Positions 1-42,982 of a DNA stretch of 42,982 bases are shown piece by piece. Origin of the DNA: a virus; IMG/VR virus record IMGVR_UViG_3300018063_000023, positions 1-42,982 of that record; one strand, written 5' to 3'. Both the position numbers and the translations under genes were made by a program. Below the pieces are notes generated by a model. The model saw only the letters and a program-made list of their open reading frames with translations, was not told the DNA's origin and did no database searches. How positions within the stretch are numbered: position 1 is the first letter of the stretch; each line of letters begins with the position of its first letter.

Positions 1-2
1 CC

Positions 3-41
3 CCGAAGCTGGGCTGGAAGGTCTTGGTGGTCCACCCGTGA
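3..41 (+). CDS. 3' end of an edge-truncated gene
   Basis: Only the last 12 codons are in the window (ending KVLVVHP, then TGA at 39-41). The stop overlaps the GTG of the next gene in a GTGA arrangement, the coupling style used throughout this arm, and that is the main support for it being real. Function cannot be judged. Confidence 0.4.
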   Translation, partial: PKLGWKVLVVHP

Positions 42-205
42 AGACCTACGTATACATCAACAAGGCGGGCGAGAAGTATTCAGTCGTCCACCGCAGCAGC
101 AGCAGCAAGATTTGGGAACACAAGTACGGGGCCGATTGTTTGGCTTGCAAGGGCAAGTCAGAGGTGGCACCGCTATTCCCGGGGGACCGGGCGAAGGGAG
201 AGTAA
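38..205 (+). CDS. hypothetical 55-aa protein with a CxxC
   Basis: GTG start coupled to the preceding stop by a 4-bp GTGA overlap. The product begins VKTYVYINKAGEKYSVVH, has four consecutive serines and a single Cys-x2-Cys (CLAC) near the middle, and is rich in Lys and Gly. It ends just ahead of the next ATG, and its last codons supply the purine-rich ribosome binding site (AAGGGAGAG). One CxxC pair is not enough to call a zinc site. I do not recognise the family; it was judged real from frame continuity and coupling. Confidence 0.5.
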   Translation: MKTYVYINKAGEKYSVVHRSSSSKIWEHKYGADCLACKGKSEVAPLFPGDRAKGE

Positions 206-207
206 AC

Positions 208-543
208 ATGGCAGGGTTCTTCGATGGCTACGAGGATGAGAATCCAAACAGCGGTGATAGTAACTTCTTGACTGCGGGCGAGAAGCAGCTCCTCATTGAC
301 GAGGGCGCAAGCTTCCCGATTACGTCAGTTGATAGCACGACCACCCAGTACGGCCCCCGATGGGTTCTCGGAATCGAGGTAGAAGGCGAAAGCCGAATGC
401 TCGGTTTCGGTAAGGGAAAGGTGTTTTCGAGAGACCGTCTGTTGGCGGCACTCAAGGATCACTTTGAGAAGGGCGGAGAGCCCGTCGAGGTCCGGATCGA
501 GATGAGCAAGAGAAGTCAGATCATTGTAGACGCAAATAGCTAG
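208..543 (+). CDS. hypothetical 111-aa protein, possibly OB-like
   Basis: The ATG at 208 follows AAGGGAGAG by a few bases and lies 2 nt after the previous stop. The frame stays open upstream, but the site and coupling favour this start over the ATG at 112. The N-terminal third is acidic and low in structure. The rest alternates beta-like stretches (PRWVLGIEVEG, PVEVRIEMSKRSQIIVDA) around a helix (RDRLLAALKDHFEKG). That pattern recalls small phage nucleic-acid-binding OB proteins, and its place just before the primase-helicase would suit such a role, but no diagnostic motif is visible. Function is unassigned. Confidence 0.75.
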   Translation: MAGFFDGYEDENPNSGDSNFLTAGEKQLLIDEGASFPITSVDSTTTQYGPRWVLGIEVEGESRMLGFGKGKVFSRDRLLAALKDHFEKGGEPVEVRIEMSKRSQIIVDANS

Positions 544-570
544 AAATTGCGTATGGTCGAAGGGAGTGAG

Positions 571-681
571 ATGCGAACGACGATACTGATTGCGGCGGGC
601 GTTCTGGCCTTTCTCGTTTTATGGCCGCTCGCCATCGTCGCATTGTTGAGGTACTGCGAGTGGTTAGCTGAGGTCATCTGA
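571..681 (+). CDS. 36-aa single-span membrane peptide
   Basis: The ATG at 571 has GAAGGGAGTGAG immediately upstream. Residues about 4-27 are a continuous hydrophobic run (ILIAAGVLAFLVLWPLAIVA) preceded by MRTT, giving one transmembrane helix, followed by a short polar tail ending EWLAEVI. The stop overlaps the next ATG as TGATG. Small membrane peptides of this kind are common among phage early genes; no role can be assigned. Confidence 0.55.
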   Translation: MRTTILIAAGVLAFLVLWPLAIVALLRYCEWLAEVI

Positions 682-782
682 TGCGCAAGCGCCAGCATTA
701 TCTTCCCCCGGGATCTGGCAGCATTATCTTCAAGGCCCCCGGGATAAGAGCGGGAAAGATGGAGGACAGTGACAGCAGGTAA
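681..782 (+). CDS. 33-aa basic peptide over a short direct repeat (doubtful)
   Basis: The ATG at 681 is coupled by TGATG to the membrane peptide, and the stop at 780-782 lies inside the start of the primase-helicase gene. The product is short, basic and Pro/Gly-rich (MRKRQHYLPPGSGS), and partly encoded by the direct repeat at 693-745. It may be only a leader that carries ribosomes to the primase GTG at 769 rather than a functional protein. Confidence 0.3.
   Translation: MRKRQHYLPPGSGSIIFKAPGIRAGKMEDSDSR
693..745 (+). repeat. imperfect tandem direct repeat before primase
   Basis: CAGCATTATCTTC occurs at 693-705 and again at 719-731. Each copy is followed by a C4-5GGGAT stretch, and the second copy has four extra bases (AAGG). 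It sits just upstream of the primase-helicase start and looks like a local slippage or recombination product. Confidence 0.7.
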
Positions 783-2346
783 CGGTTACGATCGCGTACT
801 CCAGGCCGCTGACGGTGCTGGCATCATTGAGAGACAGAATGGTTCCAAGTTCAGTGCGCGTTGCCCGTCCCACGAGGACGGGCGCGCGTCGCTGAGCGTA
901 GCTAGGGGCGACGACGGCAGAGCATTGATTCACTGCTTCGCGGGGTGTGATACACCCTTGGTCGTCGCGGCCCTCGGCTTGGATATGAAGGATTTGTTCA
1001 ACAACAAAGACGGTGGATTCGACGTAGCACAATACGTCTACACAGACGAGGCGGGGGACCCTCTGATCCGGGTCACGAGGACGTGGCCCAAGAGCTTCCG
1101 CCAGGAGCGGTGGGACCCCGCAGACAACATGTGGAAGAACCGCCTATTCGAAACCAGAAGGGTGCTTTACAACCTGCCCGAGGTAGTGGGGGCGGAGCAT
1201 GTCTGGGTAGTCGAAGGCGAGAAGGATGTCGAGACGCTTAGAGGCGAGGGGGTTGTCGGAACAACCCTACTCGGCGGCGCCGGAAATTGGAAGGACGAAT
1301 ACCTGCCGTCCTTAAGGGACAAGCACGTAGACATCATCGCCGACAACGACCAGCCCGGCATTGAAGGTGCCATGCGAGTCAAGAATGCCCTTCGCGGCTC
1401 TTGCAAGGGGCTAGGCGTGTGGAAGAACCCACACGGCAAGGATGTGACCGATCTCTTCAACCAGGGTTACGGCTTGAAGGATCTTGAGCGCCACGTCATT
1501 ACCGACGGCCGCGAGTTTGAGGAGATGGACTGGGAGAGGTACGAGGCTCCCGAGGTGGACTGGCTGTTGGACAACTACATCCCGGCGAACAGCCGGGTGA
1601 TGGCATACGGGCCTGCCGGGTCGCTGAAGTCTTTGTGGGCGATGTGGGTGGCCTCGCAGCTGGCGAAAGAAGGGCACAAGGCGGCGTACTTCAGCCTAGA
1701 GATGCAGCCGAAGGAGGTCGCCAAGCGGCTCAAGAAGTTGAACCCGCCCAGGGACAGGTTCAAGCTATTCCGCAGGCTCTCTTTTGAGAGCAGCAACGAC
1801 CTGGCGGCGGCCTGCGACCTGCTCAAGGGTTATAGCCTGATCGTGGTGGACTCCTGGTCGGCAGCTCAGAGAGGCAATTCCAACGACAACGACGCTGTTG
1901 CCCGGCTGGACCAGGAGTTCTTCCTCCCGCTGATCGAGGAAACTGGGGCTACCTTGCTGATTCTCGACAACACGGGGCAGGCGATCCTGACCGAGCGGGG
2001 GAAGGTGCAACCCGATTGGGCCAGGGGCGCGTCTTCCAAGGGCGACAAGATGGACCAGAACTTGATGTTCGAGCGGCCCGATGAGGACGACAACCACAAG
2101 GTCAGGATTAGGGTTAAGAAGGTGCGGGGGGACGCTTCGATACCGAAGCCGATCACCGTGAAGACCGACAACAACAACATCGACTTCAGGGTAATTGATG
2201 ATCACGACGTGGACTTGGGGAGCATGTGGCACGAGGAAGGGGGCTCCCCGCCCCCGCCGGAACCAAAGCCAGATGCACCACCGTCCCTGCTCGACCGCTT
2301 GCGGGAAGCCCGCGAGGCGGCCAAACTGAAAGAGGAGAAGCTATGA
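769..2346 (+). CDS. bifunctional DNA primase-helicase
   Basis: A 525-aa replication protein that should make RNA primers and unwind DNA at the fork. An N-terminal zinc-binding segment has C32-x2-H35 and C56-x3-C60. A TOPRIM fold follows at about 140-215, with catalytic E149 (VVEGEKD) and D192-x-D194 (IIADNDQPG). A RecA-like helicase/RepA domain covers about 270-470, with Walker A G281-PAGSLK-S288 and Walker B LIVVD ending at D361. The C-terminal 40 residues are proline-rich then charged, and probably disordered. The GTG at 769 follows GGAGG closely; no better start is visible. It ends in an ATGA overlap with the next gene. The domain order matches T7 gp4-like and actinophage primase-helicases. 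Confidence 0.93.
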   Translation: MTAGNGYDRVLQAADGAGIIERQNGSKFSARCPSHEDGRASLSVARGDDGRALIHCFAGCDTPLVVAALGLDMKDLFNNKDGGFDVAQYVYTDEAGDPLIRVTRTWPKSFRQERWDPADNMWKNRLFETRRVLYNLPEVVGAEHVWVVEGEKDVETLRGEGVVGTTLLGGAGNWKDEYLPSLRDKHVDIIADNDQPGIEGAMRVKNALRGSCKGLGVWKNPHGKDVTDLFNQGYGLKDLERHVITDGREFEEMDWERYEAPEVDWLLDNYIPANSRVMAYGPAGSLKSLWAMWVASQLAKEGHKAAYFSLEMQPKEVAKRLKKLNPPRDRFKLFRRLSFESSNDLAAACDLLKGYSLIVVDSWSAAQRGNSNDNDAVARLDQEFFLPLIEETGATLLILDNTGQAILTERGKVQPDWARGASSKGDKMDQNLMFERPDEDDNHKVRIRVKKVRGDASIPKPITVKTDNNNIDFRVIDDHDVDLGSMWHEEGGSPPPPEPKPDAPPSLLDRLREAREAAKLKEEKL

Positions 2347-2600
2347 AACAAGAAGACTGGCGAGCACTAGCTCAAAAGCTTCAGGCGAAACTAGATGCGC
2401 TCAACCCAATCTGCGAGAGGTGTGGGTTGCGGGCGCACAGGTATGGCGTGCCGCCCGACCGAGACAACCACGCGCCCACCGCCGTCGCGTGCGCCAACCA
2501 GATCATCGGCCTGTTGGAAGACCTTTACGGGAACCTTCCGAGTCGGCTCAGCACGGCCATTACAAAATTGGCGTTCGAGATTCAAAGGGAGAAACCATGA
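2343..2600 (+). CDS. hypothetical 85-aa protein with CxxC
   Basis: Translationally coupled to the primase-helicase by ATGA, with GAGGAGAAG as ribosome binding site inside the upstream gene. It opens with a helix (MKQEDWRALAQKLQAKLDAL), then ICERCGLRAH with C24-x2-C27, a further H43 and C50, and a second helix (NQIIGLLEDLYG). The Cys/His set could bind one zinc, but the spacing is not that of a family I can name. It ends REKP and is coupled by ATGA to the following gene. Confidence 0.7.
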   Translation: MKQEDWRALAQKLQAKLDALNPICERCGLRAHRYGVPPDRDNHAPTAVACANQIIGLLEDLYGNLPSRLSTAITKLAFEIQREKP

Positions 2601-2791
2601 CCCGGCGTACGCTAGAAATGGATTACGAGGAATTACGCGCGCTGTACTTCAAGCAACAGGAGGCGCTAAGGGACGCCCTTGAGGGCCTTGAGGAGATGAG
2701 GCCCTACGTGTCCGACTACTTCGCCGAGAAGTGGGAGCACGACGGCTACATCGAACGCGCCCGCAACGCCCTCAATCAGGAGAAACTATGA
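2597..2791 (+). CDS. 64-aa helical protein, family member at the head of a tandem array
   Basis: ATGA-coupled at both ends. It is almost entirely helix-forming and charged (YEELRALYFKQQEALRDALEGLEEMRP), and its C-terminus RARNALNQEKL nearly repeats that of the next gene (ARNALDQEKP). This shared C-terminal peptide also encodes the ribosome binding site for the following gene. It appears to be a shortened relative of the 2788-4256 coiled-coil proteins. Function unknown. Confidence 0.7.
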   Translation: MTRRTLEMDYEELRALYFKQQEALRDALEGLEEMRPYVSDYFAEKWEHDGYIERARNALNQEKL

Positions 2792-3150
2792 ACGATGAGG
2801 TAGACGAGCTGTTCAGTGTGGTGAAGAAGGCGCTGGTCTATGGCGACTACGACCGCTCGATGGGCGGATGGGTAGGAGGCGACCCAGCCGACGTAGACGA
2901 AGCTCGAACAGCCCTCATCTCCATCCGCTCCCAATGGGAGAAGATGGTGCAGGAACGGGACGAGTGGAAGGCACGGGCTTATCCTGACCGACCCCTTGGT
3001 GAGGCGGTTCCGCATCTACAGCGAGCCTTGGCCCGCATCCAAGAACTAGAGAGGCGGTACGACGAAGGTTGGTGTACCGGCTGTGGGAAGTCGTTTGAGG
3101 AGTCCTATCAGGACATCGCCCGTAACGCCCTCGACCAGGAGAAGCCATGA
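2788..3150 (+). CDS. tandem coiled-coil family protein A (120 aa)
   Basis: First full member of a three-gene tandem family. It begins MNDEVDELFSVVKKAL, close to MSEIDELFDVVENRI and MNEIDDMIEVIRGQI of the next two genes, then has an EARTALISIRSQWEKM helix and the recurring RIQELERR block. A CTGC pair lies near residue 97. 27 bp around the RIQELERR block (3031-3057) are identical to 3459-3485 in the next gene. ATGA overlaps at both ends make it part of one polycistronic run. Long amphipathic helices suggest oligomerisation; no enzymatic motif is present. Confidence 0.75.
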   Translation: MNDEVDELFSVVKKALVYGDYDRSMGGWVGGDPADVDEARTALISIRSQWEKMVQERDEWKARAYPDRPLGEAVPHLQRALARIQELERRYDEGWCTGCGKSFEESYQDIARNALDQEKP

Positions 3151-3590
3151 GCGAGATAGACGAACTGTTCGACGTGGTAGAGAACCGGATAGAACACGAT
3201 GAGGATTGTGCTCGGTACCCGGACCTCGTAGATGCTTGCAACTGCGGTTGCGATGAAGCCCTCGAAGCCCTCACCACCATCCGCTCCGAGTGGGAGGAGA
3301 TGGAGGAGCGAGCAAGGTTAGCTGAGGCCGCTGCTCGTGGATGCGGGAAGGCGACAACGACGCTTCGTACCCGCATCCAAGAGCTAGGGGAAGAGCTTGC
3401 GGACGCGACGGACAACCTAGCCGTGTCCGACATGGCAGACCAGCTAGTCGAAGCTGAAGCCCGCATCCAAGAACTAGAGAGGCGGCTCGTCAGTTGGTGG
3501 CGAATGCGCACATATGGAGCGTTCGCCCCGACGACCTTTAGGCGACTTCGCCAAGCCCTCGACCACACTGACCCGGGAGAGACGGTATGA
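3147..3590 (+). CDS. tandem coiled-coil family protein B (147 aa)
   Basis: Paralogue of the genes on either side. After the shared N-terminus there is a Cys-rich stretch (CNCGC), then EALTTIRSEWEEMEER and two RIQEL blocks (DNA at about 3370-3390 and 3459-3485). The product is acidic and mostly coiled coil. A 20-bp stretch at 3264-3283 is identical to 3698-3717 in protein C, showing that the copies arose by duplication or still exchange sequence. ATGA coupling at both ends. Function unknown. Confidence 0.75.
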   Translation: MSEIDELFDVVENRIEHDEDCARYPDLVDACNCGCDEALEALTTIRSEWEEMEERARLAEAAARGCGKATTTLRTRIQELGEELADATDNLAVSDMADQLVEAEARIQELERRLVSWWRMRTYGAFAPTTFRRLRQALDHTDPGETV

Positions 3591-4256
3591 ATGAAATAGA
3601 CGACATGATCGAGGTCATTCGCGGGCAGATCGACCTTACAGCACCTGATGGGCACAGGGGCAGGGGTATGGAAATTACCCGCTTCGACGAGGCTCATGAA
3701 GCCCTCACCACCATCCGGGAGGAGATGGAATCGCTCAAGGTGGGATTCGAGGAAGAGCTTGAATGCTGCCAGCAACGTGGAACCCGCATCCAACAACTAG
3801 AGAAGGCACTAGACGAGCGACTTGTTGAATACGTTGCGGCGCTCACAAACGTGGAAACATTCCGAGACGCGAACAACGAACTCCGGCGTGAGGTCGGGCG
3901 TCTGCGGACTCCTGCTGCCTGGACTCCCGAGGAACGCAAACTGTTCCTGTTCGAAGCGACGAAGGCGAGCTATGCCGAGGGCACACGAGCCGGATGCGAG
4001 GAGCTGGCGATTCACGCTGCCGAGATGGACACTCACATCCAACAGCTAGAAGAGGAGGTGCGGAACCTCTCAGAGCTGGCAGCTGGATACAAGACTGAGT
4101 ACCTGACCCGCATCCAGGAGCTAGAGGAGATGAATCAGAGTCGCGCTCAGTTGCTTGTGGAAGAAGGAGGAAGACGACATCCCGGTTGCAAGCTGGGACG
4201 ACGTGGAAGACATATTGGAGTGCATCTTAGTGGCGGTCCAGCAGGAGGAGGTCTAA
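3587..4256 (+). CDS. tandem coiled-coil family protein C, with a probable +1 frame change near the 3' end
   Basis: Third family member, with three RIQ-type blocks (DNA about 3783-3806, 4031-4055, 4106-4129). In the starting frame the protein would run to 4408, but after about 4135 it becomes Gly/Arg-rich and unlike coiled coil (GGRRHPGCKLGRRGRH). The +1 frame gives a convincing acidic tail (EEDDIPVASWDDVEDILE) ending at TAA 4254-4256, which overlaps the next ATG as TAATG. I therefore infer a one-base insertion, an assembly error or a programmed shift between 4134 and about 4175. Function unknown. Confidence 0.6.
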
Positions 4257-4408
4257 TGGTTTACCGGGTAGCGCAGCTTACATTTGAAGATGGAACGATG
4301 AGCGGTCCAGAACTGGCCGGTTGGCGTATCATAGAGGTACTTTCGTCCCACTTGGCTACAAGGAACCCGGACAAGTGGTACATGAGCGTGCTATTGGAGG
4401 GCGAGTAA
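4256..4408 (+). CDS. hypothetical 50-aa protein
   Basis: The ATG at 4256 has GGAGGAGG just upstream and a TAATG overlap with the inferred end of the preceding gene. The product (MVYRVAQLTFEDG to WYMSVLLEGE) looks like a small alpha/beta protein. It shares a frame with the nominal extension of the coiled-coil gene, so automatic calling would fuse the two; the strong ribosome binding site argues for a separate gene. Family not recognised. Confidence 0.6.
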   Translation: MVYRVAQLTFEDGTMSGPELAGWRIIEVLSSHLATRNPDKWYMSVLLEGE

Positions 4409-4741
4409 ATGTTGGTGGGCATAGTTGACCCGTCTCATTACGAACGCGCGCATGCGCGTGCCGGCAGGCTGCCTAATTGGCTGACGCTGGACGAGGCACT
4501 GCTGGCCTCGTCAGCGCCGAACCCGAAGTGGTCACCGTGGACCTTCGAGATAATCCAGGCGGCTCTGGGAGAGCACCAAGAGCGCGGTACGCGCCTGTCT
4601 ACCACTGCGCTGACCTCACCCTGTCCTAGGGCTGAGGTGCTGAAGCGTAGCGTAGACTACATCGGGTCTCTGGACGACATGTACGCGCCGCTGCGGGGTA
4701 CCATGGTTCACCGTACCCTATCCTCGCAGCGTGCGGATTGA
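4409..4741 (+). CDS. truncated N-terminal paralogue of the Cas4-like nuclease
   Basis: 110 aa starting directly after a stop, with GGAGGGCGAG as ribosome binding site. It aligns along its length with the first ~105 residues of the nuclease at 12218-13129: LVGIVDP/LVGVIDP, LPNWLT/LPNWMT, STTALTS/STTALTT, EVLKRSVDYIG/EVLKRKEDYIG, LRGTMVHRTL/LRGTLIHRTL. The single N-terminal cysteine is kept. Homology stops right after HRTL, where the frame ends, so the PD-(D/E)XK core and the three C-terminal cysteines are missing and it cannot be an active nuclease. It is either a decaying duplicate or a retained helical domain. Confidence 0.75.
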   Translation: MLVGIVDPSHYERAHARAGRLPNWLTLDEALLASSAPNPKWSPWTFEIIQAALGEHQERGTRLSTTALTSPCPRAEVLKRSVDYIGSLDDMYAPLRGTMVHRTLSSQRAD

Positions 4742-4916
4742 CGGTACTTATGCCTTCGTAGGGCTGCAAGCCGACGACACGGAGAACGAGGAAGGCTGGG
4801 CCGACATCATGCCGTATGACCCGGATGAGAAGCGGTGGCTTCAGGAACTTGGGCCGGGACGACTCGTGTTTATCCCCGATGCTTACCAACCACACAGAGG
4901 AGAAAACAATGAATAA
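4731..4916 (+). CDS. hypothetical 61-aa protein
   Basis: GTG start overlapping the end of the truncated nuclease paralogue by 11 nt. It has no clear ribosome binding site, so it may be translated by coupling, or its true N-terminus may have been lost at the truncation junction. The product (RIDGTYAFVGLQADDTENE to GRLVFIPDAYQP) is acidic and well composed, with beta-like stretches. Its last codons carry the AGAGGAG site for the lipoprotein gene. Family not recognised. Confidence 0.55.
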   Translation: MRIDGTYAFVGLQADDTENEEGWADIMPYDPDEKRWLQELGPGRLVFIPDAYQPHRGENNE

Positions 4917-5301
4917 AGTCACCCGAATTATCACCATTGCACTATGCATTCTCGCGCTCGGCGCGACCGCATGTGTCAGTGATGCCGACGTGGCGTCACA
5001 GAACCTCTCAAAAGCTGCCGACAACTTTGAGATCCTACGCCGGGTCGTGTTCTACAACGGTATTACTGGCGAATATATGCTCACAATTGAGGGTCGCTGC
5101 TCTCTTGGCAACAGCGACAAGGCCCGCGAGTTGTCGGTGACATGCAAGGTTGGCCCGAGTCAGTTCAAGAAGCACTTCCTGGGCTTGTCCGACAATGTGA
5201 GTTACTTCGTGGAGCAACTGGAATCAGCGAGCGTGAGTACGTATCACTACCGCGTAGTGTTCAAGCCGTCGGTTATCCTACCCGACATCGATGTTCGCTG
5301 A
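4909..5301 (+). CDS. beta-sandwich lipoprotein (actinophage family)
   Basis: 130 aa with ribosome binding site AGAGGAG. The N-terminus is a lipoprotein-type signal: basic MNKVTR, a hydrophobic core, then LGATAC with C22 as the likely lipidated cysteine (the box is degenerate at -3). The mature part, with SQNLSKAADNFEI, FYNGITGEYMLTIEG, HFLGLSDNVSYFVEQ and HYRVVFKP, matches from memory the beta-sandwich lipoproteins common in mycobacteriophages and other actinophages. It should be exported and anchored on the outer face of the host membrane. A role in blocking superinfection is often suspected for phage lipoproteins but is inference here. Confidence 0.88.
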   Translation: MNKVTRIITIALCILALGATACVSDADVASQNLSKAADNFEILRRVVFYNGITGEYMLTIEGRCSLGNSDKARELSVTCKVGPSQFKKHFLGLSDNVSYFVEQLESASVSTYHYRVVFKPSVILPDIDVR

Positions 5302-5317
5302 GGAGGCGATACGAGTG

Positions 5318-5560
5318 ATGAAGACAGAGTTTAAGGCAGTACGATCAGCTCTATTTCTAAGCCCTGATGAGGAGGATGGTAATTTGCACGCTAATGCGTG
5401 GAATGCCTTGTGCATGATCGAAGCTTATGTACAACAACTGGAAGGTGAGAATATTCATCTTCGGGCGCAAGCCGAAGCAGAGATAAGGGGGAACGTGCCG
5501 TTCATTTCTGGGCTTCCTTATACCTACACAACAAAAGTTCAGTATGGCGACAAGGCATGA
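5318..5560 (+). CDS. hypothetical 80-aa protein
   Basis: AGGAGG at 5301-5306 serves either the GTG at 5315 or the ATG at 5318; the ATG is given here. An earlier in-frame ATG at 5291 lies inside the lipoprotein gene without its own site. The product has a helical middle (NALCMIEAYVQQLEGENIHLRAQAEAEI) and a polar Tyr/Thr-rich tail. It is the last gene before the RNA block at 5575-5715. No family recognised. Confidence 0.65.
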   Translation: MKTEFKAVRSALFLSPDEEDGNLHANAWNALCMIEAYVQQLEGENIHLRAQAEAEIRGNVPFISGLPYTYTTKVQYGDKA

Positions 5561-5574
5561 GATGATAGCTATAC

Positions 5575-5641
5575 GGGCGGGATAGGTTTCGACGGTGTAC
5601 GCTTGTGTACCCGGACGTGGGTTCGATTCCCACCCCGTCCA
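5575..5641 (+). ncRNA. tmRNA-like tRNA-like domain without an mRNA-like region
   Basis: A 67-nt element with a complete 7-bp acceptor helix (GGGCGGG 5575-5581 with CCCGTCC 5634-5640, one G-U) and a perfect T arm (GTGGG 5617-5621, TTCGATT loop, CCCAC 5629-5633). In place of a tRNA D arm it has GGTTTCGAC (5585-5593), the hallmark of the tmRNA 5' end, and GGAC before the T arm, as in tmRNA 3' ends. Between them CGG-GTAC pairs with GTAC-CCG around GCTTGT, forming a short capped helix 2. The tag reading frame and pseudoknots of a normal ~350-nt tmRNA are absent. No CCA is encoded. It could be a minimised tmRNA, a tRNA relic or a tRNA mimic. Confidence 0.6.
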
Positions 5642-5645
5642 CTCC

Positions 5646-5715
5646 GCTCCGCGGGGCACTCTGATTATGGTGCCCGGCGACGGCTGGGGGCGAAGCGCTT
5701 CGTCTCCCGCGGAGC
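5646..5715 (+). ncRNA. structured RNA element, three-way junction predicted
   Basis: Starts 4 nt after the tmRNA-like element. Arms GCTCCGCGGG (5646-5655) and CCCGCGGAGC (5706-5715) are perfect inverted repeats. They enclose a hairpin GGGCAC/GTGCCC (5654-5659 with 5670-5675) and a 12-bp palindrome CGAAGCGCTTCG (5691-5702) with G-rich/C-rich extensions. There is no U-tract, so it is not a standard terminator. It could be a functional RNA, a processing signal, or a stabiliser for the RNA upstream. Confidence 0.45.
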
Positions 5716-5728
5716 TTATCTTGAGGTA

Positions 5729-5854
5729 ATGATGAGACGAAAACTAACACCCGAAGAATACAAACGGCTAAGTTTCTGGCTCGCAGTCTTGAGGACTGTG
5801 GGGAGCACGGCCACAGCTTTGGTCGCGCTGTACCTTTTGTGGGGACGGGGATGA
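5729..5854 (+). CDS. 41-aa single-span membrane protein
   Basis: Two adjacent ATGs (5729, 5732) follow TTGAGG. The product has a basic head (MMRRKLTPEEYKRL) and one hydrophobic helix (about residues 16-38, ending ALYLLWGRG). The stop overlaps the next ATG as ATGA. The frame is open farther upstream, but that stretch is the RNA element. Likely an N-in membrane peptide; function unknown. Confidence 0.6.
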   Translation: MMRRKLTPEEYKRLSFWLAVLRTVGSTATALVALYLLWGRG

Positions 5855-6435
5855 ACCCGCTTCTGGTACTCGCAAGCTGCGGCCTAGCGTGGTATATCTT
5901 GCACGGCCTTTACAAATACGAGCGGGCGCGCCGCGAGTGGCGGGAAGAGCACCCGGATTGGAAAGAGTGGGAAGAAATGACAATGATGGGATTGCCAGAG
6001 GCTCCACCACCGCGGCCGGACAAAGAAGCCGATGAGGGCAACCGAAGGGAGAGGTCAGCGCGTGAAGACAACAGGCGCAGGCGGCAGGGCAAATGGGCCG
6101 TCTTTATGATGGCAGCTGTCTTCGGCGCGGCCATCATGGCGGCGGGGTTGGTTTCGGGGGCTACGAGCGTAGCACCGGCCTCCCCCGCTGCCACTCCATC
6201 TACCGCCCCATCCGCTACCTCGGATCTAGTTGAAGAAGCTGCTGACCAGTTTCTTCAAGACGTTTCGAGGGCAACCGGGGATTCAGAGCGGTACGTCCAG
6301 CTCATCTGGTGCCAAGGTCTTCAATTAGGAAGCACGCCCCGGGAAGAGTGGAGGCAGAACGGCTTAGCCGCGGGCGGGTCGGAGGAATTCGTAGATGCCG
6401 TGGGAGCGGAACTTGATTCCCGCTGTGAGGCATGA
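5851..6435 (+). CDS. two-span membrane protein, 194 aa
   Basis: The ATG at 5851 is coupled by ATGA to the 41-aa membrane gene and preceded by GGGGACGGGG. There is an N-terminal hydrophobic segment (MNPLLVLASCGLAWYILHGLY), a charged helical region with HPDWKEWEE and an Arg-rich stretch (NRRRRQGK), a second membrane span at about 87-108 (AVFMMAAVFGAAIMAAGLV), an Ala/Pro/Ser/Thr linker, then a globular C-terminal domain ending DSRCEA. Topology suggests the C-terminal domain lies outside the membrane if both spans insert. No family recognised. Confidence 0.7.
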   Translation: MNPLLVLASCGLAWYILHGLYKYERARREWREEHPDWKEWEEMTMMGLPEAPPPRPDKEADEGNRRERSAREDNRRRRQGKWAVFMMAAVFGAAIMAAGLVSGATSVAPASPAATPSTAPSATSDLVEEAADQFLQDVSRATGDSERYVQLIWCQGLQLGSTPREEWRQNGLAAGGSEEFVDAVGAELDSRCEA

Positions 6436-6926
6436 CGCGAAAGCTTGCAAACTCGGAGGACATTCCCGCAGGGGGAGCCGATCCGACTGGTGCCCGGTGT
6501 TCCGCGCACAGTGCAACGAATACGAGCGGACCTACTTCCGCACGAGACGAAACTGGATCAGCATCGAAGAAGCAAAGCTCCGGTGGAGCGCAAAAAGGCG
6601 TCAACGGAATCTTAATACCAACGAGCAGCACTCTGGAGAAGTATGGAATCACTAAGGACGAGTGGTTACAACTACTCGCTAGCAGCGGATATGTTTGCGG
6701 GGTTTGTGGTAATAAACCTCCGAGTGGGAGGTTGTTCACGGATCACGAGCACGTCCGGGGCTGGAAGAACATGGCTCCGACTATGCGAAAGCGTTTCGTT
6801 AGGGGCCTAGCCTGCTACGTGTGTAACAGGTTTGTTCTTAATCATCGAATCTCAGCAAAGCTCTTGCGAAGCGGTGCCGATTACCTCGACGCGTATGAGA
6901 AGCGGTCGCAGGAGGAAGGTGTTTAG
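6432..6926 (+). CDS. recombination endonuclease VII-type HNH nuclease
   Basis: The C-terminal half carries the endonuclease VII signature: C89-x2-C92, D104-H-E-H107, then R124-GLAC-x2-C131-N132. The four cysteines bind a structural zinc, and DHEH is the metal-dependent active site that cleaves Holliday junctions and branched DNA, freeing DNA for packaging. The KYGITKDEWLQLL lead-in is also typical. The first ~60 residues are Ser/Thr/Gly-rich and poorly family-like. Over about 6480-6600 a different frame looks more protein-like, so a frame change may lie near 6600-6635. The start given is the ATGA coupled to the upstream stop. Confidence 0.85.
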   Translation: MTRKLANSEDIPAGGADPTGARCSAHSATNTSGPTSARDETGSASKKQSSGGAQKGVNGILIPTSSTLEKYGITKDEWLQLLASSGYVCGVCGNKPPSGRLFTDHEHVRGWKNMAPTMRKRFVRGLACYVCNRFVLNHRISAKLLRSGADYLDAYEKRSQEEGV

Positions 6927-6927
6927 G

Positions 6928-7059
6928 ATGTCTTGGGAGGTGGAAGCGGTGATCCGATTTGAGGAGGAGCCGCCCGAGGATTGGGAAATCGAGGAAGCAC
7001 TGGGAGACGTGTTCGATCAGGTAGTTATCATCCGCGAATGGCTGAAGGAAGAAGTGTAA
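6928..7059 (+). CDS. 43-aa acidic peptide
   Basis: The ATG at 6928 is one base after the resolvase stop, with AGGAGGAAGG upstream. The product (MSWEVEAVIRFEEEPPEDWEIEE to EWLKEEV) is strongly acidic with a mixed strand-helix pattern. It is coupled to the next gene by TAATG. No family recognised. Confidence 0.6.
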   Translation: MSWEVEAVIRFEEEPPEDWEIEEALGDVFDQVVIIREWLKEEV

Positions 7060-7298
7060 TGACGACAAAAGCTAAGATCGGGGATATCGTCGCCGTCGAA
7101 TGGCAGGATGCCTGGTGTATTCACGAAGAAAGTTCCGAAAATGACTGGGCGGATTCTTTCGCGCTGACGACGTATGGCATTCTCCGCCGTAACGGGGATA
7201 TCGTTACGGTCGAAAGCGAGACCAATGTTAACGGCGAGGGTCGGTGCACTACGCATATCCCGCGCGGAATCGTGTCGCGCATCCGGCGGCTTACGTGA
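7059..7298 (+). CDS. hypothetical 79-aa beta-rich protein
   Basis: TAATG-coupled to the acidic peptide. It begins MTTKAKIGDIVAVEWQDAW, has repeated beta-type stretches (GDIVTVESETN), and ends IPRGIVSRIRRLT. The short KIGDIVAVEW opening resembles small SH3-like or KOW-like barrels, but this is only a resemblance. The last 4 bases overlap the 5' end of the tRNA-His, so a transcript cannot yield both intact. Confidence 0.6.
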   Translation: MTTKAKIGDIVAVEWQDAWCIHEESSENDWADSFALTTYGILRRNGDIVTVESETNVNGEGRCTTHIPRGIVSRIRRLT

Positions 7299-7366
7299 GG
7301 CGGGGGTGGGTGGTAGCCCGTCCGGTTGTGTCCCGGAAGGATCAGGTTCGATTCCTGGGCCTCACT
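7295..7366 (+). tRNA. tRNA-His (anticodon GTG)
   Basis: Complete 72-nt cloverleaf. Acceptor GTGAGGC (7295-7301) pairs fully with GCCTCAC (7359-7365). D stem GGGT/GCCC has an 8-nt loop, and anticodon stem TCCGG/CCGGA holds loop TTGTGTC, giving anticodon GTG (7329-7331 region). The variable loop is 4 nt and the T arm is TCAGG-TTCGATT-CCTGG. Two oddities: base 37 is U rather than a purine, and neither G-1 nor C73 (base 73 is T, base -1 is C), the usual histidine identity pair, is encoded. CCA is not encoded. Confidence 0.85.
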
Positions 7367-7397
7367 CCGTATAATGGTGATAGTGGGTTTAGCCCAC
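7347..7397 (+). promoter_or_regulatory. possible promoter (TATAAT) and small hairpin upstream of the exonuclease operon
   Basis: A perfect TATAAT lies at 7370-7375, 4 nt after the tRNA. The hexamer 17 bp upstream (TTCGAT, 7347-7352) is a poor -35. A GTGGG-TTTAG-CCCAC hairpin at 7383-7397 follows in the leader of the next gene. This is the only gap in this part of the arm where genes are not directly coupled, so a separate promoter is plausible but unproven. Confidence 0.25.
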
Positions 7398-7422
7398 CAA
7401 ATCGGGAGGCAGGAGGTAGTAA

Positions 7423-7659
7423 ATGAACGGTCAACCGAGAAAGAAGGGCGAGGCAGAACTTAGCTGGTCTGCGATCAAACGGGCCGTAACTGCTCGCGTC
7501 AATTTTGAGGCTCAGGTTTGGCGAGAGCGCAAGCTCAACGAAGCACTAAACGAGGCATGGGAACAGTTCCAGGAGGGTCTGAATGACGATATCATTCTGG
7601 GTCCTGGGGCAGATGCTTTGGACATGCTTGGGCCGGGCGGGGTGACAGATGAAGCTTAG
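7423..7659 (+). CDS. hypothetical 78-aa protein
   Basis: A strong AGGAGGT site precedes the ATG at 7423. The product starts MNGQPRKKGEAELSWSAIKRAV, has a long charged helix (RERKLNEALNEAWEQFQEGL) and a Gly/Asp-rich tail. It overlaps the exonuclease gene by 11 nt. No recognisable domain; opening the DNA-metabolism run suggests an accessory role, which is inference. Confidence 0.7.
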   Translation: MNGQPRKKGEAELSWSAIKRAVTARVNFEAQVWRERKLNEALNEAWEQFQEGLNDDIILGPGADALDMLGPGGVTDEA

Positions 7660-8236
7660 ACAAGTTGCCGAGATGAGAGTGCTGTATTTTGACTTGGAGT
7701 GCAAGCCCGGGCACTGGATCGGCGGGGATTATGTGTCGAAGATCATTACTGCCGGAGCATATGCCTTCGGAGAAGATGATCCTACAGTGTTGACCCATTA
7801 CGAAGTTCTTCCGGGCGACATCGCCCGAGAAATTGCGAACGCAGTTAGGTCGGCCGATCTTGTAGTGGGGCATTACATCCGCGGGTTCGACCTGCCGTTG
7901 TTGAACGGTGAGCTGCTTCGCGCGGAAGAACCACCGCTTGGACCCGTCCTCTCGCATGACACCAAAGAGGATTTGTATCCAGCGCACGGCCGGAGCAAGA
8001 GCCAAAAGAACTTAGGTGCCGACTTGAAGCTGGATAACCCGAAAATCGAAGTGACCCTTGCGGAGTGGGAGGGCTTTAACGGTCGATACCCGGGGTTCGA
8101 GGAGAAGATCATCGAGCGCGTCGTCGGCGACGTGGTTCAAAACCGCGAGCTGCGACTGGCGCTCATCGACATCGGCTGGATCGGCCCGCCGACTATCTGG
8201 CAGCCCGATGGGCGGGAGGCGGTGTACGTACCGTGA
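7649..8236 (+). CDS. DnaQ-like 3'-5' exonuclease (RNase H fold)
   Basis: 195 aa with the DEDD exonuclease motifs: Exo I D15-x-E17 (YFDLECKPG), Exo II GHYIRGFDLPLLN with the conserved D, and an Exo III-like GDVVQNREL segment. Such stand-alone proteins degrade DNA or RNA from the 3' end and may proofread or trim ends. The family A polymerase here has its own exonuclease domain, so this is an extra activity. The ATG at 7649 overlaps the previous gene; an alternative ATG at 7673 begins just before the first motif (MRVLYFDLE). The stop overlaps the next GTG. Confidence 0.82.
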   Translation: MKLRQVAEMRVLYFDLECKPGHWIGGDYVSKIITAGAYAFGEDDPTVLTHYEVLPGDIAREIANAVRSADLVVGHYIRGFDLPLLNGELLRAEEPPLGPVLSHDTKEDLYPAHGRSKSQKNLGADLKLDNPKIEVTLAEWEGFNGRYPGFEEKIIERVVGDVVQNRELRLALIDIGWIGPPTIWQPDGREAVYVP

Positions 8237-8721
8237 GGGAACTAGAAACCTGGAGTAACGAATTCTGGCCAGAAGTTTTTGAAAAGAGAGACAAGTGGGA
8301 TCAGCGATTCCTTGATATGGCAAGTCTCATCAAGACGTGGAGCAAGGACCCGAATACGCAGACCGGAGCTGTCATCGTGCGGCCGAATCGCTCGATCGCC
8401 AGCGTGGGCTTCAACGGCTTCCCGCGAAACATGCGGGACGATGAGGAGCTGTACGCTGACCGGCCCAAGAAGTTGAGCCGAATTGTTCATTGCGAGATGA
8501 ATGCTCTACTAGCGGCAGTCGAGCCAGTACGGGGTTACATGCTCTATACAACCACCATGTGCTGTGACCGGTGCGTAGTCCACATGCTACAAGCGGGTAT
8601 CTCGCGATTCGTCTGGCCTGAAGATACCAAAGGCATGATGAGCCGGTGGGCGGAATCCTTTGCCCTGACCCAATCTTACCTGGACGAGGCCGGAGTCTCT
8701 TACAGGGAGGTGTCGAGGTGA
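8233..8721 (+). CDS. dCMP deaminase
   Basis: 162-aa zinc deaminase that converts dCMP to dUMP. It has the cytidine/deoxycytidylate deaminase signature: HCEMNALL (zinc His and catalytic Glu) and TTMCCDRCVVHM (second zinc pair, C-x2-C), plus the N-terminal KDPNTQTGAVIV typical of dCMP deaminases. GTG start in a GTGA overlap with the exonuclease stop. No thymidylate synthase lies in the window, so dUMP must be used by a host enzyme or one encoded outside. Confidence 0.92.
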   Translation: MRELETWSNEFWPEVFEKRDKWDQRFLDMASLIKTWSKDPNTQTGAVIVRPNRSIASVGFNGFPRNMRDDEELYADRPKKLSRIVHCEMNALLAAVEPVRGYMLYTTTMCCDRCVVHMLQAGISRFVWPEDTKGMMSRWAESFALTQSYLDEAGVSYREVSR

Positions 8722-9308
8722 AACTAGCCTTTGACTATGACGATGTTCTTGTGGATTTCGTGCAGGCATGGTGTGATAGTGTAAATGAGCAGCATCCAAC
8801 TGCTACCATTACCCGCGAAGGTTTGATCCTCGACGGCTGGGACATGTCTAAACACGCATCCGATATCGTGGGAATGGACTGGCTCCAATGGCTTGAAATA
8901 CATTTGGAGTACTGGTACAATGCCAAGACTACGCCCGGGGCGCTAGATGCTCTCCAAACCTTAAAGACGCGGGGACACACTCTTGAGATCGTTACCAACA
9001 AACCCGAATGGGCCAGGCCTGTGGTATGGAATTGGCTCGGATACAATAACCCCCCGTTCGATCAAGTCACGATCACCAACCACTTCGGTAAGGAAGATAT
9101 CTCCAATGCCGACGTGTTGATCGACGACCGGCCAAGTACGTTGGATAGGTGGGTGGCGTCCAGACCCGGCCGAGTCGGTATCTTATTCGCAAGAAGCCAA
9201 AATGTTAAAGAGCAGGGCATGTTCCCAACAGCGTACACGATGCAGGATGTCGTTAACCTAGTTGACAAGATCAGCAACGGGAAGGGCGGGCACAATGACC
9301 CATGGTAA
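8718..9308 (+). CDS. HAD-family 5'(3')-deoxyribonucleotidase
   Basis: 196 aa. GTG at 8718 overlaps the deaminase stop (GTGA). HAD motif I is FDYDDVLVDF (nucleophile Asp and acid/base Asp), motif II is EIVTNKP with Thr, and motif IV is DVLIDDRPSTLDRW. This matches the NT5C-type deoxyribonucleotidase group, which removes phosphate from dNMPs. Beside dCMP deaminase and the DUF5664 protein it suggests adjustment of the deoxynucleotide pool. Substrate preference cannot be read from sequence. Confidence 0.85.
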   Translation: MKLAFDYDDVLVDFVQAWCDSVNEQHPTATITREGLILDGWDMSKHASDIVGMDWLQWLEIHLEYWYNAKTTPGALDALQTLKTRGHTLEIVTNKPEWARPVVWNWLGYNNPPFDQVTITNHFGKEDISNADVLIDDRPSTLDRWVASRPGRVGILFARSQNVKEQGMFPTAYTMQDVVNLVDKISNGKGGHNDPW

Positions 9309-9756
9309 GATTGAAAGACTTTGGTATGCGGATTCCCCCATGTATTCTTATTACAGCGACGGCATGAATGATTCTGATAACGCAGTTGGGGACGGCAATT
9401 TGAAGAACCAAATGGGTAGCCGCAAGGCCCAAATTCAGCTGTTCCCAATGGCGGGGGTCATTCTCGGTTCAGACGCGATGGCTGAAGGGGCCGCCAAGTA
9501 TGGCCCGTTCAATTGGCGAGAAGGCAGAGTCGAGTTGATGCAGTATCTGCGCGGTATCCTGGCCCATACTTTCGCTCTGATTGACGGTGAGGACGTGGAC
9601 CCGGAGAGCGCGACAGGCAAGACCCACCTGGCTGGTATCCTAGCCGGGGCTGCCATTATCGCAGACGCGATTGAAATTGGTGTGCTGATTGACGACAGGC
9701 CGACCGGGGGTCCTGCCGCGCGGATGTTGAGGGAGCGGATCAAGGATGTCGCTTAA
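9295..9756 (+). CDS. dATP/dGTP diphosphohydrolase-family protein (DUF5664)
   Basis: 153 aa. The ATG at 9295 follows GAAGGGCGGG and overlaps the previous gene by 14 nt. Core motifs are AEGAAKYGPFNWREG, LRGILAHTFALIDGEDVDPESATGKTHLAG and a final helix, matching the phage DUF5664 family now described as dATP/dGTP diphosphohydrolases with a MazG-like all-alpha fold; the E/D residues of GEDVDPES would bind the metal. It would cleave purine dNTPs to dNMPs plus pyrophosphate. Some relatives occur in phages with modified purines, but no PurZ is in the window. Confidence 0.82.
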   Translation: MTHGKIERLWYADSPMYSYYSDGMNDSDNAVGDGNLKNQMGSRKAQIQLFPMAGVILGSDAMAEGAAKYGPFNWREGRVELMQYLRGILAHTFALIDGEDVDPESATGKTHLAGILAGAAIIADAIEIGVLIDDRPTGGPAARMLRERIKDVA

Positions 9757-11635
9757 GGGACTAGTGACTCTAGACTTGGAGTGGAATGCTAATCTAGACG
9801 ACGAGCCGCTACTAGTACTCGGGATTGGTGGAAGTTCTTACCCGTACCATGCTATTCCGCCGGGCGCCTTCGACAAGTTGATAGACCCGTCGATCGGCAA
9901 GATTGTATTTACTAAGGCAGACCACCATTGGTTGATCGAGCACGGTGTCGAAATCGGCGGACCTATCGTGGATGTCCAGGTCATGTGCTACGTATATGAC
10001 GAGACTACGCCGTTGACACTGGATTGGTGCTCCAAGAACTACTTGAACATAGACCCAGACAAGAGGATTGTCCGGCAGAAGGGAATAGTCTACTTCCGTT
10101 GTGATGATGGTAAGTTGGTGCCTATCGGACAGGCCCCGATGGATCAGCTGCGCCGTTACAATAGGCGTGACCTATCTATGACCGAAGACTTGTACTTTGA
10201 GATGTATCGCAGGCTCGAAGCAGCCGGTTCCTTGGCTTACTGGAAGGATATGCACGAGCCATTTTCCAAGGTCTTGCTCGACATGGAACTAAACGGCCTG
10301 CCGATCAGCATGAATATGACCGATAAGTTACGACTGGACTACTCTATCCTAGCCAGTGGGTTGGAAAAAGACTTGCGGTACGGCGCAAAACTTCCCGAGC
10401 AGTTTAATTTGAACAGTCGAGACCAAATCGCCAACCAGTTGTTCTCGAAGGAATACAAGCTTCCGGCCAAGATCCGGCTAGACAAGTACGACATGGAAAA
10501 CCTAAAGGAAGGGGTTTGGCCGGACGTAATTGACACGAGGTTCGACATCCAGAAGGTCGGAAGGGAGTTAGTCCATGGTGAATTTGAACTAAAGGGCTTT
10601 GGGTTCAAACCAAGAGTCAAGGCTCCGAAATGCGCGGCGAAGAAATGTGATCATCCGGCAGGTAAGTGCATACCGAGCGTCTCTTCTAAGACGCTCAAAA
10701 TTCACCACAGTAGGCAAGATCCGTGGATTGGGGATTTAATCAAATACCGCGAGTACGACAAGGCATTACAGTTCCTCGCGGTATGGGTGAAGCACCAGAA
10801 GGATGGAAGACTACACACACATTTCAACCAGACTGGAACAGCAACCGGTAGGCTGTCTTCGTCCGACCCGGTAAACCTCCAAAATGTCCCATCAAGGGGC
10901 AGCCTTGGAAAGGAAATCCGAAGCTTGTTCCGGCCAAAAGACAACAATGTATTCGTTAACGGAGACTTTAGCCAGATCGAGCCCAGATTGATGGCCCATT
11001 TCTCCGGTGACCCGATGATGAGAAAGGTCTTCAAAGAAGGAAAGGACATCTATGAAGAAACAACGATGGAAGTTCTGGGGAAGTACTATTCCAAGGGCAC
11101 GCCGGAGCGACAACTGGTACGAACCTGCTTCCTCGCCATGGGCTACGGGGCCAGACCTCCGAAGATCAAAGACAACCTCGCGGAGGAGGGATTCTATTTC
11201 TCCATTCGGGAGGTGGAGCGCTCGTATAAGGCCATCACCGAGATGTACGAAGTCTTCTGGAACTGGAAGGACGAAGAAGTAGCGCGTGGTAGAGAACTGG
11301 GCTACGTCGAGACAATTGCCGGGCATCGCAGGCACCTGAACTTTAAAGGGGAAAACGGATGGAAGGCCGAGCGGCAGTGCGTCAATAGTAAGATCCAAGG
11401 AAGTGCCGCCAATATCACACAGAAGACAATGATTTTAGCCCACGAAGAATTCCCGAAGTGGAACCTAATCCTGCAAGTTCATGACGAGATCATGTTCGAA
11501 GCCGACCGCGATGACGTGCAGTGGACGCACTTGAAGACGTTCAAATACTTGGCCGAATTTGGACATGGCTTCGCACTGAACGTGCCGATCGTATTCGACC
11601 CTATTATTGCTAAATCATGGAGAGAGGCAAAATGA
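9746..11635 (+). CDS. family A DNA polymerase with 3'-5' exonuclease
   Basis: 629-aa replicative polymerase. The proofreading domain has D10-x-E12 (TLDLEWN), D76 and Y138-x3-D142 (DEDDy). Polymerase motif A is D407-FSQIEPR, motif B R455-x3-R459-x7-Y467-G, and motif C H579-D-E581. Motif B normally has Lys where R459 stands, and the position matching E. coli Phe762 is Leu463. The segment 290-315 contains C296-x4-C301-x-H303-x4-C308, a possible small zinc-binding insertion. No 5' nuclease domain is present, as in T7-type enzymes. The ATG overlaps the previous gene by 11 nt; the stop is ATGA-coupled to the next. Confidence 0.95.
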   Translation: MSLKGLVTLDLEWNANLDDEPLLVLGIGGSSYPYHAIPPGAFDKLIDPSIGKIVFTKADHHWLIEHGVEIGGPIVDVQVMCYVYDETTPLTLDWCSKNYLNIDPDKRIVRQKGIVYFRCDDGKLVPIGQAPMDQLRRYNRRDLSMTEDLYFEMYRRLEAAGSLAYWKDMHEPFSKVLLDMELNGLPISMNMTDKLRLDYSILASGLEKDLRYGAKLPEQFNLNSRDQIANQLFSKEYKLPAKIRLDKYDMENLKEGVWPDVIDTRFDIQKVGRELVHGEFELKGFGFKPRVKAPKCAAKKCDHPAGKCIPSVSSKTLKIHHSRQDPWIGDLIKYREYDKALQFLAVWVKHQKDGRLHTHFNQTGTATGRLSSSDPVNLQNVPSRGSLGKEIRSLFRPKDNNVFVNGDFSQIEPRLMAHFSGDPMMRKVFKEGKDIYEETTMEVLGKYYSKGTPERQLVRTCFLAMGYGARPPKIKDNLAEEGFYFSIREVERSYKAITEMYEVFWNWKDEEVARGRELGYVETIAGHRRHLNFKGENGWKAERQCVNSKIQGSAANITQKTMILAHEEFPKWNLILQVHDEIMFEADRDDVQWTHLKTFKYLAEFGHGFALNVPIVFDPIIAKSWREAK

Positions 11636-11877
11636 CCGATAACCCAGAACTGTATGTCATCGTCTGCACACAGATGCACCAGGCTTTTGGGCCGGTCGTC
11701 GGCCTTGACCTGGCGATTCACTGTGCACAGATGATCAACAAGAAGGCGGGCGTTACCTGCGTCCACGCGCCCGTGCCCTTCGTCCCGTTTGAGAGTAGGG
11801 TCCAGGCCCTAGCTACGCTGGGCGTAGAGGAGAAGCAGATGGGCGAGTACAAACCAGGGGAAGGACAATACCTATGA
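11632..11877 (+). CDS. hypothetical 81-aa protein
   Basis: ATGA-coupled to the polymerase, with AGAGAGGCA upstream. It opens MTDNPELYVIVCTQMHQAFGP, has an aliphatic helix (GLDLAIHCAQMI) and a conserved-looking middle (HAPVPFVPFESR). The polar tail is probably flexible. No family assigned; its position suggests a replication accessory or an unrelated small gene. Confidence 0.7.
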   Translation: MTDNPELYVIVCTQMHQAFGPVVGLDLAIHCAQMINKKAGVTCVHAPVPFVPFESRVQALATLGVEEKQMGEYKPGEGQYL

Positions 11878-12065
11878 ATATCATTGAGATCGCTTTAGGT
11901 GTTTTCTTCGGGAGTGTCGCTTCTACGGCATTCATCTCGGGTACTTTCTACCTGATTCGCAAGGTCTCTATCTTGCGCCAGACGAGAGAAAACGAAGCAA
12001 CGTTTGATGACTTGATTGGCAAACTTAAGGAAGCGAAGAGTGCCCAAGATGTCGATGTTCACTGA
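11874..12065 (+). CDS. 63-aa single-span membrane protein
   Basis: ATGA-coupled, with GGGGAAGGA upstream. Residues about 2-28 form one hydrophobic span (IIEIALGVFFGSVASTAFISGTFYLI). The charged helical remainder (RQTRENEATFDDLIGKLKEAK) is probably cytoplasmic. Role unknown. Confidence 0.65.
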   Translation: MNIIEIALGVFFGSVASTAFISGTFYLIRKVSILRQTRENEATFDDLIGKLKEAKSAQDVDVH

Positions 12066-12240
12066 ACGTGACGACAACCATAGGGTATTGTTGGATATTC
12101 GCAATCTGTTGCTAGTCATTGCCGATGCAGTTACTGCGGGTCATCCAGCAGACAAGGTTGCGGCTCGGGCAAAGTTTCATATACTGGCTAACCAACGAGC
12201 AGAGGAGTTGAATAACAGTGCCCCTAGTCGGAGTAATTGA
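12049..12240 (+). CDS. hypothetical 63-aa helical protein
   Basis: The ATG at 12049 (or the second in-frame ATG at 12055) overlaps the membrane gene by 17 nt; GGAAGCGAAGAG lies upstream. The product is helix-rich (DDNHRVLLDIRNLLLVIADAV) with a polar C-terminus that carries the GAGGAG site for the nuclease gene. Function unknown. Confidence 0.6.
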   Translation: MSMFTERDDNHRVLLDIRNLLLVIADAVTAGHPADKVAARAKFHILANQRAEELNNSAPSRSN

Positions 12241-13129
12241 TCCAACCGGTAAAGAGGCTCTGCCGCATCCCGGCAACCTCCCTAACTGGATGACGCAAGA
12301 GCAGCTTCTTCAAATGCTCGCGTCAAACGAACTGGGTGAATCCCACTGGACATACGAGATGGCCGCCGCCGCTATCCAGAACGTGCAAGACCGGGGGGAT
12401 ATAATCAGCACGACGGCACTAACCACCAGCTGTATCCGCGGGGAAGTCCTCAAGCGCAAGGAAGATTACATTGGAGATTTGAACGACTTGTGGACCGCCT
12501 TACGGGGAACGCTGATACACAGGACGCTAGAAATTGCCTCACCTCCCGGGTCTATTTCCGAAGTACGATTCTTCACGGAGGTAGACGGAATCGAAATCAG
12601 CGGCCAGCCGGATATGATGACCGAGAAGTACCTCGTGGACTACAAAGTACCGGCGGATCAGAACACGATCCCGATGAGCTACCTGTACTCCAACCAGACC
12701 GAGCAGTTGATGATCAACGCCTTTATCGCGCGCAATGCAACGCGGTGGGATCCCGAGGACCTTCCATTTGATCCTCGGGACTACCCGGTCGAAAGCGTCG
12801 GCATTGTTTTCATCGGCCCAAAGCGGCCCAAGGTAATGGTTCACAAGGCATCGGTCGAGGTCATCGGCAAGAACGGAAAGCCTAAAAGGGTGCGCCTCCC
12901 GGTGGTCTGGTCTGACGAGGAAGTCCTGCACACGATTCGGCCACGAATGCACTTGCTCAAGAATGCGCTCGACAGCTACCCGGATTGGCCGAAGCCGTAT
13001 GTGGAACCGGGCGGGGTAACCTGGACAGTCAACGACCTTTGGGGCGGCGATGAAACTTGGGATTGTCCTGGGTGGCCGTTCTGCAAATTCGCTACGTGTC
13101 TCGCGAAGAGGAAGGTATACAAATGGTAA
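12218..13129 (+). CDS. Cas4/RecB-like PD-(D/E)XK exonuclease with four cysteines
   Basis: 303 aa, GTG start at 12218 with GAGGAG upstream. The nuclease core has H101 (LRGTLIHRTLE), D132 (GQPDMM) and D141-x-K143 (LVDYKVP), then a Q-motif-like helix (SNQTEQLMINAF). One N-terminal Cys (C72) and three C-terminal Cys (C283, C289, C294) reproduce the split 1+3 cysteine arrangement that holds the Fe-S cluster in Cas4 and AddB nucleases. Expected activity is resection of DNA ends for recombination, packaging or replication. No Cas1/Cas2 or array is nearby, so this is a phage nuclease rather than CRISPR adaptation. A truncated paralogue sits at 4409-4741. Confidence 0.88.
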   Translation: MPLVGVIDPTGKEALPHPGNLPNWMTQEQLLQMLASNELGESHWTYEMAAAAIQNVQDRGDIISTTALTTSCIRGEVLKRKEDYIGDLNDLWTALRGTLIHRTLEIASPPGSISEVRFFTEVDGIEISGQPDMMTEKYLVDYKVPADQNTIPMSYLYSNQTEQLMINAFIARNATRWDPEDLPFDPRDYPVESVGIVFIGPKRPKVMVHKASVEVIGKNGKPKRVRLPVVWSDEEVLHTIRPRMHLLKNALDSYPDWPKPYVEPGGVTWTVNDLWGGDETWDCPGWPFCKFATCLAKRKVYKW

Positions 13130-13305
13130 CGAGAAAGAAACTTCATGCTAGGCGCGAAGAAGAAAGAAAGGAACGGGCAGCAGATGACAAGCCCGGCCTC
13201 GACCCCGTTGACCGCCCGCGTTGGAAAAGGCATACGAAGGGAATGGAGGCCATGTTGAAAGACATCGACCCGGCTAGATTTGAGGCACTCGCAGATGGAC
13301 ACTGA
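13123..13305 (+). CDS. 60-aa highly basic protein
   Basis: The ATG at 13123 overlaps the nuclease stop by 7 nt, with GAAGAGGAAGG upstream. It is rich in Lys, Arg and Glu (MVTRKKLHARREEERKERAADD), then DRPRWKRHTKGMEAM. It probably binds nucleic acid or is disordered. It overlaps the next gene by 11 nt. No family recognised. Confidence 0.6.
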   Translation: MVTRKKLHARREEERKERAADDKPGLDPVDRPRWKRHTKGMEAMLKDIDPARFEALADGH

Positions 13306-13495
13306 TCCGTTCATCTTGGAATCCTACGAAGGCGACGCGCCTATCCTGAGCAAGACGCCCTGGAAGAGTGCTATTCGGCGTTGGCATCATGCGATCTGGG
13401 ATGACGTCTTGGAGTGCTATCACTGTTGGTGCGGTTGGGGGAGCAACAAGAATGAACTAGCCCGGCGGCATTCAACGAAATCGGAGGAGCGATGA
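13295..13495 (+). CDS. hypothetical 66-aa protein with CYHCWCG
   Basis: The ATG at 13295 overlaps the basic protein gene. The middle is aromatic (SAIRRWHHAIWDDVLECYHCWCGWG), with three Cys (C-x2-C-x-C) and nearby His that might hold a metal. The tail is basic, and the gene is ATGA-coupled to the next one. Family not recognised. Confidence 0.6.
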   Translation: MDTDPFILESYEGDAPILSKTPWKSAIRRWHHAIWDDVLECYHCWCGWGSNKNELARRHSTKSEER

Positions 13496-13764
13496 CCCAG
13501 GAGATTGGTTCACGCGTTGAGGCAGAACTGGCTGTCGAGCGGCTGTTAGACAAGTTTACAGCTTGGCTCCTCCAACAGCCGGAGGTGATTCTAGTTTGGT
13601 CCCAAGATCGAACTACCCGAAAGCGGGTGGCTGAGGCCCTTGCGGATGGTTTCACGAAGATCCCAGTCCGCGAAGGGCAGGAGTACAACAGAGACGTGAA
13701 GCGCCGGGTAGTTCGAGAGATGAATCGCCAAGAACGCGAATGGTGGCGCGGTATACGTCTGTAA
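13492..13764 (+). CDS. hypothetical 90-aa helical protein, last gene of the left arm
   Basis: ATGA-coupled, with GGAGGAGCG upstream. The product is helical throughout (EAELAVERLLDKFTAWLLQQPE; RRVVREMNRQEREWW) and strongly charged, with KRVAEALADGF in the middle. It ends 23 nt before the terminator hairpin, closing the + strand transcription unit. No known domain seen. Confidence 0.65.
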   Translation: MTQEIGSRVEAELAVERLLDKFTAWLLQQPEVILVWSQDRTTRKRVAEALADGFTKIPVREGQEYNRDVKRRVVREMNRQEREWWRGIRL

Positions 13765-13787
13765 CCATTCGATATTCTTTGCACAGC

Positions 13788-13820
13788 AAAGCCCCCGAGC
13801 CTTTTGGGCCGGGGGCTTTT
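13788..13820. terminator. strong intrinsic terminator between converging arms
   Basis: GCCCCCG (13791-13797) pairs with CGGGGGC (13810-13816), and inside it GCC pairs with GGC around TTTTG. A T4 run follows on the + strand. On the - strand the flanking AAA gives only a short U-run, so termination should be stronger for the left arm, with partial bidirectional action. Confidence 0.85.
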
Positions 13821-13845
13821 GCTTTCCCCAGGGGAGGACTGGGGA

Positions 13846-14010
13846 AGACATGATAAGACATGATAAGACTTAGTTATATTTATCTAACGGGGGGCGTTTG
13901 TACTGATCAGACGAGGTGTCGAATTAATGTCAAAATACTACATACTTTTCAAAACGTACTCGTAGTGCTTACTCGTCTGACCTGGGCAAATGCTTTAGCT
14001 ATGTCTTATC
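13846..14010. repeat. tandem repeat and nested inverted repeats in the convergent gap
   Basis: The gap 13821-14034 has no gene. A 10-bp unit AGACATGATA is repeated at 13846-13855 and 13856-13865. Outer inverted arms are GATAAGACAT (13852-13861) and ATGTCTTATC (14001-14010). Inner arms are TCAGACGAG (13907-13915) and CTCGTCTGA (13972-13980). TACTCGT occurs directly repeated at 13957 and 13970. The stretch is visibly AT-richer than its surroundings. It could be a replication origin, a protein-binding site, or a large stem at the 3' ends of both transcripts. Confidence 0.6.
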
Positions 14011-14041
14011 TGGTAAGTATTTAGTAAAATAGCCTTACCAG
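14010..14041 (-). terminator. hairpin at the end of the right-arm operon
   Basis: CTGGTAAG (14010-14017) and CTTACCAG (14034-14041) form an 8-bp stem with a 16-nt A/T-rich loop, spanning the stop codon of the last - strand gene. No long U-tract follows on the - strand, so it may protect the 3' end or assist termination rather than act as a canonical terminator. Confidence 0.4.
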
Positions 14042-14190
14042 GCTGCCAGCAAAAACGCCCCGAAGAACGATGCCAGACTGACTGCAAGGTAATCGATTTT
14101 CTTCTTCAGCGCGGCTGTAACTGCCGGAACTGCCGCAGCGACAGTAGCAACAAAGAACAACACTTCGAAACCTTGAATACCATTATCCAT
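14035..14190 (-). CDS. 51-aa two-span membrane protein, holin candidate
   Basis: The start (CAT at 14188-14190) has a perfect AGGAGGTG (complement 14196-14203). The first hydrophobic span is about residues 6-27 (GFEVLFFVATVAAAVPAVTAA), followed by a basic turn KKKID and a second span at about 34-50 (LAVSLASFFGAFLLAAW). Size, hairpin topology and position downstream of the endolysin fit a holin, although two more small membrane genes follow the endolysin as well. Confidence 0.75.
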   Translation of the reverse strand: MDNGIQGFEVLFFVATVAAAVPAVTAALKKKIDYLAVSLASFFGAFLLAAW

Positions 14191-14202
14191 AATTTCACCT
14201 CC

Positions 14203-14418
14203 TTACTCGTGAACGAAGAGGAAGTGGATGATCAGCCAGACGAGGAACCCCGCCACGAGGTACCACATTGGAGATGTCCATGTTCCTGCGATCTTGCGGA
14301 TGAAGTACGTAAGCGGCTGGTTGGCATCGGCTTTGTTCGCCAGGCCGATGACCTCCCAGAGGACGAACAGCATCGTGATGACGATCCATCCGATGGTATG
14401 CCAGTTGTGTAGCTTCAT
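14203..14418 (-). CDS. 71-aa two-span membrane protein, lysis cassette
   Basis: Two hydrophobic spans: about 8-27 (TIGWIVITMLFVLWEVIGLA) and 49-69 (SPMWYLVAGFLVWLIIHFLF), separated by a polar loop. This layout is common in small membrane proteins next to actinophage endolysins, annotated as holin or unknown membrane protein. The start overlaps the upstream stop (TAATG). Which of the three membrane genes is the holin cannot be decided from sequence. Confidence 0.75.
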   Translation of the reverse strand: MKLHNWHTIGWIVITMLFVLWEVIGLANKADANQPLTYFIRKIAGTWTSPMWYLVAGFLVWLIIHFLFVHE

Positions 14419-14783
14419 TATGCATTGCCTGTCGTAATTACTCGTGCGAGGTAGCCGAGAAGGGCGCCTACAACTGCCGCGCCACCTGCGTAATACGCCA
14501 TGCGCTTTTCCAGCACACCGATCGCCGTGGAGAGCACATCGACTCTCGCGTCGAATAGCTCACGGGTGACCCCGCGGTTAGTTTGGTCCACCAGGGCTGA
14601 GCGGAATTCATTCATGGCGTCTAGGCGCTTGTCCTGGGCGACACTTGCTATGCGGATACCCTCCGCGAGTTGTCTGTGCTCTCTAGCGTGGTCTTGAAAC
14701 ACTCGCTCGAAGTAGTCGCGCAGACTTACGAAGCGTCCATCAGAGCCGTGATAGTTGCCATTTGCGTCAGAGTCTTTGTTCAT
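14418..14783 (-). CDS. 121-aa coiled-coil protein with C-terminal membrane anchor
   Basis: Directly follows the endolysin and is coupled to it by overlap at 14783. The N-terminal region is helical and polar (SLRDYFERVFQDHAREHRQ), then a second helical stretch (FDARVDVLSTAIGVLEKRM). One C-terminal span at about 95-115 (YYAGGAAVVGALLGYLARVI) follows. The single C-terminal anchor with cytoplasmic coiled coil resembles holin-like accessory proteins of actinophages. Function inferred from location only. Confidence 0.7.
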   Translation of the reverse strand: MNKDSDANGNYHGSDGRFVSLRDYFERVFQDHAREHRQLAEGIRIASVAQDKRLDAMNEFRSALVDQTNRGVTRELFDARVDVLSTAIGVLEKRMAYYAGGAAVVGALLGYLARVITTGNA

Positions 14784-15421
14784 TATGCCACCGGAGTATC
14801 TTGTCCGTGGACGTGCGGGTGTTGCGCTAGTCCCACGTGAAAGTGCTCCTCAGCCTTGGGGCGCGAGGTTGCTACCTTGGCGGCGTTGAAACCCCTTTTC
14901 TTGTGCTTGGTCCAGAAGTCCTTAAAGGCGATACCGGCAAGCTGCGCATCCCAGCCCTCCTCGTATTCATCTAGGTTCATGTCTACTTCCTCCGCGTAGC
15001 CACCTTGGTACGTGATGTGCCACGATTCACTCGGTATGTCAAATTTGAATCCAAATCTCTCCGCGTTGTGGTGCGCCCAAGCAATATCACTGTCTTGACT
15101 CCAACTCAAGTCAAATGCCACAGCCCAACCGTGGTTGCTGGTGCCGGGGTAAGCTGCCAGGTTTCCCCCGTTTTGGTAGTCGATCCACTTCTCCCACTGC
15201 TTTGACAGCGTACGATAACTGTACTTGACCCAGATATGAATGCCCTGAGCCTTAGCTTCCGCGAGGAAGTCTGACATTGCCAAGGCTGCGTCAGGATGGG
15301 CGATAGCAGGACCTTGCAAGTCAATATCATACTGCTGGGGATATACCTCAGCCAGGAGGTCACGGGGAATGTCACCATTGTTGACACTCGCGCGCCACTG
15401 CGTCTTGTTGTAGTACGCCAT
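14783..15421 (-). CDS. endolysin, M15/VanY-type L-Ala-D-Glu or D-Ala-D-Ala peptidase
   Basis: 212 aa. The peptidase M15 signature is S95-N-H97-GWAVAF-D104, with a later E132-x2-H135 (SESWHI). H97, D104 and H135 are the zinc ligands, and KYSYRTLSKQ earlier is the usual substrate-side Arg region. It should cut peptide stems or cross-links of peptidoglycan. The C-terminal ~75 residues lack a recognisable wall-binding domain but contain several His (HFHVGLAQHPHVHG). It lacks a signal peptide, so release depends on a holin among the following genes. Confidence 0.9.
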   Translation of the reverse strand: MAYYNKTQWRASVNNGDIPRDLLAEVYPQQYDIDLQGPAIAHPDAALAMSDFLAEAKAQGIHIWVKYSYRTLSKQWEKWIDYQNGGNLAAYPGTSNHGWAVAFDLSWSQDSDIAWAHHNAERFGFKFDIPSESWHITYQGGYAEEVDMNLDEYEEGWDAQLAGIAFKDFWTKHKKRGFNAAKVATSRPKAEEHFHVGLAQHPHVHGQDTPVA

Positions 15422-18400
15422 TACGCACCTCCCGCCGGGATACCGGCCGCTGCGAGTACATTGTTAGTTGCCCCATACATTGCGTTGAGGTCTTCTGTCG
15501 TTGGCAGCGGGTATCCCAGCTGCTTGAGGTAGTCCATCGTCGGCAACACCGTTCCGTAATAGAAGTTCAGCTCTTCGGACATGAACTCTGCCTCACCGTA
15601 AGTCCTAAAAGAGACACCAGATGCAGCCGATATCAAGGCCGAGCCTCGAAGCTTGGTCCGCTTCGGGTCTTCATATAGCCAGTCTCGGAATCGTCCGACA
15701 ATCGGAATCACGCCCAACGTGTTCTGAAGTTTGTCGTCGATGTAATACCCGCCGTCCTCTCCTGTCTGTCCGATCCCGATTCCGGACAGCAATTTACCGA
15801 CAAACGGAATGTTATCAATCCAGGCAACCTTGACCGGCGCGCCCTCAATCGGCTTCCCGGTGAAGAAGCTCTTCTCAGTCACGTAGCTCTCAAGGAAAGG
15901 CCGGGCGAGGGGCAGGATGCTTGAGAACAATTCTCCCGCGCCTTGGTACAAGTCATTCATCGGCAGGTCGGCAGCGACAAGGTTGATCGCGTCTTCAGTA
16001 CTACCCAGTGTCGGGATCGAAAAGCCTTCCTGTGCCCACTCCGGCAATTTGCTCCTCACATCCTCCTGGTCGATCCCGGTCGCCGTGTAGAAGGCATCCT
16101 TAGCGTGCAGGACACCCATCAACTTGCCGGGATTCTCGAACAGAGTGTGGATCTGGAGGGGCGTGTTAGTTCGCATCCACTTATAGAAGGGAACGACATC
16201 GCGGATCGCACCGTATTCCCAGTCAGACAGGTCCCCATAATCACCGTGGCGCATCATTGTGAACGTGTGGGCGCCCATCATGTCGCCGTCGGTCTGCTTG
16301 AGCCCCTGAAGGAAGGCCGCCCCGCGAAGCATATTCTCAGTAAGCTCGCCGGTTCCGCGTAGTTTCTTGGCGATGATTCGACCAGGCTTACCGGCCTTAA
16401 CATTCTTGCGGAACGCGGTATCGACGATCGTCCAGGGAGAGTCAGCAGGCTTTGCCATCTCCTTGTCTAGTAGCTCAGAACCGATTCTGGCCGCGCCGAA
16501 CGTCTGGCTGTTACCGGCATTGATCCCGTTGTTGGTAAGCAAGACGGCGAGGTCGGCGTAAGTCGGATCGAGCCCAAAGTAGTAATCCCCCAGACCGTGC
16601 TTGTTGATAAACTCTCTGGGGAGCTTGGTACTTGACCATTTTGGTTTTGCAGCACCAGTCTCCACCTCCCGGCGGGCACGCATAGCCCTGCCGATCTCTA
16701 CATAGTCTTCGATTTGAACTCCACCAAGCCAGTTATTGAACCAGCCGCCCATCATGTTACGGATGTGGAAGCCGGGCCATGCCCACGTCGCCCATTCCTT
16801 CCACCAAGAAAGGTAGCGGCGCCAGACTTTCTGGAATTCATTCAAACTCTTGAAGCCCCTGGCAGCATAGTTGAATTCGTCCGCCATAGTCGCGGGCATG
16901 TAGACATCCTCAAGTCCCGGGACCATGACCTTGCCCATACCGACGTGTTCGGGATCTCCAATTCGCAAAGCGACCTTGGGATCAGCAACCCTGGCCTGCG
17001 CGGAGAACTGGATTCTATTCCACTCCTCCGCCGCCTCCTTCATTGCATTAGTTTGCCAATCGGCTTTTTGTCTTAGCCGATCCAATTCAGCTTCGCGTCC
17101 TTGAAGTTGCTTGACCAACCCCGGGCGAAGGTTTTCTGGCGTGGCGGCAGCCTTTCGGGCCGAGGCGATATCCTCCGGCAAGCCCCTATGCTCTTGAAGC
17201 CACTGCACTGTATTAACTTCGCGGTCGATCGCACTCTGAATTCGCTCGTTCAGACCTGCGAGCGTGGTCTCAATTCGACGCATATCCTTTTGGGCAACCT
17301 TGGCAACCTTGGTCTGGTGCCTGGCCATCTTCTGAGCTAGCTGCCAGAATTTCTCGGACTGCTGAGAAAGCCATTTGCCGCTGTTCATATACGCAGCGGA
17401 GGGAGCCGCCTCATACCGCGGGCCGAGGAATCTGGAAGTAAACGGAGAGCGGGACAAGCCCATCTGTTGCAACCTTCTAGTCTGCCTACCGAGGTAGATG
17501 TTGCCCACATCGTTAGCCATGCCGTCAACGTAGGCGGCTAGGTTAGCGGGCACGTCCACATCCAACATCCGCATATCATCAGGGACTTCTAGATCCATCT
17601 CACGCAGCATCTTGCGAATATGATTGTCAGCCTCCCCAAAGTTCATGTCCTTTGTCTGGCGCTCAAAATGAGCATCCCAGTCGCGGGGGGCTCGGCGCTC
17701 AATCGTACCCGGCTTACCCTCTAATAGTTCGTGAACTTCTGAGGTCATCCTGCGGTGGAAGTAGCCCTGCTCGGGGCCGTAAATAGGGGCGTCATTCGTC
17801 AGCTCCCAGATCGGGGCTCTGTCGCCCGTTTGTAGCCCCTTCTCAAAGACTACCACGCGCTGCTTGCCGTCCTTGACATGAATAACGCCATCGTGGCCCG
17901 CTTCTTCTAAGAACTGAGTCTTCAGACGGGCGGCAATCTCGTCTTGCGACTCCAGTGCAATTCGCGCCATCTCCCGAGTCATGCCTTCAGGGGCGAGTCC
18001 TAGGTCTTTTAGCATTTCCTGGACTTGCTCATCCATTTCGTCGAACTTGGGATTATCGAGGATCGCGCGAATCTGCGGATCCCACTTCTCGTTGAACATT
18101 TCCATTGTCTTGGCGACGTACTCGTCAGCCTGCTCTGCAATATCCATCCCGCCTGCCGTAGTCGTATCGACCGGGCGCTTGCCACGTTTGATCATAGCCG
18201 CGGCATCTTCATTGATCACAACGGGATTTTTCAAGGCGGCAACAGCTTGCTTACGTGGGTAAGCATTGGAACCCTTATTGATGATCTCGCGTGCCTGTGG
18301 GTCTTCCCGCAAGTCTTTGATCAGCTTGTCTATCCCCTCGGAGTTGTATTGGGATTCTTCCTGAGTAAAGACCTTTCCTACTATGTCCCTAAAGCGCGGA

Positions 18401-21400
18401 TCGCTCTCCGGGATCTTCCCGAGCGAGCGGCCGATGAACTCATCCATCGCAGCCATCTCGGCATCCAATGCTCCAGGACCCATGATCTCCAGGTAGTCTG
18501 ATGGCAAAACCTTGTTCCAGCCACCGTCAAGCGGGTCGCCGAACAGCTCGGTCGCGAGGTCCTCCTTCTGCCCGGGATCCATTTCCGGGGAGCGCTTCAT
18601 GAACTCGTCGAAGTCCGGATCGCCCTCGAACCGCGAGCGGTGCCAGGCGTCGATTGAGCCCAGCTTCTCTTGCCAATACGCGATGTCCGTCGCCTCGTCC
18701 AACTCGCCGATCTGCTTATTTCCGAGGATCTGCCCCCACTTCGGGTCCACCGCCTCAGACTGGGCAAAGTTGTCGATGAGGTCGAGATGCTCCTCCGGCA
18801 CACCGAAGCCCGCCACCAGGGTACGGATGTTGGCGGATGGCTCGATGTCAGGACGCTCAACAAAGTCGCCGACATGCATCTTTTTGATCTCGTCGCCAAC
18901 GCCGAGCGCCTTCGAAACTCGGGGGAGTGGTGTCAGTTCTGCATCAACCTGGTTGATGAATCCCTGGGCATCGTCAACCCAAGCAGGTTCGGGAATCCAC
19001 TCCACGTCGTACTCGACACTGGGATCAAGAGCTTCAACTCGATGGTGCCCATCGAAGATGAAGTACTGGCCGTCCTCGGGGTCGTACGCCAAGCGGATTG
19101 GGCGCTTCTGGCCCTCTTCAGTCAGCTTCTTGGCGAACTCTTCCTTGCTGCCGTGGCTCTTGCGCCATTCGATCCCATCGTACTTAACCTTGGGGTCGTA
19201 TGCTTCTCGAAGTTGGGCGCCAGTCATTCTATCCGGCATGTTGTATCTTGGATCTTTTTTAGCTACGAGATCTAACTGCTTCTGGATCGCAGCAAACGCT
19301 TCCTCGCCTTGGGTTGCCGCGTCAGTGATATCGTCAAGCTCTCGAACGTCGTCTAACTCGATGCCATCGAGCATCTTCTGGGTCTCATCTTCTATATTCT
19401 TTAGGAAGGCGTCCGCCTTGGCGCCCTGATCTTTGGCGGCGGGCTTGGAGGCGTCCATGACCCAGTTAAACGTCTTGTCGAAGTCGGGGGGCTCGACGAG
19501 ATTGGGACTCCGCTTAGCCAAAGAGCGCCAAAGCTCTTGGGCGTCCCCGGATAGAGTTACATCAGACATCAAGACGCCGCCGCGCTTTTCAGCCTCGTCG
19601 GCTAACCTGTGATACATCTTCTTGCCGAGGCCGCGACCCCGCAGTTCTTCGGGGAGACCGACCCCCTGGATCACGATATTGCCCGATTCGTCGATCTCAG
19701 CGTCCAGTCCGGCCCTGCCGCTCGCGGCGTTATCGTAACCTTCGAAGTCGATCCTTACGCTGTTGCCCTCAATGTCTATTTCGATCGGGGGAAGCTCCGG
19801 GGACTCAGGAGAAGGCCGTTCCGGTCCACCTCTTGGCCCCTCTGGTCCCTCTGGGGCTCCCTTAGTACCAGGAGCTTCCGGCTGGACCGGCGGGGCAAAT
19901 TCATCAATCTCTTCCAGGTCGTACCCGCGCCCGAACGGAGTGTCTACTACATCTTCCAGCTCGAAACCAGGACCCACGCCCTCCCGGCGGGTGGCCCGCT
20001 GCACATAAGTCTTCCCGTGCTGTAAAACGTGCCCGGTCTCCACGACCTGCCTGTTGGCAGGGTGAATCACCGGCTCCGCCCCGGCGCGAATAGTGCTGTT
20101 GGCCGTGTGGCCTCCGAACTCGTTATGGATCTTTACGGTCTGTTTAGCCGCAAGGCGGTAAATCCGAGCCGCTAAGCCGATCTCTGGCGACTCCTTCATC
20201 AGAAGCTCGACTTGCTTCGCGTGCGAGAGTCTAATCTCATTGGTCTTCAACATCTGCTCTATCACATCGTCGGGCAATTTGTTCCTCTGGATGATCCCGG
20301 TGCGTTCGCTGTACCAACGTTCCGCGCCCATTTGTTGCGCTCGATAATCTGGGAACGACTCCAAGGCGCGAATCACGATCGTCGGATCATCTGGATACTT
20401 TTCCCTGACTAGCCGGTCGAGTTGGTGAAGCGTCCTCTGAGTCTCCGGCACAGACATGCGGCCAGTACCGCGTTTGGATACGTCACCAACAGCGTCTAGC
20501 TTCAAGCCGGAATTAGCAAGGTCTTCCAAGGGCTTGGGATCGTCTAAGTCCACGTCGTTTGCAAGTTCGAGCGCTTCCCTTTGAAGGGTTGCTTTGATAG
20601 ACCGAACCGTCTTCCGCGCGTCAGCAGACAGTGCGGTACCGAGCCCGCCCCCGCGCACGAGAGCAAACGAGCCTAAGTTACGGGTGATCCCACCAATCTG
20701 CCACGAGGCACTAGCAAACGCAGTTCCCAGCCTACCTCCCGGTCCACCAAAGTGCTGTGCCACTTGCGGAACTGCCTGCTTCAGCCCGTTCCACCCACCT
20801 GTCGTAGCGGCTTCGAGAGCTTGGCGGGCAAGAAAGGGGTCAAGCGTCTTACGTTCCACAGCTCTCATGATTCTATATTGCCCGCTCAGGCCGCTCATGA
20901 AGCGCCTGGCGATGCTCATATCCATCTTGGCCGTGCCCCATATAGCGGGAGTAATAATCCTGATACCGGGCAGGCTGAATCGAACCCCCCCAAGAAGTGA
21001 GGCTGCATAACGTCCTTGCATGTATTCCGCCCGGGTCCCGAACTTTCCTACGATCTTTTGAGCTTGAAGAATCTTAGTCATCTCGTCTATCGGGATACCG
21101 AATTGCTCGGCCATCTTTGGCCCGAGCCGGTTAAGCCCAAATTTACCGATGACCTTGTGCGCCTCGTCCGCAACTTTCAAAGCGTGAAGAGCAACGGCTT
21201 TATCAGCCCCGTGCAAGGCCATGCCTAGCGGCCCTCCGATAAAGTCTTGGTGAACGACGGACAAATCGTCTGCTAAAGCACCCCACTTCCCCGACCGGCC
21301 CATTCGCGGGTCTGTAATCGTCTTCCACCAGTGTTCAAATGCCTTGGCCCTTACTTGATCCCAGGGAGCATCGTCGGCAAGGTTAAGGGCTTTCTTGCCT

Positions 21401-22161
21401 AAAGTAGATGCAATATTGTCCAGAGTGGACAAGCCTTCCCCATACATCACAGCCTTGGCAGCGGTCATCGAGCCGAACCTCGTAGCTCCAATCCGGCCGA
21501 CTGATCCCAGACCGGCAGTCATATACGTCAGCGGGTCTACGGCAACATCCAAGCCAAATGACGTAACCCCCCGCCCGATTTTGGACAGGAGGTCATCGCC
21601 CTGCATGATATTCATTTGTTCGAGCCAGTCGCCCATCGTGGCGTCGGAATGCCCGCTAAGGGCATCACCCACGTTCTTCCAGATGCTCTCGTCTCCATCA
21701 GTCAGGATCTCGGGAATGATTCTTCCCGGCCTGGTGATGATTTCCAGCGCCTTCCCCAGCGGCGAAGACGCAACCGTCTGCAAGATACGACCAAAGAAAC
21801 CCGGACTATCGGGCTCTTCCCCGCGTTGAACAGACAACTGCTCTGCAAGCTCTGGATTTACCTGGGCGATTCTTGCGAGCGCGCGATCCGTTTGCTGATT
21901 AGCCCCGAGAAGAGTCTCGGCGGGGTCGGCGTTGCCCGATCCGCCAAGAGCAGTGGTCATTCTAGTTAACCAGTCATCCCCCGCAGCAACTATTCCTGGT
22001 GTCTGAATCTGAAGCTGTTGCGGGAGAAACGCTGACAGAGAAGACTGTGCGTCTAACGGGCCGAGTCCGAACGTGTTCGGGTCCGGCGCCGGTAGGGGCA
22101 TTCCTTGGGGAGTGGGCAGACCGGCAGGTACCGGTAGCATCCGCTCTAGAGGTGTTGACAA
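15421..22161 (-). CDS. giant internal virion / polyvalent ejection protein, 2246 aa
   Basis: The largest gene here. The N-terminal ~750 residues are mainly helical with no clear enzyme motif. A Pro/Glu/Gly linker (755-792) leads to a GNAT-like segment (about 792-885) with LPEELRGRGLGKKMYHRL, the acetyl-CoA-binding motif. At about 1015-1060, YFIFDGHHRVEAL is the ParB/sulfiredoxin-type DGHHR motif. At about 1385-1445, EEAGHDGVIH and RVVVFEKG resemble the end of phage ADP-ribosyltransferase-like domains (tentative). Coiled coil follows at 1600-1720, then WPGFHIRNMMGGWFNNWLGG (1795-1814), seen in other giant podovirus proteins. As last of three virion genes before lysis it matches T7 gp16-like ejection proteins. 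Confidence 0.85.
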   Translation of the reverse strand: MSTPLERMLPVPAGLPTPQGMPLPAPDPNTFGLGPLDAQSSLSAFLPQQLQIQTPGIVAAGDDWLTRMTTALGGSGNADPAETLLGANQQTDRALARIAQVNPELAEQLSVQRGEEPDSPGFFGRILQTVASSPLGKALEIITRPGRIIPEILTDGDESIWKNVGDALSGHSDATMGDWLEQMNIMQGDDLLSKIGRGVTSFGLDVAVDPLTYMTAGLGSVGRIGATRFGSMTAAKAVMYGEGLSTLDNIASTLGKKALNLADDAPWDQVRAKAFEHWWKTITDPRMGRSGKWGALADDLSVVHQDFIGGPLGMALHGADKAVALHALKVADEAHKVIGKFGLNRLGPKMAEQFGIPIDEMTKILQAQKIVGKFGTRAEYMQGRYAASLLGGVRFSLPGIRIITPAIWGTAKMDMSIARRFMSGLSGQYRIMRAVERKTLDPFLARQALEAATTGGWNGLKQAVPQVAQHFGGPGGRLGTAFASASWQIGGITRNLGSFALVRGGGLGTALSADARKTVRSIKATLQREALELANDVDLDDPKPLEDLANSGLKLDAVGDVSKRGTGRMSVPETQRTLHQLDRLVREKYPDDPTIVIRALESFPDYRAQQMGAERWYSERTGIIQRNKLPDDVIEQMLKTNEIRLSHAKQVELLMKESPEIGLAARIYRLAAKQTVKIHNEFGGHTANSTIRAGAEPVIHPANRQVVETGHVLQHGKTYVQRATRREGVGPGFELEDVVDTPFGRGYDLEEIDEFAPPVQPEAPGTKGAPEGPEGPRGGPERPSPESPELPPIEIDIEGNSVRIDFEGYDNAASGRAGLDAEIDESGNIVIQGVGLPEELRGRGLGKKMYHRLADEAEKRGGVLMSDVTLSGDAQELWRSLAKRSPNLVEPPDFDKTFNWVMDASKPAAKDQGAKADAFLKNIEDETQKMLDGIELDDVRELDDITDAATQGEEAFAAIQKQLDLVAKKDPRYNMPDRMTGAQLREAYDPKVKYDGIEWRKSHGSKEEFAKKLTEEGQKRPIRLAYDPEDGQYFIFDGHHRVEALDPSVEYDVEWIPEPAWVDDAQGFINQVDAELTPLPRVSKALGVGDEIKKMHVGDFVERPDIEPSANIRTLVAGFGVPEEHLDLIDNFAQSEAVDPKWGQILGNKQIGELDEATDIAYWQEKLGSIDAWHRSRFEGDPDFDEFMKRSPEMDPGQKEDLATELFGDPLDGGWNKVLPSDYLEIMGPGALDAEMAAMDEFIGRSLGKIPESDPRFRDIVGKVFTQEESQYNSEGIDKLIKDLREDPQAREIINKGSNAYPRKQAVAALKNPVVINEDAAAMIKRGKRPVDTTTAGGMDIAEQADEYVAKTMEMFNEKWDPQIRAILDNPKFDEMDEQVQEMLKDLGLAPEGMTREMARIALESQDEIAARLKTQFLEEAGHDGVIHVKDGKQRVVVFEKGLQTGDRAPIWELTNDAPIYGPEQGYFHRRMTSEVHELLEGKPGTIERRAPRDWDAHFERQTKDMNFGEADNHIRKMLREMDLEVPDDMRMLDVDVPANLAAYVDGMANDVGNIYLGRQTRRLQQMGLSRSPFTSRFLGPRYEAAPSAAYMNSGKWLSQQSEKFWQLAQKMARHQTKVAKVAQKDMRRIETTLAGLNERIQSAIDREVNTVQWLQEHRGLPEDIASARKAAATPENLRPGLVKQLQGREAELDRLRQKADWQTNAMKEAAEEWNRIQFSAQARVADPKVALRIGDPEHVGMGKVMVPGLEDVYMPATMADEFNYAARGFKSLNEFQKVWRRYLSWWKEWATWAWPGFHIRNMMGGWFNNWLGGVQIEDYVEIGRAMRARREVETGAAKPKWSSTKLPREFINKHGLGDYYFGLDPTYADLAVLLTNNGINAGNSQTFGAARIGSELLDKEMAKPADSPWTIVDTAFRKNVKAGKPGRIIAKKLRGTGELTENMLRGAAFLQGLKQTDGDMMGAHTFTMMRHGDYGDLSDWEYGAIRDVVPFYKWMRTNTPLQIHTLFENPGKLMGVLHAKDAFYTATGIDQEDVRSKLPEWAQEGFSIPTLGSTEDAINLVAADLPMNDLYQGAGELFSSILPLARPFLESYVTEKSFFTGKPIEGAPVKVAWIDNIPFVGKLLSGIGIGQTGEDGGYYIDDKLQNTLGVIPIVGRFRDWLYEDPKRTKLRGSALISAASGVSFRTYGEAEFMSEELNFYYGTVLPTMDYLKQLGYPLPTTEDLNAMYGATNNVLAAAGIPAGGA

Positions 22162-22174
22162 GTTACTTCTCCCA

Positions 22175-23248
22175 TTAGATTAGTCCGCCGCCCACCATCG
22201 GCGCGTATTTTGTCAGTTCGGCGGCAAGACCAAATTGCTCCGCACTAAGAGGTCCGCCCGGGCCAAAGAAGCCCGACCAGGAGAGTCCTCCACCGGCCAT
22301 GTTCTGATTCAACGTCGCGCCGTATAGCTTCGGAGTCAATGCCGCATCGATATCAGAGGCATAGTCCGAGTAACCCGGGTAGGCATTTGTGATCGAATTT
22401 CTCATCAAGCCCTTGACCCATCCGAAATCGGGTAGTCCATTTTCTCCGATATGACCTGCCCCACCCATAACCGCCTTGTACATGATATCCGTCAAAAGCG
22501 CCGTGGCGGCCGGATCTACCGTATTGGAGGCGGCCCATTGGCGGGCAAAGTCGGCCACGTTCAGGTTATTATCTCCAACCTTGATCGTGCCATCCTCTTG
22601 CTTGTTTTTCAAAGCTTCTTGAAGGTCCACGACCAACTGCGACATCGGCGCCCCCACAGCCTCCACGACGGCCGGTGCTCCTTCAAGCTTAGCGTCTGCG
22701 GCCATTTTCTGCTGCAAGTCAAACATCTTTTGCTGGCTTTCAAGTTCGAGTTGCGAGGCGAATTGCATCCTAGCCATCTCAAAATTCTGTGAAACGATCG
22801 ACTCGTAGATTGCCGCCTTCGCGGACCAATCCATCTTCTTCATGTCGATACCGATCTGCTTGACATATGCATCTGCTTCAGCCAATGCGCTCTTGGCGGA
22901 AATCACAGACGGCTTGGCCGCCTGCGTAACTCGCGCCATCGCCGCATCTTGAGCAATCGGCAACGCGGCCTTTCCGGCCTCATAAACGCCCGTACTGACC
23001 TGTGAGACGGCCGCGGCTGCCTTTGCCTGAGCCACGCGAGATTGCAGAGTCATTTTCCCCGCAGTCCCCCTCGCCTGGGCGGGATCATATGCTTGCGCGA
23101 TTGTACCGGCCATTGCCTGGCCGTACATCTCCCTCGTCTTCATCTCAGAGGATTGAACCCGCCTAGCCGATGCTTTTGCTCTATCGGACAATCTGCTAAT
23201 AGCCCTCATGTTGCGCCTGGCTACAATAGTTCCATAGGTTTGCGCCAT
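22175..23248 (-). CDS. internal virion protein, 357 aa
   Basis: Coupled by overlap to the gene before it, with the giant protein gene next. The N-terminal ~190 residues are Ala/Gln/Lys-rich helices (RAISRLSDRAKASARRVQ; ELESQQKMFDLQQKMAADAK). The C-terminal part is mixed and Gly-rich (GGGLSWSGFFGPGGPLS). Helical, Ala-rich proteins between the nozzle and a giant protein are typical podovirus ejectosome components (T7 gp14/gp15 position). Assigned by composition and context; no sequence motif. Confidence 0.65.
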   Translation of the reverse strand: MAQTYGTIVARRNMRAISRLSDRAKASARRVQSSEMKTREMYGQAMAGTIAQAYDPAQARGTAGKMTLQSRVAQAKAAAAVSQVSTGVYEAGKAALPIAQDAAMARVTQAAKPSVISAKSALAEADAYVKQIGIDMKKMDWSAKAAIYESIVSQNFEMARMQFASQLELESQQKMFDLQQKMAADAKLEGAPAVVEAVGAPMSQLVVDLQEALKNKQEDGTIKVGDNNLNVADFARQWAASNTVDPAATALLTDIMYKAVMGGAGHIGENGLPDFGWVKGLMRNSITNAYPGYSDYASDIDAALTPKLYGATLNQNMAGGGLSWSGFFGPGGPLSAEQFGLAAELTKYAPMVGGGLI

Positions 23249-24033
23249 TAGTATCTAAACTCCCCCGTTGAACTTACTCTGCCGGGGAAAGCAGATCTTG
23301 TGGGTGCCCCAGGAGGTGTCAATCCGAACTGAGCCCAAATAGCTGTCGGATCATTTGCTTGAGCCTTCATGCCCTTCGCGGTTTGCCTCTCAATCCGTAG
23401 TTGCTTCTGCGCCATCGCCATCTGGGCGGCTGTACTCTGAGCAGTAGCGGATGCCTGCATCTTGGCGGTGCGGATAGCAATCTGGTTCGCTTCCTGCTGT
23501 TGGGCTAGCGACATTCGCTGGGCGATTGCACTCATCTCAAGCTGCTGCGAAGCCTGGTCAAACCCGAGGGCGGCGGCAGTCCCCTGCATCCTACTCTCGG
23601 CAAGCTGGTTATACAAGGATCGATTCACATCCGCGATTCCGCCCGCGACATCCGCGCGAACGCCTGCCCGACCAGCCAAATCGGCACTCCCACCGGACAT
23701 CCCGCGCTCAAGACCGGTATTTACGGTCTCAGTCATCGCGGCCCGTCCCTCGGCCTTTACGTCTTGTCTGGCTACTCCAGCTTCTCCTCTGAGTCCAACC
23801 CTCTGTTGTCTCAGGCCAGCAAGAGTATTAGCAAGCTGAGCCTGCATCGTCTGAATCTGGCCGTAGTAGTTGGCGATGGCGGCCGGGTCGAGAGCGGGAA
23901 GATCTCCGCCCGTCAGCGAACTGAAGTCAAACTGGAATCCTGATCCACCACCCTTAGAAATAGAATTCGCCTGAGTATTTCTCTTACGCTTTGGGGCTCC
24001 CCCTTGACCCATCTCACCCGATGGAAGTGGCAT
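23248..24033 (-). CDS. internal virion protein, 261 aa
   Basis: The start is placed at ATG 24033 (MPLPSGEMGQGG), which has GAGAGGGT upstream and sits directly after the nozzle stop; a longer in-frame form to 24081 would overlap the nozzle gene. A Gly/Ser-rich N-terminus is followed by long Ala/Gln helices (IQTMQAQLANTLAGLRQQRVG; AAQMAMAQKQLRIERQTAKG) and a glycine-alanine patch resembling amphipathic channel helices. Probably the T7 gp14-like first ejected protein. Confidence 0.65.
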   Translation of the reverse strand: MPLPSGEMGQGGAPKRKRNTQANSISKGGGSGFQFDFSSLTGGDLPALDPAAIANYYGQIQTMQAQLANTLAGLRQQRVGLRGEAGVARQDVKAEGRAAMTETVNTGLERGMSGGSADLAGRAGVRADVAGGIADVNRSLYNQLAESRMQGTAAALGFDQASQQLEMSAIAQRMSLAQQQEANQIAIRTAKMQASATAQSTAAQMAMAQKQLRIERQTAKGMKAQANDPTAIWAQFGLTPPGAPTRSAFPGRVSSTGEFRY

Positions 24034-24034
24034 A

Positions 24035-26050
24035 TTACCCTCTCTTGAACCTAGTCCGCAGTGGCTCTGTGTCGATACCAATGCCGTGGATAGCAGTATG
24101 TGCGTTAGCGGTTCCGCTCAGTTTGACGCCGATCGCGTGACCATGAGTCGAGGCAACTTTGCCCTCGACGAACTCGCCTTGAGCAGTACCGGCTAAGGTA
24201 CGATTTACGGTCGTGTTGTCCGTCCCCTCTTCAAAATTCCTGTGCATGGCAATTGTCACTTGCTCGCCGGTCTCACCGGCCACGAGCGCCCACAAGCGCC
24301 GGAGTCTGCGCTCGTTCCGCGTCAGCCCGAACTGGAACCAGCCGGTGCGGTAGCGCCAGGTGATATCAGCTGTAGATGCGGAAGCGGCGGCCGCGGTGAA
24401 ATCATCGTCTACAAATGCTTCAGATCCGGGATCATCCGTGAGCTGGAACAAACACGGGCGCTCCCCCGCCTGCTTGGTAATAGCGGTAGCAAACCACAAC
24501 CGCTGAGACTTTCCTCTTTCACCTACCGCCATGTCGCGGATGGGGATGTCCCACAACCAGAAAGAAGCGGTGTCCGGATGATAAACTAGCGTGTAATCAG
24601 CGCTGTCCGAGTCTGCCATCGACATCAGGATGAATGGTCCGTAAGATACTATCGAGGGCCTCGACAGGAGAGTATCTTGGTATACCTTGTCAACGCGAGT
24701 CTTTATCCACTCGCGTACCTTTTCGAATCCGGGGGCGACATCGATACTCGTACCATCCGTCATACACAACTGCCCAGTCGGGGATAAGAAGTAGACGAGC
24801 CCCTTATGCTCCGTGATACATCCCGGGCCTATGGTCCCCAGTTTGCCCAGGGGGCGTAGGTTCCACGTCTGCTCGTTAACCCCCGCGAGGACGAAGCTCT
24901 CCCACCGGCCACAGATGACTAGATAGCTCCCGTTTGCGTACAGCGCCCGGATTGCATCACCTTTCGAGAACGGGACCGTGAACCAACCGCCCCCGTCCCC
25001 GTCATCGTCGTCAACAGGAGCCCAGTCGGTAGGGCGAAAGTCCAGGTCGGAGATGAGTGTATCTTTTTCGGGCTTTGCAGGGGCGCTGTATTGGAGTCTT
25101 CCCCAATTGTCGGCGTCGTCGTGTCGTACCCACAGGCGGTTCCCATGATAGGTGCCGATCACCCCCTTCCCCGGAAGCGGCATGTATGCCCAGTCACTTG
25201 TGATATCACCGTCCTCATCCTTGATGTTCTTGAGTCGGATATTCTTCCAGAAATCTGTTGGTGTACCCGTTCCATCTCCCGGCCTGTTGGTTGCATCCGA
25301 CGTGTTCGTCTTGATGCACTCGAAAGATCGAAAGTACGTACTCGTCCCGTGGTTCACCTTGCGAGAGACGCGTTCGCCCTTGTTGTACCTCTCCCCGCTC
25401 TCCCAGGTCTTGAACCGGATGCCCCGCAGGGCAGAGTAGAATCTTGAGTTGAATTCGGTTTTTGTTCCCTTCTTGAAAGCAAAGTTGCGGCCATATTGCG
25501 TGGCTGTATTAATTGCATTGCCAACATTGTCCTGCCAATCTCTCACATCGGGAGTCGTCGGGTCTGCGTCCCAGCCGGTTGTAGGATGCCACGAATAGAT
25601 GACTTCACCGCGCGTCCCACCGTAGTATGTGCCCTCTACGATCGCGTACCAGTGCTCGGTGTCAGCCTTAGCCCACGAGCGACCCACCGTGTCTACCCGG
25701 GTAAAAGTATCGGCAGCAAAGTTATACACGAAAATCTGGATATTGTTGGCAGATGCATTTACGCTGCTGGTCAGCACACACACCAAGAACTTCTTGCGCG
25801 TGCCACTGACAATCAGCTCGTAATAGTTAACGTGGCGGATGTAATGCGTGCCGGATAAGCTATCTAAGCGTCCCGCCAGGAGACGAGCGTAGCCCTTGCG
25901 GAGCTCTACCGAACCCGAACCGGGATCTGGCAGCAAGTTCATCAAATCCGGCGACTGGTCTAGGGGTAGACTAGCTTCCTCCGGATCGGGCGCAAAACCG
26001 CCACGAAGTTCCGACAACTCGATTCGATTAGGTGCGACATCTATGGGCAT
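24035..26050 (-). CDS. tail nozzle / stabilisation protein (beta-propeller), 671 aa
   Basis: Start at ATG 26050 (MPIDVAP) with GCGAGGT upstream, just after the previous stop; the longer reading from 26068 would overlap. It begins with a LRGGFAPD and LPLDQSPDLMNLLPD segment, then repeated blade-like strands typical of the podovirus nozzle: GVIGTYHGNRLWVR, DAIRALYANGSYLVICG, GPGCITEHKGLVYFLSPTGQ. This matches by pattern the P22 gp10 / T7 gp12-type tail tube end. Together with the adaptor at 29572-30318 it defines a short tail. Confidence 0.8.
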   Translation of the reverse strand: MPIDVAPNRIELSELRGGFAPDPEEASLPLDQSPDLMNLLPDPGSGSVELRKGYARLLAGRLDSLSGTHYIRHVNYYELIVSGTRKKFLVCVLTSSVNASANNIQIFVYNFAADTFTRVDTVGRSWAKADTEHWYAIVEGTYYGGTRGEVIYSWHPTTGWDADPTTPDVRDWQDNVGNAINTATQYGRNFAFKKGTKTEFNSRFYSALRGIRFKTWESGERYNKGERVSRKVNHGTSTYFRSFECIKTNTSDATNRPGDGTGTPTDFWKNIRLKNIKDEDGDITSDWAYMPLPGKGVIGTYHGNRLWVRHDDADNWGRLQYSAPAKPEKDTLISDLDFRPTDWAPVDDDDGDGGGWFTVPFSKGDAIRALYANGSYLVICGRWESFVLAGVNEQTWNLRPLGKLGTIGPGCITEHKGLVYFLSPTGQLCMTDGTSIDVAPGFEKVREWIKTRVDKVYQDTLLSRPSIVSYGPFILMSMADSDSADYTLVYHPDTASFWLWDIPIRDMAVGERGKSQRLWFATAITKQAGERPCLFQLTDDPGSEAFVDDDFTAAAASASTADITWRYRTGWFQFGLTRNERRLRRLWALVAGETGEQVTIAMHRNFEEGTDNTTVNRTLAGTAQGEFVEGKVASTHGHAIGVKLSGTANAHTAIHGIGIDTEPLRTRFKRG

Positions 26051-26051
26051 G

Positions 26052-26912
26052 TTACCTCGCTGTAGCAAAGTTCATCGTAAACTTGATGGCATCAATATCC
26101 AGGTAGCGCATGGCCGTTCCCAAGCTTTTTGTGATGACCGCCATGACTTGAGACTCGTCACCCGCCCCGGATGGGATGTTGGTAGCAACAGTAGCTACAG
26201 TAGTACCGTCGATTTTGAATATTACCGAAGTCGCCGCCGAATTGATGTCAATCTCCAATCGGTACCAAGTATTAGCAGCTACTGTAATGCCTGTATCAGT
26301 CGATGTCTCAACTGTGTCGTTACGGGTCACAGCCTGCCACTTGCCGCTGTTCACATTATCTACGTACCGGAACATGATGGCATCGGCTGAGTCCATGTCT
26401 GAAGTAGCATTGAAGCCAATGCGATAAGTATATCTATCCGTACCATCTGATAAGTTAGTCGAGGTACGAATCCAAAAAGTTACCCTTACCCGACCGGAAC
26501 CAAAGAGAACCGAGTTAACGTCACCGACCGCAGCCATGGTACGAGCCGTGGAGCTGGCGTTAGTCTCCATGCGGACAATACCAGGATGACTAGCTTCCGG
26601 GGGAATATTCGAAATATTACCACCGCCTGCTACGGCTATCACACGGGTCCGGGCAAAGTTACCTTCAGTGGCAGCAATCTTGTGGAGAAACTCTTCTCCC
26701 CAACGATATGCTGTACGGTTGACTACCAAAGAAGGTTCGTCTGCTACCCAATCTGCACCATCAAAGGAGAGGCTGTCACCTGCTTCTGGTACCGGAGTCG
26801 TGAGCGTATCGGGGTGCGTCGTTGACAAGATGTTGTGCTCGGCACCACCCACCGGACCGGCGGCGGAAAGCTTGCGCCGCCCCGAACTATCGTAGAACGT
26901 CCATCCCCTCAT
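26052..26912 (-). CDS. tail fibre/spike protein with lectin-like domain, 286 aa
   Basis: The N-terminus MRGWTFYDSSGRRK parallels MWTFYTEDGEQK of the next upstream gene, suggesting a common attachment tag. A TTHPDTLTTPVPEAGDSL linker follows, of the kind seen in phage fibres. The C-terminal ~180 residues are a beta sandwich with FWIRTST, YRIGFNATSDMDSADAIMF and TWYRLEIDIN, the pattern of concanavalin/laminin-G-like carbohydrate-binding folds. Likely receptor binding. The stop abuts the nozzle start; the start overlaps the glycine-rich gene stop. Confidence 0.7.
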   Translation of the reverse strand: MRGWTFYDSSGRRKLSAAGPVGGAEHNILSTTHPDTLTTPVPEAGDSLSFDGADWVADEPSLVVNRTAYRWGEEFLHKIAATEGNFARTRVIAVAGGGNISNIPPEASHPGIVRMETNASSTARTMAAVGDVNSVLFGSGRVRVTFWIRTSTNLSDGTDRYTYRIGFNATSDMDSADAIMFRYVDNVNSGKWQAVTRNDTVETSTDTGITVAANTWYRLEIDINSAATSVIFKIDGTTVATVATNIPSGAGDESQVMAVITKSLGTAMRYLDIDAIKFTMNFATAR

Positions 26913-27823
26913 TATACACTCACCACGATGACAATTCCTTGGGCTCCTGCTCCGCCAGCATTACCGGTAGCAGTGTTTCGGTTTCCTCCGCTACCGCCAC
27001 CGCCTGCGCCATAGATCCCGCCAGCACCGCCGACTCCGGTGGCTCCGGCAGACTGCTGCCCGCCGCTCCCGCCTCCGGCCGATCCTGCCCTTGGTTCGGT
27101 GGCGGTCACTCCGGTTCCGGCAACCCCGGCGGTCGCGCCGTCTCCAGCGCTTCCGGCTCCACCGGCGACGTCGAATGCGTCTCCGCCCTGGCCGCCATTC
27201 CTCGCGGTGTCGGCGGCGTTGATCGCTCCGCCAGCCCCGCCTCCGGGGGCGCCGTATCTCGGTGTCGCACTCAGGCCGTCCTGGTCATCGCCAGGCCCTG
27301 CTGCCGCTGTATCGGTCGTCCCGCCAGTCCCTCCCGTAACAGCATGCATGCCCCGGCAGCCAGTAACCTGTCCTCCAGCTCCGCCTGCTCCGCCCGGCCC
27401 GGCAGTCCCGGCGGCGCCGCCGCTTCCGCCGTCGGCCCGGACCCAGGTTCCCGTGGTCCCGAAGAACGAGTCTGTACCCGCTGTACCGGCGTTGCCGTTC
27501 GTGTCGTCTGCACCTGCCGCCGGGCCGCCAGCGCCGCCAGTCCCAACCTGAACTGCTTCAGTTGCAGCCAGGAGAGAGATGGGGATGTGGCTATACACTA
27601 TAGCGCCTCCACCGCCGCCCCCTCCGCCACCTCTGATGGCGCCCGGTGCTCCCTCACGCCCCGAGCCGCCGCCCGCACCGGCACCGATACAGATGATCGT
27701 TGCCATAGTTGCTCCGGCAGGCTTGACCCACGTTCCGGCACCGACAGCCGTGAAGACTTGTACATCGGCGTTGCCGAGAGAGACAACCTTCTGCTCGCCG
27801 TCTTCCGTATAGAACGTCCACAT
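26912..27823 (-). CDS. glycine-rich tail fibre adhesin, 303 aa
   Basis: After the WTFY anchor comes VQVFTAVGAGTWVKPAGATM, the standard entry to phage glycine-rich domains. A long region of Gly-Gly-X and Gly-Ala-Gly stretches follows, ending QGIVIVVSV. Such domains fold as packed polyglycine-II helices in phage adhesins (S16 gp38 type) and tip the receptor-binding fibre. High repetitiveness makes this DNA prone to recombination and gives long antisense open frames that are not genes. Confidence 0.78.
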   Translation of the reverse strand: MWTFYTEDGEQKVVSLGNADVQVFTAVGAGTWVKPAGATMATIICIGAGAGGGSGREGAPGAIRGGGGGGGGGAIVYSHIPISLLAATEAVQVGTGGAGGPAAGADDTNGNAGTAGTDSFFGTTGTWVRADGGSGGAAGTAGPGGAGGAGGQVTGCRGMHAVTGGTGGTTDTAAAGPGDDQDGLSATPRYGAPGGGAGGAINAADTARNGGQGGDAFDVAGGAGSAGDGATAGVAGTGVTATEPRAGSAGGGSGGQQSAGATGVGGAGGIYGAGGGGSGGNRNTATGNAGGAGAQGIVIVVSV

Positions 27824-27824
27824 G

Positions 27825-28148
27825 TTACGTGAACTCCATACCGTAGACCGTGATAGCTGCTACGTCGTCCCCCGTCAGCGACTTACACTGGAGAGTATCA
27901 CCAGTCTCCATGGTGATAACGCCCTCGAATTCGCCCCACTCACCGGCTGCCAAGTCTACTCCCGGCAGAATGCAATTCAGGTCAGCGGTTCCGTCATGAT
28001 AAAGCGTAATCCCAGTCACAGCGCCAGCCGTGTTGTTCGTGATTACGATATGCTTGATGATGGTCGTGGTAACAGAAGGGACCGTGTAGATAGCCTCGAC
28101 TGTAGTGTCGATCAACGACTGCGCCAATTTTTTGAGTGTCTCTGCCAT
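27825..28148 (-). CDS. small beta-sandwich virion protein, 107 aa
   Basis: Begins MAETLKKLAQSLIDTT, then alternating strands (EAIYTVPSVTTTIIKHIVITNNTAG; GVITMETGDTLQCKSLTG) ending VYGMEFT. The pattern parallels the 112-aa protein at 30334-30672 (hydrophobic IYVP, HIHIANTN, ending GELYVV), and both belong to a common class of small tail-associated proteins in podo- and siphophages. Probably a minor tail or fibre connector. Two nt separate its stop from the next gene. Confidence 0.65.
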   Translation of the reverse strand: MAETLKKLAQSLIDTTVEAIYTVPSVTTTIIKHIVITNNTAGAVTGITLYHDGTADLNCILPGVDLAAGEWGEFEGVITMETGDTLQCKSLTGDDVAAITVYGMEFT

Positions 28149-28163
28149 CTCTACTCCGTAGGG

Positions 28164-28760
28164 CTACGAAATGAAGAACGGGAACTTGAAACCTCCTGCC
28201 CCGCCTCCGCCTCCTTCGATCTCTTGTAGCGCAGCTTCCACGTCAGTCCCGGTATAGAAACCACCCGTATCTACAATACTGATAGCACTCGCGTCGTGGG
28301 CGTCTGAAGTGTCCGCCAGGTGGGCCGCGAGGTCTCCTGCGTCCTCCACGATAGCCGCCTGGACATCCGTCGCGGCAATACCCGCCGCTGGCGCGAAATC
28401 GATATCGTCAGCATCGTGGGCACTCGAAGGCGCGGACAGCGCCCCATGTGCGTGGACATGATCGTCGCGCGAGGCTTCATCATCATCTCCCGGCGCCGCC
28501 GTCCCTAATGGCTCCGGCGTATCATCCGAGAGTTCTACAATCGCCCGCGGCTTACCAAAGCTGTCGGGGCCAGATTCCTCGTTGGACTCGTTTTTGTACT
28601 CGATCCCCAGCAATTCGAACAGGGAGGAAACGTCATTGCCCAATTGATTGAACTTGCGGGCGAATTCTTTTGCCTCACCAGACAAGTGATCTTGGTTGGC
28701 CTGCGAAGCCCTGATGATAGATTCGAGAACCTTCTTAAGCTTTGGATCGATCTGTACCAT
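28164..28760 (-). CDS. tail fibre protein with His-rich trimer motifs, 198 aa
   Basis: N-terminal helix (KLKKVLESIIRASQANQDHLSGEA), then a low-complexity Asp/Ala/His region with DDHVHAHGALS and SSAHDADDIDF, and a GTDVEAALQEIEG repeat end followed by Gly-rich FKFPFF. HxH and DDHxH elements and the TDVEAALQEI block recur in trimeric phage fibres. The start overlaps the upstream stop. Probably a fibre shaft or connector. Confidence 0.65.
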   Translation of the reverse strand: MVQIDPKLKKVLESIIRASQANQDHLSGEAKEFARKFNQLGNDVSSLFELLGIEYKNESNEESGPDSFGKPRAIVELSDDTPEPLGTAAPGDDDEASRDDHVHAHGALSAPSSAHDADDIDFAPAAGIAATDVQAAIVEDAGDLAAHLADTSDAHDASAISIVDTGGFYTGTDVEAALQEIEGGGGGAGGFKFPFFIS

Positions 28761-29569
28761 TACAGCTCCCTCAAGAGGCCGGTATCAAGCGAGAACGGCA
28801 AGGATTGGGCTGAGACCCGACGCCGCTCGTACGGGAAACTCATATCCGGGGAGATAGCAGCAGGTCCTACCGCGAAATCCAGTAAGGCCCCACCCGCACC
28901 GGCATCTAGTGCGTTTGAACCAGTAAATGTAACAGTGAAATCCACGGCCCCGGGAGCGACGGTATCGATCTCGTAACCTACCATGGCACCACCAGCCACA
29001 CCGTTACCAGCGTTAGACTCGGCATCTTCAACCGTAGTAAGAGTACCGTCAGCCGTAGACCAATCGTGGGGGGCGGAGGAAAAGCCTGAATCCGAAAATG
29101 CGAAATATGTTCTAAATTGATATGCTCCCGCTAGAGCTGCGACCTGTAGTGTCGTTGGAGATGTATCAGGGTTAAGACTACTCCACGCATCATCGCTACT
29201 AACTAGGGTGGGAAAGCCACCCGTACCGCGAAGGCGCTGCAAGCCAATTCCGATTTCACCTCCCACAATCACGAGCGCATCACTAGAAATCGAATCAGGT
29301 ACACATTGATGGGCCACTAAATACAAATGCTCAAGGTTGAAGCTTACCGAACCTGGAGAATTCCAAGACGCCAAGATGGTGCAATTTGCTGATCCCGGGT
29401 TTGCCCCATTTACCGTTGCCCGAAATTCCGTAAAGACAGGATCAGATGCAACCCAAAACAATACGATGTCGTCATCGGCCGGGGTGGCACCGAACGTAGG
29501 AGACGTGACCGCGAACCCGGCATCGCCATGCGCTATATCGATGACATGGCGCTCGACCGTGATAGCCAC
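28760..29569 (-). CDS. virion beta-rich protein, 269 aa (minor tail/fibre)
   Basis: GTG start (complement 29567-29569). The opening is MAITVERHVIDIAHGDAG, followed by strands with ADDDIVLFWVASD, TTLQVAALAGAYQF and GGAMVGYEIDTVAPGAVDFTV. The general plan (long Gly/Ala beta domain, threonine-serine-rich) resembles the 252-aa gene at 30686-31444, and the two may be paralogues. No catalytic motif. Likely a structural part of the fibre complex. Confidence 0.6.
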   Translation of the reverse strand: MAITVERHVIDIAHGDAGFAVTSPTFGATPADDDIVLFWVASDPVFTEFRATVNGANPGSANCTILASWNSPGSVSFNLEHLYLVAHQCVPDSISSDALVIVGGEIGIGLQRLRGTGGFPTLVSSDDAWSSLNPDTSPTTLQVAALAGAYQFRTYFAFSDSGFSSAPHDWSTADGTLTTVEDAESNAGNGVAGGAMVGYEIDTVAPGAVDFTVTFTGSNALDAGAGGALLDFAVGPAAISPDMSFPYERRRVSAQSLPFSLDTGLLREL

Positions 29570-29571
29570 GG

Positions 29572-30318
29572 TTACGGCCCCAGGGTGCTAGGAATCCTGC
29601 TTAGGATCGACTCGCCGAACCCCATCCTACGAACTGGCTTCGAACGGCCCCAAGCCACGACTTCATCAGCATCAAACTGCTTGGTCTCCTTGACAGCATT
29701 CGCCAGGATCGCGTTGTAAAGCGCGAACTGCTCACCGGCCTTCTGGGAGATTTGAAGCTCCTTTAGGAACAGGATACCCGCCGCATAAGCCGGAAGGGCA
29801 TCCTGGTACTCCTCCGGCAGCGCTGGCTCATCTGACGTTCCACTCAGGGCGGGGGGAACGAACATGTAGATACCTGTGACTTCGTATTCAAGGTCCGGTA
29901 CTGGAATAAGCTTGGCCGTGTAGATTACGGGCGGCTCGGCGGTCGTATCTAGGTTGGTATGCGAGACATAGTACCATCTGGGAACGCCATCGTAATTGCG
30001 ATACTGGTGCTTGAGCCGAAAACCTTCCATAGGTTGAACTCTTTCCAGCATCTGTCCACCCGCTAGGGTTAGGTCGTCCATGATATTTAGGCCGAATACC
30101 CGGTTCAGGGCGATGTTCTCCGGAAGGTCAAAGTTCTCATCGTCGATAGTTGTCGTTCCCGAGAATTCGGTGAACAACCAAGGCCACCGCTCTTCATTAG
30201 AGAACCGGCGAAGGCCCTCGTTGAGCGCGCGCGTGACCTCGGCATCGGTAAAGAAATCTGCTTCCGTAACTTCACCGATTCGTTCCCTGACTTCTACTAT
30301 CAGCTCTTCCAAATCCAT
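29572..30318 (-). CDS. head-tail adaptor (connector), 248 aa
   Basis: Start at ATG 30318 (MDLEELIVEV), preceded by GGAAGGATTGTTT; the frame extends slightly upstream. Helical N-terminus with RERIGEVTEADFFTDAEVTRALNEGLRR, followed by WPWLFTEFSG and the beta segment DDENFDLPENIALNRVFGL, then EYQDALPAYAAGILFLKEL. This is the pattern of podovirus adaptor proteins that dock under the portal (P22 gp4/T7 gp11 role). Its presence with the nozzle is the main evidence for a short tail. Confidence 0.75.
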   Translation of the reverse strand: MDLEELIVEVRERIGEVTEADFFTDAEVTRALNEGLRRFSNEERWPWLFTEFSGTTTIDDENFDLPENIALNRVFGLNIMDDLTLAGGQMLERVQPMEGFRLKHQYRNYDGVPRWYYVSHTNLDTTAEPPVIYTAKLIPVPDLEYEVTGIYMFVPPALSGTSDEPALPEEYQDALPAYAAGILFLKELQISQKAGEQFALYNAILANAVKETKQFDADEVVAWGRSKPVRRMGFGESILSRIPSTLGP

Positions 30319-30333
30319 AAACAATCCTTCCAA

Positions 30334-30672
30334 TTAAACGACGTAAAGTTCACCAGTGATCGTGCAAACCAGCGATGTACCATCAACGCTCGAAACTCCA
30401 GTCAAGAAGTCTGCCGAAGTTAGCTTGAGACCCGATGGGAAGTAGAGTTCGTAGACGTCGTTCAACGGAATCACTTTGCCCTCACACAGCTCGGTGCCGT
30501 TGGCCGAACCGCCGGTCGCACCGACATAGAGGGCCAATGTCCTTGACGCGGCATTGGTGTTCGCGATGTGGATGTGTCGGACGAGCGCGTACGTGCCCGC
30601 AGCCGGAACGTAGATGTTCGCGACTGCGACAGCGACGAAGTCCGGCCCATCCCTAAATGGTGTTCCTGCCAT
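30334..30672 (-). CDS. small beta-sandwich virion protein, 112 aa
   Basis: AAAGGAAAAG precedes the ATG. The product (MAGTPFRDGPDFVAVAVANIYVPAA, cut here) is beta-rich, with RHIHIANTN and YELYFPSGLKLTSADFLTG. Similar design to the 107-aa protein at 27825-28148, so probably a paralogous minor virion component. It lies just before the adaptor gene in transcription order. Confidence 0.65.
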   Translation of the reverse strand: MAGTPFRDGPDFVAVAVANIYVPAAGTYALVRHIHIANTNAASRTLALYVGATGGSANGTELCEGKVIPLNDVYELYFPSGLKLTSADFLTGVSSVDGTSLVCTITGELYVV

Positions 30673-30685
30673 ATCTTTTCCTTTC

Positions 30686-31444
30686 TTATACTCCTGCTGT
30701 AATGACTATGAACGACGGTGATCCGGTTGGTGTAGAAACTCGTAGGCGGATGAAGGCAGCCTCCGCGCGGTCGATGTCGCCGCCCGACGCTGTTCCCGTG
30801 CCGGTCGCTGTCGGGGCCGCAGAGCCGGTACCACTGGTGACCGGGGTGTCAGTCGAGTGGAAGGACATGTCACCGCCCGAAGTGGTCTCGCCCTCGTTCC
30901 TCTCGGTTGTCGCTCCGAACGTGACCCCCGTTTGGGCGGGCGTCAAGTTGGCAGTGAGAGGACCGATCGCGTCCGTGTTGACCGCGACACCACAGAGGAT
31001 ATGGTCGCCCGCTGTGACGCCTGGATCGGAGGCGAACGTGAAGGAGAGCGCGGTCCCGTCTGTCTCGTCTGCGCCGTATACCACAACGGGCGTCCCCCAG
31101 ACCTCGCCCGCGCCCTTGCTGAATATGTGGAGCGAACACCCTACGATGTTGAACGCGGGCGTCCCCTCGGTGAGCGTGGGGTTCGCCTCGGTGTCGGTCG
31201 TCGCCACCTTGTACCAGACCTGGAACTTCATCGAACCGATGTCCACGCCCGCAGCCGTGCTGCCGCTTGCGCCACTGCCTAACGCGGTCCAGCCCGCGGC
31301 ACCGACCGACCAGCCCAAATCGAACGGCTTCCCCCCAGCGATCAGGATCATCATGTCGCCCGTTACCTGGGATGGGTCGATGGTCGGCGTAAGGCTGTTG
31401 ATGCCGAAGTCAACGCCACCGTTCGCTCTGTAACCGATAGCCAT
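30686..31444 (-). CDS. virion protein, 252 aa (fibre-associated)
   Basis: True start is the ATG at complement 31442-31444 (MAIGYRANGGVDFG), coupled by TAATG to the fibre gene; the longer frame to 31567 adds an Arg/His-rich piece antisense-like in composition and is rejected. Beta-rich with DFGINSLTPTIDPSQVTGDMM, HIFSKGAGEVWGTPVV and a Thr/Gly/Ser-rich end (TSGTGSAAPTATGTG). Resembles the 269-aa protein at 28760-29569. Probably a fibre or decoration component. Confidence 0.65.
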   Translation of the reverse strand: MAIGYRANGGVDFGINSLTPTIDPSQVTGDMMILIAGGKPFDLGWSVGAAGWTALGSGASGSTAAGVDIGSMKFQVWYKVATTDTEANPTLTEGTPAFNIVGCSLHIFSKGAGEVWGTPVVVYGADETDGTALSFTFASDPGVTAGDHILCGVAVNTDAIGPLTANLTPAQTGVTFGATTERNEGETTSGGDMSFHSTDTPVTSGTGSAAPTATGTGTASGGDIDRAEAAFIRLRVSTPTGSPSFIVITAGV

Positions 31445-32682
31445 TACGGCCTCGTCAGTTCTACCTGGATGGTGATCTTCGTGGCCGTCCCCGCGTTCAC
31501 GACTTCGATCTCGATGTCGTCGTCGATGGCGACGGCGGCGTTCTGGATGGTGGAGGACGTTGACCAAGCGTTGGCCGCGGCGATGGCCAGGTCGGCCGCC
31601 AGGAAGTCAGAGGTCTGATTTAGGCGTGCGTTAACCGTCGTGGTGGTGCCCGCGTCCACGTGCCCTTGGATTTCCACCACGGTGCAGGCGAACGGCGCGC
31701 GCCACACCATGCGAAAGCCGGTTGCCGGTGAAGCACCGGCACCGTCGAGCAACCCGCCTACAGAGAACCTGTACGCCGTGATGCCGTGTGCGTGGTTCGC
31801 TCGTGCTACCTGGGTGCTCGCACCCTCGGTGCCGGTTGTGGTTCCGACGACATCGTTGGCCGGAAGGTCAGTCGGGTCGGTAATAGTATGCCGGTGGTCG
31901 CTCCGAGCGGGCGTAGTAGCCGTACCATCTGCCTCCGCCGCGAAGGTCGTGTCGAGGGGGTAGGCCGCGGCAGGGGCTGGGAAGCCGTGTACGTGATCGT
32001 CGGCGGCGGGCGGGTTCGTGCCGGTTCCTGCCGCTGCTGTGTCCCCGATGTCTACGGTGGTCGCCGCTGCCGGATCGGTATGGTCCGCACCAGAGTGGGC
32101 CTGGGCGTGGTGGTCATCCGCACTGACACCCGTCAAGACATCATGGGAGACCGTTCCTGCCTCTAGGCCGGTGGAAGCATGTGAGTGGTCGGCCGACTCC
32201 AAGCGGTACTGCGTGTGGTCGTCATCAGCGAGCCCGGCGAGTCCGCCATGGTCGATGGCTGCCGTGTCAATGTCTACGTCGGTGCTGGCCGCCCCGGGAT
32301 TGTCAGTGACGATGAAGCCATCTTGGAAATCCAGCGTCGCGCGCTGGGTCTCTGGGGTACCGGCGTCGGCGATGGTATGTCCGCCGACCCCAGGCTCTCC
32401 CTGCGGGCCAGCAGTTCCTGTCGGGCCTGGGATCGTGAACCCCGACTCGCCCTGCTCACCTTCAAATCCCATCGGCCCTTGTGCGCCGGAAGCCCCGGCG
32501 GCTCCCGCAGCGCCAGCAATGCCCCCATACGGAAGGCTACTCCAGGCCGTGGTGCCATCGCCGATCTTGAACTTGTTGGTATCGGTCTCTAGCCCCATCT
32601 CGCCATCGGCAAGTACGGGGTTGGCTGAAGTCCAGTCGGCGGCGACGTCACGCCGAAGTTGAATCTGAATTATGACGCCCAC
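31444..32682 (-). CDS. collagen-like tail fibre with Mtd-type N-terminal domain, 412 aa
   Basis: GTG start with GGAGGT upstream, overlapping the previous stop. Residues 1-52 (IQIQLRRDVAADWTSANPVLA, KFKIGDGTTAWSSLPY) match the small fibre N-terminal domain found in major tropism determinant-like proteins. Gly-X-Y collagen-like triplets follow (about 55-100), then many DDHxH/HxH elements (DDDHTQY, DDHHAQAHSGADH, DDHVHGF, DHRH) typical of metal-binding trimeric shafts. The C-terminal ~110 residues form a beta domain likely to bind the receptor. The N-terminal domain is duplicated in the next gene upstream. Confidence 0.8.
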   Translation of the reverse strand: MGVIIQIQLRRDVAADWTSANPVLADGEMGLETDTNKFKIGDGTTAWSSLPYGGIAGAAGAAGASGAQGPMGFEGEQGESGFTIPGPTGTAGPQGEPGVGGHTIADAGTPETQRATLDFQDGFIVTDNPGAASTDVDIDTAAIDHGGLAGLADDDHTQYRLESADHSHASTGLEAGTVSHDVLTGVSADDHHAQAHSGADHTDPAAATTVDIGDTAAAGTGTNPPAADDHVHGFPAPAAAYPLDTTFAAEADGTATTPARSDHRHTITDPTDLPANDVVGTTTGTEGASTQVARANHAHGITAYRFSVGGLLDGAGASPATGFRMVWRAPFACTVVEIQGHVDAGTTTTVNARLNQTSDFLAADLAIAAANAWSTSSTIQNAAVAIDDDIEIEVVNAGTATKITIQVELTRP

Positions 32683-33146
32683 TACGCTGAACCTCCATCT
32701 ACCGCCGCAGTACCGAAGTGATGTGCCAGTGCCCCATCGGCACCGCCGTCAAACTTGTAGCCCGCAGCCGTGTAGCCGAGGTAGGTTGTGGTCGCGATGC
32801 CACCATCAACAGGCCCAATACCTGCGCTAGTTGCTCCTCCTCCCCCGCCACCATCCGCACCGGGCGGACCTGCTGGGCCTCGGAGACCTGGGAACCCCAT
32901 AGGCCCTATTTCTCCGTCAGCACCCGCAAAACCTGGAGATCCTTGTGCCCCAGCAGGACCTTCAGGACCTGCGGGACCTTGCTCAAGGCTGTACGGGAGA
33001 TCATTCCAAGCGTTGACGCTATTACCGATCTTGACCTTGCCAGTATTTATTTCAAAACCCGGCTCGCCCTGGAGGAGAACCGGGTTTATGGATGCCCACT
33101 CTGCCGCAGTTCCCCGACGAAAGCGAATTTGAGCGGCAGTTGCCAT
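32682..33146 (-). CDS. collagen-like short tail fibre, 154 aa
   Basis: Same N-terminal domain as the 412-aa fibre ([36 protein letters not shown]), then a Gly-X-Y run ([13 protein letters not shown] and beyond), a GGGGGG hinge, and a short tail ending AAVDGGSA. Arranged head to tail with its paralogue by a TAGTG overlap, it looks like a duplicated, shorter fibre or a chaperone-like partner. Start coupled by TAATG to the 68-aa gene. Confidence 0.75.
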
Positions 33147-33352
33147 TACACGGGACCTCCGTCAGCGACGATCTCCCTGATGTCAGAAGCATCGGGCATA
33201 TCAAATCCTTCATTGCTCGGCTTCATGAGTCCCACGGCCAGTTTGAAAAGGGCAAAAGCCAATGCGTCAGTATCTCCCTGGTGGACGTAAGTAATTCCAC
33301 CAGCATGGGAGACTAGCATCTCCCCATCATCGTTCGAGATGAACACCCTCAT
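33146..33352 (-). CDS. hypothetical 68-aa protein
   Basis: TAATG-coupled to the zinc ribbon gene upstream. [19 protein letters not shown] opens a small alpha/beta protein, with [15 protein letters not shown] helix and [15 protein letters not shown] end. No family recognised. It lies between the zinc ribbon and fibre genes, so it may be a virion or assembly factor; the call is from context only. Confidence 0.6.
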
Positions 33353-33681
33353 TAGAAAGTCTTCTTCTCTACTTCACCGGGCCAGAACGGGCGCTTATTG
33401 CCTTCCTTTGGCCGGTGCTCGTCACGCCACTGCCTCATACCCTTCTTGCCCTCGGGGTCAGAGGGGGAGGCGAAGTCCGCGTTGGTGGGAAGCATCTTCG
33501 CGGCGTATTCCTCCTGCGGGTGCTCGCGCAACTTCTTCACTTCTACTAGGGAAACGCCAACATTCTCCGCGCGGTAGTCGCGGACCAGATCAGCCTTCAT
33601 GCAGGCTGGGCAAGTCCGGACATCCCGGTTTTTGACCTCGAAGCCGTAGCCGCACTTAGGACAACTGTAGCAGTATATCAT
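33352..33681 (-). CDS. zinc ribbon protein, 109 aa
   Basis: GAGGGG precedes the ATG. The N-terminus carries two Cys pairs: YSCPKCGYGF and RTCPACMKADL (C-x2-C...C-x2-C), an FmdB-like zinc ribbon (C7/C10 and C24/C27). The rest is charged (EVKKLREHPQEEYAAKM; RQWRDEHRPKEG). Such ribbons bind nucleic acid or act as structural or regulatory modules. Its presence among virion genes is unusual; it may instead regulate late expression or assembly. Confidence 0.75.
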   Translation of the reverse strand: MIYCYSCPKCGYGFEVKNRDVRTCPACMKADLVRDYRAENVGVSLVEVKKLREHPQEEYAAKMLPTNADFASPSDPEGKKGMRQWRDEHRPKEGNKRPFWPGEVEKKTF

Positions 33682-33695
33682 TGCCCCTCCCGAGC

Positions 33696-34277
33696 TTACG
33701 TCGGCCTGTATTCAATCTCTACGAATGCCTGGCCCGCCTGAGTCGCGGCGACGCCTGTGTGCCTCACGAATACGGCGCCGCCCGCGGCGATCACGCCTGA
33801 AACGATGGTCATCGCGGTCTGGGTGCCAACCGCAACGGCGTCGCCATACGCAGTGGCGGCCACAACTTCAGAACCACCTAGCGTAGTTCCGATTCGGGCG
33901 TTCCCCGCCGCGACAGTACCGGTCGTGGCATCTACGTATACAATACGGGCAGCGATAACAGTCATAGCCACCGACACTTTCATGATTACATCATCAATCG
34001 TGGCGGCAGCCCCGTTGTCCAAGTTGAACCACACGGTCCTTGAAATTCGGCGTTTGGCGTTCGTGGTCATCTGCAGGTTGTCAACGGCGTTGTCTGCGAT
34101 CTTCGCATTTGTTACGGCGTCGTCTTCCAAAGCAGCTGTTGGGATCGAAGCGACGGCCGTGACGCCCTCAGCCGTTAGCTGAGTCTGAGTATCAGAAGGA
34201 TCGGTCTCGTCATCCTGCGTATCATAACCGAGACCAAAACGAGCCCGGTCTTCGAGTGTCCTGTTAGCTCTTGCCAT
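33696..34277 (-). CDS. fibre-like virion protein, 193 aa
   Basis: Start ATG at 34277, with AAGGAGACGTG upstream; a GTG one codon earlier is less well placed. Contains DDAVTNAKIADNAVDNLQM, a repeat type found in phage fibre and stalk proteins, then a C-terminal beta domain (SRTVWFNLDNGAAATID; AFVEIEYRPT). Probably part of the fibre or capsid surface. Family not named. Confidence 0.65.
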   Translation of the reverse strand: MARANRTLEDRARFGLGYDTQDDETDPSDTQTQLTAEGVTAVASIPTAALEDDAVTNAKIADNAVDNLQMTTNAKRRISRTVWFNLDNGAAATIDDVIMKVSVAMTVIAARIVYVDATTGTVAAGNARIGTTLGGSEVVAATAYGDAVAVGTQTAMTIVSGVIAAGGAVFVRHTGVAATQAGQAFVEIEYRPT

Positions 34278-34286
34278 CACGTCTCC

Positions 34287-34688
34287 TTACGCCAACGGAA
34301 CGCTGGCAATACTAAAAGTCAAGTTGTCGGTACCCACGGTAGCCACAACCCGCAACTTGCGGGGGTGGGGCGTGGCAAACCGGCGACCGGTTGCCAGAGG
34401 GTGAGTAGCGTCGGCAGTCTGCGCCATATCCGGGTGGATGATCAGATCATCTTCAGAAACCCCGGTAAACTGCGCGAAGGCTACAACAGTACCTTCCGAA
34501 TCCTTCAAGTCTTCATAAGTCCCCGTCACCGTGTCGTAGTACTGGAATTTGACATCCAGCACTGCGGTAGCCCCGCCTTCTGCCGTATAGGCGACATGAT
34601 AAAGCTGTCCTCTCGCATCGCGCGCGAGAGTAATGTCAGAATTGAATACGCCTGGTTCCCTATCTATACCTACAAAAACAGTTGCCAT
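34287..34688 (-). CDS. virion protein, 133 aa
   Basis: MATVFVGIDREPGVFNSDITLARD opens the product (shown in part), followed by FQYYDTVTGTYEDLKD and a beta-rich tail with RKLRVVATVGTDNLTFSIA. A UUCG-capped hairpin lies just upstream of this gene on the - strand. Size and context suggest a small head or tail component; no motif recognised. Confidence 0.65.
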   Translation of the reverse strand: MATVFVGIDREPGVFNSDITLARDARGQLYHVAYTAEGGATAVLDVKFQYYDTVTGTYEDLKDSEGTVVAFAQFTGVSEDDLIIHPDMAQTADATHPLATGRRFATPHPRKLRVVATVGTDNLTFSIASVPLA

Positions 34689-34707
34689 GTCTAGAACCTC
34701 CCCGAGA

Positions 34708-34725
34708 GGGGGTCCGAAGACCCCC
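34708..34725 (-). promoter_or_regulatory. GGGGGTC-UUCG-GACCCCC hairpin between virion genes
   Basis: On the - strand, 7 perfect base pairs are closed by a C(UUCG)G tetraloop, which is extra stable. It lies between the stop of the 289-aa gene and the start of the 133-aa gene. There is no U-tract, so it is better read as a transcript stabiliser, attenuator or processing point than as a full terminator. Confidence 0.65.
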
Positions 34726-34740
34726 CATCAGCGTCTTGTG

Positions 34741-35610
34741 TTACGTTGTAGCAACGGTGTTTCTAGCCGACCAAGCGCTGACCTGGATCTTCCCGTTCGC
34801 GTCCGCCTTGCGGAAACGCGCGTAGAAAGCGTAAGTCGTGGCGCTGAGAAGCCCGACGAAGGCATCCGTGATGTCCGTCCCGCCGTCAGCGGAGACGTGT
34901 CCCACGAAATCGCCGTCTTCATCCGTATCGGTCCCCCGCCTAAACAGCACAATTTCGGCGCCCTTCAAACCGCTGGCACCTCCTGTGATGTCGTCCGCGT
35001 GGAGGTCAACCCGGAGCAGGTCATCACCCGCGACTAAAGAAACGATTCCTGCAGCCTGGTCCGCGGTAGTACTAGTAGTCGGAATTGTAATCGCCCTGGT
35101 AACCGTCTCGCCGTCCACCGTAGTCTTGCTATTAGACCCGAGGGCTTCCCTCGAAAGAGAACTCCTCTTGTCGATGAAAGCTCCGGTGATAACACCGCCG
35201 GAAACGTCAACACCATTAGCGGCGGCCGCTCTCTGAGTCGAGCGCTGCGCGGCATACCCGGGAATACTCCCCCCGAAGATACCGTCGGCATTGTAAGCCG
35301 TCCGACCGGTAGGCCGGGTCTGGATCTCGACGACCCCACCCTGCGCCCCGGTCATACCGGTGTTGTCGCCTGTGACTCCGTAGGTGTCCGACTCGCGATA
35401 CCCCGTGGTGTCCTCAACCCCGCCCGCGGCCGATCCGGTTGCGTGCGTCGGAGTTGCGGGTCCTTCGATAATTGCGTCCCCCCCGATAATCGGGCCGACA
35501 TATACTCCGCCGGTCGCGCCGCGAAGGCCAATACGAGGCTGACGAGATGGGGAATCCCCATCCACGTCCAGGCTAGCACCAGCGAGTGAAGTAACTGCGA
35601 TAGCAACCAT
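34741..35610 (-). CDS. virion protein, 289 aa
   Basis: GGAGGTGTAAT precedes the ATG (MVAIAVTSLAGASLDVDGD). The N-terminal half is Gly/Thr-rich with TPTHATGSAAGGVEDTTGY. The C-terminal half is beta/alpha with DLLRVDLHADDITGGASG, LKGAEIVLFRRGTD and TYAFYARFRKADANGKIQV, resembling a fibronectin-like or decoration fold. Follows the 148-aa gene with one nt spacing. Likely exposed on the head or fibre; unassigned. Confidence 0.65.
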   Translation of the reverse strand: MVAIAVTSLAGASLDVDGDSPSRQPRIGLRGATGGVYVGPIIGGDAIIEGPATPTHATGSAAGGVEDTTGYRESDTYGVTGDNTGMTGAQGGVVEIQTRPTGRTAYNADGIFGGSIPGYAAQRSTQRAAAANGVDVSGGVITGAFIDKRSSLSREALGSNSKTTVDGETVTRAITIPTTSTTADQAAGIVSLVAGDDLLRVDLHADDITGGASGLKGAEIVLFRRGTDTDEDGDFVGHVSADGGTDITDAFVGLLSATTYAFYARFRKADANGKIQVSAWSARNTVATT

Positions 35611-35611
35611 A

Positions 35612-36058
35612 TTACACCTCCACGATCAGGTCGCAGGTGAAGAAGTCGGTAGCCGTAGCACCGTTCACAACAGCAACCAGAACTGGACCCTGCATGATAA
35701 TCGGAGCACCCGCACCGGCCGTCGCGGTAGCACCGGTAGCATCGGTTGCGATCACGTTCAGACCCGTAACCGTGTCGTCCTGCGTCGGGTTGATAGTGAC
35801 TTCTGCCGTAGCGTAGTCCCTATCGGCTGCATCCAGATACACAATGTCGCCATTGGCATCCGTAATGCGGATTTTCGTGAGGACATCGGCACCCGCCGCA
35901 CCCTTTGCCGCGGATGCCCAGTTGCGGGCGCGGATAGAGAGCAACTTGGCAAACGGAGCCCCAAGGCCCAGCTTGACCGTCTGCGCCCCCGCAATATTAC
36001 CGAGGTCGTGGTCCGTATCCAGGACCAATCCCTCAATTCGTCTCTTCTTGATAGCCAT
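35612..36058 (-). CDS. virion protein, 148 aa (decoration candidate)
   Basis: AGGAGTAAGAA precedes the ATG (MAIKKRRIEGLVLDTDHDLG). The rest is beta-rich with AGADVLTKIRITDANGDIVYLD and a Thr/Ala-rich region (TGATATAGAGAPIIMQG), ending TDFFTCDLIVEV. Position two genes after the major capsid protein fits a capsid decoration or stabilisation protein. No fold can be confirmed by eye. Confidence 0.65.
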   Translation of the reverse strand: MAIKKRRIEGLVLDTDHDLGNIAGAQTVKLGLGAPFAKLLSIRARNWASAAKGAAGADVLTKIRITDANGDIVYLDAADRDYATAEVTINPTQDDTVTGLNVIATDATGATATAGAGAPIIMQGPVLVAVVNGATATDFFTCDLIVEV

Positions 36059-36061
36059 TTC

Positions 36062-36535
36062 TTACTCCTCTGTTTGCTCCACTATCGGACTGGTGTCTTC
36101 AGGAGACTCGTCGGGACTGGCTTCTGGATTGGAAGCCTCGTCCTCTATTGCTTCATCGGGAGTATCGGTGCCGTAGAAGGCAACAACTACCGACTTTCTT
36201 GGGGTGCTGAACTGCTTTAGGACCGTAACCCGGTTCTCGCTGATCGATTCTGCGATCAAGTAATAATCGAGCTCCCGGGACGATAGGGTCCGTAAAAAGT
36301 TAACCGTGTGCATGACGTTCATGCCACTTAGCTTCTTGACAGCCTTGGCGACATGCTCATCCGCGGTCAACCTTTTAGCCCTACCCCGCCTAGCGTCAAG
36401 GAGTTCTTGCTCCTTGATACGATTCGCGGCACGGTTGGCTTCTCTTTCCTCCATCCGCTTGTGCGAATCGAGGACTTCAAAGCTTCTGGACTCCATCGTC
36501 TTTTCAAAGGTCCGCTGCGGTTCAATAATCTTCAT
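36062..36535 (-). CDS. hypothetical 157-aa helical protein downstream of capsid
   Basis: The ATG at 36535 (MKIIEPQRTFEK) has GGGAGG eight bases upstream, so it is preferred to the ATG at 36589, whose extra 18 codons fall on the post-capsid hairpin. Charged helices (HKRMEEREANRAANRIKEQE) lead to a small alpha/beta region with ELDYYLIAESISENRVTVLKQF (shown in part), then an acidic Glu/Asp/Pro tail. Possibly a head-completion or assembly protein; not recognised. Confidence 0.65.
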   Translation of the reverse strand: MKIIEPQRTFEKTMESRSFEVLDSHKRMEEREANRAANRIKEQELLDARRGRAKRLTADEHVAKAVKKLSGMNVMHTVNFLRTLSSRELDYYLIAESISENRVTVLKQFSTPRKSVVVAFYGTDTPDEAIEDEASNPEASPDESPEDTSPIVEQTEE

Positions 36536-36556
36536 CTGCTGCCTCCCAATGGGGAT

Positions 36557-36583
36557 ACCCGGGGAACCGTAGCCCCCCGGGGT
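36557..36583 (-). terminator. GC-rich hairpin after the major capsid gene
   Basis: ACCCGGGG (36557-36564) pairs with the C-run/GGGT at 36575-36583 with one bulged G and a 10-nt loop. Lying 20 nt past the capsid stop on the - strand, it may partly end or stabilise the abundant capsid transcript. No U-tract follows, so efficiency is doubtful. Confidence 0.5.
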
Positions 36584-36602
36584 CCTCATTTACGATTACA
36601 GC

Positions 36603-37547
36603 TTAGGTGACCACACCCGTCGCGTAACCGTGACTACGTCGCGAGTCGGTGAGCAGCTGACCCATCGAGAGGATCAGTGCCACCTTCGCGTCCTGGTTGT
36701 ACGGACGAACGAACTCGGTCATCGAGAGCCATGCAGCGGTGTGCTGCACGAACTCAAGGCGAGACGAGTCGATCATATAGATCGTCGCGGCGGGCACGTC
36801 CGGCTCGAACATCAGCTCGGCAGCCTTGAAGGCGACGGCCTGGAACCCCAGGTCGGCCATCTTGACCTGCTCAAAGCGGACGTTCGGGACGGCAAGCGCC
36901 TCGTACGCCTCGTACACAGCCTGCGAAGCGAACACGCCGTCAACGCGACCCTTGTTCACCTTGACGGTGTTATACAAGTTGCCCATGTTATCGATCCCAT
37001 CGAAAGTCGTCAGGTCGATAAGCGTGGCCAACGTGGACTTCCACCAGGTATACGTGGTCGGGTCAATCCCCGCCACCGTACCCGAGTCCTTGATCAAAAC
37101 CGGAATGCTGTTGAAGTCTTTGCCGCCGTTCCCGACAGACGCAGCCCACAACATAGCGTTCATGTCATCAGCCACGGAGAACCGCAACTGATCGACCTTG
37201 GCCTCCAGCAGGTTGATGAGCTGGGCAGCTCCGGAGTTCTTACGAACTTCCTCACCCGAGATCACGACGGAACCAGCATGCTGGCGCCACTCGTACTCGG
37301 CCCAGCCCAGACCTTCCTGGGGGGTAGTGTCGATAACGTCGTAACCCGAGTAGGTCGAGACGGTATCGTTGAATGCGAACACAAGCGGTCGCCGGACCAC
37401 GGACCCACCGTCCAACTTGACCCGAGACTTCGAGTTCAAGAACGCCGTGACGGCGTTGTCGGTGGTGATCTGGTCAGCCAGCTTGGGCCGCGATTTATCC
37501 AGTGTCGTTGTGACTAGCACATCGAACTGGTCGGTGAAAATAGACAT
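36603..37547 (-). CDS. major capsid protein (HK97-like fold)
   Basis: 314 aa, ribosome binding site GAAGGAAAG. Directly follows the scaffold gene. Features of phage capsid proteins: SIFTDQFDVLVTTTLDKSRP at the N-terminus, SGYDVIDTTPQEGLGWAEYEWRQ (shown in part) region, a long helix DQLRFSVADDMNAMLWAA, and a C-terminal TEFVRPYNQDAKVALILSMG. Size matches HK97-fold podovirus shells without a fused delta domain, consistent with the separate scaffold. Confidence 0.85.
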   Translation of the reverse strand: MSIFTDQFDVLVTTTLDKSRPKLADQITTDNAVTAFLNSKSRVKLDGGSVVRRPLVFAFNDTVSTYSGYDVIDTTPQEGLGWAEYEWRQHAGSVVISGEEVRKNSGAAQLINLLEAKVDQLRFSVADDMNAMLWAASVGNGGKDFNSIPVLIKDSGTVAGIDPTTYTWWKSTLATLIDLTTFDGIDNMGNLYNTVKVNKGRVDGVFASQAVYEAYEALAVPNVRFEQVKMADLGFQAVAFKAAELMFEPDVPAATIYMIDSSRLEFVQHTAAWLSMTEFVRPYNQDAKVALILSMGQLLTDSRRSHGYATGVVT

Positions 37548-37581
37548 TATCGCTTTCCTTCGCTGATCATCTCAGCATCTC

Positions 37582-38526
37582 TTAGCTGCGCCCGCCCTTC
37601 AGGACGTCTTTCCACTTGAAGCCGGATTCCTCCTGGGCCTGGAGCGCCGCCTCTCGGACGATCTGTCTCAGGTCCTTATCCTTCGTGTCCAGCACCTTAC
37701 CACCTACTTCGGTGGAGCGGGGTCGGAGACCGCCCTGGGCCGCCCTCTTGGCGGCGTCCTGGCGAACCTTCGAAACCTCGGTGTCAATCGCCTTACGGGT
37801 AGGAACGGTCAACCGGAAATACAGGACTTCCGGGTCCGAGATCTTCTCTCTGGCGGCGTACTGCAAAACCTGAACCCGGTCTCCCGGGAGCTTACCGAAC
37901 TCGCCTTCGAGTCGATCCAAGGTGCCGTTCCAGAACGTCGAAATGTCTCGGACGTTCTCCGTTTCGGTGATCTTCTGAACAGTTTCTTCCAGCGCCATAA
38001 CCTGCTTGGCGATGGGAAGGGTAAACTTCCGAGCGTATTCGAGTTCGAGCTGGTCGCCCTGTTCGGGGTCTAGCCCGATTGCCCGCAGGATATCGTCATC
38101 GGTGATTTCCACCTCTGGCTCCGGCGGTTTCTCCTCAAGCGCGGGAGGTTCCTCTACAAGTTTCTGTTGCAGCTGTTGGATATAGCTGTCCCGCTGTGAC
38201 AGAGCAGCGATAACTGCTTCCCTCTGCTCGTCCGATAGCCCCTCAAGACTCGTACCAAAATACTCTTCTGGCAGCTTTTCTGCTGTACTATCCGCCTCTG
38301 CTTTCGCTTTAGCGGCGGCCTCGGCAGCTGCCTTGAGCTGGTCGTCATCTGTACTAGGCGTCTCTTCCTCGGTTGCGGGCTCAACGGCCGAGGAGCTACC
38401 CGGGTCGTCCAGGATATCTAACTGATCCTGGAGCGTTTCCGCGTAGCCTGACTCCCCCAGCGCCTCCGCAATTGCATCACGGATACTCTGGGGTTGGTTG
38501 TCCGTATTAGGACTTGGTTCCGGCAT
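37582..38526 (-). CDS. capsid scaffolding protein
   Basis: 314 aa, strongly acidic and helical: DAIAEALGESGYAETLQDQL, an Ala/Lys/Glu stretch (KAAAEAAAKAKAEAD), Gln-rich coiled coil (SYIQQLQQKLVEE), and a basic-hydrophobic C-terminus (SGFKWKDVLKGGRS) of the kind that binds capsid. AGGAGGTGC precedes the ATG, within the codons of the upstream small ORF. Location between portal and capsid is the standard scaffold slot. Confidence 0.85.
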   Translation of the reverse strand: MPEPSPNTDNQPQSIRDAIAEALGESGYAETLQDQLDILDDPGSSSAVEPATEEETPSTDDDQLKAAAEAAAKAKAEADSTAEKLPEEYFGTSLEGLSDEQREAVIAALSQRDSYIQQLQQKLVEEPPALEEKPPEPEVEITDDDILRAIGLDPEQGDQLELEYARKFTLPIAKQVMALEETVQKITETENVRDISTFWNGTLDRLEGEFGKLPGDRVQVLQYAAREKISDPEVLYFRLTVPTRKAIDTEVSKVRQDAAKRAAQGGLRPRSTEVGGKVLDTKDKDLRQIVREAALQAQEESGFKWKDVLKGGRS

Positions 38527-38714
38527 TACTGCACCTCCTGGTGACTGTACCCTTCAGCCTCGGGACTGAGTCCTGTACCTCGGGCCTCGATCGCTTGGTG
38601 CAGGATCGCTTTCACGCGACCCCTCTCCGCTCGTTTAGCGGAAGTCTTTGACTCCTCCCTATCCATCCAAGAGCCAAAATGTTTTCGTGTCAAAGATGCT
38701 TTACGGTCTCTCAC
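38526..38714 (-). CDS. 62-aa basic peptide between tRNAs and scaffold (doubtful)
   Basis: GTG start 2 nt after the 3' end of tRNA-Met, or an internal ATG at 38666; neither has a clear ribosome binding site. The product is basic (RKASLTRKHFG, SAKRAERGRVKAILHQ). Its stop overlaps the scaffold ATG as TAATG, which supports it, but the region may simply be leader RNA after tRNA processing. Confidence 0.4.
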   Translation of the reverse strand: MRDRKASLTRKHFGSWMDREESKTSAKRAERGRVKAILHQAIEARGTGLSPEAEGYSHQEVQ

Positions 38715-38716
38715 AG

Positions 38717-38788
38717 TTGCTGCACCCGGACTCGAACCGGGGACCTTCAGGTTATGAGCCTGACGAGCTGCCTCTGCTCTATGCAGCT
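38717..38788 (-). tRNA. tRNA-Met (anticodon CAT)
   Basis: 72-nt cloverleaf on the - strand. Acceptor AGCTGCA pairs with TGCAGCA except an A-A mismatch at 1-72. D stem is GAGC/GCTC with a 7-nt loop, anticodon stem TCAGG/CCTGA with loop CTCATAA, variable loop AGGTC, T arm CCCGG-TTCGAGT-CCGGG. The 1-72 mismatch is an initiator-like trait, but the anticodon stem lacks the three G-C pairs of initiators, so elongator Met (or Ile if C34 is modified) is more likely. CCA is not encoded. Confidence 0.9.
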
Positions 38789-38796
38789 AAGACAAA

Positions 38797-38870
38797 TGGA
38801 GCGGCGAGAGGGAATCGAACCCTCGTAGCCAGCTTGGAAGGCTGGAACACGGCCTCTATGTCACCGCCGC
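38797..38870 (-). tRNA. tRNA-Gly (anticodon TCC)
   Basis: Cloverleaf on the - strand with encoded CCA (38797-38799). Acceptor GCGGCGG/TCGCCGC (one G-U), D stem ACAT/GTGT, anticodon stem CCAGC/GCTGG with loop CTTCCAA, variable loop CTAC, T arm GAGGG-TTCGATT-CCCTC, discriminator U73 as usual for glycine. It begins at the base next to the portal stop codon, so its 5' end must be cut from the head-operon transcript. Confidence 0.95.
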
Positions 38871-40697
38871 TTAACCGATATTCAGACCGGCAGGGCTATT
38901 AGCGAATGGTTGCGGGCGGACCGCCAGCTGATCCAATTCAGCCTGCTGTTTCTCGGCCTGGACTTCAGTAGTACTCTTGATCAACCTGCGGACATCTTCT
39001 TCGCGGTAGCCCATCTCAAGAGCCGCCTGGCGGATGAACTCCGCTCGATCTGCTTCAGGCAAGGGCAGCGCGAGGTTCATCAAGAGCAAGAACTGCTGCA
39101 CCCTTTGATCGCGAGTCGCGTTGCCCCTGGGCGTCAGGCTGATGTCCAGGTCCGCATCGAATGCGATGTCCTGCGAATTCCAATCCCAGACGAACTCGTC
39201 GCCCAGATCATCAGTATAGCGCAGGATGCGGTCCCTGTTGTAGTAGACCTGCATTAGCTGGAGCATCGTCTTAGCGATGCTCAGGTACCACTCTTCGAGG
39301 GCCGAGCGGCGCTCGGATTGGCGCATGTCGCCGCGGTCGGTAACGATCTGGGTCTCGGTAGCGGTGGTCCGCTTGGAGGGGAAGACGCCGCGCATGGGCT
39401 CGGAAACCCCGGTGGCCTCCTTCATCTCGAACAAAATCTTATCCGGAACCTGGAATGCCTCCTGGGGAAGCGGGGGCGGCACGAGCGGCTGGTACGCCTG
39501 CCCGTCAACGCCGGAAGTTCCGATGAATTCCCCCCAGACTGGGCTCTTGAAGGCGTCCTTGCCCTTCTGGGTAAGACCTTCCTCGGGTCCGATGATCTTG
39601 GGGATCGTCCTAGAGATGTGTGTCGCAAGATTAGAGCGCAGCTCGTCGAGTTCTGCGAGGGCGGGGTAGATCACCCGCATATCGCCGAGACCTTCGAGCG
39701 AGGTGTTGTCTTGCCTGATGATTAGAGGCTTAAACGGATTACGGTCTTCGAGGTCCGCGTTGATCATCAGCGGATTCTCTCGCTGGTGCAAGATGATGTC
39801 GTGACGGCCCTTGGGAAAGATCGTGGTCAGACCGGTTTCAAGATCCCACATCTCGCAGACCGTGACCCGAGCATCATCATCGTACTCGTCTTTTTCAAGT
39901 TCGGTGAACATCTCCGGGTCTGAATAGCCCTTTAGGGAGGTGTCCCCCTTTACGGACTCAAGCAGGCGGCGCGCGTTCTGCTCACCATACCTCTCAGCAA
40001 CATAATCTGCCCAAATCGGGTGATTCTGAACTTCATGCACCGGAAGAAGGGTGTACTGGCATGTCCACCGCACATCTTCGATCCGCTTGGCGCTGGGGTC
40101 TGCCCTGATCATGGACCAGGGGACGTATTCGATGCACACCCGGTCGCGGATCACAATATCTACCGCTTCCGTCAGCTGGAGTTCTTTCTCGGGAACGTCA
40201 GCGGGGTCGATCTCTCGATCGGCCGCTAAAGTCGCGATTTGCGCACGAAGGGCATCTTCGGGGACGTCTCGGAGGGCCTGCTCCTCCTGGTAGTCGTAGT
40301 AGACCTTCACCCACCCGATATCCACCAGTAGCGAATCCTTGATCGCGTCCTTTGAGCGCTTCTGGCCCTTGGTATCGCGCCACCCCTGGTTCAGGGCAGT
40401 AGTTGCGGCGCGGGCTTGGAGCTGATTCCCGTTACCGATATTCCTCGCGAGGAATTCGATGTCAACGGCAGTCATGCTCGCAAACATCGTGTCGATGATC
40501 CCGATCCCGCTGGTCACGGAGACGACGTGGCCGTCCTCGGTGACTTGGTTTTCTTGAACCCTGTTCTGATACCTAGAAACAAATTTCTCGCGATCAGCCT
40601 TACCCTTGTCAAACTTGTTATCCGCCATGTGCAGGCGGCGACTATAGATTTTGAGGATCGCTTCTTCGTCACCCATCAACGGGTTAGTTGGCGGCAT
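38871..40697 (-). CDS. portal protein
   Basis: 608 aa, following terminase with a 14-nt overlap. Portal-like features: N-terminal helical wing (KFDKGKADREKFVSRYQNRV), a stem region with CIEYVPWSMIRADPSAKRIED, the GLGDMRVIYPALAELDELRS helix, KEATGVSEPMRGVFPSKRTTATE (shown in part) typical of podovirus portals, and a C-terminal barrel-like helix (RVQQFLLLMNLALPLPEADR). Forms the 12-subunit ring through which DNA is packed and ejected. An alternative start is Met8. Confidence 0.9.
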   Translation of the reverse strand: MPPTNPLMGDEEAILKIYSRRLHMADNKFDKGKADREKFVSRYQNRVQENQVTEDGHVVSVTSGIGIIDTMFASMTAVDIEFLARNIGNGNQLQARAATTALNQGWRDTKGQKRSKDAIKDSLLVDIGWVKVYYDYQEEQALRDVPEDALRAQIATLAADREIDPADVPEKELQLTEAVDIVIRDRVCIEYVPWSMIRADPSAKRIEDVRWTCQYTLLPVHEVQNHPIWADYVAERYGEQNARRLLESVKGDTSLKGYSDPEMFTELEKDEYDDDARVTVCEMWDLETGLTTIFPKGRHDIILHQRENPLMINADLEDRNPFKPLIIRQDNTSLEGLGDMRVIYPALAELDELRSNLATHISRTIPKIIGPEEGLTQKGKDAFKSPVWGEFIGTSGVDGQAYQPLVPPPLPQEAFQVPDKILFEMKEATGVSEPMRGVFPSKRTTATETQIVTDRGDMRQSERRSALEEWYLSIAKTMLQLMQVYYNRDRILRYTDDLGDEFVWDWNSQDIAFDADLDISLTPRGNATRDQRVQQFLLLMNLALPLPEADRAEFIRQAALEMGYREEDVRRLIKSTTEVQAEKQQAELDQLAVRPQPFANSPAGLNIG

Positions 40698-42207
40698 TCA
40701 TTCTCTCCCTCGGCCTCGGCTCGCGCTTCGGCCGCGGTTGATCTGGTCCGATCGGTGCTATCGGGACGAACTTAGGAAGTTTACCTTTAGTTGACCGCCC
40801 GAGCCACTGTTTCTTCGGCTCTGGTTTTATCAGCTGATCAAATACGTGGCTGTAAGTCATAGGACCCGGATCAAGCTTGTCAGGCGGCTCCTCACCCTCG
40901 CGAGGGCGCAGCGGAAGCATAGAGACACCGTAACGAAGCGCGTCAACGATATGGCTAGTCCAGTCATGAACTGGGTCGGTCCCCGTCTTGATCCCATCCT
41001 TGTCGATCTTCCACTTGTGCGACGCGAGCGCATTTGAGACTCGCTTGGCTTTCTCGCTGTCCACGAAGACCCTTTGATCTGCCATCATATTGGACAAAAT
41101 GCGGATCGCGTAGTCCGGAGACCGGCGCTGGGCAGGAGTAATCTCGACACCGGCGGCGCGGAGGTCCTGAATCACAGAAGTCTGAACCCCGACGCGGCGC
41201 TGCATCCCAGCCGGGTCTCCGTAGTTCCTGGCCAGAGTGCCCGGCGGGAACGCTTCTTCAAGGTGTTCCCGGTACATACTCGCCCACTCGGAGGAACTCA
41301 AGTCTTTAGCTTCAAGCAGATCGACCACATAGATACAAGGTAGGTAGTGATTCTTCCCCGGGGCCAATTCTACTTTCTTCCACTCGGTTTGGAAGAACAC
41401 GCACACTCCCGGGTCCCCGATCCCGAAGTCCCAACCGGTATACAGAGGAAGCTCAGGCCGGAACTCCAGCGGCAGGCAGAACTTCTGGGGGTCCCACTCC
41501 GCAAAGACTCCCCCTTCGACCATTCCGACGAATCGGCCGAGGACTTCCTGGTCGTACCATCTCCCACTGTAAGAAACCTCCATCTCGGCGAGATAATCCT
41601 CGTCTAAGTGGATGTTCTCCCGCATTGGCGCGTTGTACCATAAAGCATCGGGATATTCAGTGGCATGCAAGTCACCATCTTTGGAAAATACGCGGTGCAT
41701 CCAGTCGTATCCGTTGGGGGTACTAGCCACCCAAGCACCACGTTTGTACCCCGCCTGTCGAAGCCGACCTCCGATGAGTTTCCAATCTTCAAGAGAAGTA
41801 TTCCTCCCTTCGTCGATAAATGCCCACGAGTACTCTGGCCCGCGGATGATATTATCCGGCTTGTCGAGGCTCCGGAGTCGTATGATCGCCCCGTTCTTCA
41901 AGCGCAAAGTCATCTCTGACTTGGAGAAGTCCCTCTCGAAATCGGCGAGCCCGGTGAGGAACATCACCTCCTGCAACTTGGGGATGATCACGTCCCGCAA
42001 GGCCGGATAAGAGACTGCCGCGATCAACCCGTGCGGCGGGTGGAATACCCCGTGCGGCTTCGGCTGCAGGGCAAACTTCAAACCACGCAAGATCCCGGCA
42101 TACGTCTTGCCGGAACCCAAACCCCCAATAAAGGCAGAGAATTTACTTTCCCCCAAGACGAAATCTGTCTGGGCGCCCGGGTTGAGCGAGAGCGAGCCGA
42201 AGTTCAC
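40684..42207 (-). CDS. terL: terminase large subunit
   Basis: 507-aa packaging motor. ATPase domain: Walker A G28-GLGSGK-T35, Walker B WAFID132-E133, and a coupling-type STPNG motif at 162-166. RNase H-like nuclease domain with D260 (YTGWDFGIGD), D331 (NYGDPAG) and D415/D422 (VHDWTSHIVDALRYG). The Arg/Pro-rich tail (about 480-507) may bind portal or DNA. Begins one base after the stop of the preceding 81-aa gene. No classical small terminase subunit was identified; it may lie off the edge or be one of the small genes upstream. Confidence 0.95.
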   Translation of the reverse strand: MNFGSLSLNPGAQTDFVLGESKFSAFIGGLGSGKTYAGILRGLKFALQPKPHGVFHPPHGLIAAVSYPALRDVIIPKLQEVMFLTGLADFERDFSKSEMTLRLKNGAIIRLRSLDKPDNIIRGPEYSWAFIDEGRNTSLEDWKLIGGRLRQAGYKRGAWVASTPNGYDWMHRVFSKDGDLHATEYPDALWYNAPMRENIHLDEDYLAEMEVSYSGRWYDQEVLGRFVGMVEGGVFAEWDPQKFCLPLEFRPELPLYTGWDFGIGDPGVCVFFQTEWKKVELAPGKNHYLPCIYVVDLLEAKDLSSSEWASMYREHLEEAFPPGTLARNYGDPAGMQRRVGVQTSVIQDLRAAGVEITPAQRRSPDYAIRILSNMMADQRVFVDSEKAKRVSNALASHKWKIDKDGIKTGTDPVHDWTSHIVDALRYGVSMLPLRPREGEEPPDKLDPGPMTYSHVFDQLIKPEPKKQWLGRSTKGKLPKFVPIAPIGPDQPRPKREPRPRERMNAAN

Positions 42208-42453
42208 TTAGACCGGATCTTTCCAGACCTTATCCACGCGGGAAGGTACCTTCGAGCCGCCCTCGTAGTGCACCCGGCCGTAGACGAACCCGCCCGGCCA
42301 GCGGAAGTGATCTTTGGCGCTCGGGGGCTTGATCGGCGCGGGCTTGGCGTAGTTCGTCAGGTGCGACGCCTCGGCGCGCTCCCGCGCGAAAGCCTTGCGG
42401 ACCCGCCTCGTAGCGAATCGGACCCAGATCTTTCCTGCCAGTTTCTCGAACAT
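42208..42453 (-). CDS. 81-aa basic protein before terminase
   Basis: Start ATG at 42453 with AGGGAGGGAAGA upstream; the in-frame extension to 42504 lacks a site. Basic N-terminal helix (MFEKLAGKIWVRFATRRVRKAF in part), then Pro/Lys-rich and aromatic segments (HFRWPGGFVYGRVHYEGG). Small basic proteins immediately ahead of terL can be packaging accessories, but no HTH typical of small terminase is seen. Function unassigned. Confidence 0.65.
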   Translation of the reverse strand: MFEKLAGKIWVRFATRRVRKAFARERAEASHLTNYAKPAPIKPPSAKDHFRWPGGFVYGRVHYEGGSKVPSRVDKVWKDPV

Positions 42454-42540
42454 TCTTCCCTCCCTAAAAGATTGAATGCCGGGGAGCCCAGGCCGCGCGA
42501 CCACGTAGACCCCCCGCCCGCGCCGGTACCACCCGGATCA

Positions 42541-42575
42541 ACCCTAGCGGGATAGGGTGGGGGCTGGTAACCCCC
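42541..42575 (-). promoter_or_regulatory. two adjacent hairpins upstream of the terminase group
   Basis: ACCCTA/TAGGGT (42541-42546 with 42553-42558) and GGGGG/CCCCC (42559-42563 with 42571-42575) lie between the membrane protein gene and the small basic gene. Neither is followed by a U-run on the - strand. They may separate the two transcription units or expose a promoter; no clear -35/-10 pair was found. Confidence 0.35.
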
Positions 42576-42579
42576 AAGT

Positions 42580-42843
42580 TTATCTTACCCCAACCAACAC
42601 CCGGGGCTCTGCGCTGCTATCAGACTCCTCCGGGCGGTAGTCATAGTGGATCTCGCGGGGCGCCGGTCCCGGCCCCCAGTCGATACCGTCGGGGCCGTCC
42701 GGCACGTTCCAACCGAACTTGTGCGCGTCGATCCCGCGCTGCTTGTGCCTCGTGTGGCAAACTACGACACCACACGCGATCCAGAGAAAGACTGATGCCG
42801 CATATGGTAAAAGAAAATCAGGGGCAAAATAAGGGTTAGGCAT
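42580..42843 (-). CDS. 87-aa single-span membrane protein
   Basis: Starts MPNPYFAPDFLLPYAASVFLWIACG (in part): residues about 9-29 form one hydrophobic span ending at VVVCHTRHK. The rest is polar and Gly/Pro/Asp-rich (VPDGPDGIDWGPGPAPREI). Overlaps the edge gene by 8 nt. Role unknown. Confidence 0.65.
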   Translation of the reverse strand: MPNPYFAPDFLLPYAASVFLWIACGVVVCHTRHKQRGIDAHKFGWNVPDGPDGIDWGPGPAPREIHYDYRPEESDSSAEPRVLVGVR

Positions 42844-42982
42844 TTTTTACCAACCTGACGCCCTGTTCCGCCTCTACCCACTCGGGGATGTAATCCGGCG
42901 GGGTCCATTTTTTCGGGAGGGGCGGTGGACCGGGCGGGGTATTCTTGGGCGGCCTGCCGCCGCGGCGTCGGCCCTCCCCCCC
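42836..42982 (-). CDS. 3' part of an edge-truncated gene
   Basis: Open to the right edge; 48 codons visible. Gly/Arg-rich then Pro-rich (RRRGGRPPKNTPPGPPPLP), followed by a more ordered end (DYIPEWVEAEQGVRLVKNA) and TAA at 42836-42838. The ATG of the next gene lies inside its last codons. The seven-C run at the window edge may be an assembly end. Confidence 0.55.
   Translation of the reverse strand, partial: GGEGRRRGGRPPKNTPPGPPPLPKKWTPPDYIPEWVEAEQGVRLVKNA

Follow-up and report, generated by a model that had tools for sequence, protein, structure and literature searches.

A tmRNA reduced to its tRNA-like domain in a viral genome, and related tag-less forms in many viral contigs

The DNA analysed here, a 42,982-base IMG/VR virus record referred to as the window, possesses genes for primase/helicase, DNA polymerase, capsid, portal and terminase and, at 5575–5641 on the plus strand, a 67-nt gene that is almost certainly an intact tRNA-like domain (TLD) of tmRNA, i.e., a tag-less tmRNA. 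The same architecture is present in more than 200 viral contigs of IMG/VR. We hold it slightly more probable than all alternatives together that the window RNA would be charged with alanine and compete with host tmRNA.

The gene is intergenic and has the same orientation as the early genes. An initial annotation had described a 67-nt tmRNA-like element with intact acceptor and T arms at exactly these coordinates, and sequence and fold confirm both arms. The acceptor stem combines GGGCGGG (5575–5581) with CCCGTCC (5634–5640) in 7/7 pairs, and the 3′ strand together with the discriminator, A73, occupies 5634–5641 (A73 = 5641); CCA is not encoded. Its third pair, G5577–T5638, is the G3-U70 wobble (U70 = 5638) that the annotation had read there. 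The tmRNA 5′ hallmark GGTTTCGAC, an analogue of the D-loop, is located at 5585–5593, and the 3′ hallmark GGAC at 5613–5616, directly before the T arm (5617–5633; 5/5 pairs, loop TTCGATT); both motifs, recognized as hallmarks from the outset, align to the Rfam tmRNA model RF00023. The 19 nt between TTCGAC and GGAC (5594–5612), together with C5593 and G5613, form the P2 helix (5593–5613), a 7-bp hairpin with one bulged U and a 6-nt capping loop that is seen in the minimum free energy (MFE) fold and in family covariation. This capped P2 is the short hairpin previously proposed to replace the tag frame and pseudoknots: it occupies their place, contains no stop codon in any frame of its 19 nt, and leaves too little room for a tag plus pseudoknots. 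The MFE itself is unremarkable (z = −1.55), so the evidence for the RNA comes from the family model and comparative data rather than from raw stability. Downstream, a fold of 5560–5740 places a GC-rich multi-branch hairpin at 5645–5720 (+), possibly a 3′ processing or termination structure by association only; a search for terminator-like sites near it gave one weak candidate, at chance level.

The RF00023 search suggested by the annotation aligned 5575–5644 to model positions 1–374 with 54.6 bits (gathering threshold 47; E = 7.5e-19, computed over the whole window), a match far above chance, with 15 nt standing where 318 model positions are skipped. The element shares with standard tmRNA the acceptor, T arm, TTCGAC, GGAC, G3-U70 and the start of P2; it differs in lacking a resume codon, a tag frame with stop codon and pseudoknots between the TLD halves, which are joined by the single short hairpin, and in its length of 67 nt versus about 360. 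Being a phage-encoded intact TLD in 5′-to-3′ order without mRNA-like domain, it corresponds to the "standard, no CDS" type represented by mycobacteriophage DS6A. A permuted two-piece tmRNA was rejected, as the 5′ half comes first and the respective model (RF04321) scores 16.2 bits versus 47. The G3-U70 pair and A73 of alanine identity and the T arm are shared with tRNA-Ala, but there is neither an anticodon arm nor a D stem, and at 5575–5641 ARAGORN reported nothing and no gathering-level tRNA match was obtained; the tRNA assignment was likewise discarded. Our own family covariance model (R1) gives 58.7–88.3 bits for intact members of the family (mini-tmRNAs), with 61.1 for the window element, and at most 34.9 for full-length tmRNAs, permuted forms and tRNAs.

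Since the window virus has no close relatives (none were found in IMG/VR with its DNA polymerase or primase, there was no nucleotide match among named phages, and its capsid relatives from Manatee Spring, at 30% identity, contained no RF00023 match), comparison was performed on a wider family. A first IMG/VR pattern specified TTCGAC, GGAC and a portion of the T arm but left the acceptor unconstrained; it produced at least 119 stretches, nearly all of them 75–82-nt versions of the window design; the usual size in viral contigs is about 79 nt. Three complete scans, with A, G or T following TTCGAC, yielded 64, 74 and 71 contigs, respectively. At the expected spacing, a 7/7 acceptor is formed in 205 of 206 scorable matches versus 0.5% of random sites, and all 205 possess G3-U70. 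This unconstrained count replaces an acceptor covariation set that had been preselected for 7/7 pairing and was therefore set aside. The 205 matches comprise 130 unique sequences, which group into 75 clusters at 85% identity. All 130 have A73 and 38 encode CCA, while each of the acceptor pairs 4, 5 and 6 is represented by five or six pair types, with compensated changes. The invariance of TTCGAC and GGAC is partly imposed by the search pattern. Loss of acceptor pairing in related elements, named in the initial annotation as a sign of drift, is thus not the pattern observed.

The P2 cap covaries across the family. Its seven pairs beside TTCGAC/GGAC are formed in 88–129 of the 130 sequences versus shuffled means of 50–67, each with at least four pair types, and among 70 sequences below 90% identity pairs 2–6 are formed in 77–100%, as against 35–40% in slid controls. 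The window element is one of a subclass of shorter length, for which a complete short-P2 scan found about nine further contigs with a 7/7 acceptor and G3-U70, of which L262 has the acceptor closest to that of the window (GGGCGGC/GCCGTCC).

Cultured phages also encode mini-tmRNAs. Streptomyces phages LuckySocke, GiJojo, pSt2308 and BRock carry one in a conserved tRNA array, where it follows tRNA-Val and is not annotated as RNA in the public records. It is kept at this one site across diverged phages, with compensated acceptors (GGGTCTG/CAGATCC, GGGGCTG/CAGCTCC and GGGTTTG/CAAATCC). Streptomyces phage Shaeky encodes another mini-tmRNA. The copy in Alone3 (L247:3987–4063), a phage of the LuckySocke lineage, has a broken T stem and an altered GGTTTCGAC, whereas its relatives' copies are intact; it is likely decaying, which indicates that the RNA can be dispensable. 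BLAST matches in SM1, Rb1, Moby, a Salinibacter phage, S-CAM1 and BUCT-ZZ01 failed the test for the mini form and resemble the 3′ portion of different tmRNA forms. Separately, Microbacterium phage Dismas contains an unannotated tRNA-like element (L271:2439–2527) with a G3-U70 acceptor, a T arm and a rearranged middle without GGAC; it has BLAST matches in ten or more relatives and is a possible further variant.

Gene order around the element is partly conserved. In 10 other viral contigs, tblastn located relatives of endonuclease VII 1.2–2.0 kb downstream of the mini-tmRNA on the same strand, followed in 7 of them by dCMP deaminase, 3.4–4.9 kb downstream and also on this strand. The window shows the same order, with endonuclease VII (6432–6926, +; PF02945, E = 4.5e-11) at 0.8 kb and dCMP deaminase (8233–8721, +; phrog_174, E = 3.2e-39) at 2.6 kb. 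A separate tRNA gene is absent at about three quarters of 60 viral loci scanned for tRNAs. At these loci ARAGORN called no mini-tmRNA correctly as tmRNA, its lone tmRNA call (L071) overlapping the element but stretching to 324 nt. No SmpB gene was found in 74 virus records searched, many of them fragments, so the viral mini-tmRNA probably relies on host proteins. One 123.6-kb virus (G006) contains both a mini-tmRNA (L263:487–565) and, about 31 kb away, a separate full-length tmRNA (L264).

Several other features of the window deserve mention. ARAGORN predicts a tRNA-His at 7295–7368 (+), scoring 28.4 bits with Rfam, just below the tRNA gathering threshold of 29. Shortly upstream of the mini-tmRNA, a Phage_VG64 gene (4816–5301, +; PF25682, E = 2.8e-55) encodes a protein with 54–70% identity to proteins from phages that infect very different hosts; some of these proteins are annotated as recombination directionality factor. 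On the minus strand, 15421–22161 encodes a 2246-aa protein with a weak PHROG match and a distant relative near the mini-tmRNA of contig L117, and 31444–33146 contains two ORFs with collagen-like Gly-X-Y stretches amid structural genes.

The mini form is found in many viruses, yet it is not confined to them, and strict virus specificity was dropped as a few cellular genomes carry it. Among the matches listed for contigs of cellular genomes, most are the 3′ ends of ordinary tmRNAs and a handful are mini-tmRNAs: in an Acidimicrobiales contig that also bears a phage head gene, in a Chloroflexota contig, in two cyanobacterial contigs amid cellular genes, and in a Prochlorococcus single-cell contig that agrees in length and in its mini-tmRNA with an IMG/VR virus record. 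The bacterial genomes concerned also contain a full tmRNA, except Prochlorococcus, in which only the mini form passed. With R1, mini-tmRNAs were detected in 3/292 cyanobacterial and 1/396 actinobacterial genomes; both samples contain the genomes from which the search had started. Cyanobacterial copies beside a full tmRNA are located at L139:2383–2463 (+), L211:6776–6856 (+) and in L377–L379; the latter have GGCATCAC in place of GGTTTCGAC, with G3-U70 kept.

A molecule of this kind has a precedent in DS6A, described as encoding a TLD-only tmRNA (Mao et al. 2009, doi 10.4161/rna.6.4.9172, as related in PMC4131195 and PMC11915505). The likeness, drawn by description, lies in being phage-encoded, in comprising little beyond the TLD and in having no tag frame; DS6A is a single phage, whereas the present form, whose P2 cap covaries, recurs in over 200 viral contigs. 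PMC4131195 reports that, in E. coli, a molecule similar to that of DS6A is a strong inhibitor of tmRNA in chargeable and unchargeable form alike, perhaps through SmpB titration. The tmRNA database, with 97,179 sequences, lists nine "standard, no CDS" forms. Tag-frame-less tmRNAs are also known from mitochondria, where most are permuted and a role in dealing with incomplete mRNAs is assumed, and from Mallomonadaceae plastids (about 65 bp) (PMC11915505); these are organellar, whereas the phage mini-tmRNAs keep the standard 5′-to-3′ order. The initial interpretation, a mini-tmRNA or a decoy rather than a decayed remnant, is supported. The literature searched, which included few subscription journals, mentions neither the breadth of the family nor its covarying architecture, its synteny or its invariant alanine identity. 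The kind is already known from DS6A; what appears to be new is how broad the family is and that its alanine identity is invariant.

Canonical tmRNA is alanylated via G3-U70 and bound by SmpB, which substitutes for the anticodon arm; EF-Tu delivers it. The mini-tmRNA family retains the elements for charging, SmpB and EF-Tu, and has discarded everything needed for tagging. We hypothesize that host alanyl-tRNA synthetase would charge the RNA via G3-U70 and A73, that host SmpB and EF-Tu-GTP would bind the charged molecule, and that it would then compete with host tmRNA for SmpB, EF-Tu and stalled ribosomes; host trans-translation would be damped during infection, and phage proteins may thereby escape tagging for proteolysis. 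The TLD-only tmRNA of DS6A and the inhibition of tmRNA by a similar molecule make interference with host trans-translation the likeliest function. Inhibition was reported as independent of charging, and SmpB titration alone does not predict an invariant G3-U70; its perfect retention points beyond titration, so charging, and probably ribosome entry, appears to matter.

For this reason the main rival is rescue without a tag, in which the alanylated mini-tmRNA with SmpB enters a stalled ribosome and accepts the nascent chain, and other factors recycle the ribosome without a degradation tag being added, a route that has been suggested for mitochondrial tmRNA devoid of a tag frame. We regard it as a considerably less probable explanation, but a serious one. 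The alanine identity invariant across the family, the tag-less organellar tmRNAs and their supposed mitochondrial role speak for it, as do the cyanobacterial genomes with mini plus full tmRNA; a purely anti-host role does not account for the copies in these few chromosomes. Such rescue would nevertheless leave a peptidyl-RNA without a defined release step, there being no resume codon, and the similar molecule inhibited tmRNA. Competition with host tmRNA thus remains our preferred reading for the window RNA. Extended to the family, we see about an even chance that tag-less mini-tmRNAs constitute a broad, mainly viral class of alanylated competitors or substitutes of host tmRNA, in which the invariant G3-U70 and A73 would mean that charging, and hence delivery to the ribosome, is essential, over and above the SmpB titration put forward for the DS6A type.

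It is improbable that the element is a tRNA mimic serving in processing or regulation, as RNase P/Z punctuation or a ribosome-independent decoy in early transcripts: the intergenic position on the early-gene strand, the structured element downstream and the location of some relatives within tRNA arrays would suit this role, but it does not predict the invariant G3-U70 wobble and A73, nor TTCGAC and GGAC, the latter two being partly fixed by the search. Slightly less probable still is an origin by decay, from either a full phage tmRNA or a host ssrA copy at an integration site, for although integration into ssrA is common and the Alone3 copy is drifting, the helices are intact with compensated changes across 75 clusters (205/206 acceptors, making decay unlikely for the family, as the initial annotation had leaned), the 5′ and 3′ ends are both present, and the mini-tmRNA accompanying a full-length tmRNA in the 123.6-kb virus is not simply a decayed copy of it.

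To our knowledge, trans-translation is near-universal in bacteria, and only a small number of viral factors are known to act on it. Mini-tmRNAs are missed by ARAGORN and left unannotated in the records of cultured Streptomyces phages. They offer a ready test system for the question of why a tag-less tmRNA must still carry alanine, and the occurrence of a stripped tmRNA in over 200 viral contigs suggests that countering or bypassing ribosome rescue is common among phages.

Follow-up and report, generated by a model that had tools for sequence, protein, structure and literature searches.

Polyvalent proteins of phages, as described by Iyer et al. in 2017 (PMC5512222), are presumed to enter the host together with the phage DNA. 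A metallopeptidase or an LPD domain is frequent in them without being required, and their ART-PolyVal family requires a histidine in strand 1, a tyrosine in strand 2 and an aspartate in strand 5 (PMC5512222). Other precedents come from ParB-like domains: the DGHHR motif has been noted in the ParB domains of polymorphic toxins (PMC3482391), and a survey of the ParB-CTPase fold reports its GxxR phosphate motif, as well as a bacterial ParB-acetyltransferase fusion that binds GTP (PMC12704722). Outside model phages, little is known about the proteins that phages inject as infection begins. The window analysed here, a stretch of 42,982 nucleotides from an uncultured short-tailed phage, encodes, next to its tail genes, a giant protein that is best read as a new lineage of polyvalent-type phage protein, with predicted GNAT and ParB/sulfiredoxin (Srx) domains as cargo.

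The giant ORF lies on the minus strand (22161 to 15421) and encodes 2,246 residues. Its start codon is TTG, separated by 13 nt from the stop of the preceding gene, and a GGAG ribosome-binding-like site is found 7 nt 5' of it (about 22169–22172). The first-pass annotation had proposed this 2246-aa ORF with its strand unstated, together with DNA positions for three motifs, which proved correct once the motifs were located in the translation. These are LPEELRGRGLGKKMYHRL at residues 836–853 (19603–19656), IFDGHHRVEAL at residues 1035–1045 (19027–19059), and EEAGHDGVIH at residues 1419–1428 with VVVFEKG at residues 1436–1442 (together 17836–17907).

Giant internal proteins are typical of podoviruses at the gene position occupied by this one. 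It is preceded, on the same minus strand, by a nozzle/stabilization-like protein gene (24035–26068), whose family profile matches the protein annotated as ‘phage stabilization protein’ in MW202803 at E 6e-15, and by two small genes (23248–24081, then 22175–23248 directly upstream of the giant), present in seven and four, respectively, of the eight relatives examined. A VanY-type carboxypeptidase-like (endolysin-like) gene follows directly downstream (14783–15421, minus strand; Pfam VanY E 1.2e-7). All eight loci examined have the nozzle-like gene upstream of the giant, and in seven of them one or two small genes were recognised in between. Downstream, a VanY-like gene could be recognised in two of the eight relatives; MW202803, deposited as Podoviridae, has one as well, following a shorter giant of 1312 aa. 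The gene order after the nozzle-like gene thus supports, without proving, an ejection protein. It is from this conserved order that the earlier placing of the giant as the last ejected virion protein draws all its support; the order itself stands, and ejection would be a step of inference beyond it.

Elsewhere in the window, the products of two plus-strand genes (4409–4741 and 12218–13129) seem to resemble each other in their first residues (GxxDPxxxxA...LPNW...STTALT); the gene at 12218–13129 is present in seven of the eight relatives examined. Genes for tRNA-Met and tRNA-Gly (38716–38870, minus strand) lie between the portal gene and the next, scaffold-like gene, and a tRNA-His gene is found in the early region (7295–7368, plus strand). 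At 8233–9308 (plus strand), a cytidine/deoxycytidylate deaminase family gene overlaps an NT5C-type nucleotidase gene, forming a nucleotide metabolism pair.

Relatives of the giant were reached through the capsid gene, a FYKWMRTN DNA pattern and core alignments. Searches for related loci with the whole giant and with its GNAT segment found nothing, probably owing to the peptides chosen; the protein and its fragments had no match in 50,697 phage records, and two patterns had none in a prophage/host search of 84,980 genomes. Nine full-length relatives of 1810–2221 aa were found in IMG/VR. All keep an N-terminal core (residues about 1–560; 20482–22161, minus strand) and a C-terminal core (from about residue 1700, delimited here as 1712–2246; 15424–17028, minus strand) that carries WATWAWPGFHIRN and PFYKWMRTN, while the middle differs. 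The N-core profile additionally finds L120 and L118, and the C-core profile matches distant giants at E 5e-28 to 2e-13. Neither core matched a Pfam family or a solved structure in the PDB; the one PHROG match of the C core, ‘tail fiber’, is not trusted (best E 1e-4). GC and GC3 computed per domain gave no clear signal of recent import.

The closest relative, G003, has a C core 68–70% identical to that of the giant and is devoid of the GNAT domain. Its proline-rich linker, which corresponds to residues 755–789 of the giant (19795–19899, minus strand), leads almost directly to the ParB region, residues 741–985 of the giant standing against 741–840 of G003 in the alignment. Other relatives carry modules at a different site, ahead of the C core: a DGNHR ParB-like module in G147, and a GNAT-motif module in G013 (Pfam Acetyltransf_7 E 7e-4) and G014. 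The hhalign alignment between the GNAT segment of the giant and the GNAT-like module at this second site spans 22 columns only. Since the cores are common to the nine relatives and the GNAT and ParB modules vary, the ends of the protein are fixed and its middle is variable, within a conserved gene order. In the L150 giant, the C core is split (residues 250–325 and 1607–1792) by about 1280 residues that contain HELSH, a metallopeptidase-like motif.

The GNAT segment (residues 790–905; 19447–19794, minus strand), flanked by the proline-rich linker and by a charged linker, is the firmest of the assignments in this middle part. Pfam Acetyltransf_1 matches the giant at E 0.001, just under the family cut-off, noise matches being at about 0.08, and PHROG relates it to a giant phage protein family at E 1e-4. 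Scanning IMG/VR with a DNA pattern for PEELRGxGxG yielded 20 loci, and the motif mostly sits in a large phage ORF. The closest of them, L121, aligns with the GNAT of the giant over 96 residues (pairwise BLAST E 5e-11, 32% identity); it was picked by the GNAT motif, yet the alignment extends beyond this motif (SDVxxSxDA). A profile of these two sequences matches GNATs of the PDB at E 2.6e-5. The AlphaFold2 (AF2) model, built from four sequences (pLDDT 70.5, pTM 0.65), displays the GNAT order of strands and helices, and all 50 listed Foldseek matches in the PDB are acetyltransferases or GNAT-fold proteins, with probabilities mostly near 1 and a best E of 2.1e-3, none reaching 1e-3 or below. Two phage proteins, 895 and 1290 aa long, are among the top Foldseek matches to viral models. 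The GNAT fold announced from the motif is thus well supported by sequence and model alike.

Recruitment of this domain from the stand-alone GNAT genes of tail operons (Mx9, BUCT555, ppBjS10J-1, MW202489) was considered and rejected, there being no meaningful BLAST similarity and no RGxGxG in these genes. Small separate genes annotated as acetyltransferases occur in phages related by their capsid (L016 14110–14523, L017 14350–14796, L020 24702–25109, L021 24760–25044); they adjoin a stabilization/head-closure gene and have no RGxGxG.

The next segment, residues 976–1062 (18976–19236, minus strand), is likely to adopt a ParB/sulfiredoxin fold, less firmly than the GNAT. PHROG gives a ParB-like match at E 0.009, and with a profile of the giant and G003, SerK and SbnI rank in the top nine PDB matches (E 0.04 to 0.8); the ParB matches are individually weak (E > 0.04 against the PDB) and uniform in kind (SerK, SbnI, sulfiredoxin, KorB). 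The AF2 model of residues 951–1500 has an overall pLDDT of 50.6, its ParB part lying at about 47–74, mostly 55–74. The best 19 Foldseek matches of this low-pLDDT model in the PDB all belong to the ParB/Srx superfamily (ParB, KorB, Noc, PadC, SerK-like, sulfiredoxin), with a best E of only 0.14. The DGHHR motif, at residues 1037–1041, fits the GxxR phosphate motif with its conserved arginine. The ParB/Srx motif of the first-pass annotation is therefore supported, as a probable fold, by weak and consistent matches, and both the GNAT and the ParB-like resemblance, as judged from sequence, are beyond chance. The best-predicted part of the same model is a helical block at residues about 1139–1225 (18487–18747, minus strand), for which no match was found.

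Further on, an ART-like segment (residues 1363–1445; 17827–18075, minus strand) had been proposed as a possible ADP-ribosyltransferase. Its GHDGVI...VVVF is similar to the final part of ART-PolyVal, and L121 has a true ART-PolyVal (Pfam E 1e-20) immediately after its GNAT. This complete domain shows what the segment of the giant is missing: only the D-like GHDGVI, the last strand-turn motif, resembles the family, the histidine and tyrosine strands are absent, and there is no YHGT-type strand. The segment is common to the family and degenerate, and the D-like position is missing in G010, G012 and G013. Only 12 columns align to ART with hhalign, the AF2 prediction is one low-confidence hairpin with pLDDT mostly below 55 and no ART fold, and searches by Pfam, Foldseek and PDB profile gave no ART match. 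It is thus hardly credible that residues of about 1380–1450 form a working ADP-ribosyltransferase and, on present evidence from sequence and model, the giant does not appear to be one. In the L144 giant (G010), a stretch at residues about 1236–1360, ahead of the C core, looks ART-like by eye (LWRGE ... FTSHDEEVAARYA ... GYDAIQM), with no support from Pfam or the PDB.

Whether the two predicted folds are active is a further question. They could be inactive structural modules, kept as spacers or used for binding during assembly or in the ejection channel, with nothing acetylated. In the giant, Trp878 replaces the common GNAT tyrosine, which L121 retains; the GNAT-like modules ahead of the C core are degenerate in G003, G009, G011 and G012; and the stand-alone GNAT-fold proteins from tail operons of phages related by the major capsid protein (MCP) lack RGxGxG. 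Against this, the coenzyme A loop is intact in the giant (R841-G-R-G-L-G846, fitting [RQ]xxGx[GA]), as is DGHHR, and DGHHRV is unchanged in G003, within a segment that is only 41% identical overall, so that we hold loss of activity to be doubtful. It is quite unlikely that the giant is never injected, being instead a non-virion protein made late or a purely structural one, with any enzyme acting in the producing cell. Gene order is the evidence from which a virion role is deduced, and it is this same order, kept behind the nozzle-like gene in eight loci, paralleled in MW202803 and usual for podovirus internal proteins, that speaks against such an alternative.

On the whole, and with moderate confidence, we favour the view that this is the giant internal (ejection) protein of a podovirus-like phage and that it contains an exchangeable cargo bay. 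Functions in the virion or in ejection would fall to the conserved N- and C-terminal cores; the middle would form the bay, its domains being exchanged between phages. The giant would be packaged in the virion and leave it together with the DNA or just before. Once injected, the GNAT may bind acetyl-CoA in the host and acetylate a target there, most probably a protein; the ParB-like domain may bind an NTP and either sense nucleotides or act as a nuclease. An active acetyltransferase may be delivered in this way, possibly against host defences, as the first-pass annotation suggested. A more elaborate version, which we regard as unlikely, makes the family a delivery scaffold in which injected enzymes are swapped at fixed exchange sites (the linker near residues 755–960 and the stretch ahead of the C core); GNAT and ParB would then be paired, and acetylation of a host target in defence or growth would be under the control of nucleotide binding to ParB. 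A conserved scaffold with cargo gained or lost between close relatives makes the two functions separable in tests, and the variable middle is a possible source of new host-modifying enzymes.

Several known systems share part of these features. The giant of MW202803, annotated ‘chromosome segregation’, is homologous through the C core (E 2e-13) and has the VanY gene downstream, as here; it is shorter, and a Pfam scan found neither GNAT nor ParB in it. The L121 giant (IMGVR_UViG_3300021197_000933, 2402 aa) shares a homologous GNAT inside a giant phage protein. It differs by the full ART-PolyVal after this GNAT and, by eye, a metallopeptidase-like HEMGH, and its C-terminal part is unmatched by the core profile of the present family. 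DGHHR/GxxR is common to the giant and to the toxin and ParB-CTPase systems (PMC3482391, PMC12704722), among which acetyltransferase fusions exist, whereas the predicted ParB domain sits here inside a giant phage protein. Unlike many polyvalent proteins, the giant has no metallopeptidase motif (no HExxH that could free the cargo was found by motif scan), no LPD domain in Pfam and no curated ART-PolyVal match, and its ParB-like segment is DGHHR-type. Like them (PMC5512222), it is a huge multi-domain phage protein beside virion genes, a context supported by PHROG, the eight loci and the MW202803 profile match. Its predicted GNAT and ParB/Srx folds, which would provide at least two domains of unlike activity, both belong to superfamilies on the published list of polyvalent protein domains (PMC5512222).
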